From: an uncultured Dysosmobacter sp.
GTDB lineage: Bacteria; Bacillota; Clostridia; Oscillospirales; Oscillospiraceae
Reading direction: 5' to 3'
Assembly: GCF_947631165.1 (NCBI RefSeq)
Contig: NZ_CANRKH010000012.1
Span: forward strand, 1-64,000
DNA: 64,000 nucleotides
A program made the position numbers and the translations under genes. How positions within the stretch are numbered: position 1 is the first letter of the stretch; each line of letters begins with the position of its first letter. Under the pieces are notes generated by a model. It saw only the letters and a program-made list of their open reading frames with translations, was not told the origin of the DNA and did no database searches. Positions 1-64,000 of this stretch are shown one piece after another.

Positions 1-30
1 TGCGGCGCAATGACTTTGCTGTTTTTCTTT

Positions 31-67
31 ATATAAAAAGTGACAGACCCCCCTTGGCGGTCTGTCA
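31..67 (-). terminator. Probable original ssrA terminator, left host flank
   Basis: Perfect 9-bp arms TGACAGACC (41-49) and GGTCTGTCA (59-67) with a 9-nt loop, followed on the minus strand by CTTTTTATAT. It lies just outside the left attachment repeat. In an unoccupied chromosome it would directly follow the 3' end of tmRNA on the same strand. In the lysogen it instead follows the integrase stop codon and can serve as the integrase terminator. Bases 1-30 show no gene. Confidence 0.8.
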
Positions 68-69
68 AC

Positions 70-1635
70 TTATCTTGGTGGACCCAGGCAGAGCTTAAAC
101 GAACCAAGGTCAGACGGTGCGCTGTCCACATTGTCGATGGTTTCTTTGTCCAGCGGGATTCTGACGGTGTTCTTTTTCCCGGAGAAGCTGAACACAATTT
201 TCAGCTCGTCATCATAGGCATATACCGCAATCAGGAAAGTATCAAAGAGCTTCGCCTGATACTTCTTGTTGTGGACATCTCCATCACGGAACATCTCCAG
301 GCCGGCAATGATATCCTCTCGGGAAACGGTGATGATGTCGGCGCGGGCGGCAGCGATTTTTGCGGAGATGGCCGACTGCTCCGCCTCCAGCTCCAGCAGC
401 CGCGCCTTGGTCGTTTCGGTGATGATGCCCTGCTCAATGGCTGCCATGATATTCTTGATGCCGCGCTGGGCGGTGGCAAGCTGATCCTGGAGGACGCCGA
501 TCTGGCCCTCCTGCTCCCGGCGCTCGTTGTAGGCCACCGTGGAATCGGCAATCCATTCGATGACATCATCTTTCAAGGCATAGTCCCTGATGGCCTGGGC
601 GACCTTCAATTCGATTTCGTCCCGCCGGAGGTTGGCCTTGTCGCAGGTCTTTTCCGTCCGCCTGGTTTGGCAGACATAGTAGTAATGCAGCGCGCCGGAT
701 CTGCCCGTGCCGGAGATGCCGGTCATCGGAGCCTTACATTTCCCGCAGAACAGCTTGCCGGTCAGCAGGTAGTCGCCATACATGCGGTGGCGGCCTTGTG
801 GATTCTTTTTCGTTTTGAGCACCTCCTGAACTTTGAAGTACAGCTCGTCGCTCACAATGCGGGGGATGCCGCCCTCTATGCGGACATCGCCGTAGATATA
901 GATTCCCCGGTATCGCTCGTTTGAGATAATTCTTTGGAAACTGGAGCGGCCCCAGTCCCGGCCATATGAGGTCTTTATCCCCCTGGCGTTCAGACTGTTG
1001 AAGATATCGACGAACGGCTCCCCGCAGGCCACGCGGGTGTATATCTCCCGGATGACGGCCGCTCGCGGCTCGTCGATGGCATAGTGCAGCGTTTCATCTG
1101 CCTTGTACCCATACGGCAGGTGGCCGTTGGCCACCATGCAGTTCGCCGCGTTGTCATAGAGGCCGCGCTTGATATCCTCGGCCATGTTCTCGCTGTAAAA
1201 CTGGTTGACATTCATCATCGACCTGGCGGCAAACCGGCCAGCGGCGGTGTCGTCGAAGTCCTCTTCCACATACAGGACGCGGACGCCCATATCCTGAAGC
1301 CTGGCTTCGTTGATCAAGGCCTCCAGCATATTCCGCCCCATGCGGTTGGACTTCCAGGATATCACATAGTGAAACTTCCCCTTTGCGGCGTCAGCCATCA
1401 TGCGCTGGAAGTCGCGGCGCTTATCGGTGCGGCCTGAGACGGCGCGGTCGGCATAGGTGTCGACAATCTTGATACCATACTCTGCGGCCAGCTCATACCC
1501 TTTCTCAAACTGCTGCTCAATGGAGATGTCCTTTTGGCTGTGGCTGCTATACCGGCCATAGAGGACTCCGGGCTCTTCGACCTCCAGCTTTTTCCCTCGC
1601 TTCGGTTTTGCCGGGTGCTTCGGCTTTCCGGCCAA
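70..1635 (-). CDS. Large serine recombinase (phage integrase)
   Basis: Catalyses site-specific integration, and excision with a directionality factor, between attP and the ssrA attB. The N-terminal resolvase domain has the catalytic motif YGRYSS (Ser near residue 30). It is followed by the recombinase domain, a zinc ribbon (CGKC, later C and C near residues 300-335) and a coiled coil (about 365-435). Length of about 520 aa fits the family. A GTG at 1644 abuts the AAAGGGGG ribosome site, so the TTG at 1635, spaced 8 nt, is the better start. The last codons (PPR, stop) are formed at the attachment core: the stop TAA is host DNA. In the circular phage the frame would continue for 28 more codons into the other prophage end. 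Confidence 0.93.
   Translation of the reverse strand: MAGKPKHPAKPKRGKKLEVEEPGVLYGRYSSHSQKDISIEQQFEKGYELAAEYGIKIVDTYADRAVSGRTDKRRDFQRMMADAAKGKFHYVISWKSNRMGRNMLEALINEARLQDMGVRVLYVEEDFDDTAAGRFAARSMMNVNQFYSENMAEDIKRGLYDNAANCMVANGHLPYGYKADETLHYAIDEPRAAVIREIYTRVACGEPFVDIFNSLNARGIKTSYGRDWGRSSFQRIISNERYRGIYIYGDVRIEGGIPRIVSDELYFKVQEVLKTKKNPQGRHRMYGDYLLTGKLFCGKCKAPMTGISGTGRSGALHYYYVCQTRRTEKTCDKANLRRDEIELKVAQAIRDYALKDDVIEWIADSTVAYNERREQEGQIGVLQDQLATAQRGIKNIMAAIEQGIITETTKARLLELEAEQSAISAKIAAARADIITVSREDIIAGLEMFRDGDVHNKKYQAKLFDTFLIAVYAYDDELKIVFSFSGKKNTVRIPLDKETIDNVDSAPSDLGSFKLCLGPPR
74..82. repeat. Left attachment core (integrase-host junction)
   Basis: CTTGGTGGA, identical to 55159-55167. The phage side continues with AGGCAGAGC (86-94) and ACGAACC (99-105). 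These are inverted copies of GCTCTGCCT (55152-55160) and GGTTCGT (55142-55148) at the other end. Large serine integrases use such dyad attP sites, so this is one half of attP. The repeat lies inside the integrase reading frame and encodes its last prolines. Confidence 0.88.
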
Positions 1636-1680
1636 CGGCGCCACCCCCTTTCTACTACCAGGTACTTAATCGAAATTCAA

Positions 1681-1734
1681 AACAGAAACAGTTTCAGACA
1701 CAGCTCCAGTTACAGATAACAGATACAGGAACAG
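1681..1734. repeat. Degenerate NNCAGN hexamer array upstream of integrase
   Basis: Nine consecutive hexamers carry CAG in nearly the same position (aacaga, aacagt, ttcaga, cacagc, tccagt, tacaga, then after a one-base phase shift taacag, atacag, gaacag). It lies about 45-100 bp upstream of the integrase start. The function is unknown; a protein-binding array or leftover of a simple repeat are both possible. Confidence 0.6.
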
Positions 1735-1760
1735 TGCGCGCCCGCGCGCCCGCGCGCGTG
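1735..1760. other. Alternating CG tract, possible Z-DNA, upstream of integrase
   Basis: About 26 bases consist almost only of alternating C and G, interrupted by two CCC runs, directly after the hexamer array and in otherwise AT-rich DNA. Alternating purine-pyrimidine CG tracts can adopt Z-form under negative supercoiling. No gene covers it. The remaining gap 1761-1840 shows nothing recognisable. Confidence 0.4.
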
Positions 1761-1840
1761 TATCGCTACGATATGAAACCGGATAAATCATTTTCTGCAC
1801 CCTTATCCATACGGTATATAACCGTTTGAATAGGGTATGT

Positions 1841-2284
1841 TCAATCCTCGTATTCTACATAAGCGTATGTGCCATCATCATTTGAAGCGATGTACCCATA
1901 TGGAGTGACCGACACCCCCTTGTAAGTTATCTCCCCATAAACAGCATTTGAGGCGCTGCATCCGTAATAGGTGACACCCGTACCATCATCAAAAATGAGG
2001 CCGTACAATTCAATTCGGCCGCTGGAAAGAGCGATGTGGTCTAAAAAGGCCGCATAATCTTCCGGGCTGGCCGCCAGTGCGTCATCTTTGCTCACTGTTA
2101 TGGTGCGGCTGATTCCACCGCCCGATGTCGAATAACTCTCCTCTTTGGCATCCAAAAAAACATTTCCGGTCAATTCTTCCGAGGGCTGCTCTGGCGGGTT
2201 CTGCGCCTGGGATTCGGTGTTCCCGCAAGCGCATAGAGAAAGAATCGCCAAAACAAGGATTCCGGCAAGGGTAACTTTTCTCAT
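1841..2284 (-). CDS. Small phage lipoprotein
   Basis: 147 aa. The N-terminus MRKVT is followed by a hydrophobic stretch and LCAC, a plausible lipobox with the cysteine near residue 19. The mature part is polar and acidic, with SSGRIELYGL and GVTYYG segments; I do not recognise a domain. The ATG at 2284 is preceded by GGGAG at good spacing, so the longer reading from an upstream TTG is unlikely. A plausible promoter (CTGACA 2350-2345, TATATA 2328-2323, 16-bp spacer) sits upstream. Lipoproteins beside the integrase and repressor in temperate Gram-positive phages often act in superinfection exclusion; that role here is inferred from position only. Confidence 0.75.
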   Translation of the reverse strand: MRKVTLAGILVLAILSLCACGNTESQAQNPPEQPSEELTGNVFLDAKEESYSTSGGGISRTITVSKDDALAASPEDYAAFLDHIALSSGRIELYGLIFDDGTGVTYYGCSASNAVYGEITYKGVSVTPYGYIASNDDGTYAYVEYED

Positions 2285-2446
2285 AAAACCAACTCCCAAG
2301 TATAAATTAACAGATTCGCCCGTATATAGGATACTATGTGTCGTTGTCAGTCGAAAGTTATAAAATTACTTTTATGCCCGCGACGGCTATATTCAAGATA
2401 TAATATCCATGCACCGATAGAAACTTAGAAAAGGAAATGAGGAAAA

Positions 2447-2602
2447 ATGACGGACATGAAATCTTTGCTCTTGGAAATTGAGGCCTTATCGCCGGACAGC
2501 AGGAAAAAACTACTTACTTATCTTCGCTTCGTGACAGGAAACGAAGATACTCCGTCGCAGCATGAATCTTATCAGAAGGAAGCTCGGCCAACAAATGAAT
2601 AA
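2447..2602 (+). CDS. 51-aa ORF resembling the C-terminal tail of an XRE repressor
   Basis: The ATG at 2447 follows AAGGAAATGAGG. The product contains LSPDSRKKLLTYLRF, the kind of helix that ends many XRE repressors, and YLRFVTGNED closely matches YLRFLSRSED at the end of the convergent repressor it overlaps (2514-2602). Both peptides come from opposite strands of one imperfect palindrome at about 2518-2548. It may be a small regulator or the relic of an inverted copy of the repressor tail. Confidence 0.45.
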   Translation: MTDMKSLLLEIEALSPDSRKKLLTYLRFVTGNEDTPSQHESYQKEARPTNE

Positions 2603-3044
2603 TCTCATTTAGAACCTCGTCATCAGTCATGGTGACGGGGCTTTCTTTTCCCAGCATTTCGTCCAAAGATACCCCAAGCTGATCTGCAAGGTGGCAGGCA
2701 CAGTCGAACGACAAGGATATTGTTCCGTCTATAATCAAACCGACTTCGTAGAGGTTGATGCCGGCAGCAGCCAGGTCAGCCTTGCTCCGAGAGTTGATGA
2801 TTCGGCTCAGATTATCGCGGAAGATGCGAGAGTTTTCGCCGGAGTCTACCCGGCCAATGAGGAAGTCTGTGCTCACATTGAACACATCGGCAAGGGTTTC
2901 AAGCGTTTCCCTGCTGGGCATTCTGCTGCCAGATTCGAGCATGCCGACTGTGCTGCGGGACATCTTTATCTTTTGAGATAGCTCTTCCTGGGAAAGCCCG
3001 TCCCTTTTTCTCAGGTACACAAGGTTGTCAGAAAACTTACTCAT
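2514..3044 (-). CDS. CI-like XRE-family prophage repressor
   Basis: 176 aa. The N-terminal helix-turn-helix (about residues 5-60) contains GLSQEELSQKIKMSRSTVGM and ends in STDFLIG. A second XRE-like segment (about 72-132) ends in GVSLDEMLG, so the protein seems to carry two such folds. The C-terminal helix ends in YLRFLSRSEDK. No peptidase (LexA-like) domain is present, so induction is probably not by RecA autocleavage; an antirepressor encoded nearby could do it. GGAGGGAG precedes the ATG. Transcribed divergently from the Cro-like gene across operators with TGTCAC/GTGACA arms. Confidence 0.88.
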   Translation of the reverse strand: MSKFSDNLVYLRKRDGLSQEELSQKIKMSRSTVGMLESGSRMPSRETLETLADVFNVSTDFLIGRVDSGENSRIFRDNLSRIINSRSKADLAAAGINLYEVGLIIDGTISLSFDCACHLADQLGVSLDEMLGKESPVTMTDDEVLNEIIHLLAELPSDKIHAATEYLRFLSRSEDK

Positions 3045-3066
3045 AAAACTCCCTCCCCTTGCAGGG

Positions 3067-3083
3067 TATCACAAAGCGTGACA
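3067..3083. promoter_or_regulatory. Operator O1 of the lysogeny switch
   Basis: TATCAC-aaagc-GTGACA, one mismatch from the symmetrical TGTCAC-N5-GTGACA consensus formed by the sites here. It lies between the repressor start and its presumed promoter. Confidence 0.65.
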
Positions 3084-3108
3084 AAAGTAAAGAGCCAAAA
3101 TTAATTTT

Positions 3109-3125
3109 TGTCACAAAAAGTGTTG
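3109..3125. promoter_or_regulatory. Operator O2, half-conserved, overlapping the Cro -35 box
   Basis: TGTCAC-aaaaa-GTGTTG: the left arm is perfect and the right arm matches in three bases. It overlaps the TTGACA of the rightward promoter, where bound repressor would block polymerase. Confidence 0.5.
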
Positions 3126-3151
3126 ACAAAGGACCAGGCCTGTGTTAATCT
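3123..3151 (+). promoter_or_regulatory. Early rightward promoter (cro)
   Basis: TTGACA (3123-3128), 17-bp spacer, TAATCT (3146-3151). It is flanked by operators O2 and O3, so both repressor and Cro-like protein should control it. It would drive the whole early operon. Confidence 0.8.
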
Positions 3152-3154
3152 TGG

Positions 3155-3175
3155 ATTGTCACCTGATGTGACAAT
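3155..3175. promoter_or_regulatory. Operator O3, perfect inverted repeat
   Basis: ATTGTCAC-ctgat-GTGACAAT has perfect 8-bp arms, just downstream of the -10 box and over the expected transcription start of the early promoter. It is the best match of the operator set. Confidence 0.85.
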
Positions 3176-3195
3176 TTAGAAAGGGGGTGCGTACA

Positions 3196-3402
3196 TTGGA
3201 CATCGGGAAAAGACTTAAAGACCTGCGTGGAAGCAGGAACAGGGACAAGGTCGCGGCAGACATCGGTGTCTCAAGCTCTGCGCTTGGGATGTATGAGAGC
3301 AATAAGCGTGTGCCGCGCGACGACATCAAGAGGAGGATTGCTGATTATTATGGCGTGACCATTCAGCAACTTTTTTTTGATGAAGAATGTCACTTGATGT
3401 GA
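3196..3402 (+). CDS. Cro-like XRE regulator
   Basis: 68 aa, a single helix-turn-helix: DIGKRLKDLR, then VAADIGVSSSALGMYESNKR, then DYYGVTIQQLF. As with the integrase, a GTG (3187) abuts AAAGGGGG and a TTG at 3196 is spaced properly, so TTG is chosen. It faces away from the CI-like repressor and should oppose it at the shared operators. Its last codons (TGT CAC TTG ATG TGA) themselves form operator O4. Confidence 0.85.
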   Translation: MDIGKRLKDLRGSRNRDKVAADIGVSSSALGMYESNKRVPRDDIKRRIADYYGVTIQQLFFDEECHLM

Positions 3403-3404
3403 CA
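3388..3404. promoter_or_regulatory. Operator O4 inside the end of the cro-like gene
   Basis: TGTCAC-ttgat-GTGACA, perfect 6-bp arms with the same 5-bp spacing as the other sites. It overlaps the stop codon of the Cro-like gene and lies 14 bp before the antirepressor start, so repressor bound here could act as a roadblock between cro and the early operon. Confidence 0.75.
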
Positions 3405-3417
3405 ATCGGAGGTAGCT

Positions 3418-3768
3418 ATGGATTTGTACGCACGAAAAAGAAGCCTGCTTACGCTTGATGAAATCGAAGCGATTTTCAACCGAATTGAGGCCTTCGATTT
3501 CAACGGCTCCAAAATCCGCGCCGTTGCCGATAGGGGCGAAACCTGGATTGTGTTTGCGGATATCTGCAAAGCTCTGGGGTATCAGAACCCAAACCACGAA
3601 AGCAAACGGATTGCGACGGAAGAAAAATGCAAACTGGATATCGGCATCAAAAATACGCTTGTGGTTTGTGTAAACTTTCGTGGTCTGCGCAGTTTCGCTC
3701 TCCTTTCGGGCAAAGGTCAGGCGATGGAGCTGTATCGCTGGGCGGCAAAGGAAATCTTCAGGAGGTGA
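3418..3768 (+). CDS. BRO-N domain antirepressor-like protein
   Basis: 116 aa covering only a BRO-N domain: VFADICKALGYQNPNHESKRI and the later GLRSFALLSGKGQAMELYRWA are typical of this domain. Most phage antirepressors add a C-terminal DNA-binding (KilA-C or ANT) domain, which is absent here, so this is a short form. GGAGG precedes the ATG. First gene of the early operon after cro; likely interferes with the CI-like repressor or another regulator (inferred). Confidence 0.78.
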   Translation: MDLYARKRSLLTLDEIEAIFNRIEAFDFNGSKIRAVADRGETWIVFADICKALGYQNPNHESKRIATEEKCKLDIGIKNTLVVCVNFRGLRSFALLSGKGQAMELYRWAAKEIFRR

Positions 3769-3772
3769 CACT

Positions 3773-3982
3773 ATGGAAAATGCGCGGTACATATCGCCCC
3801 GGGAAGAGGGGCAGGAGGCAGATGTCATCTGCATCGACACTTCGCTTATCCCCGATTCGGTCAGGGACGGTCTGGCCGCGGCAACGCTGGACCTGATTCA
3901 CGATATCCTGCGGCAGCCGGGAGGTCGTGAAGCGATGGACGCGAAGATCGCTGCCAGAAAGGCGGCTGCGGCCGCAAGATGA
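3773..3982 (+). CDS. Small phage protein of unknown function
   Basis: 69 aa, start at ATG 3773 after AGGAGGTGACACT. Charged N-terminus, central IDTSLIPDSVRDGLAAATLDLIHDILRQ predicted as helix, alanine-rich end. I do not recognise a family. It follows the antirepressor by 4 bp in the early operon. Confidence 0.65.
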   Translation: MENARYISPREEGQEADVICIDTSLIPDSVRDGLAAATLDLIHDILRQPGGREAMDAKIAARKAAAAAR

Positions 3983-3995
3983 AAGGAGCAATTTT

Positions 3996-5060
3996 ATGAA
4001 AGCAGGCAGAACGCTTCAAGAGCTGGCCATTGAGTTGGATCGGCAGCGGACGGCCAAAAAGGACTTCATCGTTACCACCGGCGCCATGCACATGACCGCC
4101 GGAGACGGGCCGGCCACGCTGGATGTCGGCACGCCGGAAACGGGAATCGTCCCGTATGGCGTCAACGATATCGCGCACCGTCAGCTCGGTCAGTTCCTCA
4201 AAATCCCCGCGCCCTACTACGATAGGATGCGCACCGACTTCCCCGACCTCCTGGCCGAGAATGTCAACGGTTGGCTCACCCGTACCCCCGACACTCCCCG
4301 CATGCTGCGGACTCTGGACGGCGTTGCCCGGGCGTTCCTCTCGGACAAGTACCGGCGCATCGACAATTTTGAGATTGCCAGCGCCGTCCTCCCCATCATC
4401 AGCTCCATCGACAGCGCCACGGTGGAGAGCTGCGAGCTGACGGACAGCCGAATGTATATCAAGGTCGTTGACCCCAAGACCACGGCCGAGATTCAGAAGG
4501 GCGATGTCGTGCAGGCCGGCGTGGTCATCACCAATTCCGAGGTCGGCATGGGCAGCGTTAGTGTGAGCCCGCTGGTGTATCGGCTGGTATGTTCCAACGG
4601 CATGATCGCCCAGGACAATGCGGTGCGGAAATACCATGTGGGCCGGACTAACACGGCCGGCGATGATTTCAGCATCTACCGGGACGAAACTATCCAGGCA
4701 GACGACAAGGCTTTCCTGATGAAGCTGGAGGACTCCGTCCGGGCCGCTGTCAGTCAGGCGCATTTCAGCCGGATCGTGGACAAGATGCGCGAGGCCACCG
4801 AAGCGAAGCTGAAGCCGGCCACCGTCCCCAAGGTGGTGGAGTTGGCCGCCAAGGAATACGGCTTCACGGAAGTCGAGGGCAAGGGAATCCTGGGGCATCT
4901 GATTGCCGGTGGAGACCTCTCCCTCTATGGCCTGGCCAATGCGGTCACCCGCCACGCCCAGGATGTGCCGAGCTATGACCGCGCCACCGACCTGGAGGCG
5001 ACCGGCTACAAAATCATTACCATGGCGCCGGCCCTCTGGCGTCAGATGGCCGCGCTGTGA
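3996..5060 (+). CDS. DUF932-family protein
   Basis: 354 aa. DUF932 hallmarks: an N-terminal LQELAIELDRQ helix, YGVNDIAHRQLGQFLKIP, YRRIDNFEI, and MGSVSVSPLVYRLVCSNGM. DUF932 proteins are frequent in phages and plasmids beside recombination genes, but their activity is not established. Start at ATG 3996 with GAAAGGAG upstream. Located between the regulatory genes and the Sak4-like ATPase. Confidence 0.85.
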   Translation: MKAGRTLQELAIELDRQRTAKKDFIVTTGAMHMTAGDGPATLDVGTPETGIVPYGVNDIAHRQLGQFLKIPAPYYDRMRTDFPDLLAENVNGWLTRTPDTPRMLRTLDGVARAFLSDKYRRIDNFEIASAVLPIISSIDSATVESCELTDSRMYIKVVDPKTTAEIQKGDVVQAGVVITNSEVGMGSVSVSPLVYRLVCSNGMIAQDNAVRKYHVGRTNTAGDDFSIYRDETIQADDKAFLMKLEDSVRAAVSQAHFSRIVDKMREATEAKLKPATVPKVVELAAKEYGFTEVEGKGILGHLIAGGDLSLYGLANAVTRHAQDVPSYDRATDLEATGYKIITMAPALWRQMAAL

Positions 5061-5073
5061 AAGGAGGTGCCGA

Positions 5074-5253
5074 ATGCAGTACCGCATCTGTCCCTTTTGC
5101 GAGGCGCACCTTGACCCCGGGGAACGGTGCGATTGCAGGGACGAAGAAGGGGCCGCCCCGCTGCAACCGGAACGACCCCAGGTAAAAGTACCCAAGGCAA
5201 GTCTACCGCTCTGGCCGGCGAAAGTCAAGGACGGAGGGGTGGCCTATGGCTGA
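5074..5253 (+). CDS. Small zinc-ribbon protein
   Basis: 59 aa. Four cysteines in CPFCEAHLDPGERCDC form a likely zinc site at the N-terminus; the rest is proline-rich. AAAGGAGG precedes the ATG. It overlaps the next gene by 8 bp, which suggests translational coupling. Confidence 0.7.
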   Translation: MQYRICPFCEAHLDPGERCDCRDEEGAAPLQPERPQVKVPKASLPLWPAKVKDGGVAYG

Positions 5254-5617
5254 GGAATTGCGAGAGCTGCGCCTGGCCAAGAGCATTCCGGCCAAAGACA
5301 TGGTCTCCGTTGTCCAGGCCCTGTATCCCAAGTACGACAAAACCGTGCAGAGCAAGTGCGAGAACGGGGACGCCTATGGCGTTGTTCTCCGCCAGGACGC
5401 GATGGACGCCCTCTATGCCCGGTTCGCGCCGGAGCTTAAAGAGGCGCTCCAGAGGCGCAGGAAAGACCGCCACCGCCTGACATGCAGAATATCAGCGCGG
5501 TTGGAAAGCGAGCTATTCCAGGCGTTGCAACAGCGCATGGAGGCCGATGGCTACGCCACCGCCCAGGAATGGATTACAGCCATGGCAAAACTCTACACCC
5601 AAGGAGGGACGCCATGA
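5246..5617 (+). CDS. Phage protein with possible ribbon-helix-helix segment
   Basis: 123 aa. The first half (ELRLAKSIPAKDMVSVVQAL) resembles a helical regulator domain. After a basic linker RRRKDRHR comes a strand-helix-helix pattern, RLTCRISARLESELFQAL then ATAQEWITAMAKLY, as in ribbon-helix-helix DNA-binding proteins. Assignment is by pattern only. Overlaps its neighbours at both ends. Confidence 0.6.
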   Translation: MAEELRELRLAKSIPAKDMVSVVQALYPKYDKTVQSKCENGDAYGVVLRQDAMDALYARFAPELKEALQRRRKDRHRLTCRISARLESELFQALQQRMEADGYATAQEWITAMAKLYTQGGTP

Positions 5618-5841
5618 ATCTGTATGGTATCCCCGACCATCCGGTCATTCAGAACATGGAGCGCACCGGCTACCCCGACGGCAAAGAGCCGAAATACCCG
5701 CGCTGCCCTGTCTGCGGCGAGGAATGTGAAACCGTCTACCGAGACCGTTTCGGCGCCTATGTCGGCTGTGACATCTGTATGGAAACCAAAGACGCATGGG
5801 AAGTGCCTGAGTGCTTCCCGGAACATGAAAGGAGTATTTGA
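5614..5841 (+). CDS. Small zinc-ribbon protein
   Basis: 75 aa with two CxxC pairs, CPVCGEEC and CDIC, separated by an aromatic strand region (RFGAYVG), a treble-clef-like zinc ribbon. ATGA overlap with the preceding gene. Role unknown; several such proteins occur in this operon. Confidence 0.7.
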   Translation: MNLYGIPDHPVIQNMERTGYPDGKEPKYPRCPVCGEECETVYRDRFGAYVGCDICMETKDAWEVPECFPEHERSI

Positions 5842-5843
5842 TT

Positions 5844-6797
5844 ATGATTCGCAACCCCAATGATATCCAGGAGGGCGTCAAGAAGATCCGCATGCTGATT
5901 GCCGGCTACCCCGGCATCGGCAAGTCCACCCTGGCCCTGTCCGCCCCCAATCCCCTGCACATTGATGTGGACTTCGGCATCGACCGCATCGAGCCGCGCT
6001 ACCGCAAGCCGTACATCCAGCCCCAGACCTATGACGAGATCCTGGGCGACCTCACCCCCATCAACCTCCAGGACTTTGACACGCTCGTTTTCGACACCGG
6101 CGGGAAGCTGATCTCCCTCATGTCCATCTGGGCCATCAAGAAAGACCCCAAGAATGGAAAGCGGGACGGCTCCCTCTCCCTTCCTGGTTATGGCGTCGTG
6201 GGCCGTGAGTTCGTCCGTCTGATGGACTACTGCTTTTACGAGCTCCAGAAGAACATTGTCATCGTGTTCCACGCCACGGAGGAAAAGGACGGCGATAATA
6301 CCAGGCTGCGCATCAAGGTAGAGGGACAGACCAAAAACAATGTCTGGGAGCCGATGGACCTGGGCGGCTTCGTCGAGATCTACGGCAACGACCGCACCAT
6401 CGGCTTCTCCAACTGCGAGCGGTACTTCGCCAAGGGCACCAGGGGCATCAACGGTATCCGCAAAATCCCCGCGCTCGGGCCGACCAGCCCCAACGACTTC
6501 CTGACCAAGCTCTTTGACGAGTATAACGCCCGCGCGGTGGCGGAGGTCCAGAAGAACGCCGAGCAGCAGGCCATCTATGAGGCCGCTATGGTCGAGGGCA
6601 GCTCCATCATCGCCGGGATCACCGACGCCGACACCGCCAACGCTGCCATGCCCAAGTACAAGGCCATCAAGCACGCGCTGACCTCCAACAAGGAGCTGGG
6701 TGTCATCTGGAACAACAAAATCAAGGAGCTGGGCTTGATGTTCGATAAGGTGCTTGGCAAGTACACCCCGGCTCCGCCTGCGGAGGGGGCGAAGTAA
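5844..6797 (+). CDS. Sak4-like RecA-fold ATPase (AAA_24), probable recombinase
   Basis: 317 aa. Walker A GYPGIGKSTLAL near residue 20 and Walker B-like FDTLVFDT near residue 77. This matches phage nucleotide-binding proteins of the AAA_24/Sak4 type, which with SSB promote single-strand annealing. A PD-(D/E)XK nuclease follows at once and an SSB is encoded 2 kb downstream, which supports a recombination role. Start at ATG 5844, 9 nt after AAAGGAG. Confidence 0.82.
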   Translation: MIRNPNDIQEGVKKIRMLIAGYPGIGKSTLALSAPNPLHIDVDFGIDRIEPRYRKPYIQPQTYDEILGDLTPINLQDFDTLVFDTGGKLISLMSIWAIKKDPKNGKRDGSLSLPGYGVVGREFVRLMDYCFYELQKNIVIVFHATEEKDGDNTRLRIKVEGQTKNNVWEPMDLGGFVEIYGNDRTIGFSNCERYFAKGTRGINGIRKIPALGPTSPNDFLTKLFDEYNARAVAEVQKNAEQQAIYEAAMVEGSSIIAGITDADTANAAMPKYKAIKHALTSNKELGVIWNNKIKELGLMFDKVLGKYTPAPPAEGAK

Positions 6798-7408
6798 TGG
6801 CCCGATACCTGATGACGCACTCCCTCCTGGCCGCCTGGATCTATGCCCTCAAAGAGAATCCCTATGAGGATTTGACGACAGACCGTGACCCAGCAGCCGA
6901 TTTCATGCGGACTCTCCGGCGCGAGCCTATCCCGCCGACGGAAGCGATGCAGAACGGCAACGACTTTGAGTCCCTGGTGACGCGGATTGTTTATGGCCGG
7001 GCTGCGGCGGGCGAGCAGTGGTACGATGCCGCCGCGAAAATCGCCGGCCGTGTCCGCGGCGGGGTGCCTCAGTACAAGGTCAACAAGACTGTGGAGGTCG
7101 GCGGCCTGACCCTGGTGCTGCATGGCCGGCTGGACTGGCTGAAAGCCGGGGAGATCGTTGACATCAAGTTCACCAAGAACTACGCCCCGGGGAAGTTCTA
7201 CGACAGCACCCAGCACCCCATGTACTTTGAGCTGGTGCCTGAAGCGCAGCAGTTTACCTACCTGGCCAGCAATGGCAGCGCGGTCTGGCCGGAAACCTAC
7301 CGGCGGGACGAAACCAGGAGCATCATCCCGGACATCCTGGACTTCTTCGACTGGCTGCGCGCGGTTGACCTTATGGCGCTGTACCAGCAGAAGTGGGAGG
7401 CCAAATGA
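6797..7408 (+). CDS. PD-(D/E)XK nuclease, probable recombination exonuclease
   Basis: 203 aa. Catalytic signature: an upstream acidic helix NGNDFESLV, then HGRLDWL and EIVDIKF, giving the D-(x)n-(D)xK core typical of PDDEXK_1/RecB-like nucleases, followed by QQFTYL as the helix after the active site. Start and stop overlap (TAATG) with the Sak4-like ATPase, suggesting they work together in processing double-strand ends. Confidence 0.8.
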   Translation: MARYLMTHSLLAAWIYALKENPYEDLTTDRDPAADFMRTLRREPIPPTEAMQNGNDFESLVTRIVYGRAAAGEQWYDAAAKIAGRVRGGVPQYKVNKTVEVGGLTLVLHGRLDWLKAGEIVDIKFTKNYAPGKFYDSTQHPMYFELVPEAQQFTYLASNGSAVWPETYRRDETRSIIPDILDFFDWLRAVDLMALYQQKWEAK

Positions 7409-7947
7409 GCGGCCCCATGCGTGGGCGGCTGGTAGATTTGTCCCTCGGCCTCAACCGAAAGTACCGCATCACGGTTGAGGTTGATAGGGACTTCCGGGAG
7501 GATTTTGACCGCCTAAAAGACGCGGAGCTGGATGTGGAAATCAAGAAGCACCGGGAGAAACGCTCCAAGTCCGCCAACGCCTATTTCCATGTCCTGGTCA
7601 ACCGGATCGCGGCTGTCCGCGGCGGAAGCGATGACGCCGTCAAAAAGAGCCTCGTGGTCGAGTACGGCGCGCTGGAGAAGGACGCGGACGGGAAAACGGT
7701 GGGCTTTAAACTCCCCGCCTCCGTCGATGTGGACAAGATTTATCCCTATGTCCGCTGCTTCGACACCCGCGAGGAAAACGGGAAGCAGTTCCGCTGCTAC
7801 CTGGTCTACAAGCACACATCCGACATGGACAGCGCGGAAATGGCGCGCCTCATTGACGGGGCCATTGAAGAGGCCCGGGAGCTGGGCATCGAAACAGACA
7901 CCCCGGAGCAGCTCGCCCGGTACAAAGAGGAGTGGAGCAGAGCATGA
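7405..7947 (+). CDS. NinB-like recombination protein (probable)
   Basis: 180 aa. A basic region KKHREKRSKSANAYFHVLVNRIA is followed by a beta-rich middle and SAEMARLIDGAIEEARELGIET. This arrangement is common in Firmicutes phage proteins next to recombinases and recalls lambda NinB (Orf), a recombination mediator that binds single-stranded DNA. ATGA overlap with the nuclease gene. The NinB link is a family inference from pattern, not from a search. Confidence 0.6.
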   Translation: MSGPMRGRLVDLSLGLNRKYRITVEVDRDFREDFDRLKDAELDVEIKKHREKRSKSANAYFHVLVNRIAAVRGGSDDAVKKSLVVEYGALEKDADGKTVGFKLPASVDVDKIYPYVRCFDTREENGKQFRCYLVYKHTSDMDSAEMARLIDGAIEEARELGIETDTPEQLARYKEEWSRA

Positions 7948-8162
7948 TGAACTTTAGCAAGATATTCAAAGAGAACGAGCAAGTCACTATCCCGGCAGAG
8001 GCCTTTATGCAGCTCGTTTACGAAACGGCCATGTATGGCATTTTGGAGCGGGCCTATGAGGCCGGGGACAAGGAGGAGTTTTCCAGGACGGCCGAAATCG
8101 TGTTTGACCCCTACGCCTGCCGCAAACGCTTCTTTTCCGGGCCGGCAGAGGTGGCCGAATGA
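7944..8162 (+). CDS. Small phage protein of unknown function
   Basis: 72 aa, mostly helical and acidic (VTIPAEAFMQLVYETAMYGILERAYEA). Starts in an ATGATGA overlap with the previous stop and shares ATGA with the next gene, so it is translated within a tightly coupled block. No family recognised. Confidence 0.6.
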   Translation: MMNFSKIFKENEQVTIPAEAFMQLVYETAMYGILERAYEAGDKEEFSRTAEIVFDPYACRKRFFSGPAEVAE

Positions 8163-8536
8163 GGGAAGTCTACTGCGATTACTGCGGCCGGCGGGCTGCG
8201 TTCGTGGACAGCAAGGAGATCTATGGCCGCAGCTACGGCATGGTCTACCTGTGCCGCAACTGCGGAGCCTATGTCGGAGTCCACAAGGGCACGGACAAGC
8301 CCCTGGGTCGCCTGGCTGACGCGGAGCTGCGCCGGTGGAAGATGGCCGCGCACAATGCCTTTGACCCCATCTGGAAATACGGGAAATTCCGGCACCGTCG
8401 GAACGCCGCCTATGCGTGGCTGTCCGAAAAGATGGGCCTCCCGGTCGAGCAGACGCATATCGGCATGTTCGATGTGGCCCAGTGCCAGCAGGTAATTCAA
8501 ATCATGAACAACGAAAGGAGATTCCAAAATGATTAA
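8159..8536 (+). CDS. DUF3268-like zinc-finger protein
   Basis: 125 aa. CDYC near the start and CRNC 25 residues on give a zinc ribbon with GAYVGVHKGTDKPLG after it; the C-terminal helices contain AYAWLSEKMG and the HIGMFD segment seen in phage DUF3268 proteins. Function unknown. Overlaps both neighbours by a few bases. Confidence 0.7.
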   Translation: MREVYCDYCGRRAAFVDSKEIYGRSYGMVYLCRNCGAYVGVHKGTDKPLGRLADAELRRWKMAAHNAFDPIWKYGKFRHRRNAAYAWLSEKMGLPVEQTHIGMFDVAQCQQVIQIMNNERRFQND

Positions 8537-8795
8537 CTTTGACGAATCCGAACTCCGCCCCATCAGCGAGGGCGAAACCTGTATCTGCATGGATCGTATC
8601 TTTATCCCCATGGCTCGGTATGAGCAGCTGCTGCGGGCCGAGACGGAGCTGAATGTCCTGGGGGTTGTCATCGAGGACGGCCCGTCCTACCGGGTCGACG
8701 AGATCTACAAGGCCATCAAAAAGGCCAGGGAGAAGGCGGCGAGCCAGGTCGTGACGGTCAAGCTGCCGGAGGAGGGCGAGGACGGTGCTGAATAA
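8529..8795 (+). CDS. Small acidic phage protein
   Basis: 88 aa. Starts with MINFDESELRPISEG, has a CICMDR stretch and a helical, charged C-terminal half ending in EEGEDGAE. No known domain recognised. It overlaps the 3' end of the zinc-finger gene and the 5' end of ssb. Confidence 0.6.
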   Translation: MINFDESELRPISEGETCICMDRIFIPMARYEQLLRAETELNVLGVVIEDGPSYRVDEIYKAIKKAREKAASQVVTVKLPEEGEDGAE

Positions 8796-9315
8796 AATCG
8801 TCCTCATGGGCCGCTTGACCCGCGACCCGGAGCTGAGGCACACACAGAGCGACACCGCCGTTGCTTCGTTCTCCCTGGCAGTTGACCGGGACTTCAAGGA
8901 TTCGAGCGGGGAGCGCCAGACGGACTTTATCGACTGCGTGGCGTGGAGATCCACGGCGGAATTTGCCGCCAAGTATTTCTCCAAGGGCCGGATGGCCGTA
9001 GTCGCCGGGCGGCTCCAGCTGCGGGACTGGCAAGACCGGGACGGCAACAAGCGCCGCAGCGCAGAGGTCGTCGTCGAGAACATGTACTTCGGCGACAGCA
9101 AGCGCGACAGTGACGGCGCACCGTCTGGCGGCTACGCCCCCCAGGGCGGCGGCTATCCGTCCGCCGGGGGATACCCCCAGGGCGGCGGCTATCCGTCCGC
9201 CGGGGGATACCCCCAGGCCGGAGGATACGGAGGGCCACCCGCCGGCGGGTATCCGAGTCCCGACTATGGAGAGGGTTTCACCGAGATAGAGGACGACGGG
9301 GATTTGCCATTCTGA
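8785..9315 (+). CDS. ssb: Single-stranded DNA-binding protein
   Basis: 176 aa. The OB-fold (residues 1-110) starts with NKIVLMGRLTRDPELRHT and contains FSLAVDR, FIDCVAWR and KGRMAVVAGRLQ, all standard for bacterial SSB. The linker is Gly/Tyr/Pro-rich with a perfect duplicated 12-residue unit. The C-terminus is the acidic tip DDGDLPF used to bind partner proteins. The GTG start overlaps the previous gene. Works in phage replication and with the Sak4-like annealing system. Confidence 0.96.
   Translation: MLNKIVLMGRLTRDPELRHTQSDTAVASFSLAVDRDFKDSSGERQTDFIDCVAWRSTAEFAAKYFSKGRMAVVAGRLQLRDWQDRDGNKRRSAEVVVENMYFGDSKRDSDGAPSGGYAPQGGGYPSAGGYPQGGGYPSAGGYPQAGGYGGPPAGGYPSPDYGEGFTEIEDDGDLPF
9142..9213 (+). 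repeat. Perfect 36-bp tandem duplication in ssb linker
   Basis: Two identical 36-bp units (9142-9177 and 9178-9213) encode QGGGYPSAGGYP twice, in frame, in the disordered linker. Exact identity points to a recent slippage or duplication event. Confidence 0.9.
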
Positions 9316-9343
9316 TATTCCTCCATAAAGGAGGTGACCCGAG

Positions 9344-10072
9344 ATGGCCAAATACCGGAATATCAGCATGAACTTCTGGACGGACACCAAAGTGGTGGAC
9401 GATTTTACCCCCGAGGACAGGTACATCTATCTCTACTGCATGACTAACCCGCACACCAATCTGTGCGGCTGTTACGAGGTCAGCATTAGGCAGATAGCCA
9501 ACGAGACCGGGTACAACACGGATTCGGTTGAACGCCTGCTACGGCGCCTGGACGGGACGCACAATGTAATTCGGTACAGCGCCCCGACAAAGGAGCTGCT
9601 GGTGTTGAACTGGTACCGCTACAACTGGACGGGCTCCGAGAAGATTACAAAGCCCCTGCTGGAAGAGATCCGCAAGGTCAAGTGCGAGGGCTTCAGAGCG
9701 TACCTGGCCAAACGCTATAACGAGCGCCCCGGCGTCGACACCCCGTATATCCCGGAGAACGACACCCGCCAAGAGGACACCCGGCATAAGTATGGCGCCT
9801 ACGGCTGGGTGCGGCTGACCGATGACCAATATGCCGCCCTGCTCTCCGATATGAGCGAGGAAGAACTGACCCGCTGCATCACCTATGTGGACGAGAGCGC
9901 GCAGGCCACAGGGAACAAGAACAAGTGGAAGGACTGGAACCTGGTCCTGCGCAAATGCCACCGGGACAGATGGGGTATCTCCCGCAGCGGAGGCGGCCAG
10001 CCGGCGGCAAGCGCCGGAGCCATGAGCGACCTGGAGCAGCTGCACTCCATGTATGGAGCTGACGACCTATGA
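9344..10072 (+). CDS. Phage replication initiation protein (DnaD-like N-terminus)
   Basis: 242 aa. The N-terminal half looks like a winged-helix initiator: KYRNISMNFWTDTKV, FTPEDRYIYLYCMTNP, then SIRQIANETGYNTDSVERLLRRL. The C-terminal part has WVRLTDDQYAALLSDM and a WKDWNLVLRKCHRDRWG helix, as in phage DnaD/replisome organiser proteins. Preceded by AAAGGAGGTGACCCGAG. The next gene, overlapping by ATGA, looks like a helicase-loading partner. Confidence 0.78.
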   Translation: MAKYRNISMNFWTDTKVVDDFTPEDRYIYLYCMTNPHTNLCGCYEVSIRQIANETGYNTDSVERLLRRLDGTHNVIRYSAPTKELLVLNWYRYNWTGSEKITKPLLEEIRKVKCEGFRAYLAKRYNERPGVDTPYIPENDTRQEDTRHKYGAYGWVRLTDDQYAALLSDMSEEELTRCITYVDESAQATGNKNKWKDWNLVLRKCHRDRWGISRSGGGQPAASAGAMSDLEQLHSMYGADDL

Positions 10073-10620
10073 CCCACAGGGAGATGACAGAAATCTTTGC
10101 CGTGCTTCTCCTGGCCTACCCAAACGCCGAGATATTCAAGGGCGGCATCAAGAAGCTCGCGCCGACCATCAATCTGTGGGTCACATGCCTCCCCGATGTG
10201 GATTTTTGGACAGGCCAGCAGGCTGTGGTCAAGCTGTGCCGGGAGTGCAAGTTTCCTCCCACCATAGCCGAGTTCAAGGCCAAGGCCGATGAAGTCAAGG
10301 CGGAGATCCGGCAAAAGGTCAGTAGTGCCTGGGGGATGCTGCGGCTGCCGCTGGACTTGGGCGACACCCCGGAGATGGTCTACGCAAAAGCGCCCGATTC
10401 CGTTCGCGCCGCGATTGACAGCATGGGCGGCCCCGACAAGCTGATCACCACAGAAGTCCACACCTTCGGGGATGGGCACACAGAGACCGTTGAGGTCTAC
10501 AACCACAAAGGCTTTGCCCAGGCCTATGAGATTTTGCTTCGCGGGGAAAACGCGCTGACCGGCGGCACACAGGACGCCCACGCCATCGCCCCGCCCCGGA
10601 AGCAGTTAGGAGGTAAATGA
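10069..10620 (+). CDS. Possible helicase loader (G39P-like)
   Basis: 183 aa. The N-terminal helical part (MTHREMTEIFAVLLLAYP, TINLWVTCLPDVDF, KFPPTIAEFKAKADE) resembles the small helical domain of SPP1 G39P-type loaders. The rest shows no recognised domain. Location directly after the initiator supports a role in loading the host DnaB helicase. Pattern-level assignment only. Confidence 0.55.
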   Translation: MTHREMTEIFAVLLLAYPNAEIFKGGIKKLAPTINLWVTCLPDVDFWTGQQAVVKLCRECKFPPTIAEFKAKADEVKAEIRQKVSSAWGMLRLPLDLGDTPEMVYAKAPDSVRAAIDSMGGPDKLITTEVHTFGDGHTETVEVYNHKGFAQAYEILLRGENALTGGTQDAHAIAPPRKQLGGK

Positions 10621-11234
10621 TGCACAGAAAAAGGACAAGGCGGCCTCTCGCGCCGCTTATCGCTCTTGTCGCCCTCGTCGCGGCGCTGAGCGTGCTTATC
10701 GGATTCCGCTGCAGAGATGACACGCCAGCGCCGGCGCCGGAGGCGACCCAAACCGGCAACTTAGAAATTGCAGACGCCGTAACGCTTTTGCTCCCCGAAA
10801 CCACCGCTCCAGTCGTATCCAGTCAAGTAACCAGTCAAGAAGCAGACGCGGACGCCGAGGCGGTTGAGATCCTGACGAAGCTGGTCTACGGAGAGGCGGG
10901 CATCTGCTCCACCACCGAACAGGCCGCCGTCGTATGGTGCGTCCTCAATCGTGTTGACGCTGGTGGAGGGGACATAATCGCCGTTGCAACGGCCCCAAAT
11001 CAGTTTTACGGATACAGGCCGAGTAATCCTGTGCCCCCCGACATCGAGGCGCTTGTGCGCGATGTACTGGCCCGCTGGCGGGCAGAAGATTCCTGCATCG
11101 GCAGCGTGGGCCGGGTGCTTCCCCCCGAGTACATGTGGTTTAGTGGAGATGGGACGCACAATTATTTCCGCTCCGCCTACCGGGGCGGCACTCAATGGGA
11201 CTGGAGCTTACCCAGCCCGTATGAGGAGGGGTGA
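10617..11234 (+). CDS. Membrane-anchored SleB-like cell wall hydrolase
   Basis: 205 aa. A basic start (HRKRTRRP) is followed by a transmembrane segment (about residues 12-30), a Pro/Ala/Thr linker and a C-terminal Hydrolase_2/SleB domain with LTKLVYGEAG, AAVVWCVLNRVD and QFYGY. The glutamate in YGEAG is the likely catalytic acid. It sits among replication genes, far from the lysis cassette, so it may modify peptidoglycan early or from the prophage state (inferred). ATG 10617 follows AGGAGGTAA. Confidence 0.75.
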   Translation: MMHRKRTRRPLAPLIALVALVAALSVLIGFRCRDDTPAPAPEATQTGNLEIADAVTLLLPETTAPVVSSQVTSQEADADAEAVEILTKLVYGEAGICSTTEQAAVVWCVLNRVDAGGGDIIAVATAPNQFYGYRPSNPVPPDIEALVRDVLARWRAEDSCIGSVGRVLPPEYMWFSGDGTHNYFRSAYRGGTQWDWSLPSPYEEG

Positions 11235-11236
11235 CG

Positions 11237-11437
11237 ATGGACCGACTGATCTCCGTCCTTTACAGCGCGGCTATGTGCCTGATCCTGGGCGCGGCGCTGT
11301 GTGCCGATGGTCTGGCAGAGCTGCCGCACGGATTCATAATCCTCTTCGCGGTTGTCGGTGTCGCCGGGGCGATGGTGCTGGCCGCCAACAAGCTTGAGGA
11401 CGCAGCCGCCCGGGGGCGAAGGGGGCGCAGACGGTGA
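11237..11437 (+). CDS. Small two-helix membrane protein
   Basis: 66 aa with two hydrophobic segments (about residues 5-24 and 31-50) and an arginine-rich tail RGRRGRRR that should stay in the cytoplasm. No family recognised. The stop overlaps the GTG start of recU. Preceded by GAGGAGGGG. Confidence 0.65.
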   Translation: MDRLISVLYSAAMCLILGAALCADGLAELPHGFIILFAVVGVAGAMVLAANKLEDAAARGRRGRRR

Positions 11438-11946
11438 GCCAAAAGAAAGACCCGCGCCGGCAGCTGCTCGGGAAGCTGGCCAAGGCGCGCGGCAAGCAGT
11501 TTGAGGACCGCCTGACTGCGAGCTTCGAGTATTACAAAGACAAGGGCTTTGCCATTGTCGAAAAGACCCCGGAGCCTATGCGACCGACTAAGAGCCTGGG
11601 AAACGGCAAGTTTATCGCTTACTTCGAGAAGCAGGCGCAGCCGGACTACAAGGGCGTCATCAAGGGCGGCCGCGCGGTCATGTTCGAGGCCAAATTCACC
11701 ACCGCAGACCGCATCGAGCAGAGCCGGGTGCTGCCGATCCAGGCGGAGTACATGGACAAGCACACCCGCCTGGGGGCGCGGTGCTTCGTCCTGGTCGGCT
11801 TCATGTCCGGCGAGGTCTATCGTGTCCCCTGGCAAGAATGGGCGGCCATGAAGGAGCTGCACGGCCGGAAGTATATCACCGAGGCAGAGTTAGAAAACCA
11901 CCGAGTACAGACAGCGTGGAACGGCACGCTACTGATTTTAAGCTGA
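11434..11946 (+). CDS. recU: RecU-family Holliday junction resolvase
   Basis: 170 aa. Matches RecU: RGKQFEDRL (acidic residue of the fold), GNGKFIAYFEKQAQPDYKGV, and GRAVMFEAKF giving the E-x-K catalytic core, then QAEYMDKHTRLGARCFVLVGF. Resolves four-way junctions made during phage recombination and replication and can debranch DNA before packaging. The GTG start overlaps the previous stop. Confidence 0.88.
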   Translation: MSQKKDPRRQLLGKLAKARGKQFEDRLTASFEYYKDKGFAIVEKTPEPMRPTKSLGNGKFIAYFEKQAQPDYKGVIKGGRAVMFEAKFTTADRIEQSRVLPIQAEYMDKHTRLGARCFVLVGFMSGEVYRVPWQEWAAMKELHGRKYITEAELENHRVQTAWNGTLLILS

Positions 11947-11963
11947 AAGGAGCTTGTGTAAAA

Positions 11964-12671
11964 ATGAGTGAAATTTCCATGTATGAGGCCCAGAAAAAGA
12001 AGATGCAGGGGCTGTGCGACGAGCATGACCTGGTCTATCGCTTCGCCAAGGACAAGTATCCCATCGTGTTCACCATTCGCCCGGCCCAGGGCATGGACGC
12101 TCAGATCTCCATGCTGGAGAATGTGGAGGAAGTCGGATACCGCAGTCCCGACGCCTCCATGTCTTGGATTTTCGAGGACGGCGTCCTCACCACCAAGGTC
12201 ACCGGCGGCACATTCACCATCTCCAAGGTGCTGCGCACCAAGATTGAGTCCATCCTGGTCAAGATGATCACCTACTGGCAGCAGTTCTTCTTCCGGGATG
12301 TGCTGGAGAAGAACGCGCTGCGCAGCGGCCTGATGCCTGTCATCGACGAGGACGAGGCCAACGACCCGCCCGACGGCGCGGAGCCGCTGGAGGAATTCGA
12401 CGATGACGAGGACGCTCAGCTGGTCGATGACGACGAGGATCTTCTGGCCGACGATGACCCGCGCATCGCGGAGGCCATCGCCGTTGTCCGGGCCGAGAAC
12501 AAGGCCACCACCGCCCTGCTCCAGCGCCGGCTGAATATCGGCTATGCCGAATCCGCCCGGATCATGAACACGCTGGAGGATATGGGCGTGGTCGGTCCCT
12601 ACAACGGCGGCAACCCCCGGGAGGTGCTTCCGGCGGACGAGCCTGACGAGGAGGGTGCCGACAATGAGTAA
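11964..12671 (+). CDS. Phage protein with C-terminal FtsK-gamma winged helix
   Basis: 235 aa. The N-terminal half (1-115) is an uncharacterised phage domain with FTIRPAQGMDAQISMLENV. A very acidic linker follows (about 120-165). The C-terminus (about 165-225) reads as an FtsK-gamma domain: DPRIAEAIAVVR, ALLQRRLNIGYAESARIMN, LEDMGVVGPYNG, PREVL. In FtsK/SpoIIIE this winged helix reads short oriented DNA motifs and activates XerCD. No motor ATPase is present, so this phage protein may bind host KOPS/SRS-like sites or compete with the host translocase (inference). Confidence 0.8.
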   Translation: MSEISMYEAQKKKMQGLCDEHDLVYRFAKDKYPIVFTIRPAQGMDAQISMLENVEEVGYRSPDASMSWIFEDGVLTTKVTGGTFTISKVLRTKIESILVKMITYWQQFFFRDVLEKNALRSGLMPVIDEDEANDPPDGAEPLEEFDDDEDAQLVDDDEDLLADDDPRIAEAIAVVRAENKATTALLQRRLNIGYAESARIMNTLEDMGVVGPYNGGNPREVLPADEPDEEGADNE

Positions 12672-12897
12672 CACCCGCATGGTGTCGAAATTCACCGACC
12701 AGGCCGTGGCTGCTGCCGCTCAGATGAAGCGCGAGGACTACAAGGCCGTCAAGCACATGTCCAAGATTGAGCTGACCGCCTACCTGGGGCGCATCTGGCG
12801 GCGCGGCTATGAAGCCGGGCTGAAAGCCGGGGCCAAGGCAGCAAACGAGAACGCAGAAAAGGCCCCCTCCGAGGCCGACGGCAGACAGGAGGGGTAA
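12664..12897 (+). CDS. Small phage protein of unknown function
   Basis: 77 aa, basic and helical (KREDYKAVKHMSKIELTAYLGRIWRRGYEAG) with a polar tail. Overlaps the FtsK-gamma gene by 8 bp and lies 3 bp before the methylase-like gene. No family recognised. Confidence 0.6.
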   Translation: MSNTRMVSKFTDQAVAAAAQMKREDYKAVKHMSKIELTAYLGRIWRRGYEAGLKAGAKAANENAEKAPSEADGRQEG

Positions 12898-12900
12898 GCA

Positions 12901-13758
12901 ATGGGGAATGCTCTCCGTCATGTTCGGAATGAAGCCCAGAAGAACATCGTCAGGCTGATAGAGGGTTTGAGCGGTCGTTATTCCAGATGGGACATCTGGC
13001 AGGATTTCATCATCATGTCAGCCATCAGCATAGCGAATACGATGGGCGGGCCATATCAGGAAAGCCGCGAGAAGATGTATCAGGAGCGGGCTGCGAAATA
13101 CTCCGAAAAAGAGCTGAGGGCATTCCCCGACATGCTTTATGAGGTCGTCGCAGAAATGGACCGCGACCCGGATCAGGACTTCCTCGGCGAGCTGTTTATG
13201 GCCCTTGGCCTTGGGAACGAGTGGAAAGGCCAGTTTTTTACTCCGTATGATGTGTGCCGAGCGATGGCCTCCATGACCATCGGCAACGACTTTGAGGCGA
13301 GGATTGAAAAGGACGGCTGGGTGTCCGTGAATGACCCGGCCTGTGGCGCCGGCGCACTGCTTATCGCCTTTGCGAATGAGTGCCGCCGGTTGGAGGTCAA
13401 CTATCAAACCTCCGTCCTCTTTGTTGCGCAGGATGTGGATTTCCTGGCGGGGTGCTTGTGCTACATACAGCTGAGCCTTATGGGGTGCCCTGGATATATC
13501 GTGGTAGACAACACCCTCACCAACCCATCGACCAGCTATGACCCGCGTGGCCTACTGCCCAGGGGCGGCGGAAATGTATGGTTTACGCCCATGTATTACC
13601 GCGATGTCTGGCACTGGCGAAGAGCGTGGGCGCAAGTGAATATGCTGGTTCAGTCTATGCCGACAACACCGAAAGCGGAGAAACCGGCTCCGGAGACGGC
13701 TGCCGAGCCGGAGCCGGGTATCGTAGAAACAAAGACAGGGCAGCTATCATTATTTTGA
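12901..13758 (+). CDS. N6-adenine methylase-like protein, probably catalytically altered, with clamp-binding tail
   Basis: 285 aa. HsdM-like features: QFFTPYDVCRAMASM, then motif I DPACGAGALLIAFA (AdoMet binding) and AQDVD as motif II. The usual catalytic NPPY/F is not found: the expected region reads DNTLTNPSTSYDP. The C-terminus is QLSLF, a match to the beta-clamp binding pentapeptide. It may be a non-catalytic or divergent methyltransferase tethered to the replication clamp. No restriction or specificity subunit lies nearby. Confidence 0.78.
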   Translation: MGNALRHVRNEAQKNIVRLIEGLSGRYSRWDIWQDFIIMSAISIANTMGGPYQESREKMYQERAAKYSEKELRAFPDMLYEVVAEMDRDPDQDFLGELFMALGLGNEWKGQFFTPYDVCRAMASMTIGNDFEARIEKDGWVSVNDPACGAGALLIAFANECRRLEVNYQTSVLFVAQDVDFLAGCLCYIQLSLMGCPGYIVVDNTLTNPSTSYDPRGLLPRGGGNVWFTPMYYRDVWHWRRAWAQVNMLVQSMPTTPKAEKPAPETAAEPEPGIVETKTGQLSLF

Positions 13759-13808
13759 AAATCGGAGAGCCGCCCTCCGAAACTGGCGGCACATGAAAGG
13801 AGCGCATC

Positions 13809-15143
13809 ATGTCTGAAATGATTTATCTGCCGGTAGACCGGCTGCACCCGCATCCCGACAATCCCAGGAAAGACCTGGGCGACCTCTCCGAGCTGGCCGA
13901 CAGCATCAAGGCCAACGGCATTTTTCAGAATTTGACCGTTGTGGTCGATGACCTGACCAGCACCATATCCGATTTTACGGTCATTATTGGCCACCGTCGG
14001 CTGGCGGCGGCGAAGATGGCCGGACTGACTGAAGTTCCATGCGTCATCGCAGAGATGGACCAGCGGGAGCAGGTGCAGACCATGCTCCTGGAGAATATGC
14101 AGCGCAGCGACCTCACCGTGTATGAGCAGGCTCAGGGCTTCCAGATGATGCTCAACCTTGGAGCCACCGTGGAAGAGATCGCGCAGAAGTCTGGCTTCTC
14201 CGGCACTACCATTCGCCGCAGGGTGAAGCTGCTTGACCTTGACCCAAAGGAATTCAAAAATTCTGCGGAGAGGGGCGCTACGCTTTTTGACTACATGGAG
14301 CTGGATAAGATAAACGACCAAAAAGAGAAGAACAAACTGCTGAAAGTTATCGGCACCTCGGATTTCAAGGCGAAACTGGAAAAAGCTCTGAATGACCAGA
14401 AGAAGGCCGCCCGGTTAGCCTATATCGAAGAAACCCTCTCTACCTTTGCAAAAAAAGTAGAGGCACCGGCAGATGTCCGCGAGTGGTCGTATGTGGCAGG
14501 CCCGGACTATTGGAGCGATACGCCTATTGAGATCCCGGAGGACGCCAAGACCCGTGAGTATATGTATATTCTGCAACCCTGGGGATGCAAGCTCTACCGC
14601 AAAAAAGACAAGGCTGATTTGGATGCTGAGGCGGCGCGTGATGCTGCGTGGAAGGAATCCAGGGACAGGAGCAAAGCCAGGGAGGCCGCTGTCAAGGAAG
14701 TAAGCGACCGCTGTCTGAAACTCCGCCGCGACTTCGTGATGAACCTGAGCGCCACCGCCTGCAAAAAGCTGATCTCAGCGGCCACGGCTCAACTCCTGAT
14801 TTCCGGCGTTGCTTTTGACATCTCCCTTGATGGAGATGACCTGGAGCTTCTTTGTCCGTCGCTCAAAACAGACGAGGACTTCGATCCAGAAAACCTGACA
14901 ATCGACCAAATCATCAAGGCTCTGGGGAGCAGCGAGCAAACCATTGTTCGGTTGGCCTATCAGAGCGTAGAGCCAGGTGATGGCTATTACAGGAGCTGGG
15001 GAGAATACGAATACGCGGAAAATGAGGCCTTGGACATGTGCTACGCCTTCTTGGACAAGCTGGGCTATGAGATATCCGAGGAAGAAAAGGCGTTCCAGAA
15101 CGGTACGCATGAGATATTCCAAACGGGGGTGGAGCAGAAATGA
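13809..15143 (+). CDS. ParB-family protein with HTH
   Basis: 444 aa. ParB N-terminal domain: LPVDRLHPHPDNPRKD, then VIIGHRRLAAAKMAGL (the GERR-like box) and ENMQRSDLTVYEQAQGFQ. A central helix-turn-helix follows (TVEEIAQKSGFSGTTIRRRVKLLDL). The long C-terminal half is uncharacterised. No ParA is encoded in the prophage, so plasmid-like partition is unlikely; a DNA-binding or regulatory role during replication is more plausible. GAAAGGAG precedes the ATG. Confidence 0.85.
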   Translation: MSEMIYLPVDRLHPHPDNPRKDLGDLSELADSIKANGIFQNLTVVVDDLTSTISDFTVIIGHRRLAAAKMAGLTEVPCVIAEMDQREQVQTMLLENMQRSDLTVYEQAQGFQMMLNLGATVEEIAQKSGFSGTTIRRRVKLLDLDPKEFKNSAERGATLFDYMELDKINDQKEKNKLLKVIGTSDFKAKLEKALNDQKKAARLAYIEETLSTFAKKVEAPADVREWSYVAGPDYWSDTPIEIPEDAKTREYMYILQPWGCKLYRKKDKADLDAEAARDAAWKESRDRSKAREAAVKEVSDRCLKLRRDFVMNLSATACKKLISAATAQLLISGVAFDISLDGDDLELLCPSLKTDEDFDPENLTIDQIIKALGSSEQTIVRLAYQSVEPGDGYYRSWGEYEYAENEALDMCYAFLDKLGYEISEEEKAFQNGTHEIFQTGVEQK

Positions 15144-15367
15144 GCCTGCCGGCAAGATGCTATGTCGATGAACGCGGCTGGAAGTACAAGGTCATGGGCG
15201 GCATTGGCCAGAACTACAAGGCCAGATTTCAGAAGCCGGATAAAGCTGGCGATACGGGCTGGCGCGGCTTGGCTGCCGTCACCTGGAAGCCCACCTTTGA
15301 CGAGGCGCAGGCCGACCTTGACCGGCTGGCGGCGGAAAGAGGCTGGAAGGAGCGGTTTGGCTTATGA
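15140..15367 (+). CDS. Small phage protein of unknown function
   Basis: 75 aa with many aromatic and basic residues (YVDERGWKYKVM, NYKARFQKP, TWKPTFDEAQADLDRLAAERGW). ATGA overlaps at both ends place it in a coupled block with parB and the ASCH gene. No family recognised. Confidence 0.6.
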   Translation: MSLPARCYVDERGWKYKVMGGIGQNYKARFQKPDKAGDTGWRGLAAVTWKPTFDEAQADLDRLAAERGWKERFGL

Positions 15368-15834
15368 AAGCTATCACCATCTGGCAGCCCTGGGCGTCGC
15401 TTCTGGTGATGGGCGCGAAACTGTATGAGACCCGGAGCTGGGCCACCAACTACCGCGGCCCTATCGCCATCCACGCCGCGGCGAAGCCCGTGCAGCGCAC
15501 CATCGACGAGCTGGTGCGCGGGACAATCGCCGCGACGGTGGACGACCTGGACGATTCGTACCGGCGCACCCTGGAGCGGTTTGACAGGCTCTTCCCTGGC
15601 CCTGCTGAGCTTTACCAATTACCTACCGGGGCCATCATCGGAACGGCCCGCCTGGTGCGTTGCAACCCGATTGACGAGGCTTTTGTCGCCCGCCTGACAG
15701 AACAGGAAATCGACCTGGGGGATTATTCCCCCGGTCGATTCGCCTGGGAGTTTGAGGGCATGACGCCGCTGCCCGAGCCTATCCCCGTGAAGGGAATGCA
15801 GGGCATCTGGGAATGGAGAGGCGGGCAAGCATGA
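15364..15834 (+). CDS. ASCH-domain protein
   Basis: 156 aa. The start KAITIWQPWASLLVMGAKLYETRSW is the signature of ASCH domains, which share the PUA fold and are thought to bind RNA or act on modified nucleosides. GAIIGTARLV and FAWEFEGMTPL complete the beta-barrel. Common in phage early regions; precise substrate unknown. Confidence 0.85.
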   Translation: MKAITIWQPWASLLVMGAKLYETRSWATNYRGPIAIHAAAKPVQRTIDELVRGTIAATVDDLDDSYRRTLERFDRLFPGPAELYQLPTGAIIGTARLVRCNPIDEAFVARLTEQEIDLGDYSPGRFAWEFEGMTPLPEPIPVKGMQGIWEWRGGQA

Positions 15835-15995
15835 AAGAACCGTACATAGTGTTTTATTACCGTGGCTGGGAGGAACTGCTGGCTTACACATTCCGTGGCA
15901 CATTCAAGGGGGAGGCGGAAGCTACGATCCAGCTCTTGGCGGCCGAGAATGGCGTTGACCCAAAGGACATTACTACGAAAATTGAAAGGAGATAG
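15831..15995 (+). CDS. 54-aa phage protein of unknown function
   Basis: Begins MKEPYIVFYYRGWEELLAYTF and has a helix GEAEATIQLLAAENG. The ATG at 15831 overlaps the previous stop. Strand-strand-helix pattern, no family recognised. Confidence 0.6.
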   Translation: MKEPYIVFYYRGWEELLAYTFRGTFKGEAEATIQLLAAENGVDPKDITTKIERR

Positions 15996-16002
15996 GGCCG
16001 CA

Positions 16003-16437
16003 ATGCGTGAAATCCTTTTCCGCGGCAAGCGGATTGTTGACGGAGAGTGGGCATACGGATTTCTAACCAAGACCAATGACGGAAAGGCGTATATCGGGCG
16101 CGATGAATGTACGGGCTACTGGAATTGGTCAGACACGGTAGATCCTGCTACCGTCGGGCAGTACACGGGGCTGGAAAACCAAAGCGGCCAGAAGATTTTT
16201 GAGGGGGATATCTGCGATTTCTCCGTATTCGACTATAACGATTGCGATACACAGTACCGTGGAGTGGTCGTCTACGATGGGTCCAGGTTCATGCTTTGGA
16301 AGAGCGCCGAAAGCGAGTATTTCGGAAACGACGGAGGTTTTGACCTTGATTGGGTGCTGGCCCAAGACGATGAGTTTGCGGTCAGCGGAAACCGCTGGGA
16401 CAACCCGGAACTTTTGGAGGAGGTCGACCGCGCATGA
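16003..16437 (+). CDS. YopX-family protein
   Basis: 144 aa. REILFRGKRIVDGEWAYGFL, then DPATVGQYTGLENQSGQKIFEGDI, then a GVVVYDGSRFML strand, is the standard YopX layout (beta-barrel proteins of Gram-positive phages, named from SPbeta). Biochemical role unknown. ATG 16003 is chosen because the homologous domain starts there. Confidence 0.88.
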   Translation: MREILFRGKRIVDGEWAYGFLTKTNDGKAYIGRDECTGYWNWSDTVDPATVGQYTGLENQSGQKIFEGDICDFSVFDYNDCDTQYRGVVVYDGSRFMLWKSAESEYFGNDGGFDLDWVLAQDDEFAVSGNRWDNPELLEEVDRA

Positions 16438-16826
16438 CAGCAGAAGAATTGACCCGGCAGCAGTTCGAGCAGCGCTTGGAGCAGTATCCGGGGGTGAGCT
16501 TCGACCTGTCGGACACCACAAGGTACGACAATCTCCCCGCAAAGGCCCTGGCGATGCTGTGCCGGCTGAAAGACAAAAGCAACGACTTATACCTGAAGCG
16601 GGTGGCGGCGGCCCAGGAGGTCATTGACCAGCTGGCCCGCATCGTGGGCATCAACATGGAGAACAGCGGCCTCTGGCTCTACACCCTGGATTATGACGGC
16701 AGCTCATACATCGCCCGGAAACTGGAGGAGTACATCAGCCGCGCCGGAGATAAGGCCAAGCTGAAAAGGCGGCTGGACGAGCTGGAGAATGAAAACCGCG
16801 TCTTGCGGTCACTGCTGCAAAAGTGA
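16434..16826 (+). CDS. Phage protein with C-terminal coiled coil
   Basis: 130 aa. The N-terminal part contains TRQQFEQRLEQYPGVSFDLSD and the C-terminus is a clear heptad region (KAKLKRRLDELENENRVLRS). Overlaps yopX by ATGA. Function unknown. Confidence 0.6.
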   Translation: MTAEELTRQQFEQRLEQYPGVSFDLSDTTRYDNLPAKALAMLCRLKDKSNDLYLKRVAAAQEVIDQLARIVGINMENSGLWLYTLDYDGSSYIARKLEEYISRAGDKAKLKRRLDELENENRVLRSLLQK

Positions 16827-16838
16827 GGAGGCGATAAA

Positions 16839-17066
16839 ATGGCGGGACGGAAGAAAAAGCCCTGCGAGTGGTGCGAACAGGAGCAAATTATCCAGACGGA
16901 ATATGGTGCCCCGAATGTTTCCGGCCAGCTGGAGGTTTACCCGGACAACTGCCTGATGGCCGTCTGCTTCCAGGGGCTCAGCGATGACGGGGCCATGACC
17001 CATGAGGAAACTTTCGACATCCCCATGCACTTCTGCCCGAACTGCGGCCGAAAGCTGGGCTGGTGA
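16839..17066 (+). CDS. Small zinc-ribbon protein
   Basis: 75 aa with CEWC near the start and CPNCGRKLGW at the end, a two-CxxC zinc ribbon separated by a beta-rich middle. Such HFCPNCGRKL tails are very common in Firmicutes phages. Preceded by GAGGAGGCG. Confidence 0.7.
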   Translation: MAGRKKKPCEWCEQEQIIQTEYGAPNVSGQLEVYPDNCLMAVCFQGLSDDGAMTHEETFDIPMHFCPNCGRKLGW

Positions 17067-17083
17067 CAGGAGGTGCCAAGAGA

Positions 17084-17449
17084 ATGGATAGCGTTATCTG
17101 CAATAAGTGCGGGGAGCTGTTTTTCCCCGCTGAACAGAGGCTTCAACAGATAGAGGCCGGGGATCTCCAGGTGCAGTTTTTTGAGTGCCCCTACTGCCTG
17201 GCCAAATATCAGGTGATTACCACAGACCCCATGATGCGCGAGCTGATAGCCGCGCGGCAGAGCTGGCAGCGGCAGATCCGGCTCGCGCAGGGGAAGCACT
17301 TCCGCCAAAGCACGATTGAGCGGTATGAGCGGGAGATTGAAAAAATCAAGACCCAGCAGAAAAAGCTTCTGCCCGCGCTGAAACGGCGCGGCGCAGAAGT
17401 GCTGCGGGCCACCGAGGAGGATACTCATGGCAGGGAAGAAACAGTATAA
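17084..17449 (+). CDS. Zinc-ribbon and coiled-coil protein
   Basis: 121 aa from ATG 17084 (8 nt after AGGAGGTG). Four cysteines (CNKCGE and CPYC) form a ribbon in the first 45 residues; the rest is a basic helix with ERYEREIEKIKTQQKKLL. Overlaps the J-domain gene by 23 bp. Function unknown. Confidence 0.62.
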   Translation: MDSVICNKCGELFFPAEQRLQQIEAGDLQVQFFECPYCLAKYQVITTDPMMRELIAARQSWQRQIRLAQGKHFRQSTIERYEREIEKIKTQQKKLLPALKRRGAEVLRATEEDTHGREETV

Positions 17450-17954
17450 CGGCGACTTGGACTTCTTTGAGCGGAAGCTGGGCCGCGTGATGGAACGGCT
17501 TGGCGTCGAAAAATACCAATGGGACTGGAGCCAGAGCCGCGCGGGGGCGACCTGCTGGGTGGAGATGCGCTATGGTGCCTCCGCCTACCGATTCGAGAAT
17601 TCATCGCGGAAGTCCTCGGAGTGTGGGCGCGGCCTGATCTATGCCTCCGACCTGCTTGCCTCCATCGTCTACTCCCTGGAGGGGCTGGCCCGCGCGGTGG
17701 AGCAGGGCATCTTCACGCTGGACATGCTGCTGGTTGGCGTCCCTGCTCTCCCGGCAGCGCACGACCTGGAGCCGTGCTTCGTGGCCCTTGGATTCTCCGA
17801 GCGCCCTACCAGCGTCGAGGAGGTCAAGAGGCAGTTTAACAGGTTGGCCAAGGTTACGCACCCCGATATGGGCGGGGACGGCAAAGCGTTTGCGGCGCTC
17901 AGCGACAACTACCAAGCCTGCCTGGAGCTTGTGAAGGAGGGTGGCGAACGATGA
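17427..17954 (+). CDS. Phage J-domain (DnaJ-like) protein
   Basis: 175 aa. Residues 1-115 form an uncharacterised N-terminal domain. The C-terminus (about 120-172) is a J-domain: ALGFSERPTSVEEVKRQFNRLAKVTHPDMGGD with the essential HPD and FAALSDNYQACL after it. It should recruit host DnaK (Hsp70) for a phage step such as replication-complex remodelling or folding. The N-terminal part would supply target choice. Confidence 0.8.
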   Translation: MAGKKQYNGDLDFFERKLGRVMERLGVEKYQWDWSQSRAGATCWVEMRYGASAYRFENSSRKSSECGRGLIYASDLLASIVYSLEGLARAVEQGIFTLDMLLVGVPALPAAHDLEPCFVALGFSERPTSVEEVKRQFNRLAKVTHPDMGGDGKAFAALSDNYQACLELVKEGGER

Positions 17955-18250
17955 CGAGGAAGAAAAAGCGTAGGCAGATGCAGCAGCGGGCGCCGGAGCT
18001 GGAGCCGGAAATCCAGGCGGAAACCCCAAAGGCCACGCCGGCCGCGCCAATCCTGGCGAGCCGCCATGTGCGCGTCGGAGATGTCGTCCTCCGCAAGCCG
18101 CTCACCATCTCCCCGTCTGCGGACAAGGACGGGGCGCGGGTACTCCGGGGCACGGTGGTCTGGGTGCACCCTAAAGGCCGATTCCATGTCGTGGAGTTTG
18201 GCGAGGGGGCCAGCGCCGTCCGGGAGAGCTTCGCGGGGGTGGAACGGTAA
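17951..18250 (+). CDS. Small basic phage protein of unknown function
   Basis: 99 aa. A lysine/arginine-rich start (RKKKRRQMQQRAPELEPE) is followed by a compact beta-rich C-terminal part with VVWVHPKGRFHVVEFG. ATGA overlap with the J-domain gene. No family recognised. Confidence 0.6.
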   Translation: MTRKKKRRQMQQRAPELEPEIQAETPKATPAAPILASRHVRVGDVVLRKPLTISPSADKDGARVLRGTVVWVHPKGRFHVVEFGEGASAVRESFAGVER

Positions 18251-18429
18251 TGCTGGTCATCACCATTCATGTCAACCGCCCCGCCGGCCAGGCCATAGGC
18301 ATCAAGGAGCAGATCGCGCAGGACTTGGAGAAATACGGGGATACCCGCGTCGTGTCTGTTGAGGAAATTGCGCCCCAGCAGATGCAGATGCAGATGGAGA
18401 TCCCGCTTGGAGGGAAGAAATATGGCTAA
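18250..18429 (+). CDS. 59-aa phage protein
   Basis: Starts in a TAATG overlap. VITIHVNRPAGQAIGIKEQIAQ looks like strand then helix, and the end repeats QM three times (MQMQM). Overlaps the next start by 8 bp. Function unknown. Confidence 0.6.
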   Translation: MLVITIHVNRPAGQAIGIKEQIAQDLEKYGDTRVVSVEEIAPQQMQMQMEIPLGGKKYG

Positions 18430-18676
18430 GAGTTATTGCCGCGGCTGCGGCGCTGAAATCATCTGGGTCAAGACCACGGCCGGAAAGAGTATGCCATGCG
18501 ACCCGCGCCTGATTCCGTTCCGGGCGGTGGCCGGCGGCAAAGAGCGGGCCGTCACGATGGACGGCAAGGTTATCAGCTGCGAGCTGCGGCCCATGCGCGG
18601 CGGGGTGACCGACTTTGGGTATGTGCCGCACTTCGCCACCTGTCCGCAGGCGAGGAAATTCAGCAAGAGGAAGTAA
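18422..18676 (+). CDS. Small zinc-finger protein
   Basis: 84 aa from ATG 18422, preceded by GGAGGGAAGAAAT. CRGCGAE at the start with CDP and later HFATCPQARKF supply possible zinc ligands; GKSMPCDPRL is typical of small phage and helicase-associated zinc fingers. Function unknown. Confidence 0.65.
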   Translation: MAKSYCRGCGAEIIWVKTTAGKSMPCDPRLIPFRAVAGGKERAVTMDGKVISCELRPMRGGVTDFGYVPHFATCPQARKFSKRK

Positions 18677-18697
18677 TCAACAGGGGGGCAAGCCACA

Positions 18698-19090
18698 ATG
18701 ACGCTACAACGATTGAACGAGCATTTTGAATTGAGAATACGGCTGGCAAAGGCTCAGGAGATGTTGGAGTCTTTGCGGGCTGCGGCTTGCCCCGGGGCGG
18801 CTGTTCTGACCGGCATGCCCCATGCCCCAGGCGTAAAGGATAAGGTCGGCGACCTGGCGGCGGAGATTGCCGACATGGACGCGCGCATCGAGTACCTGGA
18901 GGCGGAAATCAAGCAGGACGAGCGGGAGATCCTGGAGTACATACGCGCCATCGACGACGACCAGCTCCGTCTTATCTTCCGGCTGCGCTTTATTCGCTGC
19001 CTCACCTGGGGAGAGGTCGCGTCCGTCATCGGAGGGCGGAACACGGAGGACGCAGTCAAATCCGCCTGCTACCGATACCTCTCCCCGTAA
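18698..19090 (+). CDS. Sigma-like late transcription regulator (DUF1492/ArpU type)
   Basis: 130 aa. A long central helix with EIADMDARIEYLEAEIKQDE is followed by a sigma-70 region-4-like helix-turn-helix: IDDDQLRLIFRLRF, CLTWGEVASVIGG. Proteins of this type end the early operon of many Gram-positive phages and switch on late genes, like RinA or ArpU. The next 230 bp hold a promoter and terminator that could be its target. Confidence 0.75.
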   Translation: MTLQRLNEHFELRIRLAKAQEMLESLRAAACPGAAVLTGMPHAPGVKDKVGDLAAEIADMDARIEYLEAEIKQDEREILEYIRAIDDDQLRLIFRLRFIRCLTWGEVASVIGGRNTEDAVKSACYRYLSP

Positions 19091-19120
19091 AAGTTGCAAC
19101 GGCCTGACGCGCCGTGACGC

Positions 19121-19150
19121 TTGCAAACGCCGTATCCTGTGTGCTATGGT
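19121..19150 (+). promoter_or_regulatory. Candidate late promoter
   Basis: TTGCAA (19121-19126), 18-bp spacer, TATGGT (19145-19150). A GTTGCAAC palindrome sits at 19093-19100, about 20 bp upstream. Followed within about 30 bp by a terminator, an arrangement like lambda pR'-tR'. The rest of the 19091-19327 gap holds only that terminator and two ribosome binding sites. Confidence 0.5.
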
Positions 19151-19177
19151 AAGCTCGTTAAATCCTAAATCAAGCCA

Positions 19178-19213
19178 GGCGGTCACCCCTCCGGGGGTGG
19201 CCGTCATTCTTTT
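19178..19213 (+). terminator. Terminator between early and late regions
   Basis: GGCGGTCACCCC and GGGGTGGCCGTC pair with two G-U wobbles around a short loop, followed by ATTCTTTT. It would end the early operon, and also short transcripts from the promoter just upstream unless antitermination occurs. Confidence 0.75.
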
Positions 19214-19327
19214 GGAAAGGAGGTTTTGGCCGTCGCGTTTCTCCTTTGCGCGGCGACCCGGTCCAATGCCGGCTCCAATCGCCAAACGGCGCCGGTGGTG
19301 GATACGCCAAAAAAGGAGGAAAGTTTT

Positions 19328-20320
19328 GTGCTTTCACAAATCAAGCAACGATTCAAGGAAAATCCGTCGCTGTACTACTCCATGAGCATAGCGGCGACCT
19401 GGGCCAATGCCGGCTCCCTTATCAACGGCATGGCCATGTCCCACGATTACGGCATTCTCCCCTTCCTGCTCTGGGCGCTGGGAAACACCCTGGCCTGCAT
19501 CGTGTTCGGCCTGCTGGCGCCGGCCATTCCGAAGCTCCGGGAGGTATTCCGCAGCAGGCCGATGAAGATCATCGTCGGGCTGATGTGCCCCTTCCAGTGC
19601 TGGGTGAGTATGAACGGAATCCAGAGCGTATTTTCGGACACCGACCTGGGCGGCAAATTCGGCATCGCTGTGGCGTTGCTGTTTGCCGTCTTTTTCGTGG
19701 TGCTGCTGTTCCGCTTTGGCATGGTGCGGAATATCCTGACCGACCATGTCAGCTGGGCGCTGGTGTATGTCCTGGTGGCCGGCGTGACGGCTGCGGCTAT
19801 CATCGCATCTCACGGGAACATGCTGCACCTGGCCTGGGGCGCTGAGAATATCGGCACCGGCATCAAGAACTGCCTGCTGCTGATCCCCGGCGCGTTCCTC
19901 TACCCGTACTACTTCGAGATCCTGGACTACAATGACAGGAACGAGGACGGGACGGCCAAAATCAATGTCCGGCGCGCCTTCGTCAACGGCGGGCTGCTGT
20001 TCGGTGTCTACCTGGTCTTTATCTTCATCATGAGCTGGACCAGCTTCTCCCCGGCGCTGAATATCGCCAAGGCCGTCCTCGTGACGCTGATCGCCATATC
20101 CTCCCTGTCCTCCTTCCAGTACAGCATCTACCTGGTATTCGGGCGGAAGCTGGGGCTGGCGGTGAATGTGGCTGCGGTGGCGCTGTGGCAATTCCTAATT
20201 CCGCTCGGCGTCCTGGGGGCATGGTCACTCATGGCCACGATCCGCGTCTACATCGTCCTGGCGGCCATCGCCGCCGCCCTCGTCTGGCACATGGCCAGCA
20301 GAAAGGCGGTGCGCGCATGA
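19328..20320 (+). CDS. Polytopic membrane protein, possible LeuT-fold transporter
   Basis: 330 aa with about 9-10 hydrophobic helices. The first, ATWANAGSLINGMAMSHDYG, with a small-residue break, resembles TM1 of sodium/solute symporters of the LeuT-fold (APC/SSS) superfamily. The GTG at 19328 lies 7 nt after AAAGGAGGA; an in-frame TTG at 19226 is less likely. First gene of a five-gene block, with ATGA coupling to a PP-loop ATPase. Multi-helix transporters are rare in phages. The transported substrate is unknown. Confidence 0.7.
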   Translation: MLSQIKQRFKENPSLYYSMSIAATWANAGSLINGMAMSHDYGILPFLLWALGNTLACIVFGLLAPAIPKLREVFRSRPMKIIVGLMCPFQCWVSMNGIQSVFSDTDLGGKFGIAVALLFAVFFVVLLFRFGMVRNILTDHVSWALVYVLVAGVTAAAIIASHGNMLHLAWGAENIGTGIKNCLLLIPGAFLYPYYFEILDYNDRNEDGTAKINVRRAFVNGGLLFGVYLVFIFIMSWTSFSPALNIAKAVLVTLIAISSLSSFQYSIYLVFGRKLGLAVNVAAVALWQFLIPLGVLGAWSLMATIRVYIVLAAIAAALVWHMASRKAVRA

Positions 20321-21102
20321 AAATCGTACTCGGACGGAAGCAGCGCATCGAAAATGACCGCTGGATCAATGCCATGGAGCATATCGAGGAGCTGGTGTCC
20401 CGGGAAGAACTTGACAGCGCCGTTGCAACGGCTCAGGAGGCCATTAAAGCGGCGACGGCGGGTAAGAATGTGGCCTACTGCTGGAGCGGAGGAAAGGACA
20501 GTATCGTCCTCTCTGACATCTGCCGGGAGGTCGGCATCACCGCCTGTATGTTCGCGCATACCGAGCTGGAGTACCCCGCTTTCCTGGACTGGTGCCTCAC
20601 CCACAAGCCCGAGGGCTGCGAGGTCATCAATACCGGGCAGGACTTGGAATGGCTCGCGTCCCGGCAGTCCATGATATTCCCCAAGGGGCGCGAGCTGAAT
20701 CGGTGGTACGCCATCGTCCAGCGGGCGGCGTTCACCAAGTATTTCTTCGACCACAAGCTGGACATGATCCTGGTCGGCCACCGCAAGGCGGACGGGAATG
20801 TGGTCGGCGCCGGCAATGTAATCCACAAGAACTCCGGCGAGGTGCGCTATGCGCCCCTGGCCGACTGGCCACATGAGATGGTGCTGGCCTATGTCCATTA
20901 CCACGGCCTGGAGCTGCCTCCCATCTATGGGTGGAAGAACGGCTTTAAGTGCGGCACGCACCCCTGGCCGTCCCGCATGTATATGCAGAGCGTGGAACAG
21001 GGCTACCGCGAGGTCTACGAGATTGACCCGTCCATCGTCATCAACGCCGCTGCCCGCCTGTCGAGTGCGCGTCACTTCCTGGAGGGGGTGACCGGCGAAT
21101 GA
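20317..21102 (+). CDS. PP-loop ATPase (PAPS reductase/adenine nucleotide alpha-hydrolase family)
   Basis: 261 aa. The PP-loop is YCWSGGKDSIVLSD near residue 48. AHTELEYPAFLDWC and VGHRKADGN follow as in PAPS reductase-like proteins, which adenylate or reduce substrates with sulfur chemistry. ATGA overlaps link it to the membrane protein before it and to a ParB-fold protein after it. The same order (PP-loop then ParB) recurs in the next two genes. Confidence 0.8.
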   Translation: MKIVLGRKQRIENDRWINAMEHIEELVSREELDSAVATAQEAIKAATAGKNVAYCWSGGKDSIVLSDICREVGITACMFAHTELEYPAFLDWCLTHKPEGCEVINTGQDLEWLASRQSMIFPKGRELNRWYAIVQRAAFTKYFFDHKLDMILVGHRKADGNVVGAGNVIHKNSGEVRYAPLADWPHEMVLAYVHYHGLELPPIYGWKNGFKCGTHPWPSRMYMQSVEQGYREVYEIDPSIVINAAARLSSARHFLEGVTGE

Positions 21103-21698
21103 AAGTCGTGGTCAAGAAGCTCGCGGACTTGAAGCGGCCGCCCAAGAACACGCGCATGCACACCGATAAGCAGCTGGCCGAGTTCCGGCGCTCCGTGGAG
21201 ATGTTCGGGCAGATCCGGCCCATCGTGGTGGACGAGAACAATGTCATGCTGGCCGGCAACGGCCTGTATGAAACGCTGCTCTCCCTTGGCAAGACCGAGG
21301 CGGACTGCTATGTTGTCACCGGCCTGACCGAGAACGAGAAGAAAAAGCTCATGCTGGCGGACAACCGCATCTTCGACCTGGGCGTAGACGATATGTCTGT
21401 CTTTGATGCCTTCATCGCGGAGCTGGGTGACGACCTGGATGTTCCCGGATACGATGACGACCTGCTGCGCTCCCTGGTGGCCGATGCCGGAGAAGTCGAG
21501 GAGATGATGGCCGGCTATGGCACCGTAGACGAGGAACGCCGGGAGCAGATCAGGAGCGCCGGCGAAACCATGCGCCGGCAGGAAGAGGCTGCGGCTCCAG
21601 AGCCCGCCCCGGCAGTCCCGGCCGGCGAGGGCGACAGCCAGGGCCAGGCTGGCCGCTGTGTCATCTGCCCGAAGTGCGGTGAGCGGATATGGCTGTAA
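21099..21698 (+). CDS. ParB-fold protein with C-terminal zinc ribbon
   Basis: 199 aa. ParB/sulfiredoxin-like N-terminal domain: KKLADLKRPPKNTRMHTDKQ, FGQIRPIVVDENNVMLAGNGLYETL, EKKKLMLADNRI. After an acidic Ala/Pro linker it ends in CVICPKCGERIWL, a partial zinc-ribbon. There is no helix-turn-helix as in true ParB. ATGA-coupled to the PP-loop gene upstream. Confidence 0.8.
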   Translation: MKVVVKKLADLKRPPKNTRMHTDKQLAEFRRSVEMFGQIRPIVVDENNVMLAGNGLYETLLSLGKTEADCYVVTGLTENEKKKLMLADNRIFDLGVDDMSVFDAFIAELGDDLDVPGYDDDLLRSLVADAGEVEEMMAGYGTVDEERREQIRSAGETMRRQEEAAAPEPAPAVPAGEGDSQGQAGRCVICPKCGERIWL

Positions 21699-22852
21699 AG
21701 AGAGCCAGGGCAGCCATGAGCTGCGTGGACGCTGCATTCCTGCGCGTCAAAAATGTGTTCTCCAACGGCCTGCCGGTCTACATGAGCTTTTCCGGGGGCA
21801 AGGACTCCATCTGCATGGCGGATGTGGTCTACAAGCTGATCCAGCGCGGGGAAATCGACCCCGCCCAGCTGACCCTTATCTTCATCGACGAGGAGGCCAT
21901 CTACGACTGCGTTATCGACATGACGATGCAGTGGCGCAAAAAGTTCCTCCTGACCGGCGCCAAGTTCCGCTGGTATTGCCTCCCGCTGAAACAGGTGTCC
22001 TGCTTCAATCAGCTCACCAATGACGAGAGCTGGATCACCTGGGAGCCGGGGAAGGAATCGGTCTGGGTGCGGCAGCCGCCGCCCTTTGCCATCAGGTCAG
22101 ACCCGCACCTCTCCGGCGTCGGGAAGATGAACTACCAATCCTTTTTGCCCCATGTGACCAAGGACGGCATTATGATGACCGGGGTGCGCGCCGCCGAATC
22201 GGTGCAGCGCCTCCAGTACATGTCCAACCTGGGCATCGGCCGTCCGGGGATCACCGGGACGAACACCATCTACCCCATCTACGACTGGAAGGACAACGAC
22301 ATCTGGCTCTATATCCGGGACAACCATCTGGACATCCCGGAAGCCTACCTCTGGCTGTATCAGAGCGGCGTCAGCCGACCGGCGCTGCGCATCTCCAATT
22401 TCTTCGGCATCGACAGCCTCCAGGGCCTCCGCCATGTGGCGGAAACAGATCCGAAGCTCTGGGCGCAAATCGAGAAGCGCGAGCCGAACGCCTATATGAC
22501 CCTGCTCTACTGGGACAGCGAGCTTTATAAGCGCAGCACCCGGAAGCGCACCAAGAGCGAGGGCCAGGACGACAAGGACTACAAAGAGCTGGTCCGAAAA
22601 ATGCTCTTTGAGGACTACGCCAAGCTGTTCACCAATCCCACCACCAGGAATGTGTGCCAGCGGTATCGCCGCTGCTACACGAAAATCGACGGCATAGCCC
22701 GGCCACGCGATTACAGGAAGATGCACGATGCCCTTATCGCGGGCGACCCCAAACTGCGCACCCTCCGCGCCATCTATCAGGATGTGTATGGAGCCTATGC
22801 GGACTACGCCAAGAAATTCCGCGTGCAGGAAGGGGGTGGACAGAATGGCTGA
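21689..22852 (+). CDS. IbrA-like PP-loop protein (DUF3440/PAPS reductase family)
   Basis: 387 aa. The PP-loop is SFSGGKDSICMADVV near residue 35, then LIFIDEEAIYDCVIDM and FRWYCLPLKQ, and GVRAAESVQRL in the middle. This matches the IbrA group, which in E. coli is paired with the ParB-domain protein IbrB. The next gene is such a ParB-domain protein, overlapping by 8 bp. Biochemical activity of IbrA proteins is not established. Confidence 0.8.
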   Translation: MAVKRARAAMSCVDAAFLRVKNVFSNGLPVYMSFSGGKDSICMADVVYKLIQRGEIDPAQLTLIFIDEEAIYDCVIDMTMQWRKKFLLTGAKFRWYCLPLKQVSCFNQLTNDESWITWEPGKESVWVRQPPPFAIRSDPHLSGVGKMNYQSFLPHVTKDGIMMTGVRAAESVQRLQYMSNLGIGRPGITGTNTIYPIYDWKDNDIWLYIRDNHLDIPEAYLWLYQSGVSRPALRISNFFGIDSLQGLRHVAETDPKLWAQIEKREPNAYMTLLYWDSELYKRSTRKRTKSEGQDDKDYKELVRKMLFEDYAKLFTNPTTRNVCQRYRRCYTKIDGIARPRDYRKMHDALIAGDPKLRTLRAIYQDVYGAYADYAKKFRVQEGGGQNG

Positions 22853-23366
22853 GATGGATCTGTTCGCCCCGCTCGGCTCGCTCCAATGGGTAGACCATGA
22901 CCAGCTGCGCGCCAATGACTACAACCCCAACAAGGTCAGCGAGGATAACCTGGCCCTGCTGGTGCAGTCAATCCTCACCAACGGCTGGACGCTGCCCATC
23001 GTTGTCCGACCCGACTTCACAATCATCGACGGCTTCCACCGCTGGACAGTCGCAGGGCGAGAGCCGCTGCGCACGAAGCTGGGCGGCAAAGTCCCTGTGG
23101 TCATCGTGACCCATGAGGACGAGGCCGAAGATATGTACGGCACCATCACGCACAACCGCGCGCGTGGTACGCATCTGCTGGAGCCTATGAAAGCTATCGT
23201 CAAGAAGCTTATGGCCGAAGGCAAAGATGTCAAAGAGATAGGGCGTCAACTGGGTATGCGCCCAGAGGAAATATTCCGACTGTCCGACTTCTCCAAAGAC
23301 GACTTCATTCGCCTCATGGCCAAAGGCACAACATACAGTAGGGCGGAGATTATCACGCGGGTATAG
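22845..23366 (+). CDS. IbrB-like ParB-domain protein
   Basis: 173 aa from ATG 22845. ParB-domain features: WVDHDQLRANDYNPNKVSED, LPIVVRPDFTIIDGFHRW, then HEDEAEDMYGTITHNRARG and a helix-turn-helix-like KEIGRQLGMRPEEIFRLSDF. Pairs with the IbrA-like gene before it. Last gene of the transporter/PP-loop/ParB block. Confidence 0.8.
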   Translation: MAEMDLFAPLGSLQWVDHDQLRANDYNPNKVSEDNLALLVQSILTNGWTLPIVVRPDFTIIDGFHRWTVAGREPLRTKLGGKVPVVIVTHEDEAEDMYGTITHNRARGTHLLEPMKAIVKKLMAEGKDVKEIGRQLGMRPEEIFRLSDFSKDDFIRLMAKGTTYSRAEIITRV

Positions 23367-23663
23367 GCCCATGGCCCCGGCACGCGCCCTGCCAGCCCGC
23401 AGGAGACGCGCTGCTCTGCGTCATAGGCGAGAACACGCAGACGCAGGCAAAACCCCTCTGAGTGCCTTTTATCGGCGTTGCAACGAGCCGCAAAAGGTAC
23501 TGTGACACCCCCGGCCCCTAAGCCGCGGGCGCGTCGACCCCAAAAAACGCTCAGTTAGTAGGGAAAATTTCCGGCATTTCGTTACGCCGGAACAGGTATC
23601 AAGAGAGGAACCCGCGAAGGTCTTACGGCTTTCGCGGGTTTTCTCTGGAAAGGAGTTTGATAT
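23367..23663. other. 297-bp non-coding region before terminase
   Basis: Contains one GTTGCAAC palindrome (23477-23484), an inverted repeat TTCCGGC/GCCGGAA (23569-23592) and a terminator (23609-23646). No ORF with a ribosome site. A region just upstream of the small terminase gene is where cos or pac sites usually lie, but no end sequence can be identified from one copy. Confidence 0.5.
23609..23646 (+). terminator. Terminator upstream of terminase genes
   Basis: AACCCGCGAA (23609-23618) and TTCGCGGGTT (23631-23640) form a 10-bp stem with a 12-nt loop, running into TTTTCT. It separates the transporter/PP-loop/ParB block from the structural genes. Confidence 0.8.
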
Positions 23664-24224
23664 ATGGCTGGAACCACGCAGAAAATCACCGAGGATACCG
23701 AGGTCAACACTACCGAGCTGGCCTCCGTCCTGGGGTTGTCTGGCCGCCGGGTGCAGCAGATGATCCAGGACGGGACGCTGCTGACGGTGGCCAAGGGCAG
23801 ACTGAGGCTGGCCGATGCCGTCCAGCGATATATCAAGTTCATTTCCACCGACCCCGTGGACGAGGAGGACGCCAAAATCGAAAAGGGGCGCCGGAAGGCC
23901 GAGGCGACCATGAAAGCCAGCAAGGCGACCATCGCCAGACTGGAAGCCCAGGAGCTGCAGGGCAAGATGCACCGCTCCGAGGATGTGGCCGCGATGACCG
24001 AGGACCTGATCTACACCATTCGGGGGGCGCTCAATGCGCTGCCCGGGCGGCTGGCCGTTGACATCGTAACCGCGAACACTCCTGCCGAGGCCTCCGAGAT
24101 AATCCGCAAGGAGGTCTACAAGGTCATGCGCGAGCTGGCCGGTTATCGCTACGACCCCAAGAAATACGAAGAGCGGGTGCGGGAGCGGCGCGACTGGTCG
24201 GAGCGTGATGACGATGACGAATGA
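23664..24224 (+). CDS. Terminase small subunit (Nu1-like)
   Basis: 186 aa. The N-terminal winged-helix contains VNTTELASVLGLSGRRVQQMIQDG, as in lambda Nu1 and related DNA-recognition subunits. A helical middle (EKGRRKAEATMKASKATIARL) and an acidic end (RDDDDE) follow. Recognises phage DNA for packaging and hands it to the GpA-type large subunit encoded next. Confidence 0.85.
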   Translation: MAGTTQKITEDTEVNTTELASVLGLSGRRVQQMIQDGTLLTVAKGRLRLADAVQRYIKFISTDPVDEEDAKIEKGRRKAEATMKASKATIARLEAQELQGKMHRSEDVAAMTEDLIYTIRGALNALPGRLAVDIVTANTPAEASEIIRKEVYKVMRELAGYRYDPKKYEERVRERRDWSERDDDDE

Positions 24225-26157
24225 GTACAACGCTATCCGCCTAAACCGCGTCATCTCCAAGGTCATGGCCGGCATGCAGCCGCCCGCCGAGCTGTCCGTG
24301 TCCCAATGGGCGGAGCAGCGGCGCCGGCTGTCGGCGGAGAGCGCCGCCGAGCCCGGCCCCTGGAGGAACGAGCGCACCCCATACCTCCGGGCGGTGATGG
24401 ACTCCTTCACCGACGCAAAGGTGCGGCACATCGTCATGGTGGCCGCGTCCCAGGTCGGCAAGAGCGAGTTCCTTAACAACTGCATCGGATACATCATCGA
24501 CGAGGACCCCGGCTCCATCCTGTTCGTCCACCCGACGACCATTGACGCCAAGGAATACTCCAAGCTGCGGATTGCCCCGATGATACGGGACTGCCCGACA
24601 CTGCGGAAAAAGGTGTCCGACCCCAAGAGCCGGGATAGCTCAAACACGATTCTGCAAAAGACATACCCCGGCGGCATCCTTACGATGTGCGGCTCCACCG
24701 AGGCTCACGCCCTGGCGTCCAAGCCCATCCGCTATGTGTTCGGTGACGAGCGTGACCGATGGGCGACGAGCGCCGGCAACGAGGGCGACCCCTGGGATCT
24801 GGCCATGGCCAGACAGACCACCTTCTACAATGCCAAGGCTGTGGAAGTCAGCACCCCCACCGTCAAGAACGCCAGCGCCATCGAGGCCGCCTATGCGACC
24901 GGCACGATGGAGCGGTGGAAGTCCCGCTGTCCCCATTGCGGAGAATACCATGAAATCCAGTGGGCGGACATCCGCTTTGAATATGACGAGGCGGTGGTGG
25001 CCGGCAAGACCACCTACAAGATCAAGTCGGTCTATTATGTCTGCCCCGAGTGCGGGTGCGTGTCCGACGAGCATACCATGAAGCGCCAGCCCGCGCGCTG
25101 GGAGGCAGACAACCCCGACGCCTATGAGCAGGGGACGCGCTCTTTCTGGCTCAATGCCTTTGTCAGCCAATGGGCCGCTTGGTCGTCCATCGTCCTGAAG
25201 TTTCTGAATGCCACCGGCAGCAGCAAAAAGCTGCAGGTCGTCTACAACACCTGCTTCGGCCAGCTCTGGGAGGACCGGGGCGACCTGGAGGACGAGGACA
25301 GTCTGATGGCCCGCCGGGAGGATTACGGCAAGCGCGAGGACGGCACGGATATCGAACTGCCGGACGGCGTCCTGGTGCTGACCTGCGGCGTCGACACGCA
25401 AGATGACCGGCTGGAGTTTGAGGTCGTCGGGCACGGCCATTTCGGGGAGACCTGGGGTATCCGCAAGGGTATCATCATGGGCCGCCCGGATGATGACAGC
25501 ACATGGGAGCAGCTGGACGAGGTCATCGACCATATTTACCGCTTCGAGGGCGGCCTGGGGCTGCGCGTCAACATGACCTTTGTGGACGAGGGCGGGCACT
25601 TCACCTATGAAGTCCGCCAGCAATGCGCGCGGCGCGTCCGCAAAAAGGTGTTCTGCATCAAGGGCATGCCCGGGCAGGACAGACCCTTTACCGCTCCGCC
25701 CAAGCAGCAGAAAATCATCATCAACAAAATCTATCTCGGGACCTGCTGGCAGTACCAGCTCGGCGTCGATGCGGGCAAGGAAATCATCATGGACAATCTG
25801 CGGGTACAGACCCCGGGCATGAAGTATTGCCATTTCCCGCGGCGCGATGACTACGGAGCCGGATTTTTCGCCGGCCTGCTGTCCGAGCGGAAGGAATATG
25901 ACCCGAACAAAAAGCAGCCCTGGGTATGGAAGAAGATCCCCGGCCATGAGCGCAACGAGGCTCTGGACTGCCGAAACTATGCCATGGCCGCGTTCAAGGC
26001 GCTGCCCGCCAACCTGGACGAGATAGACCGCAAGCTGAAAGCCGCGCGGGGCGAAACCCCAAGGGCGCCGGCCGCGCCGGCGATTGCCGCCCCCGCCCCG
26101 CGCCCCGCAAAGAAAAAGCGCGGCTCCGGGCTGAATAAATACTACGACAACTGGTGA
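24208..26157 (+). CDS. Terminase large subunit (GpA family)
   Basis: 649 aa. The N-terminal ATPase motor has VAASQVGKSEFLNNC (Walker A-like), and DERDRW in the middle. A CPHCGEYHEIQWADIRF zinc-binding segment and a C-terminal nuclease region with LTCGVDTQDDRLEFEVVGHG are typical of GpA. Ends with a basic tail KKKRGSGLNKYYDNW. Cuts and pumps phage DNA into proheads. Overlaps the small subunit gene by 17 bp. Confidence 0.95.
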   Translation: MTMTNEYNAIRLNRVISKVMAGMQPPAELSVSQWAEQRRRLSAESAAEPGPWRNERTPYLRAVMDSFTDAKVRHIVMVAASQVGKSEFLNNCIGYIIDEDPGSILFVHPTTIDAKEYSKLRIAPMIRDCPTLRKKVSDPKSRDSSNTILQKTYPGGILTMCGSTEAHALASKPIRYVFGDERDRWATSAGNEGDPWDLAMARQTTFYNAKAVEVSTPTVKNASAIEAAYATGTMERWKSRCPHCGEYHEIQWADIRFEYDEAVVAGKTTYKIKSVYYVCPECGCVSDEHTMKRQPARWEADNPDAYEQGTRSFWLNAFVSQWAAWSSIVLKFLNATGSSKKLQVVYNTCFGQLWEDRGDLEDEDSLMARREDYGKREDGTDIELPDGVLVLTCGVDTQDDRLEFEVVGHGHFGETWGIRKGIIMGRPDDDSTWEQLDEVIDHIYRFEGGLGLRVNMTFVDEGGHFTYEVRQQCARRVRKKVFCIKGMPGQDRPFTAPPKQQKIIINKIYLGTCWQYQLGVDAGKEIIMDNLRVQTPGMKYCHFPRRDDYGAGFFAGLLSERKEYDPNKKQPWVWKKIPGHERNEALDCRNYAMAAFKALPANLDEIDRKLKAARGETPRAPAAPAIAAPAPRPAKKKRGSGLNKYYDNW

Positions 26158-26167
26158 GGTGATGAAC

Positions 26168-26425
26168 ATGGCCAGCAAGACCATCATCAAGAGGCGCCTC
26201 GCGTTCTGCGAGGAGGCTTTAGACCGCCTCTATGGTGCCTACAACGCCCTGCTCAAAGGCGGGGTAAAAAGCTACATGATTGACGACCGGCAGCTGACCC
26301 GACTGGACCTGCCGGTGCTGTCCGAAGAGATCCGCGAGATGGAGAACAGGGTCGACGAGCTGACCGCCGAGCTGAGCGGCCAAGGGCCGCGCAAGGTCTT
26401 TGGTGTTCTCCCCCGGGATTGGTGA
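26168..26425 (+). CDS. gpW-like head-tail joining protein
   Basis: 85 aa. KSYMIDDRQLTRLDLPVLSE is the conserved gpW-like core (flexible loop plus helices), followed by a helix REMENRVDELTAEL. Its place between GpA-type terminase and the portal matches the lambda order A-W-B. ATG 26168 is spaced best from GAGGTG. Confidence 0.75.
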   Translation: MASKTIIKRRLAFCEEALDRLYGAYNALLKGGVKSYMIDDRQLTRLDLPVLSEEIREMENRVDELTAELSGQGPRKVFGVLPRDW

Positions 26426-26453
26426 CGGGTAATCGCCCGAAAGGGCTTTACCA

Positions 26454-26508
26454 CAGGCGCCCGATGGAGTTTGTGGCTCCTTTCGCCATCGGGCCGCCTG
26501 TTTATTTT
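26454..26508 (+). terminator. Long hairpin between gpW-like gene and portal
   Basis: CAGGCGCCCGATGG pairs with CCATCGGGCCGCCTG (one bulged base), enclosing a second small stem GGAG/CTCC, followed by TTTATTTT. It has the form of an intrinsic terminator inside the late operon, and may attenuate expression or stabilise upstream mRNA. Confidence 0.65.
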
Positions 26509-26530
26509 CGAGATAGGAGGCGATGATAGC

Positions 26531-28186
26531 TTGATCGTCTGGAAAAAAAGCCAGCCCCAGGCCAAAGGGTACAGCGAGGCCGGGGCCAGCCTGACACGGC
26601 GTGCGCTCAAGAGCTTCCGCCCGAACAGTGGCTCTCCCAGTGATGACATCAACCGCAACAATTTCACCCTGCGCCAGCGGGCGCGGATGCTCTATATGGC
26701 CTCTCCCGTTGCAACGGCGGCCATCAACACCAACCGCACCAAGGTCGTCGGCACCGGCCTGACCATGCGCAGCACCATCGACCGGGACACCCTGGGCGCG
26801 GCCCCGGAGGCAGCGAAAGCGTGGCAGAAACAGGCCGAGGCGGAATGGCGGCTCTGGTGCAAGAAGCAGAACTGCGATGCCCTTGGCCTCAATTCGTTTG
26901 CCGGCTTGCAGCAGCTGGTCATGAAGTCCTGGCTTATGAGCGGCGATGTCTTTGTGCTTATCAAGAGGGCAACGGCCACGCCGCTGAACCCCTACACCAT
27001 GCGGCTGCATGTAATCGAGGCAGACCGGGTATCCACGCCGGCGGAGTACGGCGGGGGCCTCACCGTCAGCGGCTTCACCGAGGGCAAAGTCCCGGAGGGG
27101 AAGCCCGGCGCCGGCAACAAGATCTATGACGGCGTCGAGGTGGACGAGAGCGGCCATGTGGTGGCCTATTACATCAGCAATGTTTACCCGCTCCAGGTCA
27201 CCAGCGAAGTCCCCAAGTGGACCCGCGTGGAGGCCTACGGGCGAAAGACCGGCCTACCTAACATTCTGCATATCGTGGACAGCGAGCGCCCCGACCAATA
27301 CCGTGGCGTGCCGTATCTGGCCCAGGTCATAGAGCCGCTGCTGCAGCTGCGCCGGTACACGGAAAGCGAGCTGATGGCCGCCCTGGTGCAGAGCTTCTTC
27401 ACCGCCTGGATTCAGACGGAGACCAACCCGGCGGCGGTGCCGTTTGGAGAGGTCGGCGCCGGCGATATTGCCGGAGTCCCCTCCAGCAATCCAGACGACA
27501 CCAACCCGGAGGACAACATCTCCAATGACCCCAACGAGTATGAGATGGGCCCCGGGACGGTTGCGCACCTGGCTCCCGGAGAAACGATTGCTTTTGGCAA
27601 TCCGAATATCCCGACGGCGGGCTTTGAAACCTTCGTCAAAACCCTGTGCCGGCTGGTCGGCTCCGCGCTGGAGCTGCCCTACGATGTGCTGGTCAAGGAG
27701 TTCAACAGCAGCTATTCTGCCAGCCGTGGCGCGCTGCTGGAGGCGTGGGAGGCTTTCAAAATGCGGCGCGCGTGGCTGGTGGAGGACTTCTGCCAGCCCG
27801 TCTATGAGCTGTTTATCGCAGAGGCCGTGGCCCTGGGACGCATCAAAGCCCCGGGCTTTTTCTCTGACCTGCTGGTGCGGGAGGCCTGGTGCGGTACGCG
27901 GTGGATCGGGCCCGTCCAGGGATCTCTTGACCCCAAGAAGGAGGCCGAGGCCGCGCTGCTGCTTGTCGACCAGGCCATCAAGACCCACGACCAGGTCACG
28001 CGCGAAATGAGCAGCGGGGACTGGGAGGAGAATGTGGAACAGCTTGCCCGGGAGAACGAGCTGCTGAAAACCGCCGGTGGCCAGCAGGTCACGGTCGTCC
28101 AGTCCGAGCCACCCGACGGAGACGGCGGCGACGGGGACGGCTCCGACGAGCCGCCGCAAAACAACCAAGGAGGTAATCAAACATGA
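26531..28186 (+). CDS. Portal protein (lambda B family)
   Basis: 551 aa. Lambda-type portal: LTRRALKSFRPNSGSPSDD, MLYMASPVATAAINTNRTKVVGTGL, a DRVSTPAEYGGG stretch, RPDQYRGVPYLAQVIEPLL, and SYSASRGALLEAWEAFKMRRAWL. The C-terminus is acidic and Gly-rich. No ATG lies near the ribosome site AGGAGG (26516-26521), so the TTG at 26531 is the likely start. Forms the ring through which DNA enters and the tail attaches. Confidence 0.93.
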   Translation: MIVWKKSQPQAKGYSEAGASLTRRALKSFRPNSGSPSDDINRNNFTLRQRARMLYMASPVATAAINTNRTKVVGTGLTMRSTIDRDTLGAAPEAAKAWQKQAEAEWRLWCKKQNCDALGLNSFAGLQQLVMKSWLMSGDVFVLIKRATATPLNPYTMRLHVIEADRVSTPAEYGGGLTVSGFTEGKVPEGKPGAGNKIYDGVEVDESGHVVAYYISNVYPLQVTSEVPKWTRVEAYGRKTGLPNILHIVDSERPDQYRGVPYLAQVIEPLLQLRRYTESELMAALVQSFFTAWIQTETNPAAVPFGEVGAGDIAGVPSSNPDDTNPEDNISNDPNEYEMGPGTVAHLAPGETIAFGNPNIPTAGFETFVKTLCRLVGSALELPYDVLVKEFNSSYSASRGALLEAWEAFKMRRAWLVEDFCQPVYELFIAEAVALGRIKAPGFFSDLLVREAWCGTRWIGPVQGSLDPKKEAEAALLLVDQAIKTHDQVTREMSSGDWEENVEQLARENELLKTAGGQQVTVVQSEPPDGDGGDGDGSDEPPQNNQGGNQT

Positions 28187-29424
28187 GCATTGCCAAGAAG
28201 GGGCGGAGGCCCCCTGCCGTCAGCATCAACCGGCAGACCTACACGATGGCCACCGTGGACGGCGATGCCGCCGAGATCGTGATGTACGGGGACATCGTTG
28301 AGAGCCAGCCCGTGGACCCGTGGACCGGCGAGCCTATCCCCGGGAACTACATCATCGAGAGCGAGTTTCTGGAGGATTTGCAGAAGGTCTCTGGCTGTAA
28401 GTCAATTACGATTCGCATGAACAGCTGCGGCGGTGATGCCGGCGTGTCCGTGCTGATCCACAACCGCCTGCGCGAGCTGGCCAATGCCGGGACGAGCCTG
28501 ACCTGCGTCGTTGACGGCGTGGCCATGTCCGGCGGCTCCCTTATCATGTGCGCCTGCGACACCGTCCGGGTCAATCCGTCCAGCCTTATCATGATCCACA
28601 AGTGCTGGGTGTTCCTGTTCGGCGGCTACAACTCCGACGAGCTGCGGCAGCAGGCCAACCAAAACGACGCCTATGACAAATCCCAGGTGTCCATCTACGC
28701 CCGGAAAACCGGGCTGTCGGATACCGTCCTGCTGCACATGATGGGCAGCACCACCTACATGACCGGCAAAGAGGCCGTCGAAAAGGGCTTTGCAGACGAG
28801 CTTATGGAAGATGCAGAGCCTCTTGACATCGCGGCCAGTGCCGACGGGCGCTCCTTGTTTATCCGCGGGCGGAAGATGCACCTTGCCCCCGGAATGTTCG
28901 CGCCCGACACCATTCCCACGGTCACAGCCGAGGTCGACACCCCGGATGCGGCAAATACACATCAGCCGGAAACCACCGGCAGTAATGAAGGAGGAAACTC
29001 TATGACCATGGAAGAGCTCCGGGCACAGCACCCGGAACTGGTCGAGCAGATTGAAGCCGCTGCCAGAGCTGCCGGCGACAATGACGCGACCAGCGCAGCG
29101 CAGGCCGAGCGGGACCGCATCGCCGCAATCGACGAGGTGGCCGGCCTGTTTGACCCCGCGATGGTGCAGGAGGCCAAGTATGGCGAGCATCCCTGCACCG
29201 CTGAGCAGTTGGCCTACCGCGCCGCCAAGAAAGCGGCGAAGGACGGCAAGAAGTTCCTGGCTGACCTGGCCGATGATGCCGACGAATCCGGCGCGAACGG
29301 CGTTCCCGCCGCTCCCGGCGCAGACGACGGTGACGGCGGCGAGGACGAGGCCACCACCCCCGAGGCGCGCATGGCGAAAGCCAGGGCGCAGGTCAAGGGC
29401 CTGTTTGGCAAGAAGGAGGCGTAA
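28183..29424 (+). CDS. Head maturation protease (ClpP/S49-like) fused to scaffold
   Basis: 413 aa. ClpP-type protease domain (about 30-200): IVMYGDIVE, SITIRMNSCGGDAG, VDGVAMSGGSLIM with the catalytic serine, and SLIMIHKCW with the histidine. After a linker, residues 274-413 are charged and helical, as expected of a scaffold. An internal ATG at 29002 with GGAGGAAACTCT before it would give the scaffold alone, as for lambda C/Nu3. Confidence 0.92.
   Translation: MSIAKKGRRPPAVSINRQTYTMATVDGDAAEIVMYGDIVESQPVDPWTGEPIPGNYIIESEFLEDLQKVSGCKSITIRMNSCGGDAGVSVLIHNRLRELANAGTSLTCVVDGVAMSGGSLIMCACDTVRVNPSSLIMIHKCWVFLFGGYNSDELRQQANQNDAYDKSQVSIYARKTGLSDTVLLHMMGSTTYMTGKEAVEKGFADELMEDAEPLDIAASADGRSLFIRGRKMHLAPGMFAPDTIPTVTAEVDTPDAANTHQPETTGSNEGGNSMTMEELRAQHPELVEQIEAAARAAGDNDATSAAQAERDRIAAIDEVAGLFDPAMVQEAKYGEHPCTAEQLAYRAAKKAAKDGKKFLADLADDADESGANGVPAAPGADDGDGGEDEATTPEARMAKARAQVKGLFGKKEA
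29002..29424 (+). CDS. Nested in-frame scaffold protein (Nu3-like)
   Basis: 140 aa, same frame as the C-terminus of the protease. The ATG at 29002 follows a strong GGAGG at correct spacing inside the longer gene, which is otherwise unexplained. Starts TMEELRAQHPELVEQIEAAA. It would guide capsid assembly and be degraded by the protease domain. Inferred from the lambda C/Nu3 precedent. Confidence 0.7.
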   Translation: MTMEELRAQHPELVEQIEAAARAAGDNDATSAAQAERDRIAAIDEVAGLFDPAMVQEAKYGEHPCTAEQLAYRAAKKAAKDGKKFLADLADDADESGANGVPAAPGADDGDGGEDEATTPEARMAKARAQVKGLFGKKEA

Positions 29425-29429
29425 TCACG

Positions 29430-29825
29430 ATGGCGAAGAATCTGAGCGCGAAAATCGGTGAGATGGAGTTTGACGGCCTGATCACCGGTATCTATCCCCC
29501 TCCCTCCGTGAGCGGCGGCGTCATTGCCAAGGCGAGCGGCGAGGCCGTCACCTACAAGCGCGGCACCGTCCTGGGCTTCAAGGCCGGCGAAGAGGACGGC
29601 AAGCTTTACATCATGGCCGACGGAGCTGAGGTCACCCCCAGCTGCATCCTCTGTGACGACATCGAGGTCGACACCAAGGACGATGTGACCGTGCCCGTCT
29701 ATATCGCCGGCTGCTTCGACCCGGAGAAGGTCATCACCAAGGACGAGTACGCTCTGAAGGCTGCTGACCTGGACAATCTGCGTATGCGCGGCATTGTGTT
29801 CAAGGCCGCGTCTGCCGCAGTCTAA
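29430..29825 (+). CDS. Head decoration protein (lambda D-like)
   Basis: 131 aa. GTVLGFKAGEEDGKLYIMADGAEVTPSCILCDD and VTVPVYIAGCFDPEKV match the gpD/HDPD family: a compact beta-rich trimer that stabilises expanded capsids. Lies between scaffold and major capsid genes as in lambda. Confidence 0.88.
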   Translation: MAKNLSAKIGEMEFDGLITGIYPPPSVSGGVIAKASGEAVTYKRGTVLGFKAGEEDGKLYIMADGAEVTPSCILCDDIEVDTKDDVTVPVYIAGCFDPEKVITKDEYALKAADLDNLRMRGIVFKAASAAV

Positions 29826-29840
29826 GGAGGTAAAAACACC

Positions 29841-30926
29841 ATGAATGAGCTGAATTTCTTTGACACCTATATCCTCATGGCCATCACCGAGGAAATCGTG
29901 CCTCGGGCGTCGTTCTTCCGCGACAGGTATTTCCCCACCGGCGAGAGCGACATCTTTGCCGCCGACAAGGTGCTGACCGAGTACCGCAAGGGCGACCGCA
30001 AGATGGCCGCGTTCGTTTCTGACCGCGTGGGCGACATCCCCATGGATCGCCGGGGCTATGCCATCCACGAGTACCAGCCGGCGTTTATCGCTCCGTCCCG
30101 CCTGCTGACCCTGGACGACCTGCGCAAGCGTGGCTTTGGTGAGGCTATCTATGCCAACTCCACCCCCGCCGAGCGCGCCGCCCGGCTCCAGCGCGACGAC
30201 CTGAGCGACATGGACCGACGCATCCGGCTCCGCGAGGAGTGGATGTGCGCCCAGACCATGATCAACAACGCCTGCACCATGCAGACCTACATCGACGACA
30301 AGACCAAGGGCGAAGTCCTCTATGTGTCCTTCTTCGATGGGGCGCGGTCTGAGCATACCTACACTGTGGCCAATAAGTGGGACACGCCGGAGGGCAACTT
30401 CCGCGCCGATGTCACCGCCATGTGCCGCATGTTGTCCCGTCGCGGCCTGCCGGCTTCCGACCTGATCCTTGGCTCCGATGTAGCCGAATGCGTCCTCCAG
30501 GACAAGGAGCTGCGCGAGCTGCTGGACAAGAACAGCGGCATCATCGTCGGTGAGATTCGCCAGCAGCTCACCCAGTACGACGGCGTTGTGTTCATGGGCG
30601 TGCTGAACTTCGGCGGCTTCATGCTCAACCTGTTCTCCGTGGACGAGCGTTACCTGGACGAAGAGGACAAGGATCAGACCATGTTCCCCTCTGACGGCGC
30701 TATGGTCGCCGCCCCCGGCTGCGGCCACCTGATGTATGGCCAGATCACCCAGATCGACTTCGGCTCCACCGACTTCACTTCCCATGCGGCGGCCCGTGTG
30801 CCTAAGTTCATTCTGGATCAGCCCAACGATATCCGTAAGCTGCGCCTGGGTGCCCGTCCTCTGGCCGCGCCCAGGAACTACTGCCCCTACATCTTTGCCG
30901 AAAAGGTCATTGGCGTGGGCCCTTGA
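29841..30926 (+). CDS. Major capsid protein (lambda E family)
   Basis: 361 aa. Starts NELNFFDTYILMAITEEIVP and shows FFRDRYFPTGESDIFAADKVL, DDLRKRGFGEAIY and DLILGSDVAECVLQD, characteristic of the gpE-type HK97-fold capsid proteins. Ends FAEKVIGVG. Builds the icosahedral shell. Confidence 0.95.
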   Translation: MNELNFFDTYILMAITEEIVPRASFFRDRYFPTGESDIFAADKVLTEYRKGDRKMAAFVSDRVGDIPMDRRGYAIHEYQPAFIAPSRLLTLDDLRKRGFGEAIYANSTPAERAARLQRDDLSDMDRRIRLREEWMCAQTMINNACTMQTYIDDKTKGEVLYVSFFDGARSEHTYTVANKWDTPEGNFRADVTAMCRMLSRRGLPASDLILGSDVAECVLQDKELRELLDKNSGIIVGEIRQQLTQYDGVVFMGVLNFGGFMLNLFSVDERYLDEEDKDQTMFPSDGAMVAAPGCGHLMYGQITQIDFGSTDFTSHAAARVPKFILDQPNDIRKLRLGARPLAAPRNYCPYIFAEKVIGVGP

Positions 30927-31282
30927 TGGCCTCCCTGCCTGACGACGCCAAAGTTTTGGGCATGGAGGTAAGTACGCTGCAATCGGGCGTCACGGTTGAC
31001 AGCAGCAATGTGTTCCATGGGACGCTCCATCATGTGACGGACTTCACGGCCTACGACAAGGGAGCCGAGGGGAACTTCCTGGCGACCAAGATCGTGGCTC
31101 CTGCGGACGCCGATGTGAAGATTTCCACCAGCGCCGTCCAGGACAAGCCTGTTGACGAGAGCCGGGAAGTCGTCTGGAAGGTGGACTCTACGGAGGACAC
31201 CCTGACGGTCAAGGTCGAGCGGAACGGCGAATCCGCCGAGGCTGTTTACAGCGCCGGCGGGCTGACACTGGAGCAGCAGTAA
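30926..31282 (+). CDS. Small beta-rich protein after capsid gene
   Basis: 118 aa. TGATG overlap with the capsid stop. Beta-rich sequence with many aspartates and valines (SGVTVDSSNVFHGTL, WKVDSTEDTLTVKVERNG). Its position suggests a capsid accessory or surface protein, but no family is recognised. Confidence 0.65.
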   Translation: MASLPDDAKVLGMEVSTLQSGVTVDSSNVFHGTLHHVTDFTAYDKGAEGNFLATKIVAPADADVKISTSAVQDKPVDESREVVWKVDSTEDTLTVKVERNGESAEAVYSAGGLTLEQQ

Positions 31283-31299
31283 GAACAGGAGGCTATATC

Positions 31300-31899
31300 G
31301 TGAAGAAAGTGAAAATCCTTTGCGGCGGCTACGGCTATACGCCGCCCGGCACCAGGCGGGTCAAGACCGTCTATGCCGGCGGCACCGTTACGGTTCCTGA
31401 CGAGGAGGCGATGCGCCTTGTTGCGCTCGACGCCGCGGAAGTGATCGAGGATTACCCCGCTGCGCCCGTTGCAACGCCCTCCAACGGCGAGGACGGCTCC
31501 GGGGCGGGCGACAACATTCCCGGTGGCGACGGCGGCTCTAACGAGCCGGAAAAGGCCACGCTTGACCCCGTCCAGCTCGACAAGCTGACCGTCAAGCAGT
31601 TGACCGAGCTGGCGGAAAAGATGGGCGTCGATGTGTCCAAGTGCAAGCTCAAAGCAGACTACATCGCCGCCATCACTTCCGCAGAGGTCACGCCCGGGCC
31701 GGACACCGACCCCGACGAGGGCGACCAGCCCGGGGGCGATGACGGGAGCGGGCAGACCTCCAACGGCGAGGGCAGCGACGAGGACACCGGCGGCAATGCC
31801 GACGGCGGCGAGGACGAGGGCGGGGACGACCAGGACGATGACGATACCGTCCAGGGCGGCACCCCTCCCGACCTCAGCGTGGAGGGGCCGGTAGAATGA
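31300..31899 (+). CDS. HeH/LEM-domain protein with long acidic tail
   Basis: 199 aa, GTG start after AGGAGG. Residues 1-55 form a beta domain (KKVKILCGGYGYTPPGTRRV). After a Gly/Asp linker comes an HeH-like helix-extension-helix, LDKLTVKQLTELAEKMGVD, KLKADYIAAI. The last 70 residues are almost all D, E, G, T and N. It occupies the place of lambda gpFI, a DNA-packaging accessory protein. Confidence 0.7.
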   Translation: MKKVKILCGGYGYTPPGTRRVKTVYAGGTVTVPDEEAMRLVALDAAEVIEDYPAAPVATPSNGEDGSGAGDNIPGGDGGSNEPEKATLDPVQLDKLTVKQLTELAEKMGVDVSKCKLKADYIAAITSAEVTPGPDTDPDEGDQPGGDDGSGQTSNGEGSDEDTGGNADGGEDEGGDDQDDDDTVQGGTPPDLSVEGPVE

Positions 31900-32261
31900 G
31901 CTTCAAAGACATGGTCGCGGAGGATGTCCACAGCGTTTTTCTCAACCTGGACGAGTACGCCGAGCGGCGGACCATCCAGTACGATGGGGCGGTCTATCAG
32001 GATATTCCCATTGTGATGTCCGGCCTCAAAGAGCAGGATCGCCGCCAGCTGACGAGTGACCATGTCCAGGGGCTTTTTCTCGTTTCCTCTGTCCTGCATT
32101 GTGCGCTGTCCGACCTGGACGGCCACCAGCCCGAGAAAGGGCAGCGCATCCGCATCAATGACGAGGAGGGCGCCGTCGGATTCTTCCGGGAGTTCTATGT
32201 CGCTTCCTCCGTCTGCGAGATGGGTATGCTCCGGGTGGAATTGGAGGCGATTGACGAATGA
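31896..32261 (+). CDS. Head-tail connector (FII-like)
   Basis: 121 aa, ATGA-coupled. VHSVFLNLDEYAERRTIQYDG and the later LFLVSSVLHCALSDL, GQRIRINDEEG fit head-tail joining proteins of the lambda FII/neck type. Joins the portal-wedge end of the head to the tail terminator. Confidence 0.7.
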   Translation: MSFKDMVAEDVHSVFLNLDEYAERRTIQYDGAVYQDIPIVMSGLKEQDRRQLTSDHVQGLFLVSSVLHCALSDLDGHQPEKGQRIRINDEEGAVGFFREFYVASSVCEMGMLRVELEAIDE

Positions 32262-32830
32262 GTGTCATCACCGTTGACGATGTCGGCGGCCAGAGCCTGG
32301 AGCGGCTCAATAAGATTTTGGCCGGCGTTCCCGGCGGCGTCTGGAAAGCGGCGTCTGCCGCCCTAAAGCGTGCCGGGGACTCCGCCAAGACCAAGGCCGG
32401 ACAGTTCGCCGCCGCCGAGTACACCATCAGCAAGGGGGACTTCATGCGGAATGTCACCGAGAAGGCGCGCCTGACCGGCGGCGCCGGCGGGGTGGCCAGC
32501 ATGAAAATCTCTTTCGCCGGGCGGGTGCTGCCCCTGCTGACATTCAACACGCGCTTCTCCAAGGACGGTCTGGTGCAGACCCAGGTGAAGCGCAACGGCG
32601 GCGCGGCCACGCTGGAACACGCTTTTGTGGCCAGCATCTTTGGGCCAGCCGCTGTCTTTGAGCGCGTCGGGGCGCCCCGCTTCCCCGTGGAGCAGAAGTA
32701 CGGCCCGTCGACCGCGCACATGATGCAGTCCGAGGCGGTCATCGAGAAGATGGACGAGACCATCCGGGACACCTTCGACAAGCGCATCGAGCATGAGATC
32801 CTGCGCGTACTCAACGGATGGGGAGGATAA
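32258..32830 (+). CDS. Minor tail/neck protein (gpZ-like)
   Basis: 190 aa. LNKILAGVPGGVWKAASAALKRAGDSAKTKAG and the C-terminal HMMQSEAVIEKMDETIRDTFDKRIEHEI are typical of the minor tail protein Z group (tail completion). ATGA overlap with the connector gene. Confidence 0.75.
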   Translation: MSVITVDDVGGQSLERLNKILAGVPGGVWKAASAALKRAGDSAKTKAGQFAAAEYTISKGDFMRNVTEKARLTGGAGGVASMKISFAGRVLPLLTFNTRFSKDGLVQTQVKRNGGAATLEHAFVASIFGPAAVFERVGAPRFPVEQKYGPSTAHMMQSEAVIEKMDETIRDTFDKRIEHEILRVLNGWGG

Positions 32831-32833
32831 TCC

Positions 32834-33355
32834 ATGGACCGAGTAACCCTGTTAGACCAGCTAAAGGCTTTTACCGAGGAGGCCATCAAAGACCTGATCC
32901 TGCCGGTCAGGCAGCAGAAGGAGGACAAAGCGCCCCCCGAGCCCCGCGCCGCACAGGTCTATCGCATGCGCCTCCCGGACGGCACCGCCGCATTCAAGAA
33001 AGCCCCGTATATCATCCATCAAATCATCACCGGCAGCGACCAGCAGCCCGGCGGACAGCGGCTCGAATCGAAAGCCCAGGTGCGCTCCATCTTCTGCGTC
33101 TATTCCGAGAACGAGGAAGAGGGGGCGCTCATGCTGCTCAACCTCATGGAGCGGCTGCGCATTGAGCTGCTGCGCAAGGTCGTCATTGGCAGGCAGTTTG
33201 AGCTTGACCTTGACACCGGCCTGGAATACCTGCTCTACCCCGACGACACCGCCCCGTATTTCGCTGGGGAGATGGTATCCATGTGGAAGCTCCCGGAAGT
33301 CAGAAGAGAGGTGCTACCTTATGGCAGATCAGAAAATCCCGGCAGCCTCCGTTGA
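32834..33355 (+). CDS. Tail terminator-like protein
   Basis: 173 aa. YIIHQIITGSDQQPGG, RSIFCVYSENEEEGALMLLNLMERLRIEL and a basic C-terminus fit the small tail-terminator/completion proteins encoded between neck and sheath in myophages. Overlaps the next gene by 35 bp. Confidence 0.6.
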   Translation: MDRVTLLDQLKAFTEEAIKDLILPVRQQKEDKAPPEPRAAQVYRMRLPDGTAAFKKAPYIIHQIITGSDQQPGGQRLESKAQVRSIFCVYSENEEEGALMLLNLMERLRIELLRKVVIGRQFELDLDTGLEYLLYPDDTAPYFAGEMVSMWKLPEVRREVLPYGRSENPGSLR

Positions 33356-33683
33356 GGCTGTGCCTGCGGAGACCGGCGAGGTGACCCGCGCTCCGGCCCC
33401 CGCAAAGCGAGCCAAGGGAAAGACGGCCAAAAAGCCCGAGAGACGCGACGATTTCTGCGTCTACCTTGGCCCGACCATCATCGGCGTAATCCAGAGGGGA
33501 ACCGTGTTCACCGGCAGCAAGCAGGAGGTTATCGCCTCCCTGTCCGGCGCCATTGAGCGGTATCCCCTTATCGCCACCCTGATTGTCGGGAGCTCCACGC
33601 TCCCGGAGGATCACATCAAAGTCAAAAAGCCCGGAAACCTGTTGTATGTGAACTATCACGCGCTGGCCAAGGGCATCAAGTAA
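33321..33683 (+). CDS. Small tail-region protein of unknown function
   Basis: 120 aa. A lysine- and alanine-rich N-terminal linker is followed by a compact domain: FCVYLGPTIIGVIQRGTVF, SLSGAIERYPLIATLIVGSS. Directly before the sheath gene; an assembly role is possible. ATG 33321 follows GAGGTGCTACC. Confidence 0.6.
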   Translation: MADQKIPAASVEAVPAETGEVTRAPAPAKRAKGKTAKKPERRDDFCVYLGPTIIGVIQRGTVFTGSKQEVIASLSGAIERYPLIATLIVGSSTLPEDHIKVKKPGNLLYVNYHALAKGIK

Positions 33684-33696
33684 GGAGGAAAACTGT

Positions 33697-35112
33697 ATGA
33701 ATCATGGCGTCTATGTGTCTGAGCAGGCGACCAGCGTCAGCACTCCCGTTGTCGCGGAGTCCGGCGTTCCCTTCGTGGTCGGTCTGGCGCCTGTGCATAC
33801 CGCCGCTTCCCCCGCTGCGGCGGGCACCCCCGTCCTCTGCACGAGCTGGGCCGAGGCGGTGGAGAAGCTGGGGTACTCGGACGACTGGAAGAACTACACC
33901 CTTTGCGAGTTCATGTATTCGCACTTCAAGCTCTTTGCGGCGCAGCCGGTCATCATGGTCAATGTGCTTGACCCCGCCTCCATGACCGAGTCCCAGGAGG
34001 AAGAGAGCCAGCCGGTGACCGATCACAAGGTCAAGCTGCCTATCGCCGCCATCAACGACGACAATCTCAAGGTGACCAAGGAGGAGAGCGACGAGCTGAG
34101 CAAGGGCACCGATTACAGCGCTTACTACGATGGGGAGTTCCTTGTCATTGAGCTGCTGGCCGACGGCGGCGCGTATGACGAGGAAACTTTGAAGGTGTCC
34201 TACAACAAGGTCACCCCCTCCACCGTCGTCGCCGCCAACATCGCCTCTGCGATGGAGAGCGTGGAGCTGTGCCTGACCAAGCTGGGCATCGTCCCCGACC
34301 TGATCTGCGCCCCCGGCTTCTCCCATGAGTCCACCGTGGCCGCCGTCATGGCCACCAAGGCGGGCAGCATCAACGGCCTGTTTACGGCCAAGGCTCTTAT
34401 CGACATCGACACCGGCGCTTCCGGCGCGCGGTCCTATGACGATGTCCTGACCAAAAAGACCGGCGCCAACATCGTCGATGATGACGAGATCGCGTGCTGG
34501 CCCATGGTCAAGCTGGGCGAGTACAAGTTCCATCTGTCGACGCAGCTGGCCGGCCTGATGGCTCAGGTGGATACCGACAACGGCGGCTGCCCCTATGAGA
34601 GCCCGTCCAACAAGAATCTCCAGATGGACGGTCTGTGCCTGGAGGACGGCACCGAGGTCGACCTGACGCTGACCCAGGCCAATATCCTCAACGGCAACGG
34701 CATCGTCACCGCCCTCAACTTCATGAGCGGCTGGGTGGCCTGGGGCAACTACACCGCGTGCTATCCCAGCAACACCGATGTCAAGGACTACTTCATTCCC
34801 GTCAATCGCATGTTTAGCTGGGTCGGCAATAGCCTGGTGCGCACCTTCTGGAGCAAGCTGGACAAGCCGATGAACCGGCGTCTGCTGGACACCGTCATGG
34901 ACACCGCCAACATCTGGCTCAACGGCCTGGTGGGCAGCGGCTACCTCCTGGGCGCTCGCGTGGAGATGCTGGAGGCGGAGAACCCGCTGACCAATCTCAT
35001 GGCGGGCATCGTCAAGATCCATATCTACATCACCCCGCCCAGCCCCGCTCAGGAGATCGACTTCGTCCTGGAATACGACGCGTCCTATGTGACCGCCGCG
35101 CTCCAGGCGTGA
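33697..35112 (+). CDS. Contractile tail sheath protein
   Basis: 471 aa. Begins NHGVYVSEQATSVSTPVV as P2 FI-type sheaths do, with GVPFVVGLAPVH, VPDLICAPGFSHESTVAA, RSYDDVLTKK, and the conserved VNRMFSWVGNSLVRTFWSKLDKP near the C-terminus. This makes the phage a myovirus. AAGGAGG precedes the ATG. Confidence 0.95.
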   Translation: MNHGVYVSEQATSVSTPVVAESGVPFVVGLAPVHTAASPAAAGTPVLCTSWAEAVEKLGYSDDWKNYTLCEFMYSHFKLFAAQPVIMVNVLDPASMTESQEEESQPVTDHKVKLPIAAINDDNLKVTKEESDELSKGTDYSAYYDGEFLVIELLADGGAYDEETLKVSYNKVTPSTVVAANIASAMESVELCLTKLGIVPDLICAPGFSHESTVAAVMATKAGSINGLFTAKALIDIDTGASGARSYDDVLTKKTGANIVDDDEIACWPMVKLGEYKFHLSTQLAGLMAQVDTDNGGCPYESPSNKNLQMDGLCLEDGTEVDLTLTQANILNGNGIVTALNFMSGWVAWGNYTACYPSNTDVKDYFIPVNRMFSWVGNSLVRTFWSKLDKPMNRRLLDTVMDTANIWLNGLVGSGYLLGARVEMLEAENPLTNLMAGIVKIHIYITPPSPAQEIDFVLEYDASYVTAALQA

Positions 35113-35130
35113 TGAAGGGAGGAATAAGTA

Positions 35131-35646
35131 ATGCAGCAGCCTGAAGCCTATATTGACTTTTATGTGTATGAGGACGGCGTTGACCTGATCGGCATTGCCA
35201 GCGTCACCCTGCCGAACATCGCATACATGACCGCCTCCATCACCGGCGCCGGCGTGACCGGCACCGTGGAGACGCCCCTGGCTGGCATGATCCAGGCCAT
35301 GAGCCTGACCATGAATTTCCGGGACGCTACCGTTGCGGCCGCCCGCCTGGGCGCGCCCAAGAAGCACCAGATCGAGCTGCGCGCCGTGGAGCAGTATTGG
35401 GATACTGTCGCCCTGGAAAAGCAGCTCCTGATGGATAAGTATGTGATGACCATCGTCCCCAAGTCCATCAACCCCGGCTCCGTTGCCCCCGCGACGGCCT
35501 CCGACGCCAACGGCGAGTACAGCGTGTACTACTACGCCGCCTACAAGGAGGGCGTGAAGAAGTGGGAGATCGACCCCTTCAACCAGATCTGCGAAGTTGA
35601 CGGCGTGGACTACTGCGCCGACCTGCGCAAGAAGCTGGGCAAGTAA
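35131..35646 (+). CDS. Tail tube protein (P2 FII-like)
   Basis: 171 aa. GIASVTLPNIAYMTASITGAGVTGTVETPL is the conserved N-terminal region of P2 FII-type tubes, with SLTMNFRDATVAAARLG after it. Forms the inner tube inside the sheath. Confidence 0.92.
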   Translation: MQQPEAYIDFYVYEDGVDLIGIASVTLPNIAYMTASITGAGVTGTVETPLAGMIQAMSLTMNFRDATVAAARLGAPKKHQIELRAVEQYWDTVALEKQLLMDKYVMTIVPKSINPGSVAPATASDANGEYSVYYYAAYKEGVKKWEIDPFNQICEVDGVDYCADLRKKLGK

Positions 35647-35712
35647 CCAAACAGCCCGTGGTGGGGAAACCCGCCACGGGCATTTTCTTTGAATTTGGAA
35701 AGGAGTACCACC

Positions 35713-36132
35713 ATGGATAACGACATCATCAACGCCCCCGACAGCGCCGCCGCCGACGTGCCGGCCGCCGTCGACCCTGCCGAGTTCGCTGTGGCCGAGG
35801 CGGAAGCTAAGGAAAGCACCGGCACCTATACGCACACCTTCTCCCGCCCGTTCATGGTCGACGGGACCCCCGTGGAAGAGCTGACCTTCGACTGGGCGGG
35901 GCTGACCGCCGAGGACAGCCTTGCCATTGAGAACGAGCTGCAGATGATGGGCAAGGCCGTCATCGCGCTGGAGTTCTCCGGCGAGTACCTGCTCCGCATG
36001 GCCATGCGCGCCTGCACCACCACCGTCAACGGCCGCCGGGTAGGCATTGATGCGTTCCGGCGCATGCCGATTGCGGACTACAACCGCATCCGCGGGAGAG
36101 CGCGCAGTTTTTTACTTCGCTTGGGGCTGTAA
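35713..36132 (+). CDS. Tail assembly chaperone, zero-frame product (gpE-like)
   Basis: 139 aa. YTHTFSRPFMVDGTPVEELTFDWAGLT and the C-terminal RMPIADYNRIRGRA mark the P2 gpE/41/14 family. Near the end the frame crosses T TTT TTA (36108-36114), after which it stops at 36132. A -1 shift there opens a longer protein. It binds the tape measure protein during tail assembly. Confidence 0.88.
   Translation: MDNDIINAPDSAAADVPAAVDPAEFAVAEAEAKESTGTYTHTFSRPFMVDGTPVEELTFDWAGLTAEDSLAIENELQMMGKAVIALEFSGEYLLRMAMRACTTTVNGRRVGIDAFRRMPIADYNRIRGRARSFLLRLGL
36108..36114 (+). promoter_or_regulatory. Programmed -1 ribosomal frameshift site
   Basis: T TTT TTA in the zero frame (AGT TTT TTA) is a canonical X XXY YYZ slippery heptamer. 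After a -1 slip the frame stays open to the TAA at 36330-36332, through a sequence that ends just before the tape measure gene. Confidence 0.88.
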
Positions 36133-36332
36133 CCGGCGACGGCGGGAAATGGCTCCGTACTCAATGCCTCATTATGGCCAAGAACAACAACACGCCTGTT
36201 TCGTTCTGGCTGTCCCTGCCGCTGCCTGACTTGGTCGCATGGATCAAGGCCAGCAACGCCATAGTCGAAAAAGAGAACGCCGAGCGGCAGCGGGCGAGGC
36301 AAAGCATCAAGCAAGCACACCGACGAAAATAA
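36114..36332 (+). CDS. Frameshift extension of the tail chaperone (E'-like)
   Basis: 72 codons in the -1 frame after the slippery site: begins TSLGAVTGDGGKWLRTQ, contains SFWLSLPLPDLVAWIKASNAIVEKE and ends KQAHRRK. Joined to the first 134 residues it gives a product of about 206 aa, as for P2 E+E' and lambda G-T. An ATG at 36174 has no good ribosome site, so independent translation is less likely. It ends 18 bp before the tape measure start. Confidence 0.85.
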   Translation, partial: TSLGAVTGDGGKWLRTQCLIMAKNNNTPVSFWLSLPLPDLVAWIKASNAIVEKENAERQRARQSIKQAHRRK

Positions 36333-36350
36333 CGGGAAAGGAGGGCACGC

Positions 36351-39300
36351 ATGGCTTCCCGCAAGGAATATGAGATGCTATTCCAGCTCAATGCGCAGCT
36401 GGGAAGTAGTTACAGCGGAACTTTCAGCAAGGCCCAGCAGCAGTTGGTGGCCATGCAGAAAGAGATCCAGGCCCTCAGCAAGACCCAGAGCGATATTTCC
36501 GCATATCAGAAACAGCAGCAGTCGGTGGAGGCGACCCGGAACAAGCTGGCTCTGCTCCAGAAGCAGTATGACAATATCCAGCGCGAGATCAAGGAAACCG
36601 GGGAGTATTCCTCCGACCTGCAAAATAAGCTGCTGTCCAAGCAGCAGCAAATCGACCGCACCACGGCGTCCCTGAATCAGCAGACCCAGAAGCTCCAGCA
36701 GATGGACTCCGCCCTGCGCGAAGCGGGCGTTGACACCAGCGCACTTGAAAAAGAGAGCGCCCGCCTGGGGACGCAGATGGGCGAGCTGAAAGCCAAGCAG
36801 GAGGAGGCCGCCAAGGGCGCTCAGAACTTCGGCACACAGTCCGTCGAGGCCTTTAATGCCGTCGGCAATGCCATCGTCGCAGCGGGCGTTGCAACCGCCC
36901 TGAAAGAGATCTCCGAGGCGTACATGGAATGTGTGCGCACGGCGGGCGACTTTGAATACGCCATGTCCAATGTCGAGGCTCTGTCCGGGGCCACCGGCGA
37001 CGAGATGGCCGAGCTGAGCGCGCTGGCCAAAGAGCTGGGCGCGACCACCAAATTCACCGCCGAGGAATCCGCCGACGCCATGGGTTACATGGCCATGGCC
37101 GGATGGGACGCGACCGAGATGCTTAACGGCATGGACGGCGTGTTGCAACTGGCCGCAGCGTCCGGTGAGGACTTGGCCATGGTGTCTGACATTGTCACCG
37201 ACAACCTGAGCGCATTCGGCCTCACAGCGGCGGATACGGCACACTTCTCCGATGTCCTGGCAGCAGCAGCGACGAGTTCCAACACCAGCGTTTCCATCAT
37301 GGGAGAGACCTTCAAGAACTGCGCCTCTATCGCGGGCGCCTTGGGGTACAGCGTCGAAGATGTGGCCGTCGCTGTCGGTCTGATGGCCAACAGCGGCGTC
37401 AAGGGCAGCGTTGCCGGCACAGCCTTGAAGAACACCTTTAACGGGCTCCTGGAGGGCGTCACCCTCACCAGCAACGCATTCGGTGAGTATGAGTATTCCG
37501 CCATCAAAGCAGACGGCACCATGAAGAGCTTTGGCTCTACCATCGACGAGCTGCGCGGATACTTCGACCAGATGACCGAGGCCGAGCGCGTCAACAACGC
37601 CATGGCCATCGCCGGCGCGCGCGGCTACAACGGCCTGCTGGCTATCCTCAATGCGACCGAGGAGGACTACGGCTCCCTGACCGCCACCATCAACGACTGC
37701 TCCGGCGCGGCCCAGCGCATGGCTGACATCAAGCTCGACAACATGAACGGCGAGCTGGTGCTGATGCAATCCGCCTGGGACGGCCTCAAAATGAGCATCG
37801 GCGAGCAGTTCACGCCGGTCATGCGCGAATTGTACGCGGTGGCCGCTGACCTGTTCGGCGGGATCAGCAAATTCATAAGCCAGCACCCGGCGCTGGTCAA
37901 GGCTATCGCCGCGTTCGTGGCCGTCGTCGGCACGGCAGTCGTCGCCCTGACCGCCTATGCAGCGGTAGTGAAAGTAATTCAAGCGCTCAACCTTGCCTCT
38001 CTTTTCACTGTCGCGGGGCCAATTATGCTGGCAGTTGGTGCAGTTTCCGCGCTGACCGCCGGAATCGTTGCCCTGGTATCCGCCGCCAACGAGGGCGTCC
38101 CCTCTGTCAAAGAGCTGACCGAGGCCGCCCGGGAGATGGGCGAAACGATGGAGGACGCCAAGAGCGCCTATCAGGAAACCGCTACGGCGATCATGGCCGC
38201 CGCCGGTGTCGCGGACACCTACATCTCCAAGCTGGAGGAAATGGGCGACTACGCCAGCCTCTCCACCGAGGAACAGCAGCAGTATCACAATACCCTGGCT
38301 CTGCTCTGCCAGGTCGTCCCGGAGCTGGCAGATCATATCGACCTGGAGACCAACAGCATCGAGGGCGGCACCGAGGCCCTGCGCGCCAACACCGAGGCGT
38401 GGCGGCAAAACGCCATGCAGCAGGCGTACCAGGACCAGCTCACCGCCATGTACGAAAGCTACTCCGCCGTGCTGATCGAGGCCGAGCAGAACAGCATCGG
38501 ACTGACCAAGGCACAAGCTGACCTGGATACGGCCAACCAAAAGCTCACCGACACCTATGCGCGCATGGACGAGCTGTGGGCCGATGCCCAGGAACAGGCG
38601 GATGCCTACTACGAAGAGTACGGCTGGTATGCCGATGCCACCAGCTTTTTGACCGATGAATACTGGGATCTGCAAGATTCCATCTATGACACCAACGACG
38701 AGATCCGCATCGCGGAGAAGTCCATCAAGAATTACAACAAGGCCATGGAGGAGGACGCCGAGGCGGTGGCCGAGGCCGAGGCCGAGATCGCGTCCGCCGA
38801 AGAGGCCGTGCAGAGCTTGATGGCAGCGACCGAAACCGCCACCGGCGTATCCGAGGAAGCCGCCCAGCAGACAGCCGAACTGAACGGCGCAATCGAGAGC
38901 GTCACCAGCCGCATGGCCGAGCTGACCGAAGCGTACAACGAGGCCTACGGCGCGGCATATAGCAGCATCAGCGGCCAATATGCCCTTTGGGACGAGGCGG
39001 CCGCCGTAGTCGAAACCAGCGCCAGCATCATCAACTCCGCGCTGGAGAGTCAGATCACCTACTGGCAGGACTACAATGCCAACCTGCAATCCCTGACCGA
39101 CCGGGCCGGGGACATCGAGGGCCTGAGCGACATGATCGCGTCCTTTGCGGACGGCAGCGAGGAAAGCGTCAACGCCATCGCCGGCATGGCCAGCGCCAGC
39201 GACGAGGATCTGGCCGCAATGGTGGCCAACTGGCAGGAACTTCAGGCACAGCAGGAGGAAGCCTCCGGCAGCATCGCAGACCTCAAGACCGACTTCACCG

Positions 39301-39887
39301 CCACCATGGACGAGTTGCAGGAAGAGCTTGCCGCCGATATCGAGGCCATGGACCTGGGGACTGAAGCTGCGGAGAGCGGCAAGGCCACCATCCAGGGCTT
39401 CATTGACGGCGCGGCAGCCATGCAGCCGCAGGTGGAGGCGGCTTACTCCCGCATCGCGCAGGCAGCCATTGACGCCATCGACGCCAAACTGGACATCCAC
39501 AGCCCGTCCCGCGTCATGCAGGAAAAGGCAGATATGACCTGGGCCGGTTACATCAAGGAAACCGAAGCTCTGGAGCCGGATCTGCAAAAGGCGATGTCCG
39601 AAGCCATTGGCGCCGGCGTGGACGCTGCGAGCGCCGACAGCTATCAAATCATGGCCTTTGCCCCGCAGCTGCTCTCCGCGCTGTCCGGCATGACCGCCGG
39701 CGGGGCGCTCAGCGCCATAGACGGCGGCTACGGCGGAGGCATCCAGCTCCAGGTAATCTTTGAGATTGCCGGGAACGCCACGCCGGAAACCGTTGAGGCG
39801 CTGCGCGATTACGGAGATGACTTTGCCGAGCGCGTGCTGGCGGTCATCGAAGAGGCGGACGCAGACAGAAGGAGGGTGACGATTTGA
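36351..39887 (+). CDS. Tail tape measure protein
   Basis: 1178 aa. A long N-terminal coiled coil (about 20-150) is followed by a TP901-type core (about 190-390: GDFEYAMSNVEALSGATGDEM, ATTKFTAEESADAMGYMAMAG). Hydrophobic segments (about 515-585) follow, then helical, alanine/glutamate-rich repeats and LDIHSPSRVMQEKADM near the end. Its length sets tail length. AAAGGAGG precedes the ATG. Confidence 0.95.
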   Translation: MASRKEYEMLFQLNAQLGSSYSGTFSKAQQQLVAMQKEIQALSKTQSDISAYQKQQQSVEATRNKLALLQKQYDNIQREIKETGEYSSDLQNKLLSKQQQIDRTTASLNQQTQKLQQMDSALREAGVDTSALEKESARLGTQMGELKAKQEEAAKGAQNFGTQSVEAFNAVGNAIVAAGVATALKEISEAYMECVRTAGDFEYAMSNVEALSGATGDEMAELSALAKELGATTKFTAEESADAMGYMAMAGWDATEMLNGMDGVLQLAAASGEDLAMVSDIVTDNLSAFGLTAADTAHFSDVLAAAATSSNTSVSIMGETFKNCASIAGALGYSVEDVAVAVGLMANSGVKGSVAGTALKNTFNGLLEGVTLTSNAFGEYEYSAIKADGTMKSFGSTIDELRGYFDQMTEAERVNNAMAIAGARGYNGLLAILNATEEDYGSLTATINDCSGAAQRMADIKLDNMNGELVLMQSAWDGLKMSIGEQFTPVMRELYAVAADLFGGISKFISQHPALVKAIAAFVAVVGTAVVALTAYAAVVKVIQALNLASLFTVAGPIMLAVGAVSALTAGIVALVSAANEGVPSVKELTEAAREMGETMEDAKSAYQETATAIMAAAGVADTYISKLEEMGDYASLSTEEQQQYHNTLALLCQVVPELADHIDLETNSIEGGTEALRANTEAWRQNAMQQAYQDQLTAMYESYSAVLIEAEQNSIGLTKAQADLDTANQKLTDTYARMDELWADAQEQADAYYEEYGWYADATSFLTDEYWDLQDSIYDTNDEIRIAEKSIKNYNKAMEEDAEAVAEAEAEIASAEEAVQSLMAATETATGVSEEAAQQTAELNGAIESVTSRMAELTEAYNEAYGAAYSSISGQYALWDEAAAVVETSASIINSALESQITYWQDYNANLQSLTDRAGDIEGLSDMIASFADGSEESVNAIAGMASASDEDLAAMVANWQELQAQQEEASGSIADLKTDFTATMDELQEELAADIEAMDLGTEAAESGKATIQGFIDGAAAMQPQVEAAYSRIAQAAIDAIDAKLDIHSPSRVMQEKADMTWAGYIKETEALEPDLQKAMSEAIGAGVDAASADSYQIMAFAPQLLSALSGMTAGGALSAIDGGYGGGIQLQVIFEIAGNATPETVEALRDYGDDFAERVLAVIEEADADRRRVTI

Positions 39888-40096
39888 GCAAGACCTATAC
39901 CACCGTCCAGGGGGACATGTGGGACACCATCGCCTTTACCCAGCTTGGGGATGTGGCCTACACGGATAAGCTCATGCAGCTGAATTCGCAATACCTGGAC
40001 TACCTCACTTTCCCCGCCGGCGTCACGCTCAAACTGCCTGACCCCGTCGCCAACCCCAGCAGCACATTGCCCCCGTGGAAGCAGGTGGCCGGATGA
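39884..40096 (+). CDS. Tail protein X (LysM-like)
   Basis: 70 aa, TTG start overlapping the tape measure stop. TYTTVQGDMWDTIAFTQLGD and KLMQLNSQYLDYLTFPAGVTLKLP form a small LysM-like fold, as in P2 gpX. Connects tail tip components. Confidence 0.88.
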   Translation: MSKTYTTVQGDMWDTIAFTQLGDVAYTDKLMQLNSQYLDYLTFPAGVTLKLPDPVANPSSTLPPWKQVAG

Positions 40097-41415
40097 GCGA
40101 TAAGAACATGGCCAGGCGCGCGCTGGTCCAGATTTCAGCGCAGGGGGCGGATATCACCAAGGACATCCGCCCCTACCTGGATTCGCTCACCTACATCGAC
40201 AACGAGGAGGACGAATCCGACGACCTGCAAATCAAGCTCCATGACCGGGAGGGGATCTGGCTTACCAAATGGATTCCCGCCATGGTCGACGCGGCGGCCT
40301 CTGTCGGCGCAGGAGAGGCCGCAGGAGGCGGAGGAACCACCAGCTACAAGGTAACTCCCAAGATAGGGCTGAATGTCCGCTCCGGGCCGGGAACGAGCTA
40401 TTCCCGCTATGGGGCGCTGGTGTGCGGGACGGTCATTCAAGTCAAGTCCATTGAGAACGGATGGGCGTCCATCGACTACAACGGCAAATCCGCCTATGTC
40501 AGCGCCAGCTACATCACGCAGACCGGCGAGAGCAGCGAGGCAGCACCGGCCGCGGCCGGCAAGACCGGCTTCAAGCTCCAGGCCGTCATCATCCGCCAGA
40601 ACTGGAACGGGGACGGCTCGGACAAGGTGCTGGACTGCGGGCAATTCGAGCTGGATACCGTGGCCGCGAGCGGCCCGCCCAGCTCCCTGACCTTTAAGGC
40701 GGCCGCGCTGCCTTTTTCCTCTCAGATCCGCCAGACCAAGAAATCCAAGGCGTGGGAGGCGTACAACCTGTCCGGCATCGCCAATGAGATGGCGGCTGGC
40801 AACGGCATGACCTGTATGTTCCTCTCCGTCAGCGACCCGTACTATGAGCGCGTGGAGCAGAGGAACGAGAGCGACATCTCGTTCCTCTCCGTCCTGTGCC
40901 ACGGCGCGGGCATCTCTCTAAAGGTTACCAACAATCTTCTGATCCTGTTCGACCAGGCCGACTATGAATCCAAGCCGGCCGCCTTTACGATTCGCAAAGG
41001 CGGGAACAGCTACACCAAGTACAGTCTGAACATCGGCACGGCGGAGGCGCAGTATTCCTCCTGCCGCGTCAGCTATGTGCAGCCGAGCGGCGCCTGCATC
41101 GCGGCGGTGGCCAAGGTGGAGGATTACAAGGAGGACGCGAAGAACAACCAGCAGCTGGAGATCACCGCCAAGGTGTCCAGCGTGGGCGAGGCCAAGACCC
41201 TGGCCGAGAAATATCTGCGGCTGCATAACAAGTACGCCAAGACCGCCACCTTCACGATGCCCGGGAACCCGGACATCGTCGCCGGCGTGACCATGACCCT
41301 GGAGGGCTGGGGCGCCTGGGACGGCAAGTATATCGTGAAGCAGGCGAAGCACACCGTTTCCGGCAGCGGCTACACGGTGCAGGTAACGCTCCGGCGAGTA
41401 TTGGAGGGATACTGA
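40093..41415 (+). CDS. Baseplate hub protein (P2 gpD-like) with inserted SH3b domain
   Basis: 440 aa, ATGA-coupled to gpX. The N-terminal gpD part (RRALVQISAQGADITKDIRPYL) is interrupted at about residues 84-148 by a bacterial SH3 domain: GLNVRSGPGTSYSRYGAL, GTVIQVKSIENGWASIDY, SAYVSASYI. The gpD fold resumes (GQFELDTVAASGPPSSLTFKA). Ends in VTLRRVLEGY. SH3b modules bind cell-wall peptides, so the hub may contact peptidoglycan during infection. Confidence 0.88.
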   Translation: MSDKNMARRALVQISAQGADITKDIRPYLDSLTYIDNEEDESDDLQIKLHDREGIWLTKWIPAMVDAAASVGAGEAAGGGGTTSYKVTPKIGLNVRSGPGTSYSRYGALVCGTVIQVKSIENGWASIDYNGKSAYVSASYITQTGESSEAAPAAAGKTGFKLQAVIIRQNWNGDGSDKVLDCGQFELDTVAASGPPSSLTFKAAALPFSSQIRQTKKSKAWEAYNLSGIANEMAAGNGMTCMFLSVSDPYYERVEQRNESDISFLSVLCHGAGISLKVTNNLLILFDQADYESKPAAFTIRKGGNSYTKYSLNIGTAEAQYSSCRVSYVQPSGACIAAVAKVEDYKEDAKNNQQLEITAKVSSVGEAKTLAEKYLRLHNKYAKTATFTMPGNPDIVAGVTMTLEGWGAWDGKYIVKQAKHTVSGSGYTVQVTLRRVLEGY

Positions 41416-41759
41416 TGGACGACGCCATCCTCGAAAGACTTGTCCAGGTCGGCACCGTAACCGACATCAAAAGCGGCCAGCGGAAGGCCCGCGTCAAGTT
41501 CCGCAACACGGGCATCACATCGGACTGGCTCCCTGTGATTCAGCACTACGGCGCGAATTTCTACATCGAGCCGGATATGGAGCATACGCATGTCATCACC
41601 GACACCTACACCGGCGGCGGCTCCGCAAGTACAGAGCCGGCGCACGACCATCTTCCCGGCTCCCATCTGACCTATTGGATGCCCAAAGTCAATGACACCG
41701 TCCTCGTCCTGTACCTGCCGGTGCGGGACGGGGACGGCTACATCTTAGGGGGGATCTGA
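41415..41759 (+). CDS. Baseplate spike-type protein (gpV-like)
   Basis: 114 aa. An OB-fold start (VGTVTDIKSGQRKARVKF, SDWLPVIQH) and MPKVNDTVLVLYLP match the gpV/gp5-OB group. A histidine-containing insertion (DMEHTHVITDTY, EPAHDHLPGSH) could bind a metal as spike tips do. Lacks a long beta-helix, so it may be only the spike base. Confidence 0.78.
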   Translation: MDDAILERLVQVGTVTDIKSGQRKARVKFRNTGITSDWLPVIQHYGANFYIEPDMEHTHVITDTYTGGGSASTEPAHDHLPGSHLTYWMPKVNDTVLVLYLPVRDGDGYILGGI

Positions 41760-41761
41760 TT

Positions 41762-42163
41762 ATGGCCATTATCGGATGTCTGGGCGAGGTCGTCTTTGAA
41801 GTGTCGTCCAGGACAGTCGAAACCATCGACAATGTGAAATGGGGCGGCTCCGCGCGCTACGCCACGCACCAGCGCCACGGCATGAACGCCCTGACCGAGT
41901 TCACAGGCCTGGACCCCGACACCATGAGCTTCGAGATTACCCTGTCCGCCTACCTGGGCGTTGACCCCATCGCCGAGGTCGTCAAGATTTGGAACTATGA
42001 GCGCAACGGCATCGCCGTTCCGCTCGTCATCGGGGACAAAGGATATGGCAAATACCGATGGTCTGTCCTCAGCCATGAGATGACGATGCAGACCTTCGAT
42101 ATCCACGGCAATGTCACCAGCGCCAAGGTGACAATCAGCCTGCAAGAGTATTTGAGGGGGTGA
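41762..42163 (+). CDS. Tail protein (gpU-like)
   Basis: 133 aa. IGCLGEVVFEVSSRTVETIDNVKWGGSARYATHQRH is typical of P2 gpU, followed by LDPDTMSFEITLSAYLG. GpU-type proteins act at the tail end in assembly. Two bp after the spike gene. Confidence 0.88.
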   Translation: MAIIGCLGEVVFEVSSRTVETIDNVKWGGSARYATHQRHGMNALTEFTGLDPDTMSFEITLSAYLGVDPIAEVVKIWNYERNGIAVPLVIGDKGYGKYRWSVLSHEMTMQTFDIHGNVTSAKVTISLQEYLRG

Positions 42164-42169
42164 GCAGGA

Positions 42170-42490
42170 ATGAGCTATACCGTATCCGCCGCTGACCTTA
42201 CGCGGGTGCAGCTGAACGAGGAGGAAACCATCGCCTCTGTGTGCCAGAATGTGGCCCTGATCCTGGCCACCCGCCAGGGGACATGCCCCTTGTATCGCGG
42301 CTTCGGCCTGCCGCAGCGTTTTGTCGATAAGCCCATGCCCGTGGCCAAGGCGATGCTTTTCTCCGAGGTCAAAGAGGCCGTGGAAGAGTATGAGCCGCGG
42401 GCCGAGGTCATCAATGTTTTCTTTACCGACGACCCAGCCTCCCCCGGGCGGCTGATTCCCACAGTGGAGGTGAACATCATTGAGTCGTAA
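42170..42490 (+). CDS. Baseplate wedge protein (gpW/gp25-like)
   Basis: 106 aa. EEETIASVCQNVALILATRQGTCPLYRGFGLP and KEAVEEYEPRAEVINVFF are hallmarks of the gp25-like wedge family. Forms baseplate wedges with gpJ and gpI, encoded next. Confidence 0.9.
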   Translation: MSYTVSAADLTRVQLNEEETIASVCQNVALILATRQGTCPLYRGFGLPQRFVDKPMPVAKAMLFSEVKEAVEEYEPRAEVINVFFTDDPASPGRLIPTVEVNIIES

Positions 42491-43640
42491 TACCGATTAT
42501 CAGTTTGTGCCGACGGACACCGAGACCGTGGAGGCGCAGCTGATTTCCCTGTATGAGAGCATCACCGGCGTGACCGTCCGGCCAGCAAGCCCGGAGAAGC
42601 TCATTATCCAGTTTGTCGCTGCTGTCGTCATCCAGGAGCGCGCCATCAACAACCGCACCGGCAATCAGAATATCCCCAGCCGCGCGGAGGGGGAGAACCT
42701 GGACGCGCTGGCCGAGCTGATCTCCATGGCCCAGCGGCCACCCGCCCAGCCCGCCGTCTGCACCGAGCGATTCCATATCTCCGAGGCGCAGCAGAGCGCG
42801 GTGCTGATCCCGGCGGGCACCCGCGTGACCGACTCCAGCAGCACCCTCATTTGGGAGACCATCGCGGACGCCTATGTGGAGATCGGCAGCACCTATGTGG
42901 ATGTCCCCATCCGGTGCCAGACCGCAGGCGTCGCGGGCAACGGCTATGCCATCGGGCAAATCAACACCTTCGTTGACCTGTACGATTACTGCTCCGAATG
43001 CTCCAATACCACGGTCTCCGACGACGGCGCAGACGCCGCCTCTGACGATGAATTCTACGCGCTCATGCGCGCCTCGATGGACGCGTTCTCCACCGCCGGC
43101 GCCATGGGCAGCTATGTGTACTGGGCCAAGAGCGTCAGCACGGAGATTGCCGATGTCGTGGCCAACAGCCCCAGCGCGGGTGTCGTCAAACTGTACGCGC
43201 TTATGAACGACGGCACCCTGGCCACCGAGGAAACCAAGCGAGCCATGCTCGCGGCCTGCACCGACGCCACCCGGCGGCCGCTGACAGACCATGTCCTCTC
43301 CGCCGACGCGGAGCAGAAGGACTATGACATCACATTCACCTATTACATCCAGTCGGACTCCGAAAAGAGCGCCGAGGCTATCCAGGCCGATGTTGACGCC
43401 GCCGTGAAGCAATACACCGCCTGGCAGTGCGCCAAGTTTGGCCGGGACATCAACCCGGACAAGCTGCGGGAATACCTGGCCGGCGTCGGCATCAAGCGGA
43501 TCGTCCTCACCGCCCCGGAGTTCACCGTGCTGCACACGGGTACCGAGCTTGACGAGGAAACGCACCTTGCCAAGTACACGCCCCAGGTGGCCAAGGTCGG
43601 GAAAATCTCCGTGACGAATGGGGGCTATGAAGATGAATGA
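42480..43640 (+). CDS. Baseplate assembly protein J
   Basis: 386 aa from a TTG start after GGAGGTG. EKLIIQFVAAVVIQERAINNRTGNQNIPSRAEGENLDALA and FYALMRASMDAFSTAGAMGSYVYWAKSVS are the conserved gpJ features. Core wedge protein of the contractile tail. Confidence 0.93.
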   Translation: MSRNTDYQFVPTDTETVEAQLISLYESITGVTVRPASPEKLIIQFVAAVVIQERAINNRTGNQNIPSRAEGENLDALAELISMAQRPPAQPAVCTERFHISEAQQSAVLIPAGTRVTDSSSTLIWETIADAYVEIGSTYVDVPIRCQTAGVAGNGYAIGQINTFVDLYDYCSECSNTTVSDDGADAASDDEFYALMRASMDAFSTAGAMGSYVYWAKSVSTEIADVVANSPSAGVVKLYALMNDGTLATEETKRAMLAACTDATRRPLTDHVLSADAEQKDYDITFTYYIQSDSEKSAEAIQADVDAAVKQYTAWQCAKFGRDINPDKLREYLAGVGIKRIVLTAPEFTVLHTGTELDEETHLAKYTPQVAKVGKISVTNGGYEDE

Positions 43641-44220
43641 CGCCCACGGCATCACCGCCGACAATCTGCTCAAAGCATTCCCGCCGGCGCTCACCGGCGA
43701 CGAGAGCATCACGGCCATGGCCGCCGCCATCTGCGCAGTCCTAGCCGCGCGCGTGCCGGAGATAGCCAGCATCTCCATCTACTCCCGCATCGACGAGCTG
43801 CCCGAGGATCTGTTGGACATCTTGGCCAAGGACTTCAAGGTGGACTGGTGGGACGCCGACTACACCTTGGAGGAGAAGAGAGCCACGCTAAAGAACAGCT
43901 GGCGCGTACACCGCATGCTGGGGACGCCCGCGGCTGTCATCACCGCCATCTCCGCCATCTACCCGGAGACGCAGATCTCCGAATGGTGGGAATACGGCGG
44001 GGAGCCGTATCACTTCCGGCTGCAGCTGGACGCGACCTACCAGGGCGTCAATCCCGAGAAGCACGCCCGCGTGCTGGAGCGTGTGAACTTCTACAAAAAC
44101 CTGCGTTCCGTTCTGGACGAGGTTGAATACTACGATGCGGGCGGCACCGCCACAGAGTACGCCTATGCGGCTTATCTCGGCAGCGAAATCGTTGACGGGG
44201 CCACCGCCGTCCGCTACTGA
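43633..44220 (+). CDS. Baseplate/tail protein I
   Basis: 195 aa from ATG 43633. LPEDLLDILAKDFKVDWWDADYTLEEKRATLKNSWRVHRMLGTPAAV is the gpI signature. Connects the baseplate wedge to the tail fibre, which is encoded next. Confidence 0.9.
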   Translation: MNDAHGITADNLLKAFPPALTGDESITAMAAAICAVLAARVPEIASISIYSRIDELPEDLLDILAKDFKVDWWDADYTLEEKRATLKNSWRVHRMLGTPAAVITAISAIYPETQISEWWEYGGEPYHFRLQLDATYQGVNPEKHARVLERVNFYKNLRSVLDEVEYYDAGGTATEYAYAAYLGSEIVDGATAVRY

Positions 44221-44234
44221 TTGGAGGGACTTTT

Positions 44235-46928
44235 ATGGCATGGACCGGAGTAATCACCAACGCCGGAAATGCGCTTTTGAGCCAGTGGGCCAGCGAAAAG
44301 ACGCTGCACATTGACAGCGCCGCCGCCGGCACCAACAGGGTATCCGTCGCCACGCTGATGGCCCAGACCACCTTGGCCAGCCAGAAGCAGACGGCGAGCA
44401 TCATTTCCGGGGAGCAGCTGGCCGCCGGGTATAAGGTCAAGCTTCAGATCACCGCGCCTGACGCCGGGTACAATCTGAGCCAGTACGGCATCTGGGGCCG
44501 CCTGGACGACGGCGGCTCTACGCTGCTCGCCCTGTTCCAGAACGACAGGGATATCCCGATTCCGAGCAAGGACGATTCCCCCGACTTCGTCTACACTTTC
44601 TACGCGCTCCTGGCCTTTGACAACACCGGCAAGCTGGAGCTGCACATCGACTCCAGCGCCGTGGTCACCCTGGAGACCGTCACGAAAATGGTCTCCGAGG
44701 CCGTTGCAACGAAGCAGGACAAGATTATGGTCGAGGGCTTGTTGAAGGGTGACGGCCAGGGGAACATCACCGCAGCGACGCCAGGAGAGGACTACGGGCT
44801 GCCTATGGTGTCCGGGCACGGCGCGCCCACGGAGGACACGGAGGCCGTTGTCGGGCAGCACTACTTTGACGAGGACAGCGGCAAGGAATATGTCTGCACG
44901 GAGAAGTCGGAGGAAGGCAAGACCACCTGGAAGCAGGCCGGGGCCACCGACGCCGATGACCTGACCTACAACGGGGGGCGGCTGAGCGATGCCCTTGACG
45001 CCATGGGCAAGGCCATTGACGGGGCCAAACCCCTGACCGGCACCAGTGACCCAGACGAGCATACCAAGGGCGCAGTCGGCCAGACCTATCTCAACACCGA
45101 GACCGGCCAGACCTTCGTCTGCACCGAGGCGGACGACGAGAGCGGTACCTACACCTGGACGGAGAGCGGGGGCGGCGGCGTGAAGCCGCAGATCACCGTT
45201 ACCGTGGCCACCGGCTCCGAGGTCACCTGTACCTGCGGCGAAACCGTCCTGCGCGGGACGAGCGTGGACGGGACCTGCGTGTTCAACCTCCCCCGATACG
45301 GCACCTGGGAGCTTCAAGCGACCCTGTCCGGCCAGACCTCCGACAAGGCGACCGTCGTGGTCGACCAGGTCAAGCAGTACACCGTCACACTGTCCTACTT
45401 CGCGGCCACCCTCGCCGTCACGGCGGAGAACGGCGCATCAGTCGAGGCGGTCAATGGGACGCACCGCTATACCGGCACCTGCGGCAGCAGCGGTACATGC
45501 GCCCTCACCGTCAACTACCCCGGCCAGTACACCGTCAAGGCCACCAAGGAGAGCTGCACTTCCAGCACCGCCACAGCCAATGTGACGGACAGCGGCGGCA
45601 GCTATACCGCAAAGGTGGCCTTTATCACGCTGACCGTCACCATCGACGCCGGGAGCAAACTGACGGTGAGCAAGGACAGCCACAGCTTCACCAACAATTC
45701 CACCACGGGAACGACCACGAAATTCTACTTGCCGGAGACCGGCACCTGGAAGGCCGTGGCCACCAAGGACGACCAGAGCGCCGAGGGAAGCGTGAACTGC
45801 TCCGCCTATCAGGGCTACACGCTGGAACTCAGCTATGTGAAGATCGTCGGCGTGTGCTGGACTTACAGCGGCACCTCCACCGCCTGCTCCAGACTGACCA
45901 AGACGGGCGACCCGAATCACCTGGTCAATGTGGACATCCTCACCGAGCCGAAGCCCGCCGTCGGCACCGGCACCGGCAGCTCCCCCTTTGACCAGCTCAT
46001 GCCTTGGGCCGGCATGGAGGAGTACAATGTTTCCGGCAGCAGCTTCACCAAGAAGGGCTCCAACGGCTTCTCCCGGGCGAATGATACCGTGGTGCTGATC
46101 CCGGAGTATTACTTCCGAATCATCGACGATGCCGGCAGCAAGAAGCGGTATTTCTATGTCGCGGACAAGGCCAAGACCGGCTTCACCAAGCACCCCGGCT
46201 CCGGGAAGTATGTGGGCCGGTACAACACCAGCGGCAGCGTGAACGCCCAAAAGACGGTGACCGGGCAGGCCCCGCTTGCCAGCCAGACACGGGGCGCGTT
46301 CCGCACCGGCGCGAAGCAGAAGGGCGCCAAATGGCGGCTGTACGATTACGCCTCCTGGTGCGCGGTCTGGCTTCTGTTCTTGGTGGAGTTCGCCGATTGG
46401 GACAGCCAGAAGAAAGTCGGGCGCGGCTATGTGGACGGCAATTCCTCTCCGCATACCACCGGCGGCACGGACAGCATGAACTACCATACCGGCCGGGCGG
46501 ACGGCACCGACGGCAAGACCCAGGTGCAGTATCGCCATATCGAAGATCCCTGGGGCAGCATCTGGGAGTGGATCGACGGCATCAACTTCAAGGAGCGCGT
46601 CGTCCATATCTGCCTTACCCCGGCCAACTATGCCGACGACACGGACTCCAACTACACGGCGGCCGGCATCACCCTTTGCGATAGCGGCTGGATTACGGAG
46701 ATCGGCGCGAGCACCAATTTCCCGTGGGCGTTCCTCCCGACAAAGAACGGAGGAAGTGAAACGACCTGCATCCCGGACTATGTGCACTCGAGCACCGGCT
46801 GGAGAGTGCTGATGGTCGGTGGCCACTGCAGCAGCACCGGCAACGCCGGTCTCTGGTACTTCGACGCCGGCTACTCGTCCAGCTACAGCAGCAGCAACAT
46901 CGGCGGGCGGCTCCTTGTAGATCCCTAA
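44235..46928 (+). CDS. Tail fibre/adhesin, DGR target with C-type-lectin-like end
   Basis: 897 aa. Residues 1-150 are a P2 gpH-like fibre start (WTGVITNAGNALLSQWASEK, YNLSQYGIWGRLDDGGSTLLAL). A middle part has two modules of the GQ.Y.NTETGQTFVCTE type and then Ig/PEGA-like beta repeats. The C-terminus (about 620-897) reads as a formylglycine-generating-enzyme/C-type-lectin-like fold: WCAVWLLFLVEFADWDSQ, DPWGSIWEWIDGI. Residues 850-895 are the variable repeat, differing from the template only at adenines except one base. It should be the host-receptor binder, diversified by the DGR. Confidence 0.93.
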   Translation: MAWTGVITNAGNALLSQWASEKTLHIDSAAAGTNRVSVATLMAQTTLASQKQTASIISGEQLAAGYKVKLQITAPDAGYNLSQYGIWGRLDDGGSTLLALFQNDRDIPIPSKDDSPDFVYTFYALLAFDNTGKLELHIDSSAVVTLETVTKMVSEAVATKQDKIMVEGLLKGDGQGNITAATPGEDYGLPMVSGHGAPTEDTEAVVGQHYFDEDSGKEYVCTEKSEEGKTTWKQAGATDADDLTYNGGRLSDALDAMGKAIDGAKPLTGTSDPDEHTKGAVGQTYLNTETGQTFVCTEADDESGTYTWTESGGGGVKPQITVTVATGSEVTCTCGETVLRGTSVDGTCVFNLPRYGTWELQATLSGQTSDKATVVVDQVKQYTVTLSYFAATLAVTAENGASVEAVNGTHRYTGTCGSSGTCALTVNYPGQYTVKATKESCTSSTATANVTDSGGSYTAKVAFITLTVTIDAGSKLTVSKDSHSFTNNSTTGTTTKFYLPETGTWKAVATKDDQSAEGSVNCSAYQGYTLELSYVKIVGVCWTYSGTSTACSRLTKTGDPNHLVNVDILTEPKPAVGTGTGSSPFDQLMPWAGMEEYNVSGSSFTKKGSNGFSRANDTVVLIPEYYFRIIDDAGSKKRYFYVADKAKTGFTKHPGSGKYVGRYNTSGSVNAQKTVTGQAPLASQTRGAFRTGAKQKGAKWRLYDYASWCAVWLLFLVEFADWDSQKKVGRGYVDGNSSPHTTGGTDSMNYHTGRADGTDGKTQVQYRHIEDPWGSIWEWIDGINFKERVVHICLTPANYADDTDSNYTAAGITLCDSGWITEIGASTNFPWAFLPTKNGGSETTCIPDYVHSSTGWRVLMVGGHCSSTGNAGLWYFDAGYSSSYSSSNIGGRLLVDP
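46781..46918 (+). repeat. DGR variable repeat (VR)
   Basis: 138 bp at the 3' end of the fibre gene aligned without gaps to 47145-47282 (offset 364). There are 14 differences: 13 fall at template adenines (A to G 8 times or more, also A to C and A to T), in 12 codons. One T/C difference lies at 46913 in the GC-rich 3' end, where initiation of mutagenic homology is expected. Confidence 0.97.
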
Positions 46929-46935
46929 TGGGGGA

Positions 46936-46955
46936 CCGGGGGCCGCAGCCCCCGG
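46936..46955. promoter_or_regulatory. DGR target hairpin downstream of VR
   Basis: CCGGGGGC (46936-46943), CGCA loop, GCCCCCGG (46948-46955): 8-bp stem and 4-nt loop, 17 bp after the VR. In the Bordetella phage DGR an 8-bp stem/4-nt loop hairpin just after VR promotes mutagenic homing. The match in size and place supports the same role. Confidence 0.8.
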
Positions 46956-47008
46956 AGCTTACAGGTCAGCAGCGCACCAGCGACAAGAGGCACCGGCCCC
47001 ATGGGGGT

Positions 47009-47040
47009 CCGGGGGCGAAGCCCCCGGTTTATATATTTTT
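47009..47040 (+). terminator. Terminator after fibre gene, near-copy of the VR hairpin
   Basis: CCGGGGGC-GAA-GCCCCCGG (47009-47027), the same stem as the VR hairpin but a 3-nt loop, followed by TTTATATATTTTT. It should end the late transcript. The preceding GGGGGT/GGGGGA is also shared by both copies, so one hairpin probably arose from the other. Confidence 0.75.
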
Positions 47041-47097
47041 GAAATAACGGATTCCGTTATTTTCTGCCGTTTTTCCGCATGAGGCCAGCATCGCAGA

Positions 47098-47103
47098 TAT
47101 AAT
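47098..47103 (+). promoter_or_regulatory. Candidate -10 box for TR/reverse transcriptase transcript
   Basis: Perfect TATAAT 42 bp before the template repeat and after the terminator. No good -35 is seen at 17 bp. A hairpin AAATAACGGA/TCCGTTATTT (47042-47062) lies just upstream. Transcription from here would give an RNA starting about 35 nt before TR. Confidence 0.45.
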
Positions 47104-47144
47104 CAAGACGGGAATATCTGCGCAGCGCGTCGGGGTTCTGTTCC

Positions 47145-47282
47145 TGTGAACTCGAACACCGGCTGGAAAGTGCTGATGGTCGGTGGCAACTACAACAACA
47201 CCGGCAACGCCGGTCTCTGGTACTTCAACGCCAACAACTCGTCCAGCAACAGCAACAGCAACATCGGCGGGCGGCTTCTTGT
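47145..47282 (+). repeat. DGR template repeat (TR)
   Basis: 138 bp non-coding copy of VR between the fibre gene and the reverse transcriptase, same orientation as both. Contains 12 AAC codons in the frame of VR; 10 of the 12 have been changed in VR. AAC is the codon favoured in DGR templates because adenine mutagenesis gives 15 residues and no stop. 36 adenines in total, 13 substituted in VR. The 47283-47410 spacer to the RT gene has no ORF and would be part of the template RNA. Confidence 0.96.
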
Positions 47283-47410
47283 TTGCTCTCTTTTTGTCAA
47301 TGCGCGGGTATCCCCTCACCGCTCGGTGAAAATTTTGTCGTCAGGACGGATCTTAGTAGGCCGCAAGGCTCGAACAGCGCCGCAGACAAACAAGGAGGGC
47401 TTATCCTGAC

Positions 47411-48634
47411 ATGCCGAAAAGAGTAGGCTATATCTACCAGCGAATGGAGGACCCCGCCTTCATCCGCCGGTGTATCCGCATCGGGACCCGTGAGAGCAAG
47501 AAGAAAAAGCGGAAGGATGTCCGCAAAGTCCTGGTCAACACGGATCTCTACATAGAGCGGATGCAGTCCATCGTCCGGGAGCGCAGCTTCAAGCCGGAGA
47601 CGCCCCGGAAGAAAACCATTTACGACCCTTCCAGCCAGAAATGGCGGGACACATTCCGGGTGTCCTTTTGGAAGGACGGACTCATGCACATCATGGTCTG
47701 CCAGGCCATGATGGATGTCCTCATGCGCGGGATGTCGCCGTGGTCATGTTCCTCCGTCCCCAACCGGGGCGGGAAGCGCATCCACAAGCGGCTGCGCCAC
47801 GCCATGCAGGACAGGCCGAAGCAGAGCGCCTATGCCAGCGAAGCCGATGTCAAGAGCTACTATGATTCCATTCCCCTGGATCGGCTGATGTCCGCCCTGG
47901 AGCGGAAGGTCAAGGACAAGGAATTCCTGCTGCTGGTGGCCATCTGCATCACCTGCGAGCAAATCACCCTGCGGGAAGCCCTGGACAGGGGCCTCTCCTG
48001 GCGCGACATCACCCGGGGGCGCGTCGGCCTGTATATCGGCCTTTACATCGACCAATGGCTGGCCAATTTCTACCTGGAGCCGCTTGACCGCATGCTCCTG
48101 GCTCACCCGGGCGTGAAGTTTACGACCCGGCACATGGACAACATCGTGGCCACCGGGCCGAATAAGAAGCTGCTCCACGCCGCCATGCGGGAAACGGCGC
48201 GGGTGCTTCAGACCCTGGAGCTGAGGCTAAAAGGGGACTGGCAGGTGTACCGCACCACCTTTACCCGCAAGGCGCAGCGGCGCCGGCTCACCATGACAGA
48301 CCGCCAGCGGCAGCTCCGGCACCCGCGAATGGTAGCAGCGGTCGGCTACCGCTTTGGCCACAGCTACATCACCATGCGCAAGCGGAATTTCCTCCGCTTT
48401 ACCCGCCAATGCCGGCGGGTGCAAAAGAAGCTGGATTCCGGCCAGCCGATATCCTACAACCAGGCAACCGCGCTGCTCAGCCGGATCGGGCAGCTCAAGC
48501 ATTGTGACAGCCACAATGTGCGCATCAAATATGTTGACCCCATAGGGGTACGAAACTTGAAGGAGGTCGTGCGCTATGAAGGTAAGAGGCGACTTGCCGC
48601 CCAGCGGCGCCTTTACGCTGGAGGAGCAGCCTAA
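47411..48634 (+). CDS. DGR reverse transcriptase
   Basis: 407 aa. RT domains in order: SSVPNRGGKRIHKRLRHAM, palm motif ASEADVKSYYDSIPLDRLM with the first catalytic Asp, IGLYIDQWLANFYLEPLD in place of the usual (I/V/L)GxxxSQ motif, then TTRHMDNIVATGPNKKLL, where most RTs have YxDD. Copies TR RNA into adenine-mutagenised cDNA that replaces VR. The serine-to-aspartate and DD-to-DN changes are departures from the standard DGR RT. Lies 128 bp after TR, the normal place. Confidence 0.93.
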   Translation: MPKRVGYIYQRMEDPAFIRRCIRIGTRESKKKKRKDVRKVLVNTDLYIERMQSIVRERSFKPETPRKKTIYDPSSQKWRDTFRVSFWKDGLMHIMVCQAMMDVLMRGMSPWSCSSVPNRGGKRIHKRLRHAMQDRPKQSAYASEADVKSYYDSIPLDRLMSALERKVKDKEFLLLVAICITCEQITLREALDRGLSWRDITRGRVGLYIGLYIDQWLANFYLEPLDRMLLAHPGVKFTTRHMDNIVATGPNKKLLHAAMRETARVLQTLELRLKGDWQVYRTTFTRKAQRRRLTMTDRQRQLRHPRMVAAVGYRFGHSYITMRKRNFLRFTRQCRRVQKKLDSGQPISYNQATALLSRIGQLKHCDSHNVRIKYVDPIGVRNLKEVVRYEGKRRLAAQRRLYAGGAA

Positions 48635-48953
48635 AAAGCCGGGCTTTTTCCTCGTCCGCTTTTATGAGAACGCCAGGCAGTTCCAGGAGGACCATGACGG
48701 GCTGACCATCAAGGGCTGGGAGTATGACGAGTATCACCTGGAGCTGGCCGACACCGGCAGCTTGCAGGAGGACATCGCCAGCAACTTCGACACCCTGTTG
48801 GAACAGGCCAAGGCCGCAGATCCCGGCGGCGAGCCTGGAGACCTAGAGGGCCGCGTGTCCTACCTGGAGGAGAACTCCGCCAGCAAGGACGATGTGCAGG
48901 CCGTCTGGGACCAAATGGCCACCGCGTACAGCGAGGGGGTGAACCAGGCATGA
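48576..48953 (+). CDS. Small protein after DGR, unknown function
   Basis: 125 aa. PKKPGFFLVRFYENARQFQED and EYDEYHLELADTGSLQEDI form an N-terminal domain, then a helical acidic end. It overlaps the RT gene by 59 bp in another frame, with its own GAAGGAGGTCG ribosome site inside the RT gene. It does not look like the DGR accessory protein Avd (basic four-helix bundle). Probably a tail-tip or fibre accessory protein. Confidence 0.65.
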   Translation: MKVRGDLPPSGAFTLEEQPKKPGFFLVRFYENARQFQEDHDGLTIKGWEYDEYHLELADTGSLQEDIASNFDTLLEQAKAADPGGEPGDLEGRVSYLEENSASKDDVQAVWDQMATAYSEGVNQA

Positions 48954-49411
48954 ACAGCAGCCAGGAGATGATCTTGGAGATGATGCGCGCCCGCGGCCGT
49001 GCCGACGCCCTGGATCTGCGCGCCCGCTCCGCCGACATGGACGGCACCGCCCTGATTGCCGAAGAGGACAAGGTGCCAGCCTTCGACCCGCAAAAGGATT
49101 ACTCCAGCTGGCCCCGGGGTGCGCCGGTGCAGGACGAGGGCCAGGTCTGGACGCTTCTCCAGCCGTACAATGCCGCCCATTATGAGGGGCGGCCCTCCGG
49201 CCTCCGGTCAATCTGGGGGCTGGCACATACCAAAGACCCCGCGCGGGCGAAGCCCTATGTGGCTCCGCTCGGCACCAGCGGCGTATACATGACCGGGGAG
49301 TGCTGCACAGATCCCGACGCAGAGAACCCCGCCGCCGTCTACCGCTCCAAGGTGGACAACAACGCTTTTTCCCCCAGCGCCTACTCGGCCAACTGGGACC
49401 GGGTAGAGTAA
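48950..49411 (+). CDS. Possible carbohydrate-binding tail accessory protein
   Basis: 153 aa. An N-terminal helical region is followed by a Trp/Tyr-rich part: KDYSSWPRGAPVQDEGQVWTLLQPYNAAHYEG and GLRSIWGLAHTKDP, ending SANWDRVE. The spacing of aromatic residues recalls small chitin/carbohydrate-binding modules often found after fibre genes. Assignment by pattern only. Confidence 0.6.
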   Translation: MNSSQEMILEMMRARGRADALDLRARSADMDGTALIAEEDKVPAFDPQKDYSSWPRGAPVQDEGQVWTLLQPYNAAHYEGRPSGLRSIWGLAHTKDPARAKPYVAPLGTSGVYMTGECCTDPDAENPAAVYRSKVDNNAFSPSAYSANWDRVE

Positions 49412-49428
49412 CAAAACAGAGCGCCAAG

Positions 49429-49456
49429 GCAGCCCCTCCGGGGGCTGTCTTTTTTG
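49429..49456 (+). terminator. Terminator before lysis region
   Basis: GGCAGCCCC-tccg-GGGGCTGTC followed by TTTTTT: a compact, strong intrinsic terminator ending the fibre/DGR segment. Confidence 0.88.
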
Positions 49457-49476
49457 CGCCCCCAGGAGGTATGAGT

Positions 49477-49785
49477 ATGACCATCGAAACCCTTTTTGTC
49501 GCGGTCCTCCCGTCGCTTTGCGTCAGCATCGCCATGTTGCTTATCAATGCCCGCTGGAAGAAACGGGAGGAGGAAACCGACGCCCGGGCCAACGCCCGGA
49601 AGAAAGAAAGCCTGTTGTCCTTGGAGATGCAAATGGCCACAGCCAAGATGTCCTACGCAGTGGCCATGGCCATGAAAAGAGGCCACGCCAACGGCGAGGT
49701 CGAGGACGCGGTTGATGCCTACGAAAAGGCCAGGGCCAAATACCTGGCTTTCCTAAATGAACAGGCGACCGACCATCTGAATTGA
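49477..49785 (+). CDS. Membrane-anchored helical protein, lysis region
   Basis: 102 aa from ATG 49477 (7 nt after AGGAGG; the ATG at 49471 is too close). One hydrophobic segment (about 4-23) then a long charged helix with WKKREEETDARANARKKESL. Its place before the holin suggests a lysis-regulating or holin-like role; spanin-like proteins are not expected in Gram-positives. Confidence 0.62.
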   Translation: MTIETLFVAVLPSLCVSIAMLLINARWKKREEETDARANARKKESLLSLEMQMATAKMSYAVAMAMKRGHANGEVEDAVDAYEKARAKYLAFLNEQATDHLN

Positions 49786-49798
49786 GGAGGAATTGTTT

Positions 49799-50002
49799 AT
49801 GAGCATCAAGGACAAAGTCATCAAGCGGCTGGCCAGCGTGAAGTCCATCGTCACTCTGACCCTGACCGCCGTATTTGCCTATCTGGCCGTTACCGGCAAT
49901 ATCGCTCAGGATTTTATGACCATCTACGCGGTTATTATTGCGTTCTATTTCGGGACGCAAAGCCAGAAATCCTCCGGCGATTCCAGCGGCGAGGAGGGCT
50001 GA
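49799..50002 (+). CDS. Holin
   Basis: 67 aa. KVIKRLASVKSIVTLTLTAVFAYLAVTG and DFMTIYAVIIAFYFGTQSQK give two membrane helices, then a polar tail with SGDSSGEEG. This matches small phage holins of Clostridia. Permeabilises the membrane to release the CHAP endolysin, encoded 3 bp downstream. Confidence 0.82.
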   Translation: MSIKDKVIKRLASVKSIVTLTLTAVFAYLAVTGNIAQDFMTIYAVIIAFYFGTQSQKSSGDSSGEEG

Positions 50003-50005
50003 CAT

Positions 50006-50818
50006 ATGACTGCCGTTGAAAGGCTCCTTGCTACCGCCCGCGCCGAAATCGGCTATCTGGAGAAGGAGACCAACAAAGACCTGGACGACCCTACCGCAAA
50101 TGTCGGAGACAACAACTGGACCAAGTATGCCCGCGACCTGGACGCCCTGGGCGTCTACAACGGCCGCAAGAACGGCTATGCCTGGTGCGACATGTATGTG
50201 GACTGGGTCTTTATCAAGACCTTTGGCCTGGATCTGGGTATGCAGCTGACCTGCCAGCCGATGGGCGGCTATGGCGCCGGCTGCACCAGCTCCGCGCAGT
50301 ATTACAAGAACAAGGGGCAGTTCTACAAGAGCAGCCCCAAGCCCGGCGATCAGATTTTCTTCACGGATGACGGGGGCAAGACCATGGCGCACACCGGCAT
50401 CGTGGAAAAGGTCGAAGGTGGCCGCGTCTATACCATCGAAGGGAATACCTCCAGCCTGCCCGGCGTCGTCCCGAACGGGGGCGCCGTCCGCGACAAGAGC
50501 TATTCCCTGAGCTATGCTCGCATCGGTGGCTATGGCCGGCCGGATTACTCTATCATCAAGGAGGAAGAGGAAATGGATCAGGAGAAATTCAATGAGATGT
50601 TCCAGAAGGCCATGGCCGAGTACCGTGGCAAGCTCCAGGACAACGACAGCGGCGAATGGAGCGAAAAGGCGCGCCAGTATGCCATCGAGCAGGGTATCTT
50701 CTCCGGCGCCGGCCCGGGGCCGGACGGTCTGCCCAATTACATGTGGCAGGACTTCTTGACCCGGGAGCAGGCGGCCATGCTGCTGTACCGCTTCGCGGAG
50801 ATCCACGGCTTGGTCTGA
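50006..50818 (+). CDS. Endolysin: CHAP amidase/endopeptidase with SLH-like C-terminus
   Basis: 270 aa. CHAP catalytic domain (about 1-175) with the cysteine in GYAWCDMYVDWVF and the histidine in MAHTGIVEKVEGG. The C-terminus (about 205-270) has WSEKARQYAIEQGIFSG and FLTREQAAMLLYRFAE, which resembles S-layer homology modules that bind cell-wall polymers. An internal ATG at 50573 with AAGGAGG at 50559-50565 could produce the binding domain alone. Confidence 0.9.
   Translation: MTAVERLLATARAEIGYLEKETNKDLDDPTANVGDNNWTKYARDLDALGVYNGRKNGYAWCDMYVDWVFIKTFGLDLGMQLTCQPMGGYGAGCTSSAQYYKNKGQFYKSSPKPGDQIFFTDDGGKTMAHTGIVEKVEGGRVYTIEGNTSSLPGVVPNGGAVRDKSYSLSYARIGGYGRPDYSIIKEEEEMDQEKFNEMFQKAMAEYRGKLQDNDSGEWSEKARQYAIEQGIFSGAGPGPDGLPNYMWQDFLTREQAAMLLYRFAEIHGLV
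50573..50818 (+). CDS. Possible internal-start product: endolysin wall-binding domain
   Basis: 81 aa in the endolysin frame from ATG 50573, starting MDQEKFNEMFQKAMAEY. A strong AAGGAGG lies 7 nt upstream inside the gene, exactly at the linker between the catalytic and binding domains. Clostridial endolysins such as CD27L and CTP1L are known to use such secondary starts or cleavage to add free binding domains. Inferred here. Confidence 0.5.
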   Translation: MDQEKFNEMFQKAMAEYRGKLQDNDSGEWSEKARQYAIEQGIFSGAGPGPDGLPNYMWQDFLTREQAAMLLYRFAEIHGLV

Positions 50819-51180
50819 TGGGTGGCCGGCATGAAGCCCCGAAGCGGGGCGGGGCGCGCGTCCAAAAAGCGGCGCGTCTGAAGCTGGGCTTTACCAATGC
50901 CATGGCTCTGATGCTTATCCTGCTGCTGGCAGCCGGACTTGCAGGGGGCTTCGTGTTGGCCGTCCTGAGCATCCGGCACCAGTACACCGGCGCGCTCGCC
51001 TGCTGGACGGTGGCGTTTACCCCCATCGGCACCGCCGTTTCCATCGTCCTGGCGCGCATCGTAGATAAGAGCAGGGACGAAAACACCGGTGCGGACGGCA
51101 AAGGGATAAAGTTTGCAGCAGCAGAAGCCTCCGGCTTTGTCGAGCCGTCGGGCGCATTCCAGGACAGTCCCCCAATTTGA
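50818..51180 (+). CDS. Membrane protein after endolysin
   Basis: 120 aa, TGATG overlap with endolysin. A basic start (GGRHEAPKRGGARVQKAARL) is followed by two hydrophobic helices (about 27-52 and 60-80) and a polar tail. Might be a second holin or antiholin (inferred from position and topology). Confidence 0.58.
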   Translation: MGGRHEAPKRGGARVQKAARLKLGFTNAMALMLILLLAAGLAGGFVLAVLSIRHQYTGALACWTVAFTPIGTAVSIVLARIVDKSRDENTGADGKGIKFAAAEASGFVEPSGAFQDSPPI

Positions 51181-51198
51181 TATCCCCCAGACATGAGA

Positions 51199-51245
51199 AG
51201 CCCCCTCGCAGGATTTTCCGTCCTGTGAGGGGGCTTTTTCTTTTT
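51199..51245 (+). terminator. Terminator of late operon
   Basis: AGCCCCCTC (51199-51207) and GAGGGGGCT (51227-51235), with an inner CAGGA/TCCTG stem, followed by TTTTCTTTTT. Bases 51246-51351 hold no gene, only one GTTGCAAC palindrome (51318-51325). Confidence 0.88.
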
Positions 51246-51351
51246 GCCCGTTTCCGCGCCCTCTGCGCGATTGTCCGCCCTGGGAGGGTAGTAACCCGCC
51301 GCCAGCGAGAAACGGCTGTTGCAACTGATGTACGGGGGCGCTGCGGGGCTT

Positions 51352-51654
51352 TTATTCTGCCTTAGTGATTGCGGCGCGGTATTCCTGTTCGCTTATCTCC
51401 GCCCACCCGGCCTCTTCCAAATCCCCGAAGCCGTTGTAGACATCTTCCAGCACCAGGCTTCCGCGCTCGTCCACGATGACGCCGGCCGCCTCGTCGCCGT
51501 ATCGCTCATGCTCCAGGAGGAACAGGTGCGAATGGGTGGCCTTTGCGCCGCCCTCCGGCGTGTCCTCGACCCAGGCAAAATAGCCCTCGTCGATGACATA
51601 CCAGGTGCCGACATGACCGGCAACGCGGATATGGTCGCTGTCCCTGGCAATCAT
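51352..51654 (-). CDS. Small protein of right-end accessory operon
   Basis: 100 aa. IRVAGHVGTWYVIDEGYFAWVEDTPEGG and HLFLLEHERYGDEAAGVIVDERG look like the small beta-rich domains found in polyvalent accessory proteins of Clostridia mobile elements. Last gene of the leftward operon that starts with the amidoligase. Function unknown. Confidence 0.6.
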   Translation of the reverse strand: MIARDSDHIRVAGHVGTWYVIDEGYFAWVEDTPEGGAKATHSHLFLLEHERYGDEAAGVIVDERGSLVLEDVYNGFGDLEEAGWAEISEQEYRAAITKAE

Positions 51655-51657
51655 GGC

Positions 51658-52095
51658 TCAGTCCGCCCCCTTCCCATGCAGATAGCAGTCGGCGGTGCCG
51701 TCCGGGGAGAGGCACGCCCGGGGCTCGCCGGGGCAGCCGACACAGGTGCCGCCCTCGTCTGGCCGCCAGAACGGGCAGCAGTCCTCGCCCCGGATCATGC
51801 GCTTGTGGGTGTCGTCATGCCGCATGGCCGCCCCGGGTCGGGCAACGGCCCAGTCCCGGAGGGGGAGGCTTTCCCCGGCAAACTCCCTGATGGCTTCATC
51901 CATTCCGCAGGCGTCGCAGATGTAAACGGCGATGTGGCGGCTCAGGGCGTTGGTATGCAGGCGGTCTTTGACCGTGAAGCGGCCGCACCGGGGGCAGAAG
52001 TGCGTCCCGTCGGTCTGCACCGCGGCGAAGGCCTCAATGGCCTTCTTGGCGGCGATGGCGTCATTGACGCCCTGGGAGAAGTGTTCGTAACTCAT
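51658..52095 (-). CDS. Zinc-finger protein
   Basis: 145 aa from ATG 52095 (7 nt after AAAGGAG). An N-terminal helix (HFSQGVNDAIAAKKAIEAF) is followed by CPRCGRF, CDACG, then a C-terminal cysteine cluster CCPFW, CVGCPGEPRACL, DCYLHG that could bind further metal. Function unknown; found in accessory regions of Clostridia phages. Confidence 0.65.
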   Translation of the reverse strand: MSYEHFSQGVNDAIAAKKAIEAFAAVQTDGTHFCPRCGRFTVKDRLHTNALSRHIAVYICDACGMDEAIREFAGESLPLRDWAVARPGAAMRHDDTHKRMIRGEDCCPFWRPDEGGTCVGCPGEPRACLSPDGTADCYLHGKGAD

Positions 52096-52097
52096 GC

Positions 52098-52541
52098 TCA
52101 AGCTCCTTTCTGTGCTTCGGCCGCAGCGTCCAGCAGCGGCACCGTGCGGAATCTGAAATCGGCGTATCCCTCCAGGATTGTGTCCAGGTATCGCTTGGAC
52201 GGCGGCTCAATCTTGTGCCCGGGCGTCATGACATAGGCCATGGCCTCGACCATCCGCCCCCGCACCTTGACCACGAAAAACTGCTTGGTGTAGAGCCGGG
52301 GGTAGCCCTCATACCAGTCCAGGGCCGCCTCGTCGTTCTGGCTGACGGCCCAGATGCCTACGGGGACGCACTCCCCGCGGCAGGGCTCGATGTTGGCCAC
52401 CCCGGAGCGGCTGTTTCCCCGGAAGGTCAGCTTGTAGTCCTGGATGACGGTGGAGCCGACCACGATGGCGTCCGGGCAACGCTGGAGCATCTGATTCACA
52501 TTGAGATTGCTCCCGTAGGCGATGTAGTATCTGCGCTTCAT
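52098..52541 (-). CDS. Gamma-glutamylcyclotransferase-like (GGCT/AIG2) protein
   Basis: 147 aa. YYIAYGSNLNVNQM is the GGCT substrate-binding signature and DWYEGYPRLY carries the catalytic glutamate. GGCTs cleave gamma-glutamyl amides with release of 5-oxoproline. An amidoligase, which should form amide bonds on gamma-carboxyls, is encoded upstream in the same operon, so the two may make and break one linkage. Confidence 0.9.
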   Translation of the reverse strand: MKRRYYIAYGSNLNVNQMLQRCPDAIVVGSTVIQDYKLTFRGNSRSGVANIEPCRGECVPVGIWAVSQNDEAALDWYEGYPRLYTKQFFVVKVRGRMVEAMAYVMTPGHKIEPPSKRYLDTILEGYADFRFRTVPLLDAAAEAQKGA

Positions 52542-52717
52542 TCTGAGACCTCCTCTGTGATAACGATATCGTCCAGGTCATACAGCCGGGCCGGATACTT
52601 GGCCCGCCGCAGCTCATTCAACAGGGCCTGGGCCTCGTCCCAGGTCTTGGGGGCGTCGTACTCATACCGGCCGACCTTGCGGAAGGTGCGGGCGTCGATG
52701 ACGGTAAATATCAACAC
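52538..52717 (-). CDS. 59-aa protein upstream of GGCT gene
   Basis: GTG start at 52717 after GGGGGCGAG, or the adjacent TTG. TVIDARTFRKVGRYEYDAPKT, then KTWDEAQALLNELRRAKYPA and an acidic end. The stop overlaps the GGCT start (ATGA). No family recognised. Confidence 0.6.
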   Translation of the reverse strand: MLIFTVIDARTFRKVGRYEYDAPKTWDEAQALLNELRRAKYPARLYDLDDIVITEEVSE

Positions 52718-52731
52718 AGCAGCTCGCCCCC

Positions 52732-52950
52732 TTACTCGTCGTCCTCGTCGTCCTCGTCGGCCTCCACTTCCTCGAAGCAGGCCTCGGTGATGCCGCCGTA
52801 GGTGTACCGCCTATCGAAGCCCAGGAAAACCGGGGTGTCCTCGTCATACTGCTCCAGAGCGGCAATCAGCTCTCCCACGGTCATGGTGCGCCGCACCTGG
52901 TCGGTGCCGTATCCCTCACGCTCGGTGTCGATAATCAGCTTGGTTTTCAT
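52732..52950 (-). CDS. Small acidic protein
   Basis: 72 aa. TMTVGELIAALEQYDEDTPVFLGFDRRYTYGGITEA is a small alpha/beta domain seen in many phage and mobile-element accessory proteins; the tail is EEVEADEDDEDDE. Function unknown. Confidence 0.65.
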   Translation of the reverse strand: MKTKLIIDTEREGYGTDQVRRTMTVGELIAALEQYDEDTPVFLGFDRRYTYGGITEACFEEVEADEDDEDDE

Positions 52951-53030
52951 TTCGTGTCCCTTTCTCGCCTGCCATCATCAGCGCCGGGAGGCGATCCCCG
53001 GTCGGACGGGCCAGCGGCCCGTTTCGGCAT

Positions 53031-53267
53031 TCAGCCCAAGTCGATTCCGTAATCGTTCCCGGTTTCGATGCGGTAGAGATTCAGGAGCAGCCCCAGCTTG
53101 ACCTCCAGCGGATCCAGTATGTTCTGGATTAGGGCGCGCAGCTCGTCGGTGTCGGCTACCTCCAGCTTCTCCTTGTAGGGGGCCATCTTCCCGGAAATCT
53201 GTTCGATGGCCAGGGCGATGATCTCCGTGTGCGTGATTTTCGGTTCCTCGTTCTTTCTTCTTGCCAT
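53031..53267 (-). CDS. Small helical protein
   Basis: 78 aa, MARRKNEEPKITHTEIIALA start and helices IEQISGKMAPYKEKLEVADT, ALIQNILDPLEVKLGLLLNLY. GAAAGGATACGACC precedes the ATG. No family recognised. Second gene of the leftward accessory operon. Confidence 0.6.
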   Translation of the reverse strand: MARRKNEEPKITHTEIIALAIEQISGKMAPYKEKLEVADTDELRALIQNILDPLEVKLGLLLNLYRIETGNDYGIDLG

Positions 53268-53312
53268 GGTCGTATCCTTTCTCCCCGTGTGGCCGATAGG
53301 GCAGCCAAGTCT

Positions 53313-54245
53313 TTACGCTACCACAGCCTCGGTGCGGGGCTGGAACGCGGCGGTGAGATGCTGCCGGCAGGTCTTGAACTCGGGGCCGGTCAGGCCGAGG
53401 CGCTTCGTGAGGACGCCGTTCATCAGGGCGGCCTTCCGGTCGGCGGTGTAGCTGGCGCAGCTCTTGAAGTAGAGCTTGGTGTCCTGACACTCAATGGCCC
53501 AGGCGCTCATGGCCAGACAAAACTGGACATAGGCCTTAATCTTCCCGGCGTGGGTGGTGCCATTGAACAGCCGGAACTCAACCGTCCCCTTCGTAAAGAA
53601 CGCGTGGAGGTTGATGCCGTGGTACCGGCTGGAGTTATAGTGCTGGTGGTCGATGCCGCCGGTATAGCCATCGTTGGCGCGGCTGTACCAAATGCGCTCC
53701 AGGCTGTCCTTGCTCTTTTCGCTGTCCCGCTTCATGGCGGCCAGGAGGGTGCGATTCATCTTCTGGCACCAGCGGTTTGCCCGGGAGCCAATCTCCAGCG
53801 CCTCGTAGAAGAGGTCCTGCCGGCCAACGGCGAAGTTCATCAGGCGGGTCAGGCTTTCGGGGGGGTGGTTGGCGCCGTCAACATGGACATGGATGCCGCA
53901 GGAATCGTTGGCGATGGCACCGGCGGCCCGGAGGGCGCGGACGATATTCTGCAGGTCGTCCATATCTTCGTACTGGAGGACGGGGGTGACGACCTCACAG
54001 GAGTAATCCCGGCCGGCGTTGACCCGGCCACCGGCGGCCTTCCGCTCGGTGCGGATGCTGCCATCGGACATGGCTTTCCAGGTGCGGCCCTTGCGGTCGG
54101 TGGCGGTGTAGGTGTCGTAGTAGGTGCCGCCGTAGCGGGTGGTGGTCCCGAAGTAGTTGGCGATGACCTTGGCGGCCTCGATGCGGGAGATGCCCGTCAG
54201 CTCGATTTCTACGCCAAAGTTCTGCTTCTTCATCATGTCGTACAT
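53313..54245 (-). CDS. Amidoligase-family enzyme (glutamine synthetase/COOH-NH2 ligase fold)
   Basis: 310 aa from ATG 54245 (GGAGG at good spacing). FGVEIELTGI is the metal/ATP-binding start, then AMSDGSIRTE, SCEVVTPVLQYEDMDDLQNIVRALR, CGIHVHVDG and TVEFRLFNGT, all hallmarks of the amidoligase (pfam12224) family. These enzymes are predicted to form amide bonds at carboxylates of peptides or cell-surface molecules using ATP. Transcribed from a strong promoter divergent from a small XRE gene. Confidence 0.9.
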   Translation of the reverse strand: MYDMMKKQNFGVEIELTGISRIEAAKVIANYFGTTTRYGGTYYDTYTATDRKGRTWKAMSDGSIRTERKAAGGRVNAGRDYSCEVVTPVLQYEDMDDLQNIVRALRAAGAIANDSCGIHVHVDGANHPPESLTRLMNFAVGRQDLFYEALEIGSRANRWCQKMNRTLLAAMKRDSEKSKDSLERIWYSRANDGYTGGIDHQHYNSSRYHGINLHAFFTKGTVEFRLFNGTTHAGKIKAYVQFCLAMSAWAIECQDTKLYFKSCASYTADRKAALMNGVLTKRLGLTGPEFKTCRQHLTAAFQPRTEAVVA

Positions 54246-54307
54246 TTTCGTTACCTCCGTATTTTGTTCTGATTTATCAAAACTTTGTTTTGTGTCCTCG
54301 TCATCTA

Positions 54308-54336
54308 TACGATACCATGGGCCAACTGTCTTGTCA
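54308..54336 (-). promoter_or_regulatory. Promoter of amidoligase operon
   Basis: On the minus strand: TTGACA (54336-54331), 17-bp spacer, TATCGT (54313-54308). The -35 box is inside the left arm of the shared inverted repeat. Confidence 0.75.
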
Positions 54337-54375
54337 ACACTTTTTTTCGATTTTACGAAAAAAAGTTTTGACAAG
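54329..54375. promoter_or_regulatory. 47-bp inverted repeat carrying both divergent -35 boxes
   Basis: Left arm 54329-54348 and right arm 54355-54375 are inverse copies with one substitution and one extra A, separated by ATTTTA. Each arm ends in CTTGTCAA/TTGACAAG, so the -35 boxes of the amidoligase and XRE promoters are mirror images. A likely operator for the small XRE protein. Confidence 0.7.
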
Positions 54376-54396
54376 TCGAAACTGTTGTGATAGAAT
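54368..54396 (+). promoter_or_regulatory. Promoter of small XRE gene
   Basis: TTGACA (54368-54373), 17-bp spacer, TAGAAT (54391-54396), 21 bp before the ATG at 54418. Close to consensus. Confidence 0.8.
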
Positions 54397-54417
54397 GGCG
54401 ATACGGAGGTGATTTGC

Positions 54418-54648
54418 ATGGTAAGCTACAAACCGCTGTGGCACACGCTGATTTCGCGGGACATGAAGAAGATGGACTTGGTGAGCCGGGGAATCGTCGG
54501 GCGCTCCACCCTGGCAAAGATGGGGCGGAATGAGTATGTCGCGCTGGAGGTCATCGACAGGATCTGCACAGACCTGGACTGCTCCATCGCGGAGGTCGTC
54601 GAGGTCACCCGCGCCAGCGCAGCAGATAAAGAAAGCCCGGACGCATAA
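54418..54648 (+). CDS. Small XRE-family regulator (divergent from amidoligase)
   Basis: 76 aa. YKPLWHTLISRDMKKMDLV, GIVGRSTLAKMGRNEYVALEVIDRIC, DLDCSIAEVVEV: the single-HTH type (HTH_26) common beside mobile-element accessory genes. ATG 54418 has GGAGGT 7 nt upstream. It probably controls its own promoter and that of the amidoligase operon through the shared inverted repeat. Confidence 0.85.
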   Translation: MVSYKPLWHTLISRDMKKMDLVSRGIVGRSTLAKMGRNEYVALEVIDRICTDLDCSIAEVVEVTRASAADKESPDA

Positions 54649-54672
54649 AGCGCCCGGGCTGGGGAGTGTGGC

Positions 54673-54930
54673 CTATTTCGGCCGTTTATGTAATGGCGCG
54701 CCGGTGCGCGTCTTAACCCTCACATCGGAGTTGTCCTCGCGGGTAATCAGCTCGGACAGCTCGCAACCAAGGGCTTCACATATCAGGTCGAGATGTTCCA
54801 GGTTGACTCGTTCCGCAATCTCATGGTACAGGTCGTTGATGGTCGATGGCCTGATCCCTGTTTTGCGGGCGAGATCCGCTTGCGTCCATCTCCGTTCGCC
54901 AAGACGGGTAGACAGTAAAATCCTAATCAT
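54673..54930 (-). CDS. Second small XRE-family regulator
   Basis: 85 aa from the ATG at 54930 (7 nt after AAAGGAG; the ATG six bases earlier is too close). RLGERRWTQADLARKTGIRPSTINDLYHEI and HLDLICEALGCELSELI form the HTH. Convergent with the previous XRE gene; an AGCCCGG/CCGGGCT hairpin (about 54633-54660) lies between them. Sits next to the right attachment site and may regulate excision or its own operon. Confidence 0.82.
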   Translation of the reverse strand: MIRILLSTRLGERRWTQADLARKTGIRPSTINDLYHEIAERVNLEHLDLICEALGCELSELITREDNSDVRVKTRTGAPLHKRPK

Positions 54931-54949
54931 AGCCATGCTCCTTTACGGT

Positions 54950-54975
54950 AGATTCTAACTGCAATTTTAGAATCT
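54950..54975. promoter_or_regulatory. Likely operator of the right-end XRE gene
   Basis: AGATTCTAA (54950-54958) and TTAGAATCT (54967-54975), perfect 9-bp arms with 8-bp spacer, 20 bp upstream of the XRE start. The position over its promoter suggests autoregulation. Confidence 0.7.
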
Positions 54976-55021
54976 CGCTGGCTTTTGTTAGAAAATAACC
55001 GTATTCGTTAGGGCAGAGAGC

Positions 55022-55077
55022 AAAAACGGGCCATCTGCATGGAAAGGCACCATGCAGACGACCCGTTTTTTTATTTT
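55022..55077. terminator. Bidirectional terminator at right prophage end
   Basis: Two-part stem AAAACGGG/CCCGTTTT and TCTGCATGG/CCATGCAGA with loop AAAGGCA, and T-rich sequence on both sides. On the minus strand it lies 85 bp past the 3' end of tmRNA, so in the lysogen it replaces the displaced ssrA terminator. In the circular phage it would follow the extended integrase gene directly. Confidence 0.85.
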
Positions 55078-55158
55078 TCCGTCTTGGTAAACGGAAGAGC
55101 CAGAACGAATACGCCGCCGACCATGTAGATGGTCGCGCCGTGGTTCGTCTGGCTCTGC

Positions 55159-55167
55159 CTTGGTGGA
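55159..55167. repeat. Right attachment core (ssrA-phage junction)
   Basis: CTTGGTGGA, identical to 74-82, overlapping the TGGTGGAGG that is the complement of the tmRNA 3' end. Phage-side arms GCTCTGCCT (55152-55160) and GGTTCGT (55142-55148) match, inverted, those next to the left core. Integration thus preserves a complete tmRNA. Confidence 0.9.
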
Positions 55168-55523
55168 GGTGGGGGGAGTTGAACCCCCGTCCGAAAGCAC
55201 TTTAACGGGACTTTCTCCGGGCGCAGACGGTTATTGCGGGGATCCGCTCCCCTGTTCCCCTTCCCCCGGGCAAGCCGTCACGCCAGGGGGGCGGGTGAGA
55301 GTCATGATGCGTGGGCAGGTCAACTCTTTCCCGCCTCACGGACGCCACATCAACGACGCCTTCCCCGGCCTGTGGCCTCTCCGGTTCAGACGGCTGCCTT
55401 AATTAGGCAGCAACAGCAACAGTGTTGTTGTTATTTAATTTATAAATTGCCCATTTTATGGATGTTAGGCGCATCCGCCCGCTTGTCCCGCCTCCATACC
55501 CCCGTCGAAACCGGTACACCCCC
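55161..55523 (-). ncRNA. ssrA: Transfer-messenger RNA (tmRNA)
   Basis: 363 nt. The 5' end GGGGGTGT pairs with the 3' acceptor CACCTCCACCA, with encoded CCA. The T-loop GGTTCAACTCC is near the 3' end. The tag reading frame ends in AAC AAC AAC ACT GTT GCT GTT GCT GCC TAA (NNNTVAVAA) at 55403-55405. If the resume codon is GCA at 55450-55448 the tag is AIYKLNNNNTVAVAA. Rescues stalled ribosomes with SmpB, encoded 2 kb away. Used by the prophage as attB. Confidence 0.96.
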
Positions 55524-55534
55524 TCATCGTCGGA

Positions 55535-55599
55535 GCAAACTGCGCTCCACTCGCTCCCGGCTGCCGCCGAGAGCTTGCAGCGCTCCGTTGCCCCTCCTC
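55535..55599. repeat. 65-bp direct repeat, copy 1
   Basis: Matches 55659-55723 at 64 of 65 bases. It begins just upstream of the tmRNA 5' end (minus strand). It is followed at 55601-55634 by an inverted repeat AAAATCGAA/TTCGATTTT. Confidence 0.85.
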
Positions 55600-55658
55600 T
55601 CAAAATCGAACCCACTTTGTTGGGCTTCGATTTTGGTTTGGACGTGAGTTGCGCTTTG

Positions 55659-55723
55659 GCAAACTGCGCTCCACTCGCTCCCGGCTGCCGCCGAGAGCTT
55701 GCAGCGCTCCGTTGCCCTTCCTC
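55659..55723. repeat. 65-bp direct repeat, copy 2
   Basis: Second copy, one C/T difference. It is followed by a different inverted repeat, CAAGCGCAAA/TTTGCGCTTG (about 55724-55755). The shared arm plus a variable hairpin suggests a repeated non-coding element. 55524-55860 contains no convincing gene. Confidence 0.85.
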
Positions 55724-55860
55724 CAAGCGCAAACGCTCCGCTGATTTGCGCTTGGAACACAGGGGTATCCCTTGCGGAAGGTGTCCGCAGGATTTACTAC
55801 TGGAATCATAACACATTTCGCAGTCGAATTGTGTTACGATTCCGTAACGTTTTTAAAAAA

Positions 55861-56619
55861 TCAGGTTTTCGCGAATTTGACCATCAGCTTCACGGGGGTC
55901 AGCTTCGCCAGGACCCGGTAGAACTTGTAAAACAGCCTGGGCGTGTAGATGGTCCGTCCGGCCCGCGCGGCGCGAAGAGCGCCTCCAGCCACTTGCACCT
56001 GATCACAGTAGGGCAGGGTCTCGAACATTTTGGAGTTGCCGATGATGTTGCCCAGATCCAGGAACTCAGTCCGCATGGGGCCGGGACATACTGCCGTCAC
56101 GGTGATCCCTTTCTCCCGCAGCTCCTCGGCGGCGCCGATGGTGAACGCGGACACGTAGGCCTTGGAGGCGGAGTACACCGTCATCCGGGGATTGGGGCAG
56201 AAGGAAGCAATGGAGGAGACGTTCAGGATGCGGCTGCCGGAGACCATGTAAGGGACGGTCATGTTGGTGATGGCCGTCAGCGCCCGCAGATTCAAGTCGA
56301 TCATCCGGGTCTGGGCGGCGGTCTCCATCTCGCCGATATTGCCAAGATATCCGCAGCCCGCGTTGTTCACCAGCAGGGCTACCTCCGGCTGTTCCTCCGC
56401 CAGCTTCTGCTGGATGGCCATAAAGCTCATGGTGTCGCACAGGTCCAGCGGCAGGCAGGCCACAGTTTTATCCGGCAGCGCCGCCGCCAGTTCCTCCAGC
56501 CGGTCCGCCCGGCGCGCGATGAGCCAGTACTGCTCGATCTCCGGGAACACGTCCCCGACCTGCCGGACGAACTCCCGTCCCAGTCCAGAGGAAGCGCCGG
56601 TGATGATGGCTGTTTTCAT
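55861..56619 (-). CDS. Short-chain dehydrogenase/reductase (SDR)
   Basis: 252 aa. The Rossmann motif TGASSGLGREF near residue 8 binds NAD(P), LVNNAGCG is the structural motif, and ILNVSSIASF with VYSASKAYV supplies the catalytic Ser and Tyr-x3-Lys. PGPMRTEFLD is the usual loop after the active site. Substrate cannot be told from sequence; resembles the YqjQ/DltE-like classical SDRs. Host gene. Confidence 0.92.
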   Translation of the reverse strand: MKTAIITGASSGLGREFVRQVGDVFPEIEQYWLIARRADRLEELAAALPDKTVACLPLDLCDTMSFMAIQQKLAEEQPEVALLVNNAGCGYLGNIGEMETAAQTRMIDLNLRALTAITNMTVPYMVSGSRILNVSSIASFCPNPRMTVYSASKAYVSAFTIGAAEELREKGITVTAVCPGPMRTEFLDLGNIIGNSKMFETLPYCDQVQVAGGALRAARAGRTIYTPRLFYKFYRVLAKLTPVKLMVKFAKT

Positions 56620-56869
56620 AAGGCTGTCCCTCCTTAAAATCGGAATTAGGAAAGAGGAGTTAGGAATTGATACGGATCACTCTTCAAACAATTTCATTGT
56701 TTGATTGGGGCCGCTTATGCGGCCCCGGCGGCGAAGCCGCCTGTGATGAAAGTCCATACTTTTCCTGCACAGCGCAGTGCGCCGCAATAAAAAACTTTTT
56801 AAAGTTTTTTATCAGGAAACAGTAGGAACATGAAATTTATAAATTTCTAACGCCTCATTTCTCATTGTT
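56620..56869. other. 250-bp intergenic region with GC hairpins
   Basis: Contains GGGGCCGC-ttat-GCGGCCCC and GGCGGC-gaa-GCCGCC (about 56706-56741) and AAAAAACTTT/AAAGTTTTTT (about 56789-56808). The last, AT-rich hairpin has terminator form for the leftward cyclophilin gene. No ORF seen. Confidence 0.55.
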
Positions 56870-57394
56870 TCAGTGCGTCTCCGGCTCTGGGTACTCCACA
56901 CACTGGGTATCCACCCGGATGGAGGCGATGACCACATCCTTCTTGGGCTTGTCGTTCATCATGTTCCGCTGGACCCGGGAGATGTCGATGGCGATGTCGG
57001 TCCCCTCGGTGATCTGGCCGAAAGCGGCGTACTGGCCGTCCAGATGGGGCGCAGGGGCCACCATGATGAAGAACTGGCTGCCGGCGGAGTTGGGGGCCAT
57101 GGTGCGGGCCATGGACAGCACGCCGGTGGTGTGCTTCAGGTCGTTCTGCTTGAAGCCGTTGGCGGCAAACTCGCCGTTGATCTCATAGCCGGGGCCGCCG
57201 CAGCCAGAGCCACTGGGGCAGCCGCCCTGGATCATGAAGCCGGGTATGACCCGGTGGAAGATCAGGCCGTCATAAAAGCCCTTGTTGGCCAGGGAGATGA
57301 AGTTGTTGACGGTGTTGGGGGCCTTCTCGGGATACAGCTCCCCGGTCATGACCCGGCCGTCGGCCATGGTGATGGTAACAATGGGATTGGACAT
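56870..57394 (-). CDS. Cyclophilin-type peptidyl-prolyl isomerase
   Basis: 174 aa. KAPNTVNNFISLANKGFYDGLIFHRVIPGFMIQGG, GVLSMART, SQFFIM and FGQITEG are the complete cyclophilin signature, including the catalytic FHR and the Q-x-F-F-I segment. Cytoplasmic, since there is no signal peptide. Lies between smpB and the SDR gene on the same strand. Confidence 0.95.
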   Translation of the reverse strand: MSNPIVTITMADGRVMTGELYPEKAPNTVNNFISLANKGFYDGLIFHRVIPGFMIQGGCPSGSGCGGPGYEINGEFAANGFKQNDLKHTTGVLSMARTMAPNSAGSQFFIMVAPAPHLDGQYAAFGQITEGTDIAIDISRVQRNMMNDKPKKDVVIASIRVDTQCVEYPEPETH

Positions 57395-57426
57395 GGTGAT
57401 TGGTTTCCTTTCTGTCTGATGATCTC

Positions 57427-57900
57427 TCAGTGATTTCGTTCCTTCATGGTCCGGTCGATCTCCCGGGCGGCGTCCCGCCTGGCAGAGGCGTCCCGCTTGT
57501 CGTAGTTCTTCTTGCCTTTGCACAGGCCCACCTCCAGCTTCACCCGGGCGTCCTTGAAGTAGACGCTCAGGGGAACCAGGGTATAGCCGTCCTGTTTGAT
57601 GAGGGCGTGGAGCTTGCGGATCTCCCGCTTGTGCATCAGCAGCCGGCGGGTCCGGACCGGGTCCTTATTGAAAATGTTGCCCTTTTCATAGGGCGAGATG
57701 TGCATCCCGTGGACAAACAGCTCCCCATCCTTCACAGTACAGTAGGCGTCCTTCAGATTCAGCGTGCCGGCCCGGATGGATTTGACCTCCGTGCCCGCCA
57801 GTTCGATGCCGGCCTCGTACTTGTCCTCCACGAAGTAGTCGTGGAAAGCCTTGCGGTTCTGGGCCGCGATCTTGATCCCCCGTTTCTCCGTGGGGCTCAC
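57427..57900 (-). CDS. smpB: SsrA-binding protein SmpB
   Basis: 157 aa. IAAQNRKAFHDYFVEDKYEAGIELAGTEVKSIRAG, DAYCTVKDGELFVHGMHISPYEKGN and RRLLMHKREIRKL are the canonical SmpB blocks; the basic tail (RDAAREIDRTMKERNH) reaches into the ribosomal mRNA channel. Partner of the tmRNA encoded 2 kb further along the same strand. Confidence 0.97.
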   Translation of the reverse strand: MSPTEKRGIKIAAQNRKAFHDYFVEDKYEAGIELAGTEVKSIRAGTLNLKDAYCTVKDGELFVHGMHISPYEKGNIFNKDPVRTRRLLMHKREIRKLHALIKQDGYTLVPLSVYFKDARVKLEVGLCKGKKNYDKRDASARRDAAREIDRTMKERNH

Positions 57901-58018
57901 CTCCCTCTTGGAAAGTTTTTATAGTATAGCATATTTCCAGAAAAACCGCAAGAGCGAGAAAGCGCCGTTTTTCCGCTCAAACGGACAATTCCCGCCGCGG
58001 CCTCCGGTCTCCGCTGCC

Positions 58019-58582
58019 TTACGCGCCATACACCGCTGCCCCAAGAAGCGCCGAGACAACGATCAGGGTTATCGGCGAAGCTTTCTTTTTCAGGACGGGT
58101 CCAGAAACGGCCATGAGACCGGCCAGAACGGCTGTGAGCAGTACGGCCCGCGGCTCCAAAAGCGTTCCCCCATCGGGCGAAACGCAGTGGTCCAGAACCA
58201 TGCGCACGCCTGTCGCAAGAATGATGCCGGCCACGCAGGGCTTCAGCCCGCGGAGGGCCGCCTGCACATACGGAGCGTCCAGCAGGTTTTTCAGCAGGAC
58301 CATGACCAGCAAAATGATGATGAAGGACGGAAGCACCACGGCGGCGGTAGCTGTGACCGCCCCCAGGAGGCCGGCCTGGCTGCTGCCCACATAGGTCACC
58401 AGATTGACCATGATGGGGCCGGGCGTGCTCTCACTGACGGCGATCATATACGTCAGTCTCTCCTCTGTCAGCCAACCGTGGGACAGGACCACGTCCCGGA
58501 TCAGCGGAATGGCGCCGTAGGCTCCGCCAAAGGCGAAGCAGCCCACCCGCAGGAAACCCAGAAACAGCTCAAGATACATCAT
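58019..58582 (-). CDS. Chromate transporter, second half (CHR family)
   Basis: 187 aa. LFLGFLRVGCFAFGGAYGAIPLI and SESTPGPIMVNLVTYVG are the CHR signatures, with about six membrane helices. Short-chain CHR proteins work as pairs; the first half is encoded upstream with an ATGA overlap. Exports chromate or related anions by analogy. Confidence 0.9.
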   Translation of the reverse strand: MMYLELFLGFLRVGCFAFGGAYGAIPLIRDVVLSHGWLTEERLTYMIAVSESTPGPIMVNLVTYVGSSQAGLLGAVTATAAVVLPSFIIILLVMVLLKNLLDAPYVQAALRGLKPCVAGIILATGVRMVLDHCVSPDGGTLLEPRAVLLTAVLAGLMAVSGPVLKKKASPITLIVVSALLGAAVYGA

Positions 58583-59151
58583 GCGCCGCCTTTCCGCTTC
58601 AGCGTGCCGCCGGCCGCCGAAACAGCCAGGCTCACGGCGGCGGCCAGCAGCATCAGATCCACAGAAGCGAGCTTCCAATGGAAAACTGCAGCAAGGAGCG
58701 TCGCGGTGAAGGAGGCCGCCGCAATAACCCGGGGGAAAGCTTTGGCTTTCATTTTTTTGACCATGGTGAGCCCCGCGTCCAGGATCAGAAGTCCCACCGC
58801 GATCTTGATCCCCTGAAATCCATTGGCGATGAGGGAGATCTCCAGGACGTGATCCAGAAAGGCCGAAAGGATGCAGATCACCGCGAAGGCCGGGACCACG
58901 ATCCCCACGGTCGCGGCCACAGCGCCGGGAAAGCCCGCCTGCCGGCGGCCCACGAAGGTAGCGCAGTTGATTGCGATAGGACCGGGCGTGGACTCCGCGA
59001 TCACGGTCACGGTCATCATCTCGTCATGGGTGATCCACCGCTTCTGTTCCACGCAGATGTTTTCGATCATGGAGATCATGGCGTATCCGCCGCCAAACGT
59101 GAAAAGGCCGATCTTTGAAAAGGTCAAAAACAGGTCCGCCAGGATATTCAT
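58579..59151 (-). CDS. Chromate transporter, first half (CHR family)
   Basis: 190 aa. LTFSKIGLFTFGGGYAMISMI and AESTPGPIAINCATFVG are the same CHR motifs as in the following gene. Overlaps the ArsR-family gene by 4 bp, so the three genes form one operon under that regulator. Confidence 0.9.
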   Translation of the reverse strand: MNILADLFLTFSKIGLFTFGGGYAMISMIENICVEQKRWITHDEMMTVTVIAESTPGPIAINCATFVGRRQAGFPGAVAATVGIVVPAFAVICILSAFLDHVLEISLIANGFQGIKIAVGLLILDAGLTMVKKMKAKAFPRVIAAASFTATLLAAVFHWKLASVDLMLLAAAVSLAVSAAGGTLKRKGGA

Positions 59152-59474
59152 ATGCCCTTCTCCTTCCTGAACTCGCACTGGCACGCCGTCCTGTCCCGAT
59201 CCAGCGCCAGGGACCTCTGACGCAATTCCTCAAACAACGCCGCCAGCCCGTCCAGTGCCTCCTGCCTGGGAAAATAGTGGGTGTGGTAGCCGAATTTCTC
59301 GCCGTAGATCATCCCCGCCTCCCGCATCACCTTCAAATGCTGGGAGACCGCCGGTTCCGAGATCCCCAGCTTTTTTGAGAGGGACCGCACGCAGTGCCTC
59401 CGCTCCAGGAGGCAGGTCAAGATTCTGAAACGCATCGGTTCCCCCAGCGCCTTTAGCACCTTCTCTGGCTCCAC
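59148..59474 (-). CDS. ArsR-family transcriptional regulator
   Basis: 108 aa, GTG start after AAAGGAGGG. LKALGEPMRFRILTCLLERRHCVRSLSKKLGISEPAVSQHLKVMREAGMI is a standard ArsR winged helix. Cysteines are at HCV and at TACQCEF near the C-terminus, which could sense a metal or oxyanion. Expected to repress its own operon with the chromate transporter. Confidence 0.92.
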   Translation of the reverse strand: MEPEKVLKALGEPMRFRILTCLLERRHCVRSLSKKLGISEPAVSQHLKVMREAGMIYGEKFGYHTHYFPRQEALDGLAALFEELRQRSLALDRDRTACQCEFRKEKGI

Positions 59475-59489
59475 TGGACGCCCTCCTTT

Positions 59490-59511
59490 TAATTAAGTAT
59501 TCGCTTAATTA
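59490..59511. promoter_or_regulatory. ArsR operator
   Basis: TAATTAAG (59490-59497), 6-bp spacer, CTTAATTA (59504-59511): a perfect palindrome 15 bp upstream of the arsR start, of the size bound by ArsR dimers. Confidence 0.8.
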
Positions 59512-59667
59512 TATCTCTTCCTTTGCAAGGAAGTCAACACCATATCAAAAGGCGCTGTCCTTCACCATCGGGCAAACATCTGACAATCCGGATCGCCTGG
59601 TCATGGGAACAGCGCAGATTCCTCCCCGCGAACGTTCCCGTCCCGCACCGCGTCCACGCAGTCTCTT

Positions 59668-59696
59668 TTGACAAGCCCGTCCAGGAATGGTATAAT
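59668..59696 (+). promoter_or_regulatory. Consensus sigma-A promoter of NUDIX gene
   Basis: TTGACA (59668-59673), exactly 17 bp, TATAAT (59691-59696): a perfect consensus promoter 36 bp before the ATG. The rest of the 59512-59667 gap shows nothing recognisable. Confidence 0.92.
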
Positions 59697-59732
59697 ATGC
59701 AATATGATTATCCCCAGTAAAAGAGGTGCCAT

Positions 59733-60278
59733 ATGATGCCTATGGACTTAACGGAAAAAACGCTCAGCCGGGAGGACCGGTTTCAGGGCCGCATCCTGAG
59801 CGTCCATGTGGACCAAGTGCTGCTGCCCAACGGCGGCACCGCGGCCCGTGAGGTGGTGGACCACGTGGACGGCGTGGCGGTGCTGCCTCTGGACGAGCGA
59901 AACAATGTGCTGACGGTTACCCAATACCGCTATGTGTTCGGCAGGACCCTGCTGGAGATCCCGGCAGGCAAGCTGGACCCCGGCGAGGACCCGGCCACCG
60001 GCGCTCTGCGGGAGCTGCGGGAGGAGACCGGCGCCGTGCCGGGCACCTTCCTGCCCCTGGGCCGCATCCTGCCCTCTCCCGGCTGCTTCAGCGAAACGCT
60101 GCACCTGTTTTTGGCGAAAGACCTGCGCATGGAGACCCAGGACCTGGACCCGGACGAATTTTTAAATGTGGAGCGCATCCCCTTCGGCGAAATGGTCCAC
60201 CGCTGCCTCAACGGCGAGATCGAGGATGCCAAAACAGTGGCCGCCGTGCTGAAGGCCAAGGTGCTTTTGAAGCTCTGA
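59733..60278 (+). CDS. NUDIX hydrolase, probable ADP-ribose pyrophosphatase
   Basis: 181 aa. The Nudix box is GKLDPGEDPATGALRELREETGA, complete in its catalytic glutamates. GVAVLPLDERNNVLTVTQYRYVFGRTLLEIPAG before it is the form seen in ADP-ribose pyrophosphatases (NudF-like). Recycles ADP-ribose to AMP and ribose 5-phosphate by analogy. Confidence 0.92.
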   Translation: MMPMDLTEKTLSREDRFQGRILSVHVDQVLLPNGGTAAREVVDHVDGVAVLPLDERNNVLTVTQYRYVFGRTLLEIPAGKLDPGEDPATGALRELREETGAVPGTFLPLGRILPSPGCFSETLHLFLAKDLRMETQDLDPDEFLNVERIPFGEMVHRCLNGEIEDAKTVAAVLKAKVLLKL

Positions 60279-60311
60279 CCCTGAACACTATCTCGTTTTT
60301 GGAGGTTCCCT

Positions 60312-61022
60312 ATGGACAACCAGAAAACCGTCCTCATTGTGGAGGATGAAAAGAACATCGTGGACATCCTGCGGTTCAATCTGCAGCGGGAGCACTATCT
60401 CACCAGCGAGGCCTATGACGGCGAAGACGGCCTCAGCAAGGCCCGCGCCGAAAAGCCGGACCTGATCCTGCTGGATGTGATGCTGCCGAAGATGAACGGC
60501 TTCGACGTATGCCGCGCCCTCCGACAGGAGGGGGACAACGTGCCTGTCATCATCCTCACCGCTCGGGAGGAGGAGGCCGACAAGGTGTTAGGCCTGGAGA
60601 TCGGCGCCGACGACTATATCACCAAACCCTTTTCCATGCGGGAGCTGATCGCCCGGGTGGGGGCCAACATCCGCCGCACCGCCATGGCGGCTCCTGCCGC
60701 GGCCACTGCCGCCGCCAGCGCCATGCCCGTGGCCGGGGACCTGTCCATCAACACCGACAGTCACCAGGTCTTTCGGGGCGGCAAGGCCATCGACCTGACC
60801 CAGCGGGAATATGAGCTGCTGACCTTCCTGGCCAGCCACCCCAACAAGGTGTATTCCCGGGTCGACCTGATGGAGCAGGTGTGGAACTACGGCTATGTGG
60901 GCGACGACGTGCGGACTGTGGACGTGACCGTCCGCCGCCTCCGCGAAAAGATCGAAGCGGACCCCGCCAATCCGGTGTTCATCCTGACCCGGCGGGGAGC
61001 GGGCTATTACTTCTCCGTGTGA
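60312..61022 (+). CDS. Response regulator (OmpR/PhoB family)
   Basis: 236 aa. The receiver domain has acidic pocket VEDEKN and phospho-acceptor Asp55 in LILLDVMLPKMNGFD, then PVIILTARE and a KPFSMRELIARV loop. An Ala-rich linker is followed by a winged helix (LTQREYELLTFLASHPNKVYSR, VWNYGYVGDDVRTVDVTVRRLREKIE). Partner of the kinase encoded 118 bp downstream; the order regulator-kinase-YycH-like recalls WalRK or PhoPR operons. Confidence 0.95.
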   Translation: MDNQKTVLIVEDEKNIVDILRFNLQREHYLTSEAYDGEDGLSKARAEKPDLILLDVMLPKMNGFDVCRALRQEGDNVPVIILTAREEEADKVLGLEIGADDYITKPFSMRELIARVGANIRRTAMAAPAAATAAASAMPVAGDLSINTDSHQVFRGGKAIDLTQREYELLTFLASHPNKVYSRVDLMEQVWNYGYVGDDVRTVDVTVRRLREKIEADPANPVFILTRRGAGYYFSV

Positions 61023-61140
61023 GGGCATGGGAGGTGGACAAGTCCCCCTCCTGACCCCCATCCCCAGTGACATCGTTCATTGGGGGGTCGTCTGAGCTGC
61101 CTAATTTTCATTTCTGACTCCTGATGACGGGAGGTTTGTC

Positions 61141-62952
61141 ATGTTCCGAAGCCTGCATATGAAGCTGACGCTGATCCTTTTGCTCCTGATCACCTCTCTG
61201 ATGGCGGTGGTGGGCGCGTTTTTGACCACCAGCGTCACCAGCTTCTTCATTGATTCCTTCTATCAGCAGATGAACGGCGTATTTGGTGCGGAGAAGCGGG
61301 AATTTGTCGCCTCCCTGCGCAGCGAGGCCGCCCAGGAGGACGGCGCGGCCCGCATCCTGGACATGCTGGAGGTCACCGTGGGCGGTTCGCTGGGCATTGA
61401 TTACAATACCCGCAACTGCTTCATCCTGGATGGCTCCACCGGGGCCTATATCACCGGCACCGCCAGCGAGGCCGTGCTGCCCCGGGAGCAGAGCGCCAAC
61501 CTGCTGACCGCCCGCAACGCCGTGGTCCAGGGAGACGAGACCACCGTGGGCGACCAGAGCAATATCACCGCCGACTATATGGACGTGGCCATCCCCATCA
61601 TGGGCGGCGGCAACGCCTTTATCATCTATATCCTGGACAACAAGGATACCGTCTCCGGCCTGAACAGCCAGCTGGTGCTCATCATCATGCAGGCGCTGGT
61701 CATCGGCCTGCTGATCTCCGTGCTGCTGAGCTTCCTGCTGTCCAAGACCATGGTAGGCCCCATTGAAAAGCTGACCGCCGGCGCCGAGCGGGTCGCCGCC
61801 GGCGATTTTGAAAGCGCCCTGCCGGTGGAATCCACCGACGAGATCGGCATCCTCACCGGCACCTTCAACGAGATGGCCGGCGTGCTGCAATCCACCCTGG
61901 CCGCTGTGGAAAACGAGCGGAACAAGCTGGATACCCTGTTCCTCCACATGACCGACGGCGTGGCGGCCTTCGACCACGAGGGGTGCCTGATCCACTGCAA
62001 TCCCGCCGCCAAGGAGATGCTGCGCCGGGATATCCCCGACACCTGCTCTTATGACGAGCTGTTCGGGGAGCTGGACGTCTCCTTCCAGGAGGTGCTGGCC
62101 CTTCAGCGGCCCAACCACACTGAGAGCGAGATGCGGGTCGAGGACCGGACGCTGGAGCTGTATCTGGCGCCCTTCTCCGACCAGACCCAGGGCGGCGTGC
62201 TGATCCTGCTCCACGATGTGACGGAGCACCACCGCAACGAGGAGCGGCGGAAGGAGTTCGTGGCCAATGTGTCTCACGAGCTGCGGACCCCGCTGACCAA
62301 TGTCCGCAGCTATGCCGAGACACTGCGGGACGCCAACGGGGACATTCCCCGGGAGACCTCCAACAGCTTTCTGGACATCATCATCACGGAGACCGACCGC
62401 ATGACCCACATCGTCCAGGACCTGCTGACGCTCAGCCGCCTGGACGCGGGCAATGCGGAGCTGGTGCTCTCCCGCTTCCCCTTCGGGGACGCCATCGAAA
62501 GCGTGACCCGGGCCAACGCCCTGGCCGCCCGGCAGCGGGGCCACGAGCTGGTCTATGCCCCGGAGGAGAGCCTGCCCCTCATCGTGGGAGACCGCAGCCG
62601 CCTGGAGCAGGTGATGATGAACATTCTGGGCAACGCCATCAAATATACCCCCGACGGCGGCCACATCCGCGTCACCGCCGGAACGGCCGGGGACTCCGTG
62701 TGGATGGAGGTCTGCGACGACGGCATCGGCATCCCGGAAAAAGACCGGGAGCGCATATTTGACCGCTTTTACCGGGTCGATAAGGCCCGTTCCCGGGAAT
62801 CCGGCGGCACGGGCCTGGGCCTCTCCATCGCCAAGGAGATCGTGCAGCGCCACCAGGGCAGCCTTGCCATCATGCCCCACGAGGGGCCCGGCACCACCAT
62901 CCGGCTGACCCTGCCCATCTCTCAAGAGCGGGGCGGCGCTGCCCACGCCTGA
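61141..62952 (+). CDS. Membrane sensor histidine kinase (WalK/PhoR type)
   Basis: 603 aa. TM1 about 8-30, extracellular sensor about 31-175, TM2 about 178-201, HAMP about 202-255, a PAS-like domain about 262-360. HisKA follows with [25 protein letters not shown], then HATPase boxes [42 protein letters not shown] plus PAS is the WalK/PhoR layout. Phosphorylates the regulator encoded before it. Confidence 0.95.
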
Positions 62953-62996
62953 TAATCCTGATAATGACGAAGAAGCACTGGGAAGGAAAGGTCTGC

Positions 62997-64000
62997 ATGG
63001 ACGCGAAAAAACGCCGGGACTTCATTCAGAATATCGTCATCGCCCTGCTGTCGGTCGCCGCGGTCTTTCTCTTCGCCCAGACCCAGATCTACAACCTGGG
63101 TGCCGAGGCCGGCTATCTCCGCTTCCTGTCCGCCGGTTCCCGGACCAGCGGCGCCGAGCACAGCCAGACCAGCGGTCTGGCCGCTCCGGTGCGGGTTGCC
63201 GTCACCGGCCCCTACGGCCGGTACGGCAACGTGACATTGTCCACAGCGGACGCGGAATTTGAGTCCCTGGACCGCCTGCTGGGCGAGGTGCTCGGTTCTG
63301 CCCGAACCTACACGGCCTGCGATCCTCAGTCCTTCGCCGCCGCCCTGAAGGGAACCTCCGTCTACTATGACTTTCTGGAGCCGCTGCCCCTTTCCGTCTT
63401 GGCGGAGCTGGTGGGCGGCGCCGCCGGCGAGGACGATATCTCCGCCCGCCGCCTGGTAGTGTCCGCCCAGAACGACAGCGTGCTCCTGTACCTGTGGGAC
63501 GGAGCCTCCGCCTATCTCCGCTGTACCACCGCCCTGTCGGTGGAAAGCCTGGAGTCCGCTGTCAGCCACTATGAGCTGGGCAATGCCATGTTCGCCTTCG
63601 ACAATACCGACCCGACCCTCCACTGCGAAGACGTGGCTCTTTACTCCCTGTTCCTGGAGTCGGAACCGGCGCTGCCGGTGCTGGAAGGCTCCGCTTCCAT
63701 CGCCGACACCGACGCCCTGCTCAGCGCCCTGCGCTTCAATCCCTACACCAAAAACCGCTATCAGGAGCCGGACGGCACCGAGGTGGTCTATGAAGGGGAC
63801 CGCTCCCTGCGGGTCCGCACCGACGGCATCATCCACTATCAGAGCGGCGGCGATGCCAGCCTGTCGGTCAAAAGCGCCGGGGACGTTCCCACACTGGAGG
63901 AGGCCGTTACCGGCGTATGGTCCCTGCTGGGGACCCTGTCTGCTCCCGGAGACGCCTCGCTCTATTTGCAGAGCATCAGCCAGAATGGCTCCATCACTGT
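62997..64000 (+). CDS. YycH-like membrane-anchored regulator, partial
   Basis: 334 codons from ATG 62997 (after AGGAAAGG), open to the window end. A single N-terminal membrane helix (IVIALLSVAAVFLFAQTQI, about 12-30) anchors a large extracellular part with FAAALKGTSVYYDFLEPLPLSVLAEL and VESLESAVSHYELGN. Position after a WalRK-like pair and this topology fit YycH-type proteins that restrain the kinase. Sequence similarity to YycH is only tentative. Confidence 0.7.
   Translation, partial: MDAKKRRDFIQNIVIALLSVAAVFLFAQTQIYNLGAEAGYLRFLSAGSRTSGAEHSQTSGLAAPVRVAVTGPYGRYGNVTLSTADAEFESLDRLLGEVLGSARTYTACDPQSFAAALKGTSVYYDFLEPLPLSVLAELVGGAAGEDDISARRLVVSAQNDSVLLYLWDGASAYLRCTTALSVESLESAVSHYELGNAMFAFDNTDPTLHCEDVALYSLFLESEPALPVLEGSASIADTDALLSALRFNPYTKNRYQEPDGTEVVYEGDRSLRVRTDGIIHYQSGGDASLSVKSAGDVPTLEEAVTGVWSLLGTLSAPGDASLYLQSISQNGSIT

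What the first reader, a model, noticed from the sequence alone, without database searches (positions are those of the whole stretch)
46781..48634. Diversity-generating retroelement targeting the tail fibre tip
TR (47145-47282) and VR (46781-46918) align without gaps over 138 bases. 13 of 14 differences fall at the 36 template adenines and 1 of 102 at other bases. Twelve codons change, ten of them from AAC. An RT gene follows TR, and VR is the C-terminus of a lectin-like fibre. Seen directly; the mechanism follows from known DGR biology.
Basis: partly seen in the sequence, partly recalled or inferred. Interest (0 to 1): 0.85.

Follow-up and report, generated by a model that had tools for sequence, protein, structure and literature searches.

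The report
Working hypermutation enzyme missing catalytic aspartate
A gut-bacterium prophage carries a device that keeps rewriting the tip of its tail fibre, and the copying enzyme that drives it lacks an active-site residue thought to be essential, yet the DNA record says that it works.

Summary
In detail: TR 47145-47282 and VR 46781-46918 differ at 14 of 138 sites, 13 of them at the 36 TR adenines. It is a prophage diversity-generating retroelement (DGR) aimed at a tail fibre, with a post-VR hairpin, an RT-18 RNA and a DGR-type RT. It is no isolated lesion. Of 184 non-redundant relatives, 57 have Asn there and 127 Asp (sample enriched for kin). Asn arose three times. Of 348 columns, three separate Asn from Asp forms in all three lineages: 244, 144 (Lys lost, usually to Glu) and 310 (Phe/Tyr to Ala/Cys/Ser). 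The Asn forms look active: 43 of 57 have adenine-specific TR/VR pairs; in each lineage, loci with identical RTs carry VRs differing almost only opposite TR adenines; the RTs are under purifying selection; in two genomes an Asn RT is the only DGR-type RT found. A published set of 155 DGR RTs reports both aspartates 100% conserved. New variant of a known kind; untested biochemically.

The parts
44235..46928 (+). Target gene: 897-aa tail fibre protein, VR at its C-terminus
   Evidence: ORF; phrog_5302 tail protein E 6e-69 and phrog_27381 tail fiber E 1.6e-15; 19 homologous C-terminal domains from other loci aligned with it
46781..46918 (+). Variable repeat (VR)
46936..46955 (+). GC-rich hairpin after the fibre stop codon: 8-bp stem, 4-nt loop CGCA
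   Evidence: DNA fold of 46919-47040, z -3.4; such hairpins follow VR in 37 of 58 DN and 53 of 106 DD loci with flank, about 1 and 1.6 expected from shuffles
47009..47027 (+). Second hairpin with the same 8-bp stem and a 3-nt loop
   Evidence: role unknown
47145..47282 (+). Template repeat (TR)
47317..47397 (+). RT-18 RNA (RF03021) in the TR-RT spacer
   Evidence: 57.9 bits against a gathering score of 41.3
47411..48634 (+). DGR reverse transcriptase, 407 aa, HMDN in place of YxDD
47840..47842 (+). E144 codon (motif A, two before catalytic D146); Lys in most Asp-type relatives
47846..47848 (+). D146 codon, motif A catalytic Asp, Asp in 184 of 184 rows
48137..48139 (+). D243 codon, first Asp of YxDD, Asp in all 200 of 203 distinct RTs that have residues there
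48140..48142 (+). N244 codon (AAC), place of the second catalytic Asp
   Evidence: Asn in 64, Asp in 136, gap in 3 of 203 distinct RTs
48338..48340 (+). A310 codon (FLGY-like motif); Phe or Tyr in most Asp-type relatives

Best explanation
A working prophage DGR. The TR-containing RNA, with the RT-18 structure in its 3' spacer, is copied by the adjacent RT with errors at template adenines, and the cDNA replaces VR upstream of a hairpin, so the fibre tip keeps changing. The RT belongs to one of three lineages in which the second catalytic aspartate (N244 here) was replaced by Asn together with two companion changes beside the active site: loss of the motif A lysine at 144, most often to Glu, and shrinkage of the aromatic residue at 310. 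Shown from sequence: the anatomy, the three origins, the coupling, the purifying selection, and adenine-limited VR variation between loci with identical RTs. Inferred: that the Asn enzyme itself makes the cDNA, and that the changes at 144/142 and 310 rebuild the metal site (a carboxylate supplied from motif A, or a relaxed second-shell geometry).
Against: No biochemistry. The window's own genome holds two other RTs with YMDD that group with DGR RTs (C2, C3), so help in trans is not excluded for the window itself. Nine of 57 Asn rows have no Glu at 142 or 144, so a simple carboxylate swap does not cover all. The TR/VR finder favours A mismatches; with C, G or T in place of A it passes 0, 6 and 1 of 57 loci against 43 for A (I read the G hits as mirrors of A to G, not checked one by one). 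No passing pair in 14 of 57: 12 begin under 500 nt from a contig edge, two (L171, L099) have room; L099's best pair has 12 A and 12 other mismatches. The test was designed after one search had pointed to columns 144 and 310.
Confidence: 0.85

Rival explanations
1. The Asn RT is catalytically dead; VR changes are made in trans by an Asp-type DGR RT in the same cell, and the gene is a relic or a structural partner.
For: The window genome has other RTs with YMDD, one (L003) beside its own TR/VR with 12 A and 1 other mismatch. Mutating either Asp inactivates HIV-1 and MMLV RT (statement in a passage of PMC554778).
Against: Asn is kept across three lineages and no residue but Asp or Asn was seen at the site; dN/dS is low; G209 (99% complete, 7 contigs) and G403 (98%) have besides the Asn RT only a retron type and a group II type RT; coupled changes at 144 and 310 point to an adapted active site.
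Confidence: 0.08
2. An ordinary DGR with nothing unusual; the D to N change is a neutral local curiosity.
For: The other DGR parts are standard; the share of adenines changed does not differ clearly from the Asp-type sisters of the window's lineage (0.449 in 8 loci against 0.505 in 16, p 0.15).
Against: The residue is described as catalytically essential and 100% conserved in DGR RTs (PMC3521204 passage, set of 155); three origins, each with the same two companion changes.
Confidence: 0.05
3. The three Asn lineages are one lineage split by tree error, so the coupling is one event only.
For: Quick trees with SH-aLRT support only; many forks are open (34 of 125, 53 of 181).
Against: Starred branches force three changes in both trees; AU rejection p 1e-47 for one clade (quick tree of 50 rows); in the trees each Asn lineage has Asp-type neighbours of its own, such as the NMDD rows near lineage II.
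Confidence: 0.04

Closest known systems
Bordetella phage BPP-1 DGR (mtd/avd/TR/brt)
   Different: HMDN against YMDD; Glu and Ala where BPP-1 has Lys and Phe (alignment); RT-18 against Phage_DGR RNA; no avd gene recognised beside it; loop CGCA, not the GRNA consensus
Asp-type DGRs of Butyrivibrio phage Arawn and Faecalibacterium phage FP_Epona
   Same: Firmicutes gut phages; order tail/fibre gene with VR, TR, RT
   Different: YMDD RTs, 27-28% identical to the window RT
Nematode Bel/Pao retrotransposons with YVDN (Cer7-Cer12, Atlas virus)
   Same: The same Asp to Asn change in the RT motif (passages of PMC554778 and PMC9094657)
   Different: LTR retroelements of animals; PMC554778 says that activity of the Asn form remains to be determined; whether 144- and 310-like changes accompany it was not looked at

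Membership tests
Diversity-generating retroelement | TR and VR near-repeats with mismatches at TR adenines | tested here: met
   13 of 14 mismatches at 36 of 138 sites, p 4.5e-8
Diversity-generating retroelement | Adjacent RT that groups with DGR RTs | tested here: met
Diversity-generating retroelement | VR at the C-terminus of a C-type-lectin-like target | tested here: inconclusive
   C-terminal position met; fold only E 0.043 to 5vf4; structure prediction not run, machine busy
Diversity-generating retroelement | Hairpin/cruciform downstream of VR (7-10 bp GC-rich stem, 4-nt loop GRNA) | tested here: inconclusive
   Stem and loop length met; loop is CGCA, not GRNA
Diversity-generating retroelement | (I/V/L)GxxxSQ in RT domain 4 | tested here: not met
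   Window IGLYIDQ. The last two residues already vary in 15 of 155 DGR RTs (PMC3521204 passage), so the feature is not exclusive
Diversity-generating retroelement | YxDD with both aspartates (100% in the 155-member set of PMC3521204) | tested here: not met
   HMDN. Because adenine-specific TR/VR pairs accompany this form in 43 of 57 loci, I call it a variant that works like a DGR and not a textbook member
Diversity-generating retroelement | Avd-type accessory protein | tested here: inconclusive
   No Avd-type hit in the two ORFs after the RT (Pfam, NCBIfam, PHROGs); absence elsewhere in the genome not tested
Diversity-generating retroelement | Retrohoming activity shown by experiment | not testable with these tools
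   Only sequence records are available

The most novel reading that the evidence does not exclude
The second catalytic aspartate of reverse transcriptases is replaceable in nature. Three DGR lineages have each rebuilt the active site as N244 with a non-lysine (mostly Glu) at 144 or Glu at 142 and a small residue at 310, a D-x-N catalytic centre in which a motif A carboxylate or a relaxed second metal site takes over, while adenine-selective mutagenesis is kept.
Probability: 0.5. Interest if true: 0.85.

Novelty: new variant of a known kind. Interest (0 to 1): 0.75.

Why it matters
The Asp-Asp of YxDD is held to be essential for reverse transcription, and whether Asn can replace the second Asp was stated as undetermined for the nematode Bel/Pao YVDN elements (PMC554778 passage). 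DGRs write their RT's activity into the neighbouring VR, so these lineages give natural evidence on that question, and the coupled residues 144 and 310 say where to look. It also goes against the statement that both aspartates are invariant in DGR RTs and warns against calling YxDN RTs dead in genome surveys.

Tried and rejected
Considered and rejected: that Asn lowers the mutation rate. In the first set the share of adenines changed was lower in DN loci (mean 0.447 in 31 loci against 0.554 in 65 DD loci, p 5e-5), but against the Asp-type sisters of lineage II the difference is not clear (p 0.15), and for TRs of 130 nt or more it is marginal (p 0.046). A sequencing slip at the window codon is rejected: L058, L293 and L295 carry HMDN too.

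Led nowhere or weak: the RNA fold of TR plus spacer is no better than shuffles (z -0.75). The target's C-terminal profile found only weak PDB matches. RT-18 was found at the gathering score in 8 of 8 lineage I and 6 of 6 lineage II sources tested, the window included, and in 10 of 13 Asp-type sources, but in 0 of 5 lineage III sources. ARAGORN found no tmRNA although Rfam did. Independent-pairs tests cannot reach significance with three origins (p 0.25); an AU test on 128 rows did not finish and was done on 50 rows that I chose by hand. Wu et al. 2018 (NAR) was not held, so its view of motif 5 is unknown. In one search the RT count of the pair L141/L236 (650/873) comes from unequal ends and was not used. 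In one search the near-total agreement of each VR with its own TR (687 of 697, 186 of 195 and 4657 of 4735 non-A TR differences in lineages II, III and I) is partly built in, because pairs are found by that agreement, and pairs of loci share members; I do not rest on it.

Rows dropped: of 203 distinct RTs, those with a gap at the motif (3), under 230 filled positions, or over 95% identical to a kept row, leaving 184; the filter asked for DD or DN at the motif, and nothing but gaps fell to it. In one search, 11 of 127 Asp rows were dropped as not DGR-like (group II, retron or other RTs).
Full report
WHAT WAS CHECKED. TR (47145-47282) and VR (46781-46918) align gaplessly over 138 nt with 14 differences, 13 at the 36 TR adenines and 1 at 102 other sites (p 4.5e-8). 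Twelve codons change amino acid, ten from AAC; one more differs silently. VR lies at the 3' end of an 897-aa fibre gene that matches phage tail families. The neighbourhood is a tailed prophage: integrase, terminase, portal, head protease, tape measure and baseplate families, endolysin after the DGR. The host is probably an Oscillospiraceae of the Dysosmobacter kind: the same-genus genome G013 has a 38,000-base contig that matches, in length and in its RT locus, a record titled uncultured Dysosmobacter sp.; this is inference.

ANATOMY. After the fibre stop comes an 8-bp GC-rich hairpin with a 4-nt loop (46936-46955). Among loci with enough flank, the window and near-copies included, such hairpins follow VR in 37 of 58 DN and 53 of 106 DD cases against about 1 and 1.6 expected from shuffles, and follow TR in 6 and 5; so 21 of 58 and 53 of 106 lack one by this rule. 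The TR-RT spacer holds an RT-18 RNA (47317-47397; 57.9 bits, gathering 41.3). The two ORFs after the RT gave no Avd-type hit.

HOW COMMON. Relatives were gathered from IMG/VR, GTDB contigs, whole genomes and phage records (6 of 64 matching records opened). Of 203 distinct RTs, 64 read DN, 136 DD and 3 have a gap; of 184 non-redundant rows, 57 DN and 127 DD. This sample was drawn by similarity to the window's RT and to other DN RTs, so it is no estimate of frequency. D146 is Asp in 184 of 184; D243 is Asp in all 200 of 203 RTs with residues there.

THREE ORIGINS AND COUPLED CHANGES. On trees that leave out the trait columns (241-244; also 142, 144 and 310) DN needs three changes, forced by starred branches (128 and 184 rows): lineage I (32 rows, including a second RT of the window's own genome), lineage II (10 rows, including the window, near NMDD, YMDD and YIDD Asp-type RTs) and lineage III (15 rows). 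Both are quick trees with SH-aLRT support only. An AU test on 50 rows rejects one DN clade (p 1e-47) and lineages I+II as one (p 1e-4). Of 348 columns, exactly three (144, 244, 310) have in all three lineages residues that are rare (5% or less) in 116 DGR-like Asp rows, with at most 10% exceptions; the next column (246) has up to 20% exceptions. The rule was set after one search had pointed to 144 and 310. At 144 no DN row has Lys (0 of 57) against 113 of 127 DD rows; at 310 the 56 DN rows with a residue there have Ala, Ser or Cys, against 1 of 127 DD rows. Glu at 142 or 144 is found in 48 of 57 DN rows and in 4 of 127 DD rows, these four being the outgroup. L155, an Asp-type RT with Gln144 and Ser310, may show an intermediate. 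If the inferred changes fell on branches by length, all three DN stems would carry a 310 change with probability about 6e-7 and a 144 change about 6e-6 to 1.5e-5; this is rough. That 310 corresponds to the HIV primer grip is recall.

ARE THE ASN ENZYMES ACTIVE? (a) 43 of 57 DN loci have a TR/VR pair with at least 75% of mismatches at A; over these, 628 of 1353 adenines and 21 of 4261 other sites differ. The finder favours A, so it was rerun with other bases: C 0, G 6, T 1 of 57. Of the 14 misses, 12 start under 500 nt from a contig edge. (b) Loci with identical RT DNA but different VR: lineage I L087/L088, VR 15 of 42 at A, 0 of 102 elsewhere, TR identical; lineage III L216/L217, 11 of 18 and 0 of 59, TR identical; lineage II L174/L175 (HMDN like the window), 19 of 32 and 2 of 104, with 6 TR differences. 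The lineage I set has 9 distinct loci and 36 pairs; where TRs are identical the VRs differ at 0 to 2 other sites, and where TRs differ at up to 8. These are assembled contigs, not reads. (c) The window's nearest relative, L293 in genome G1126, has HMDN and an RT 81% identical (dN/dS 0.17). Over 132 sites the VRs differ at 20 of 33 shared TR adenines and at 0 of 85 shared other sites; where the TRs differ at sites that are A in neither, each VR has its own TR's base, 10 of 10. (d) Of 89 DN RT pairs, 75 are under 95% identical; 71 give a ratio, dN/dS 0.05-0.22, though dS is often near or over 1; among the near-identical pairs with few changes it reaches 0.40. (e) G209 (99% complete, 7 contigs) and G403 (98%) each hold only one other RT by PF00078 and by the A6 profile; these are a retron Ec67 type (663 bits, cut-off 450) and a group II type (279 bits, below the cut-off of 300). 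Their DN loci L140 and L141 have 15 and 14 mismatches at A and none elsewhere. G1079 shows a single match too, but is 78% complete.

MECHANISM. The best-supported reading is ordinary mutagenic retrohoming by an RT whose metal site was rebuilt. Residue 144 lies two before catalytic Asp146 on the same predicted strand (141-147); loss of its Lys, often to Glu, removes a positive charge where a negative one was lost at 244, and the smaller residue at 310 may make room. This last step is inference. Adenine selectivity shows no clear change: 21 of 4261 against 44 of 8266 non-A differences, with the finder's bias in both, so the second Asp hardly sets it. Lineage III also has SP instead of SQ in motif 4 in 15 of 15 rows and is still adenine-specific in the 11 with a pair (140 of 237 adenines against 6 of 926 other sites), which fits earlier exceptions to the SQ rule (PMC3521204 passages).

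LITERATURE. [quoted passage not shown] PMC4244168 (passages): 57 RTs of a 62-member DGR clade have SQ and Y(V/M)DD. PMC8144416 (passages): large DGR survey; 'YxDD', 'catalytic' and 'motif' do not occur in its main text. PMC6642488, PMC11792537 and PMC4159848 (term look-ups) gave nothing on this motif. PMC554778 and PMC9094657 (passages): nematode Bel/Pao elements with YVDN; the first says that activity with Asn remains to be determined. I found no paper on YxDN in DGRs in searches of an open-licence library; four of the five papers were seen as listings only, many journals are not held, and Wu et al. 2018 was not held.

Noticed in passing
window 52963-53029 (-): Hammerhead type II ribozyme (RF02276, 44.0 bits, gathering 37), close to an amidoligase-type gene at 53313-54419.
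   Followed up: no
window 55161-55523 (-): tmRNA (RF00023, 138 bits) not reported by ARAGORN; could mark the prophage end, not tested.
   Followed up: no
L174 and L175, TR (upstream of the HMDN RTs): RT identical over 1098 nt, but the TRs differ at 6 sites; by eye these are A in L174 and G or T in L175, as if the TR itself had been a homing target or were losing adenines.
   Followed up: partly
lineage III: L006, L007, L018, L141, L210, L211, L213-L215, L219-L221, L223-L225: All 15 rows have SP in place of the DGR hallmark SQ in motif 4; the 11 with a TR/VR pair are adenine-specific.
   Followed up: partly
window genome G000, C1:77159-78097 (L004/L014): A second DGR in the same genome with a YMDN RT of lineage I; its TR/VR has 16 mismatches at 37 adenines and none elsewhere.
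   Followed up: yes
window 47009-47027: A second hairpin with the same 8-bp stem as the post-VR hairpin, upstream of TR.
   Followed up: no
L174 6678-6760 (-): Twister-sister ribozyme (RF02681, 80.4 bits) on a related phage contig.
   Followed up: no
L155 1246-2445 (+): Asp-type RT with Gln at 144 and Ser at 310, a possible intermediate towards the Asn form.
   Followed up: no
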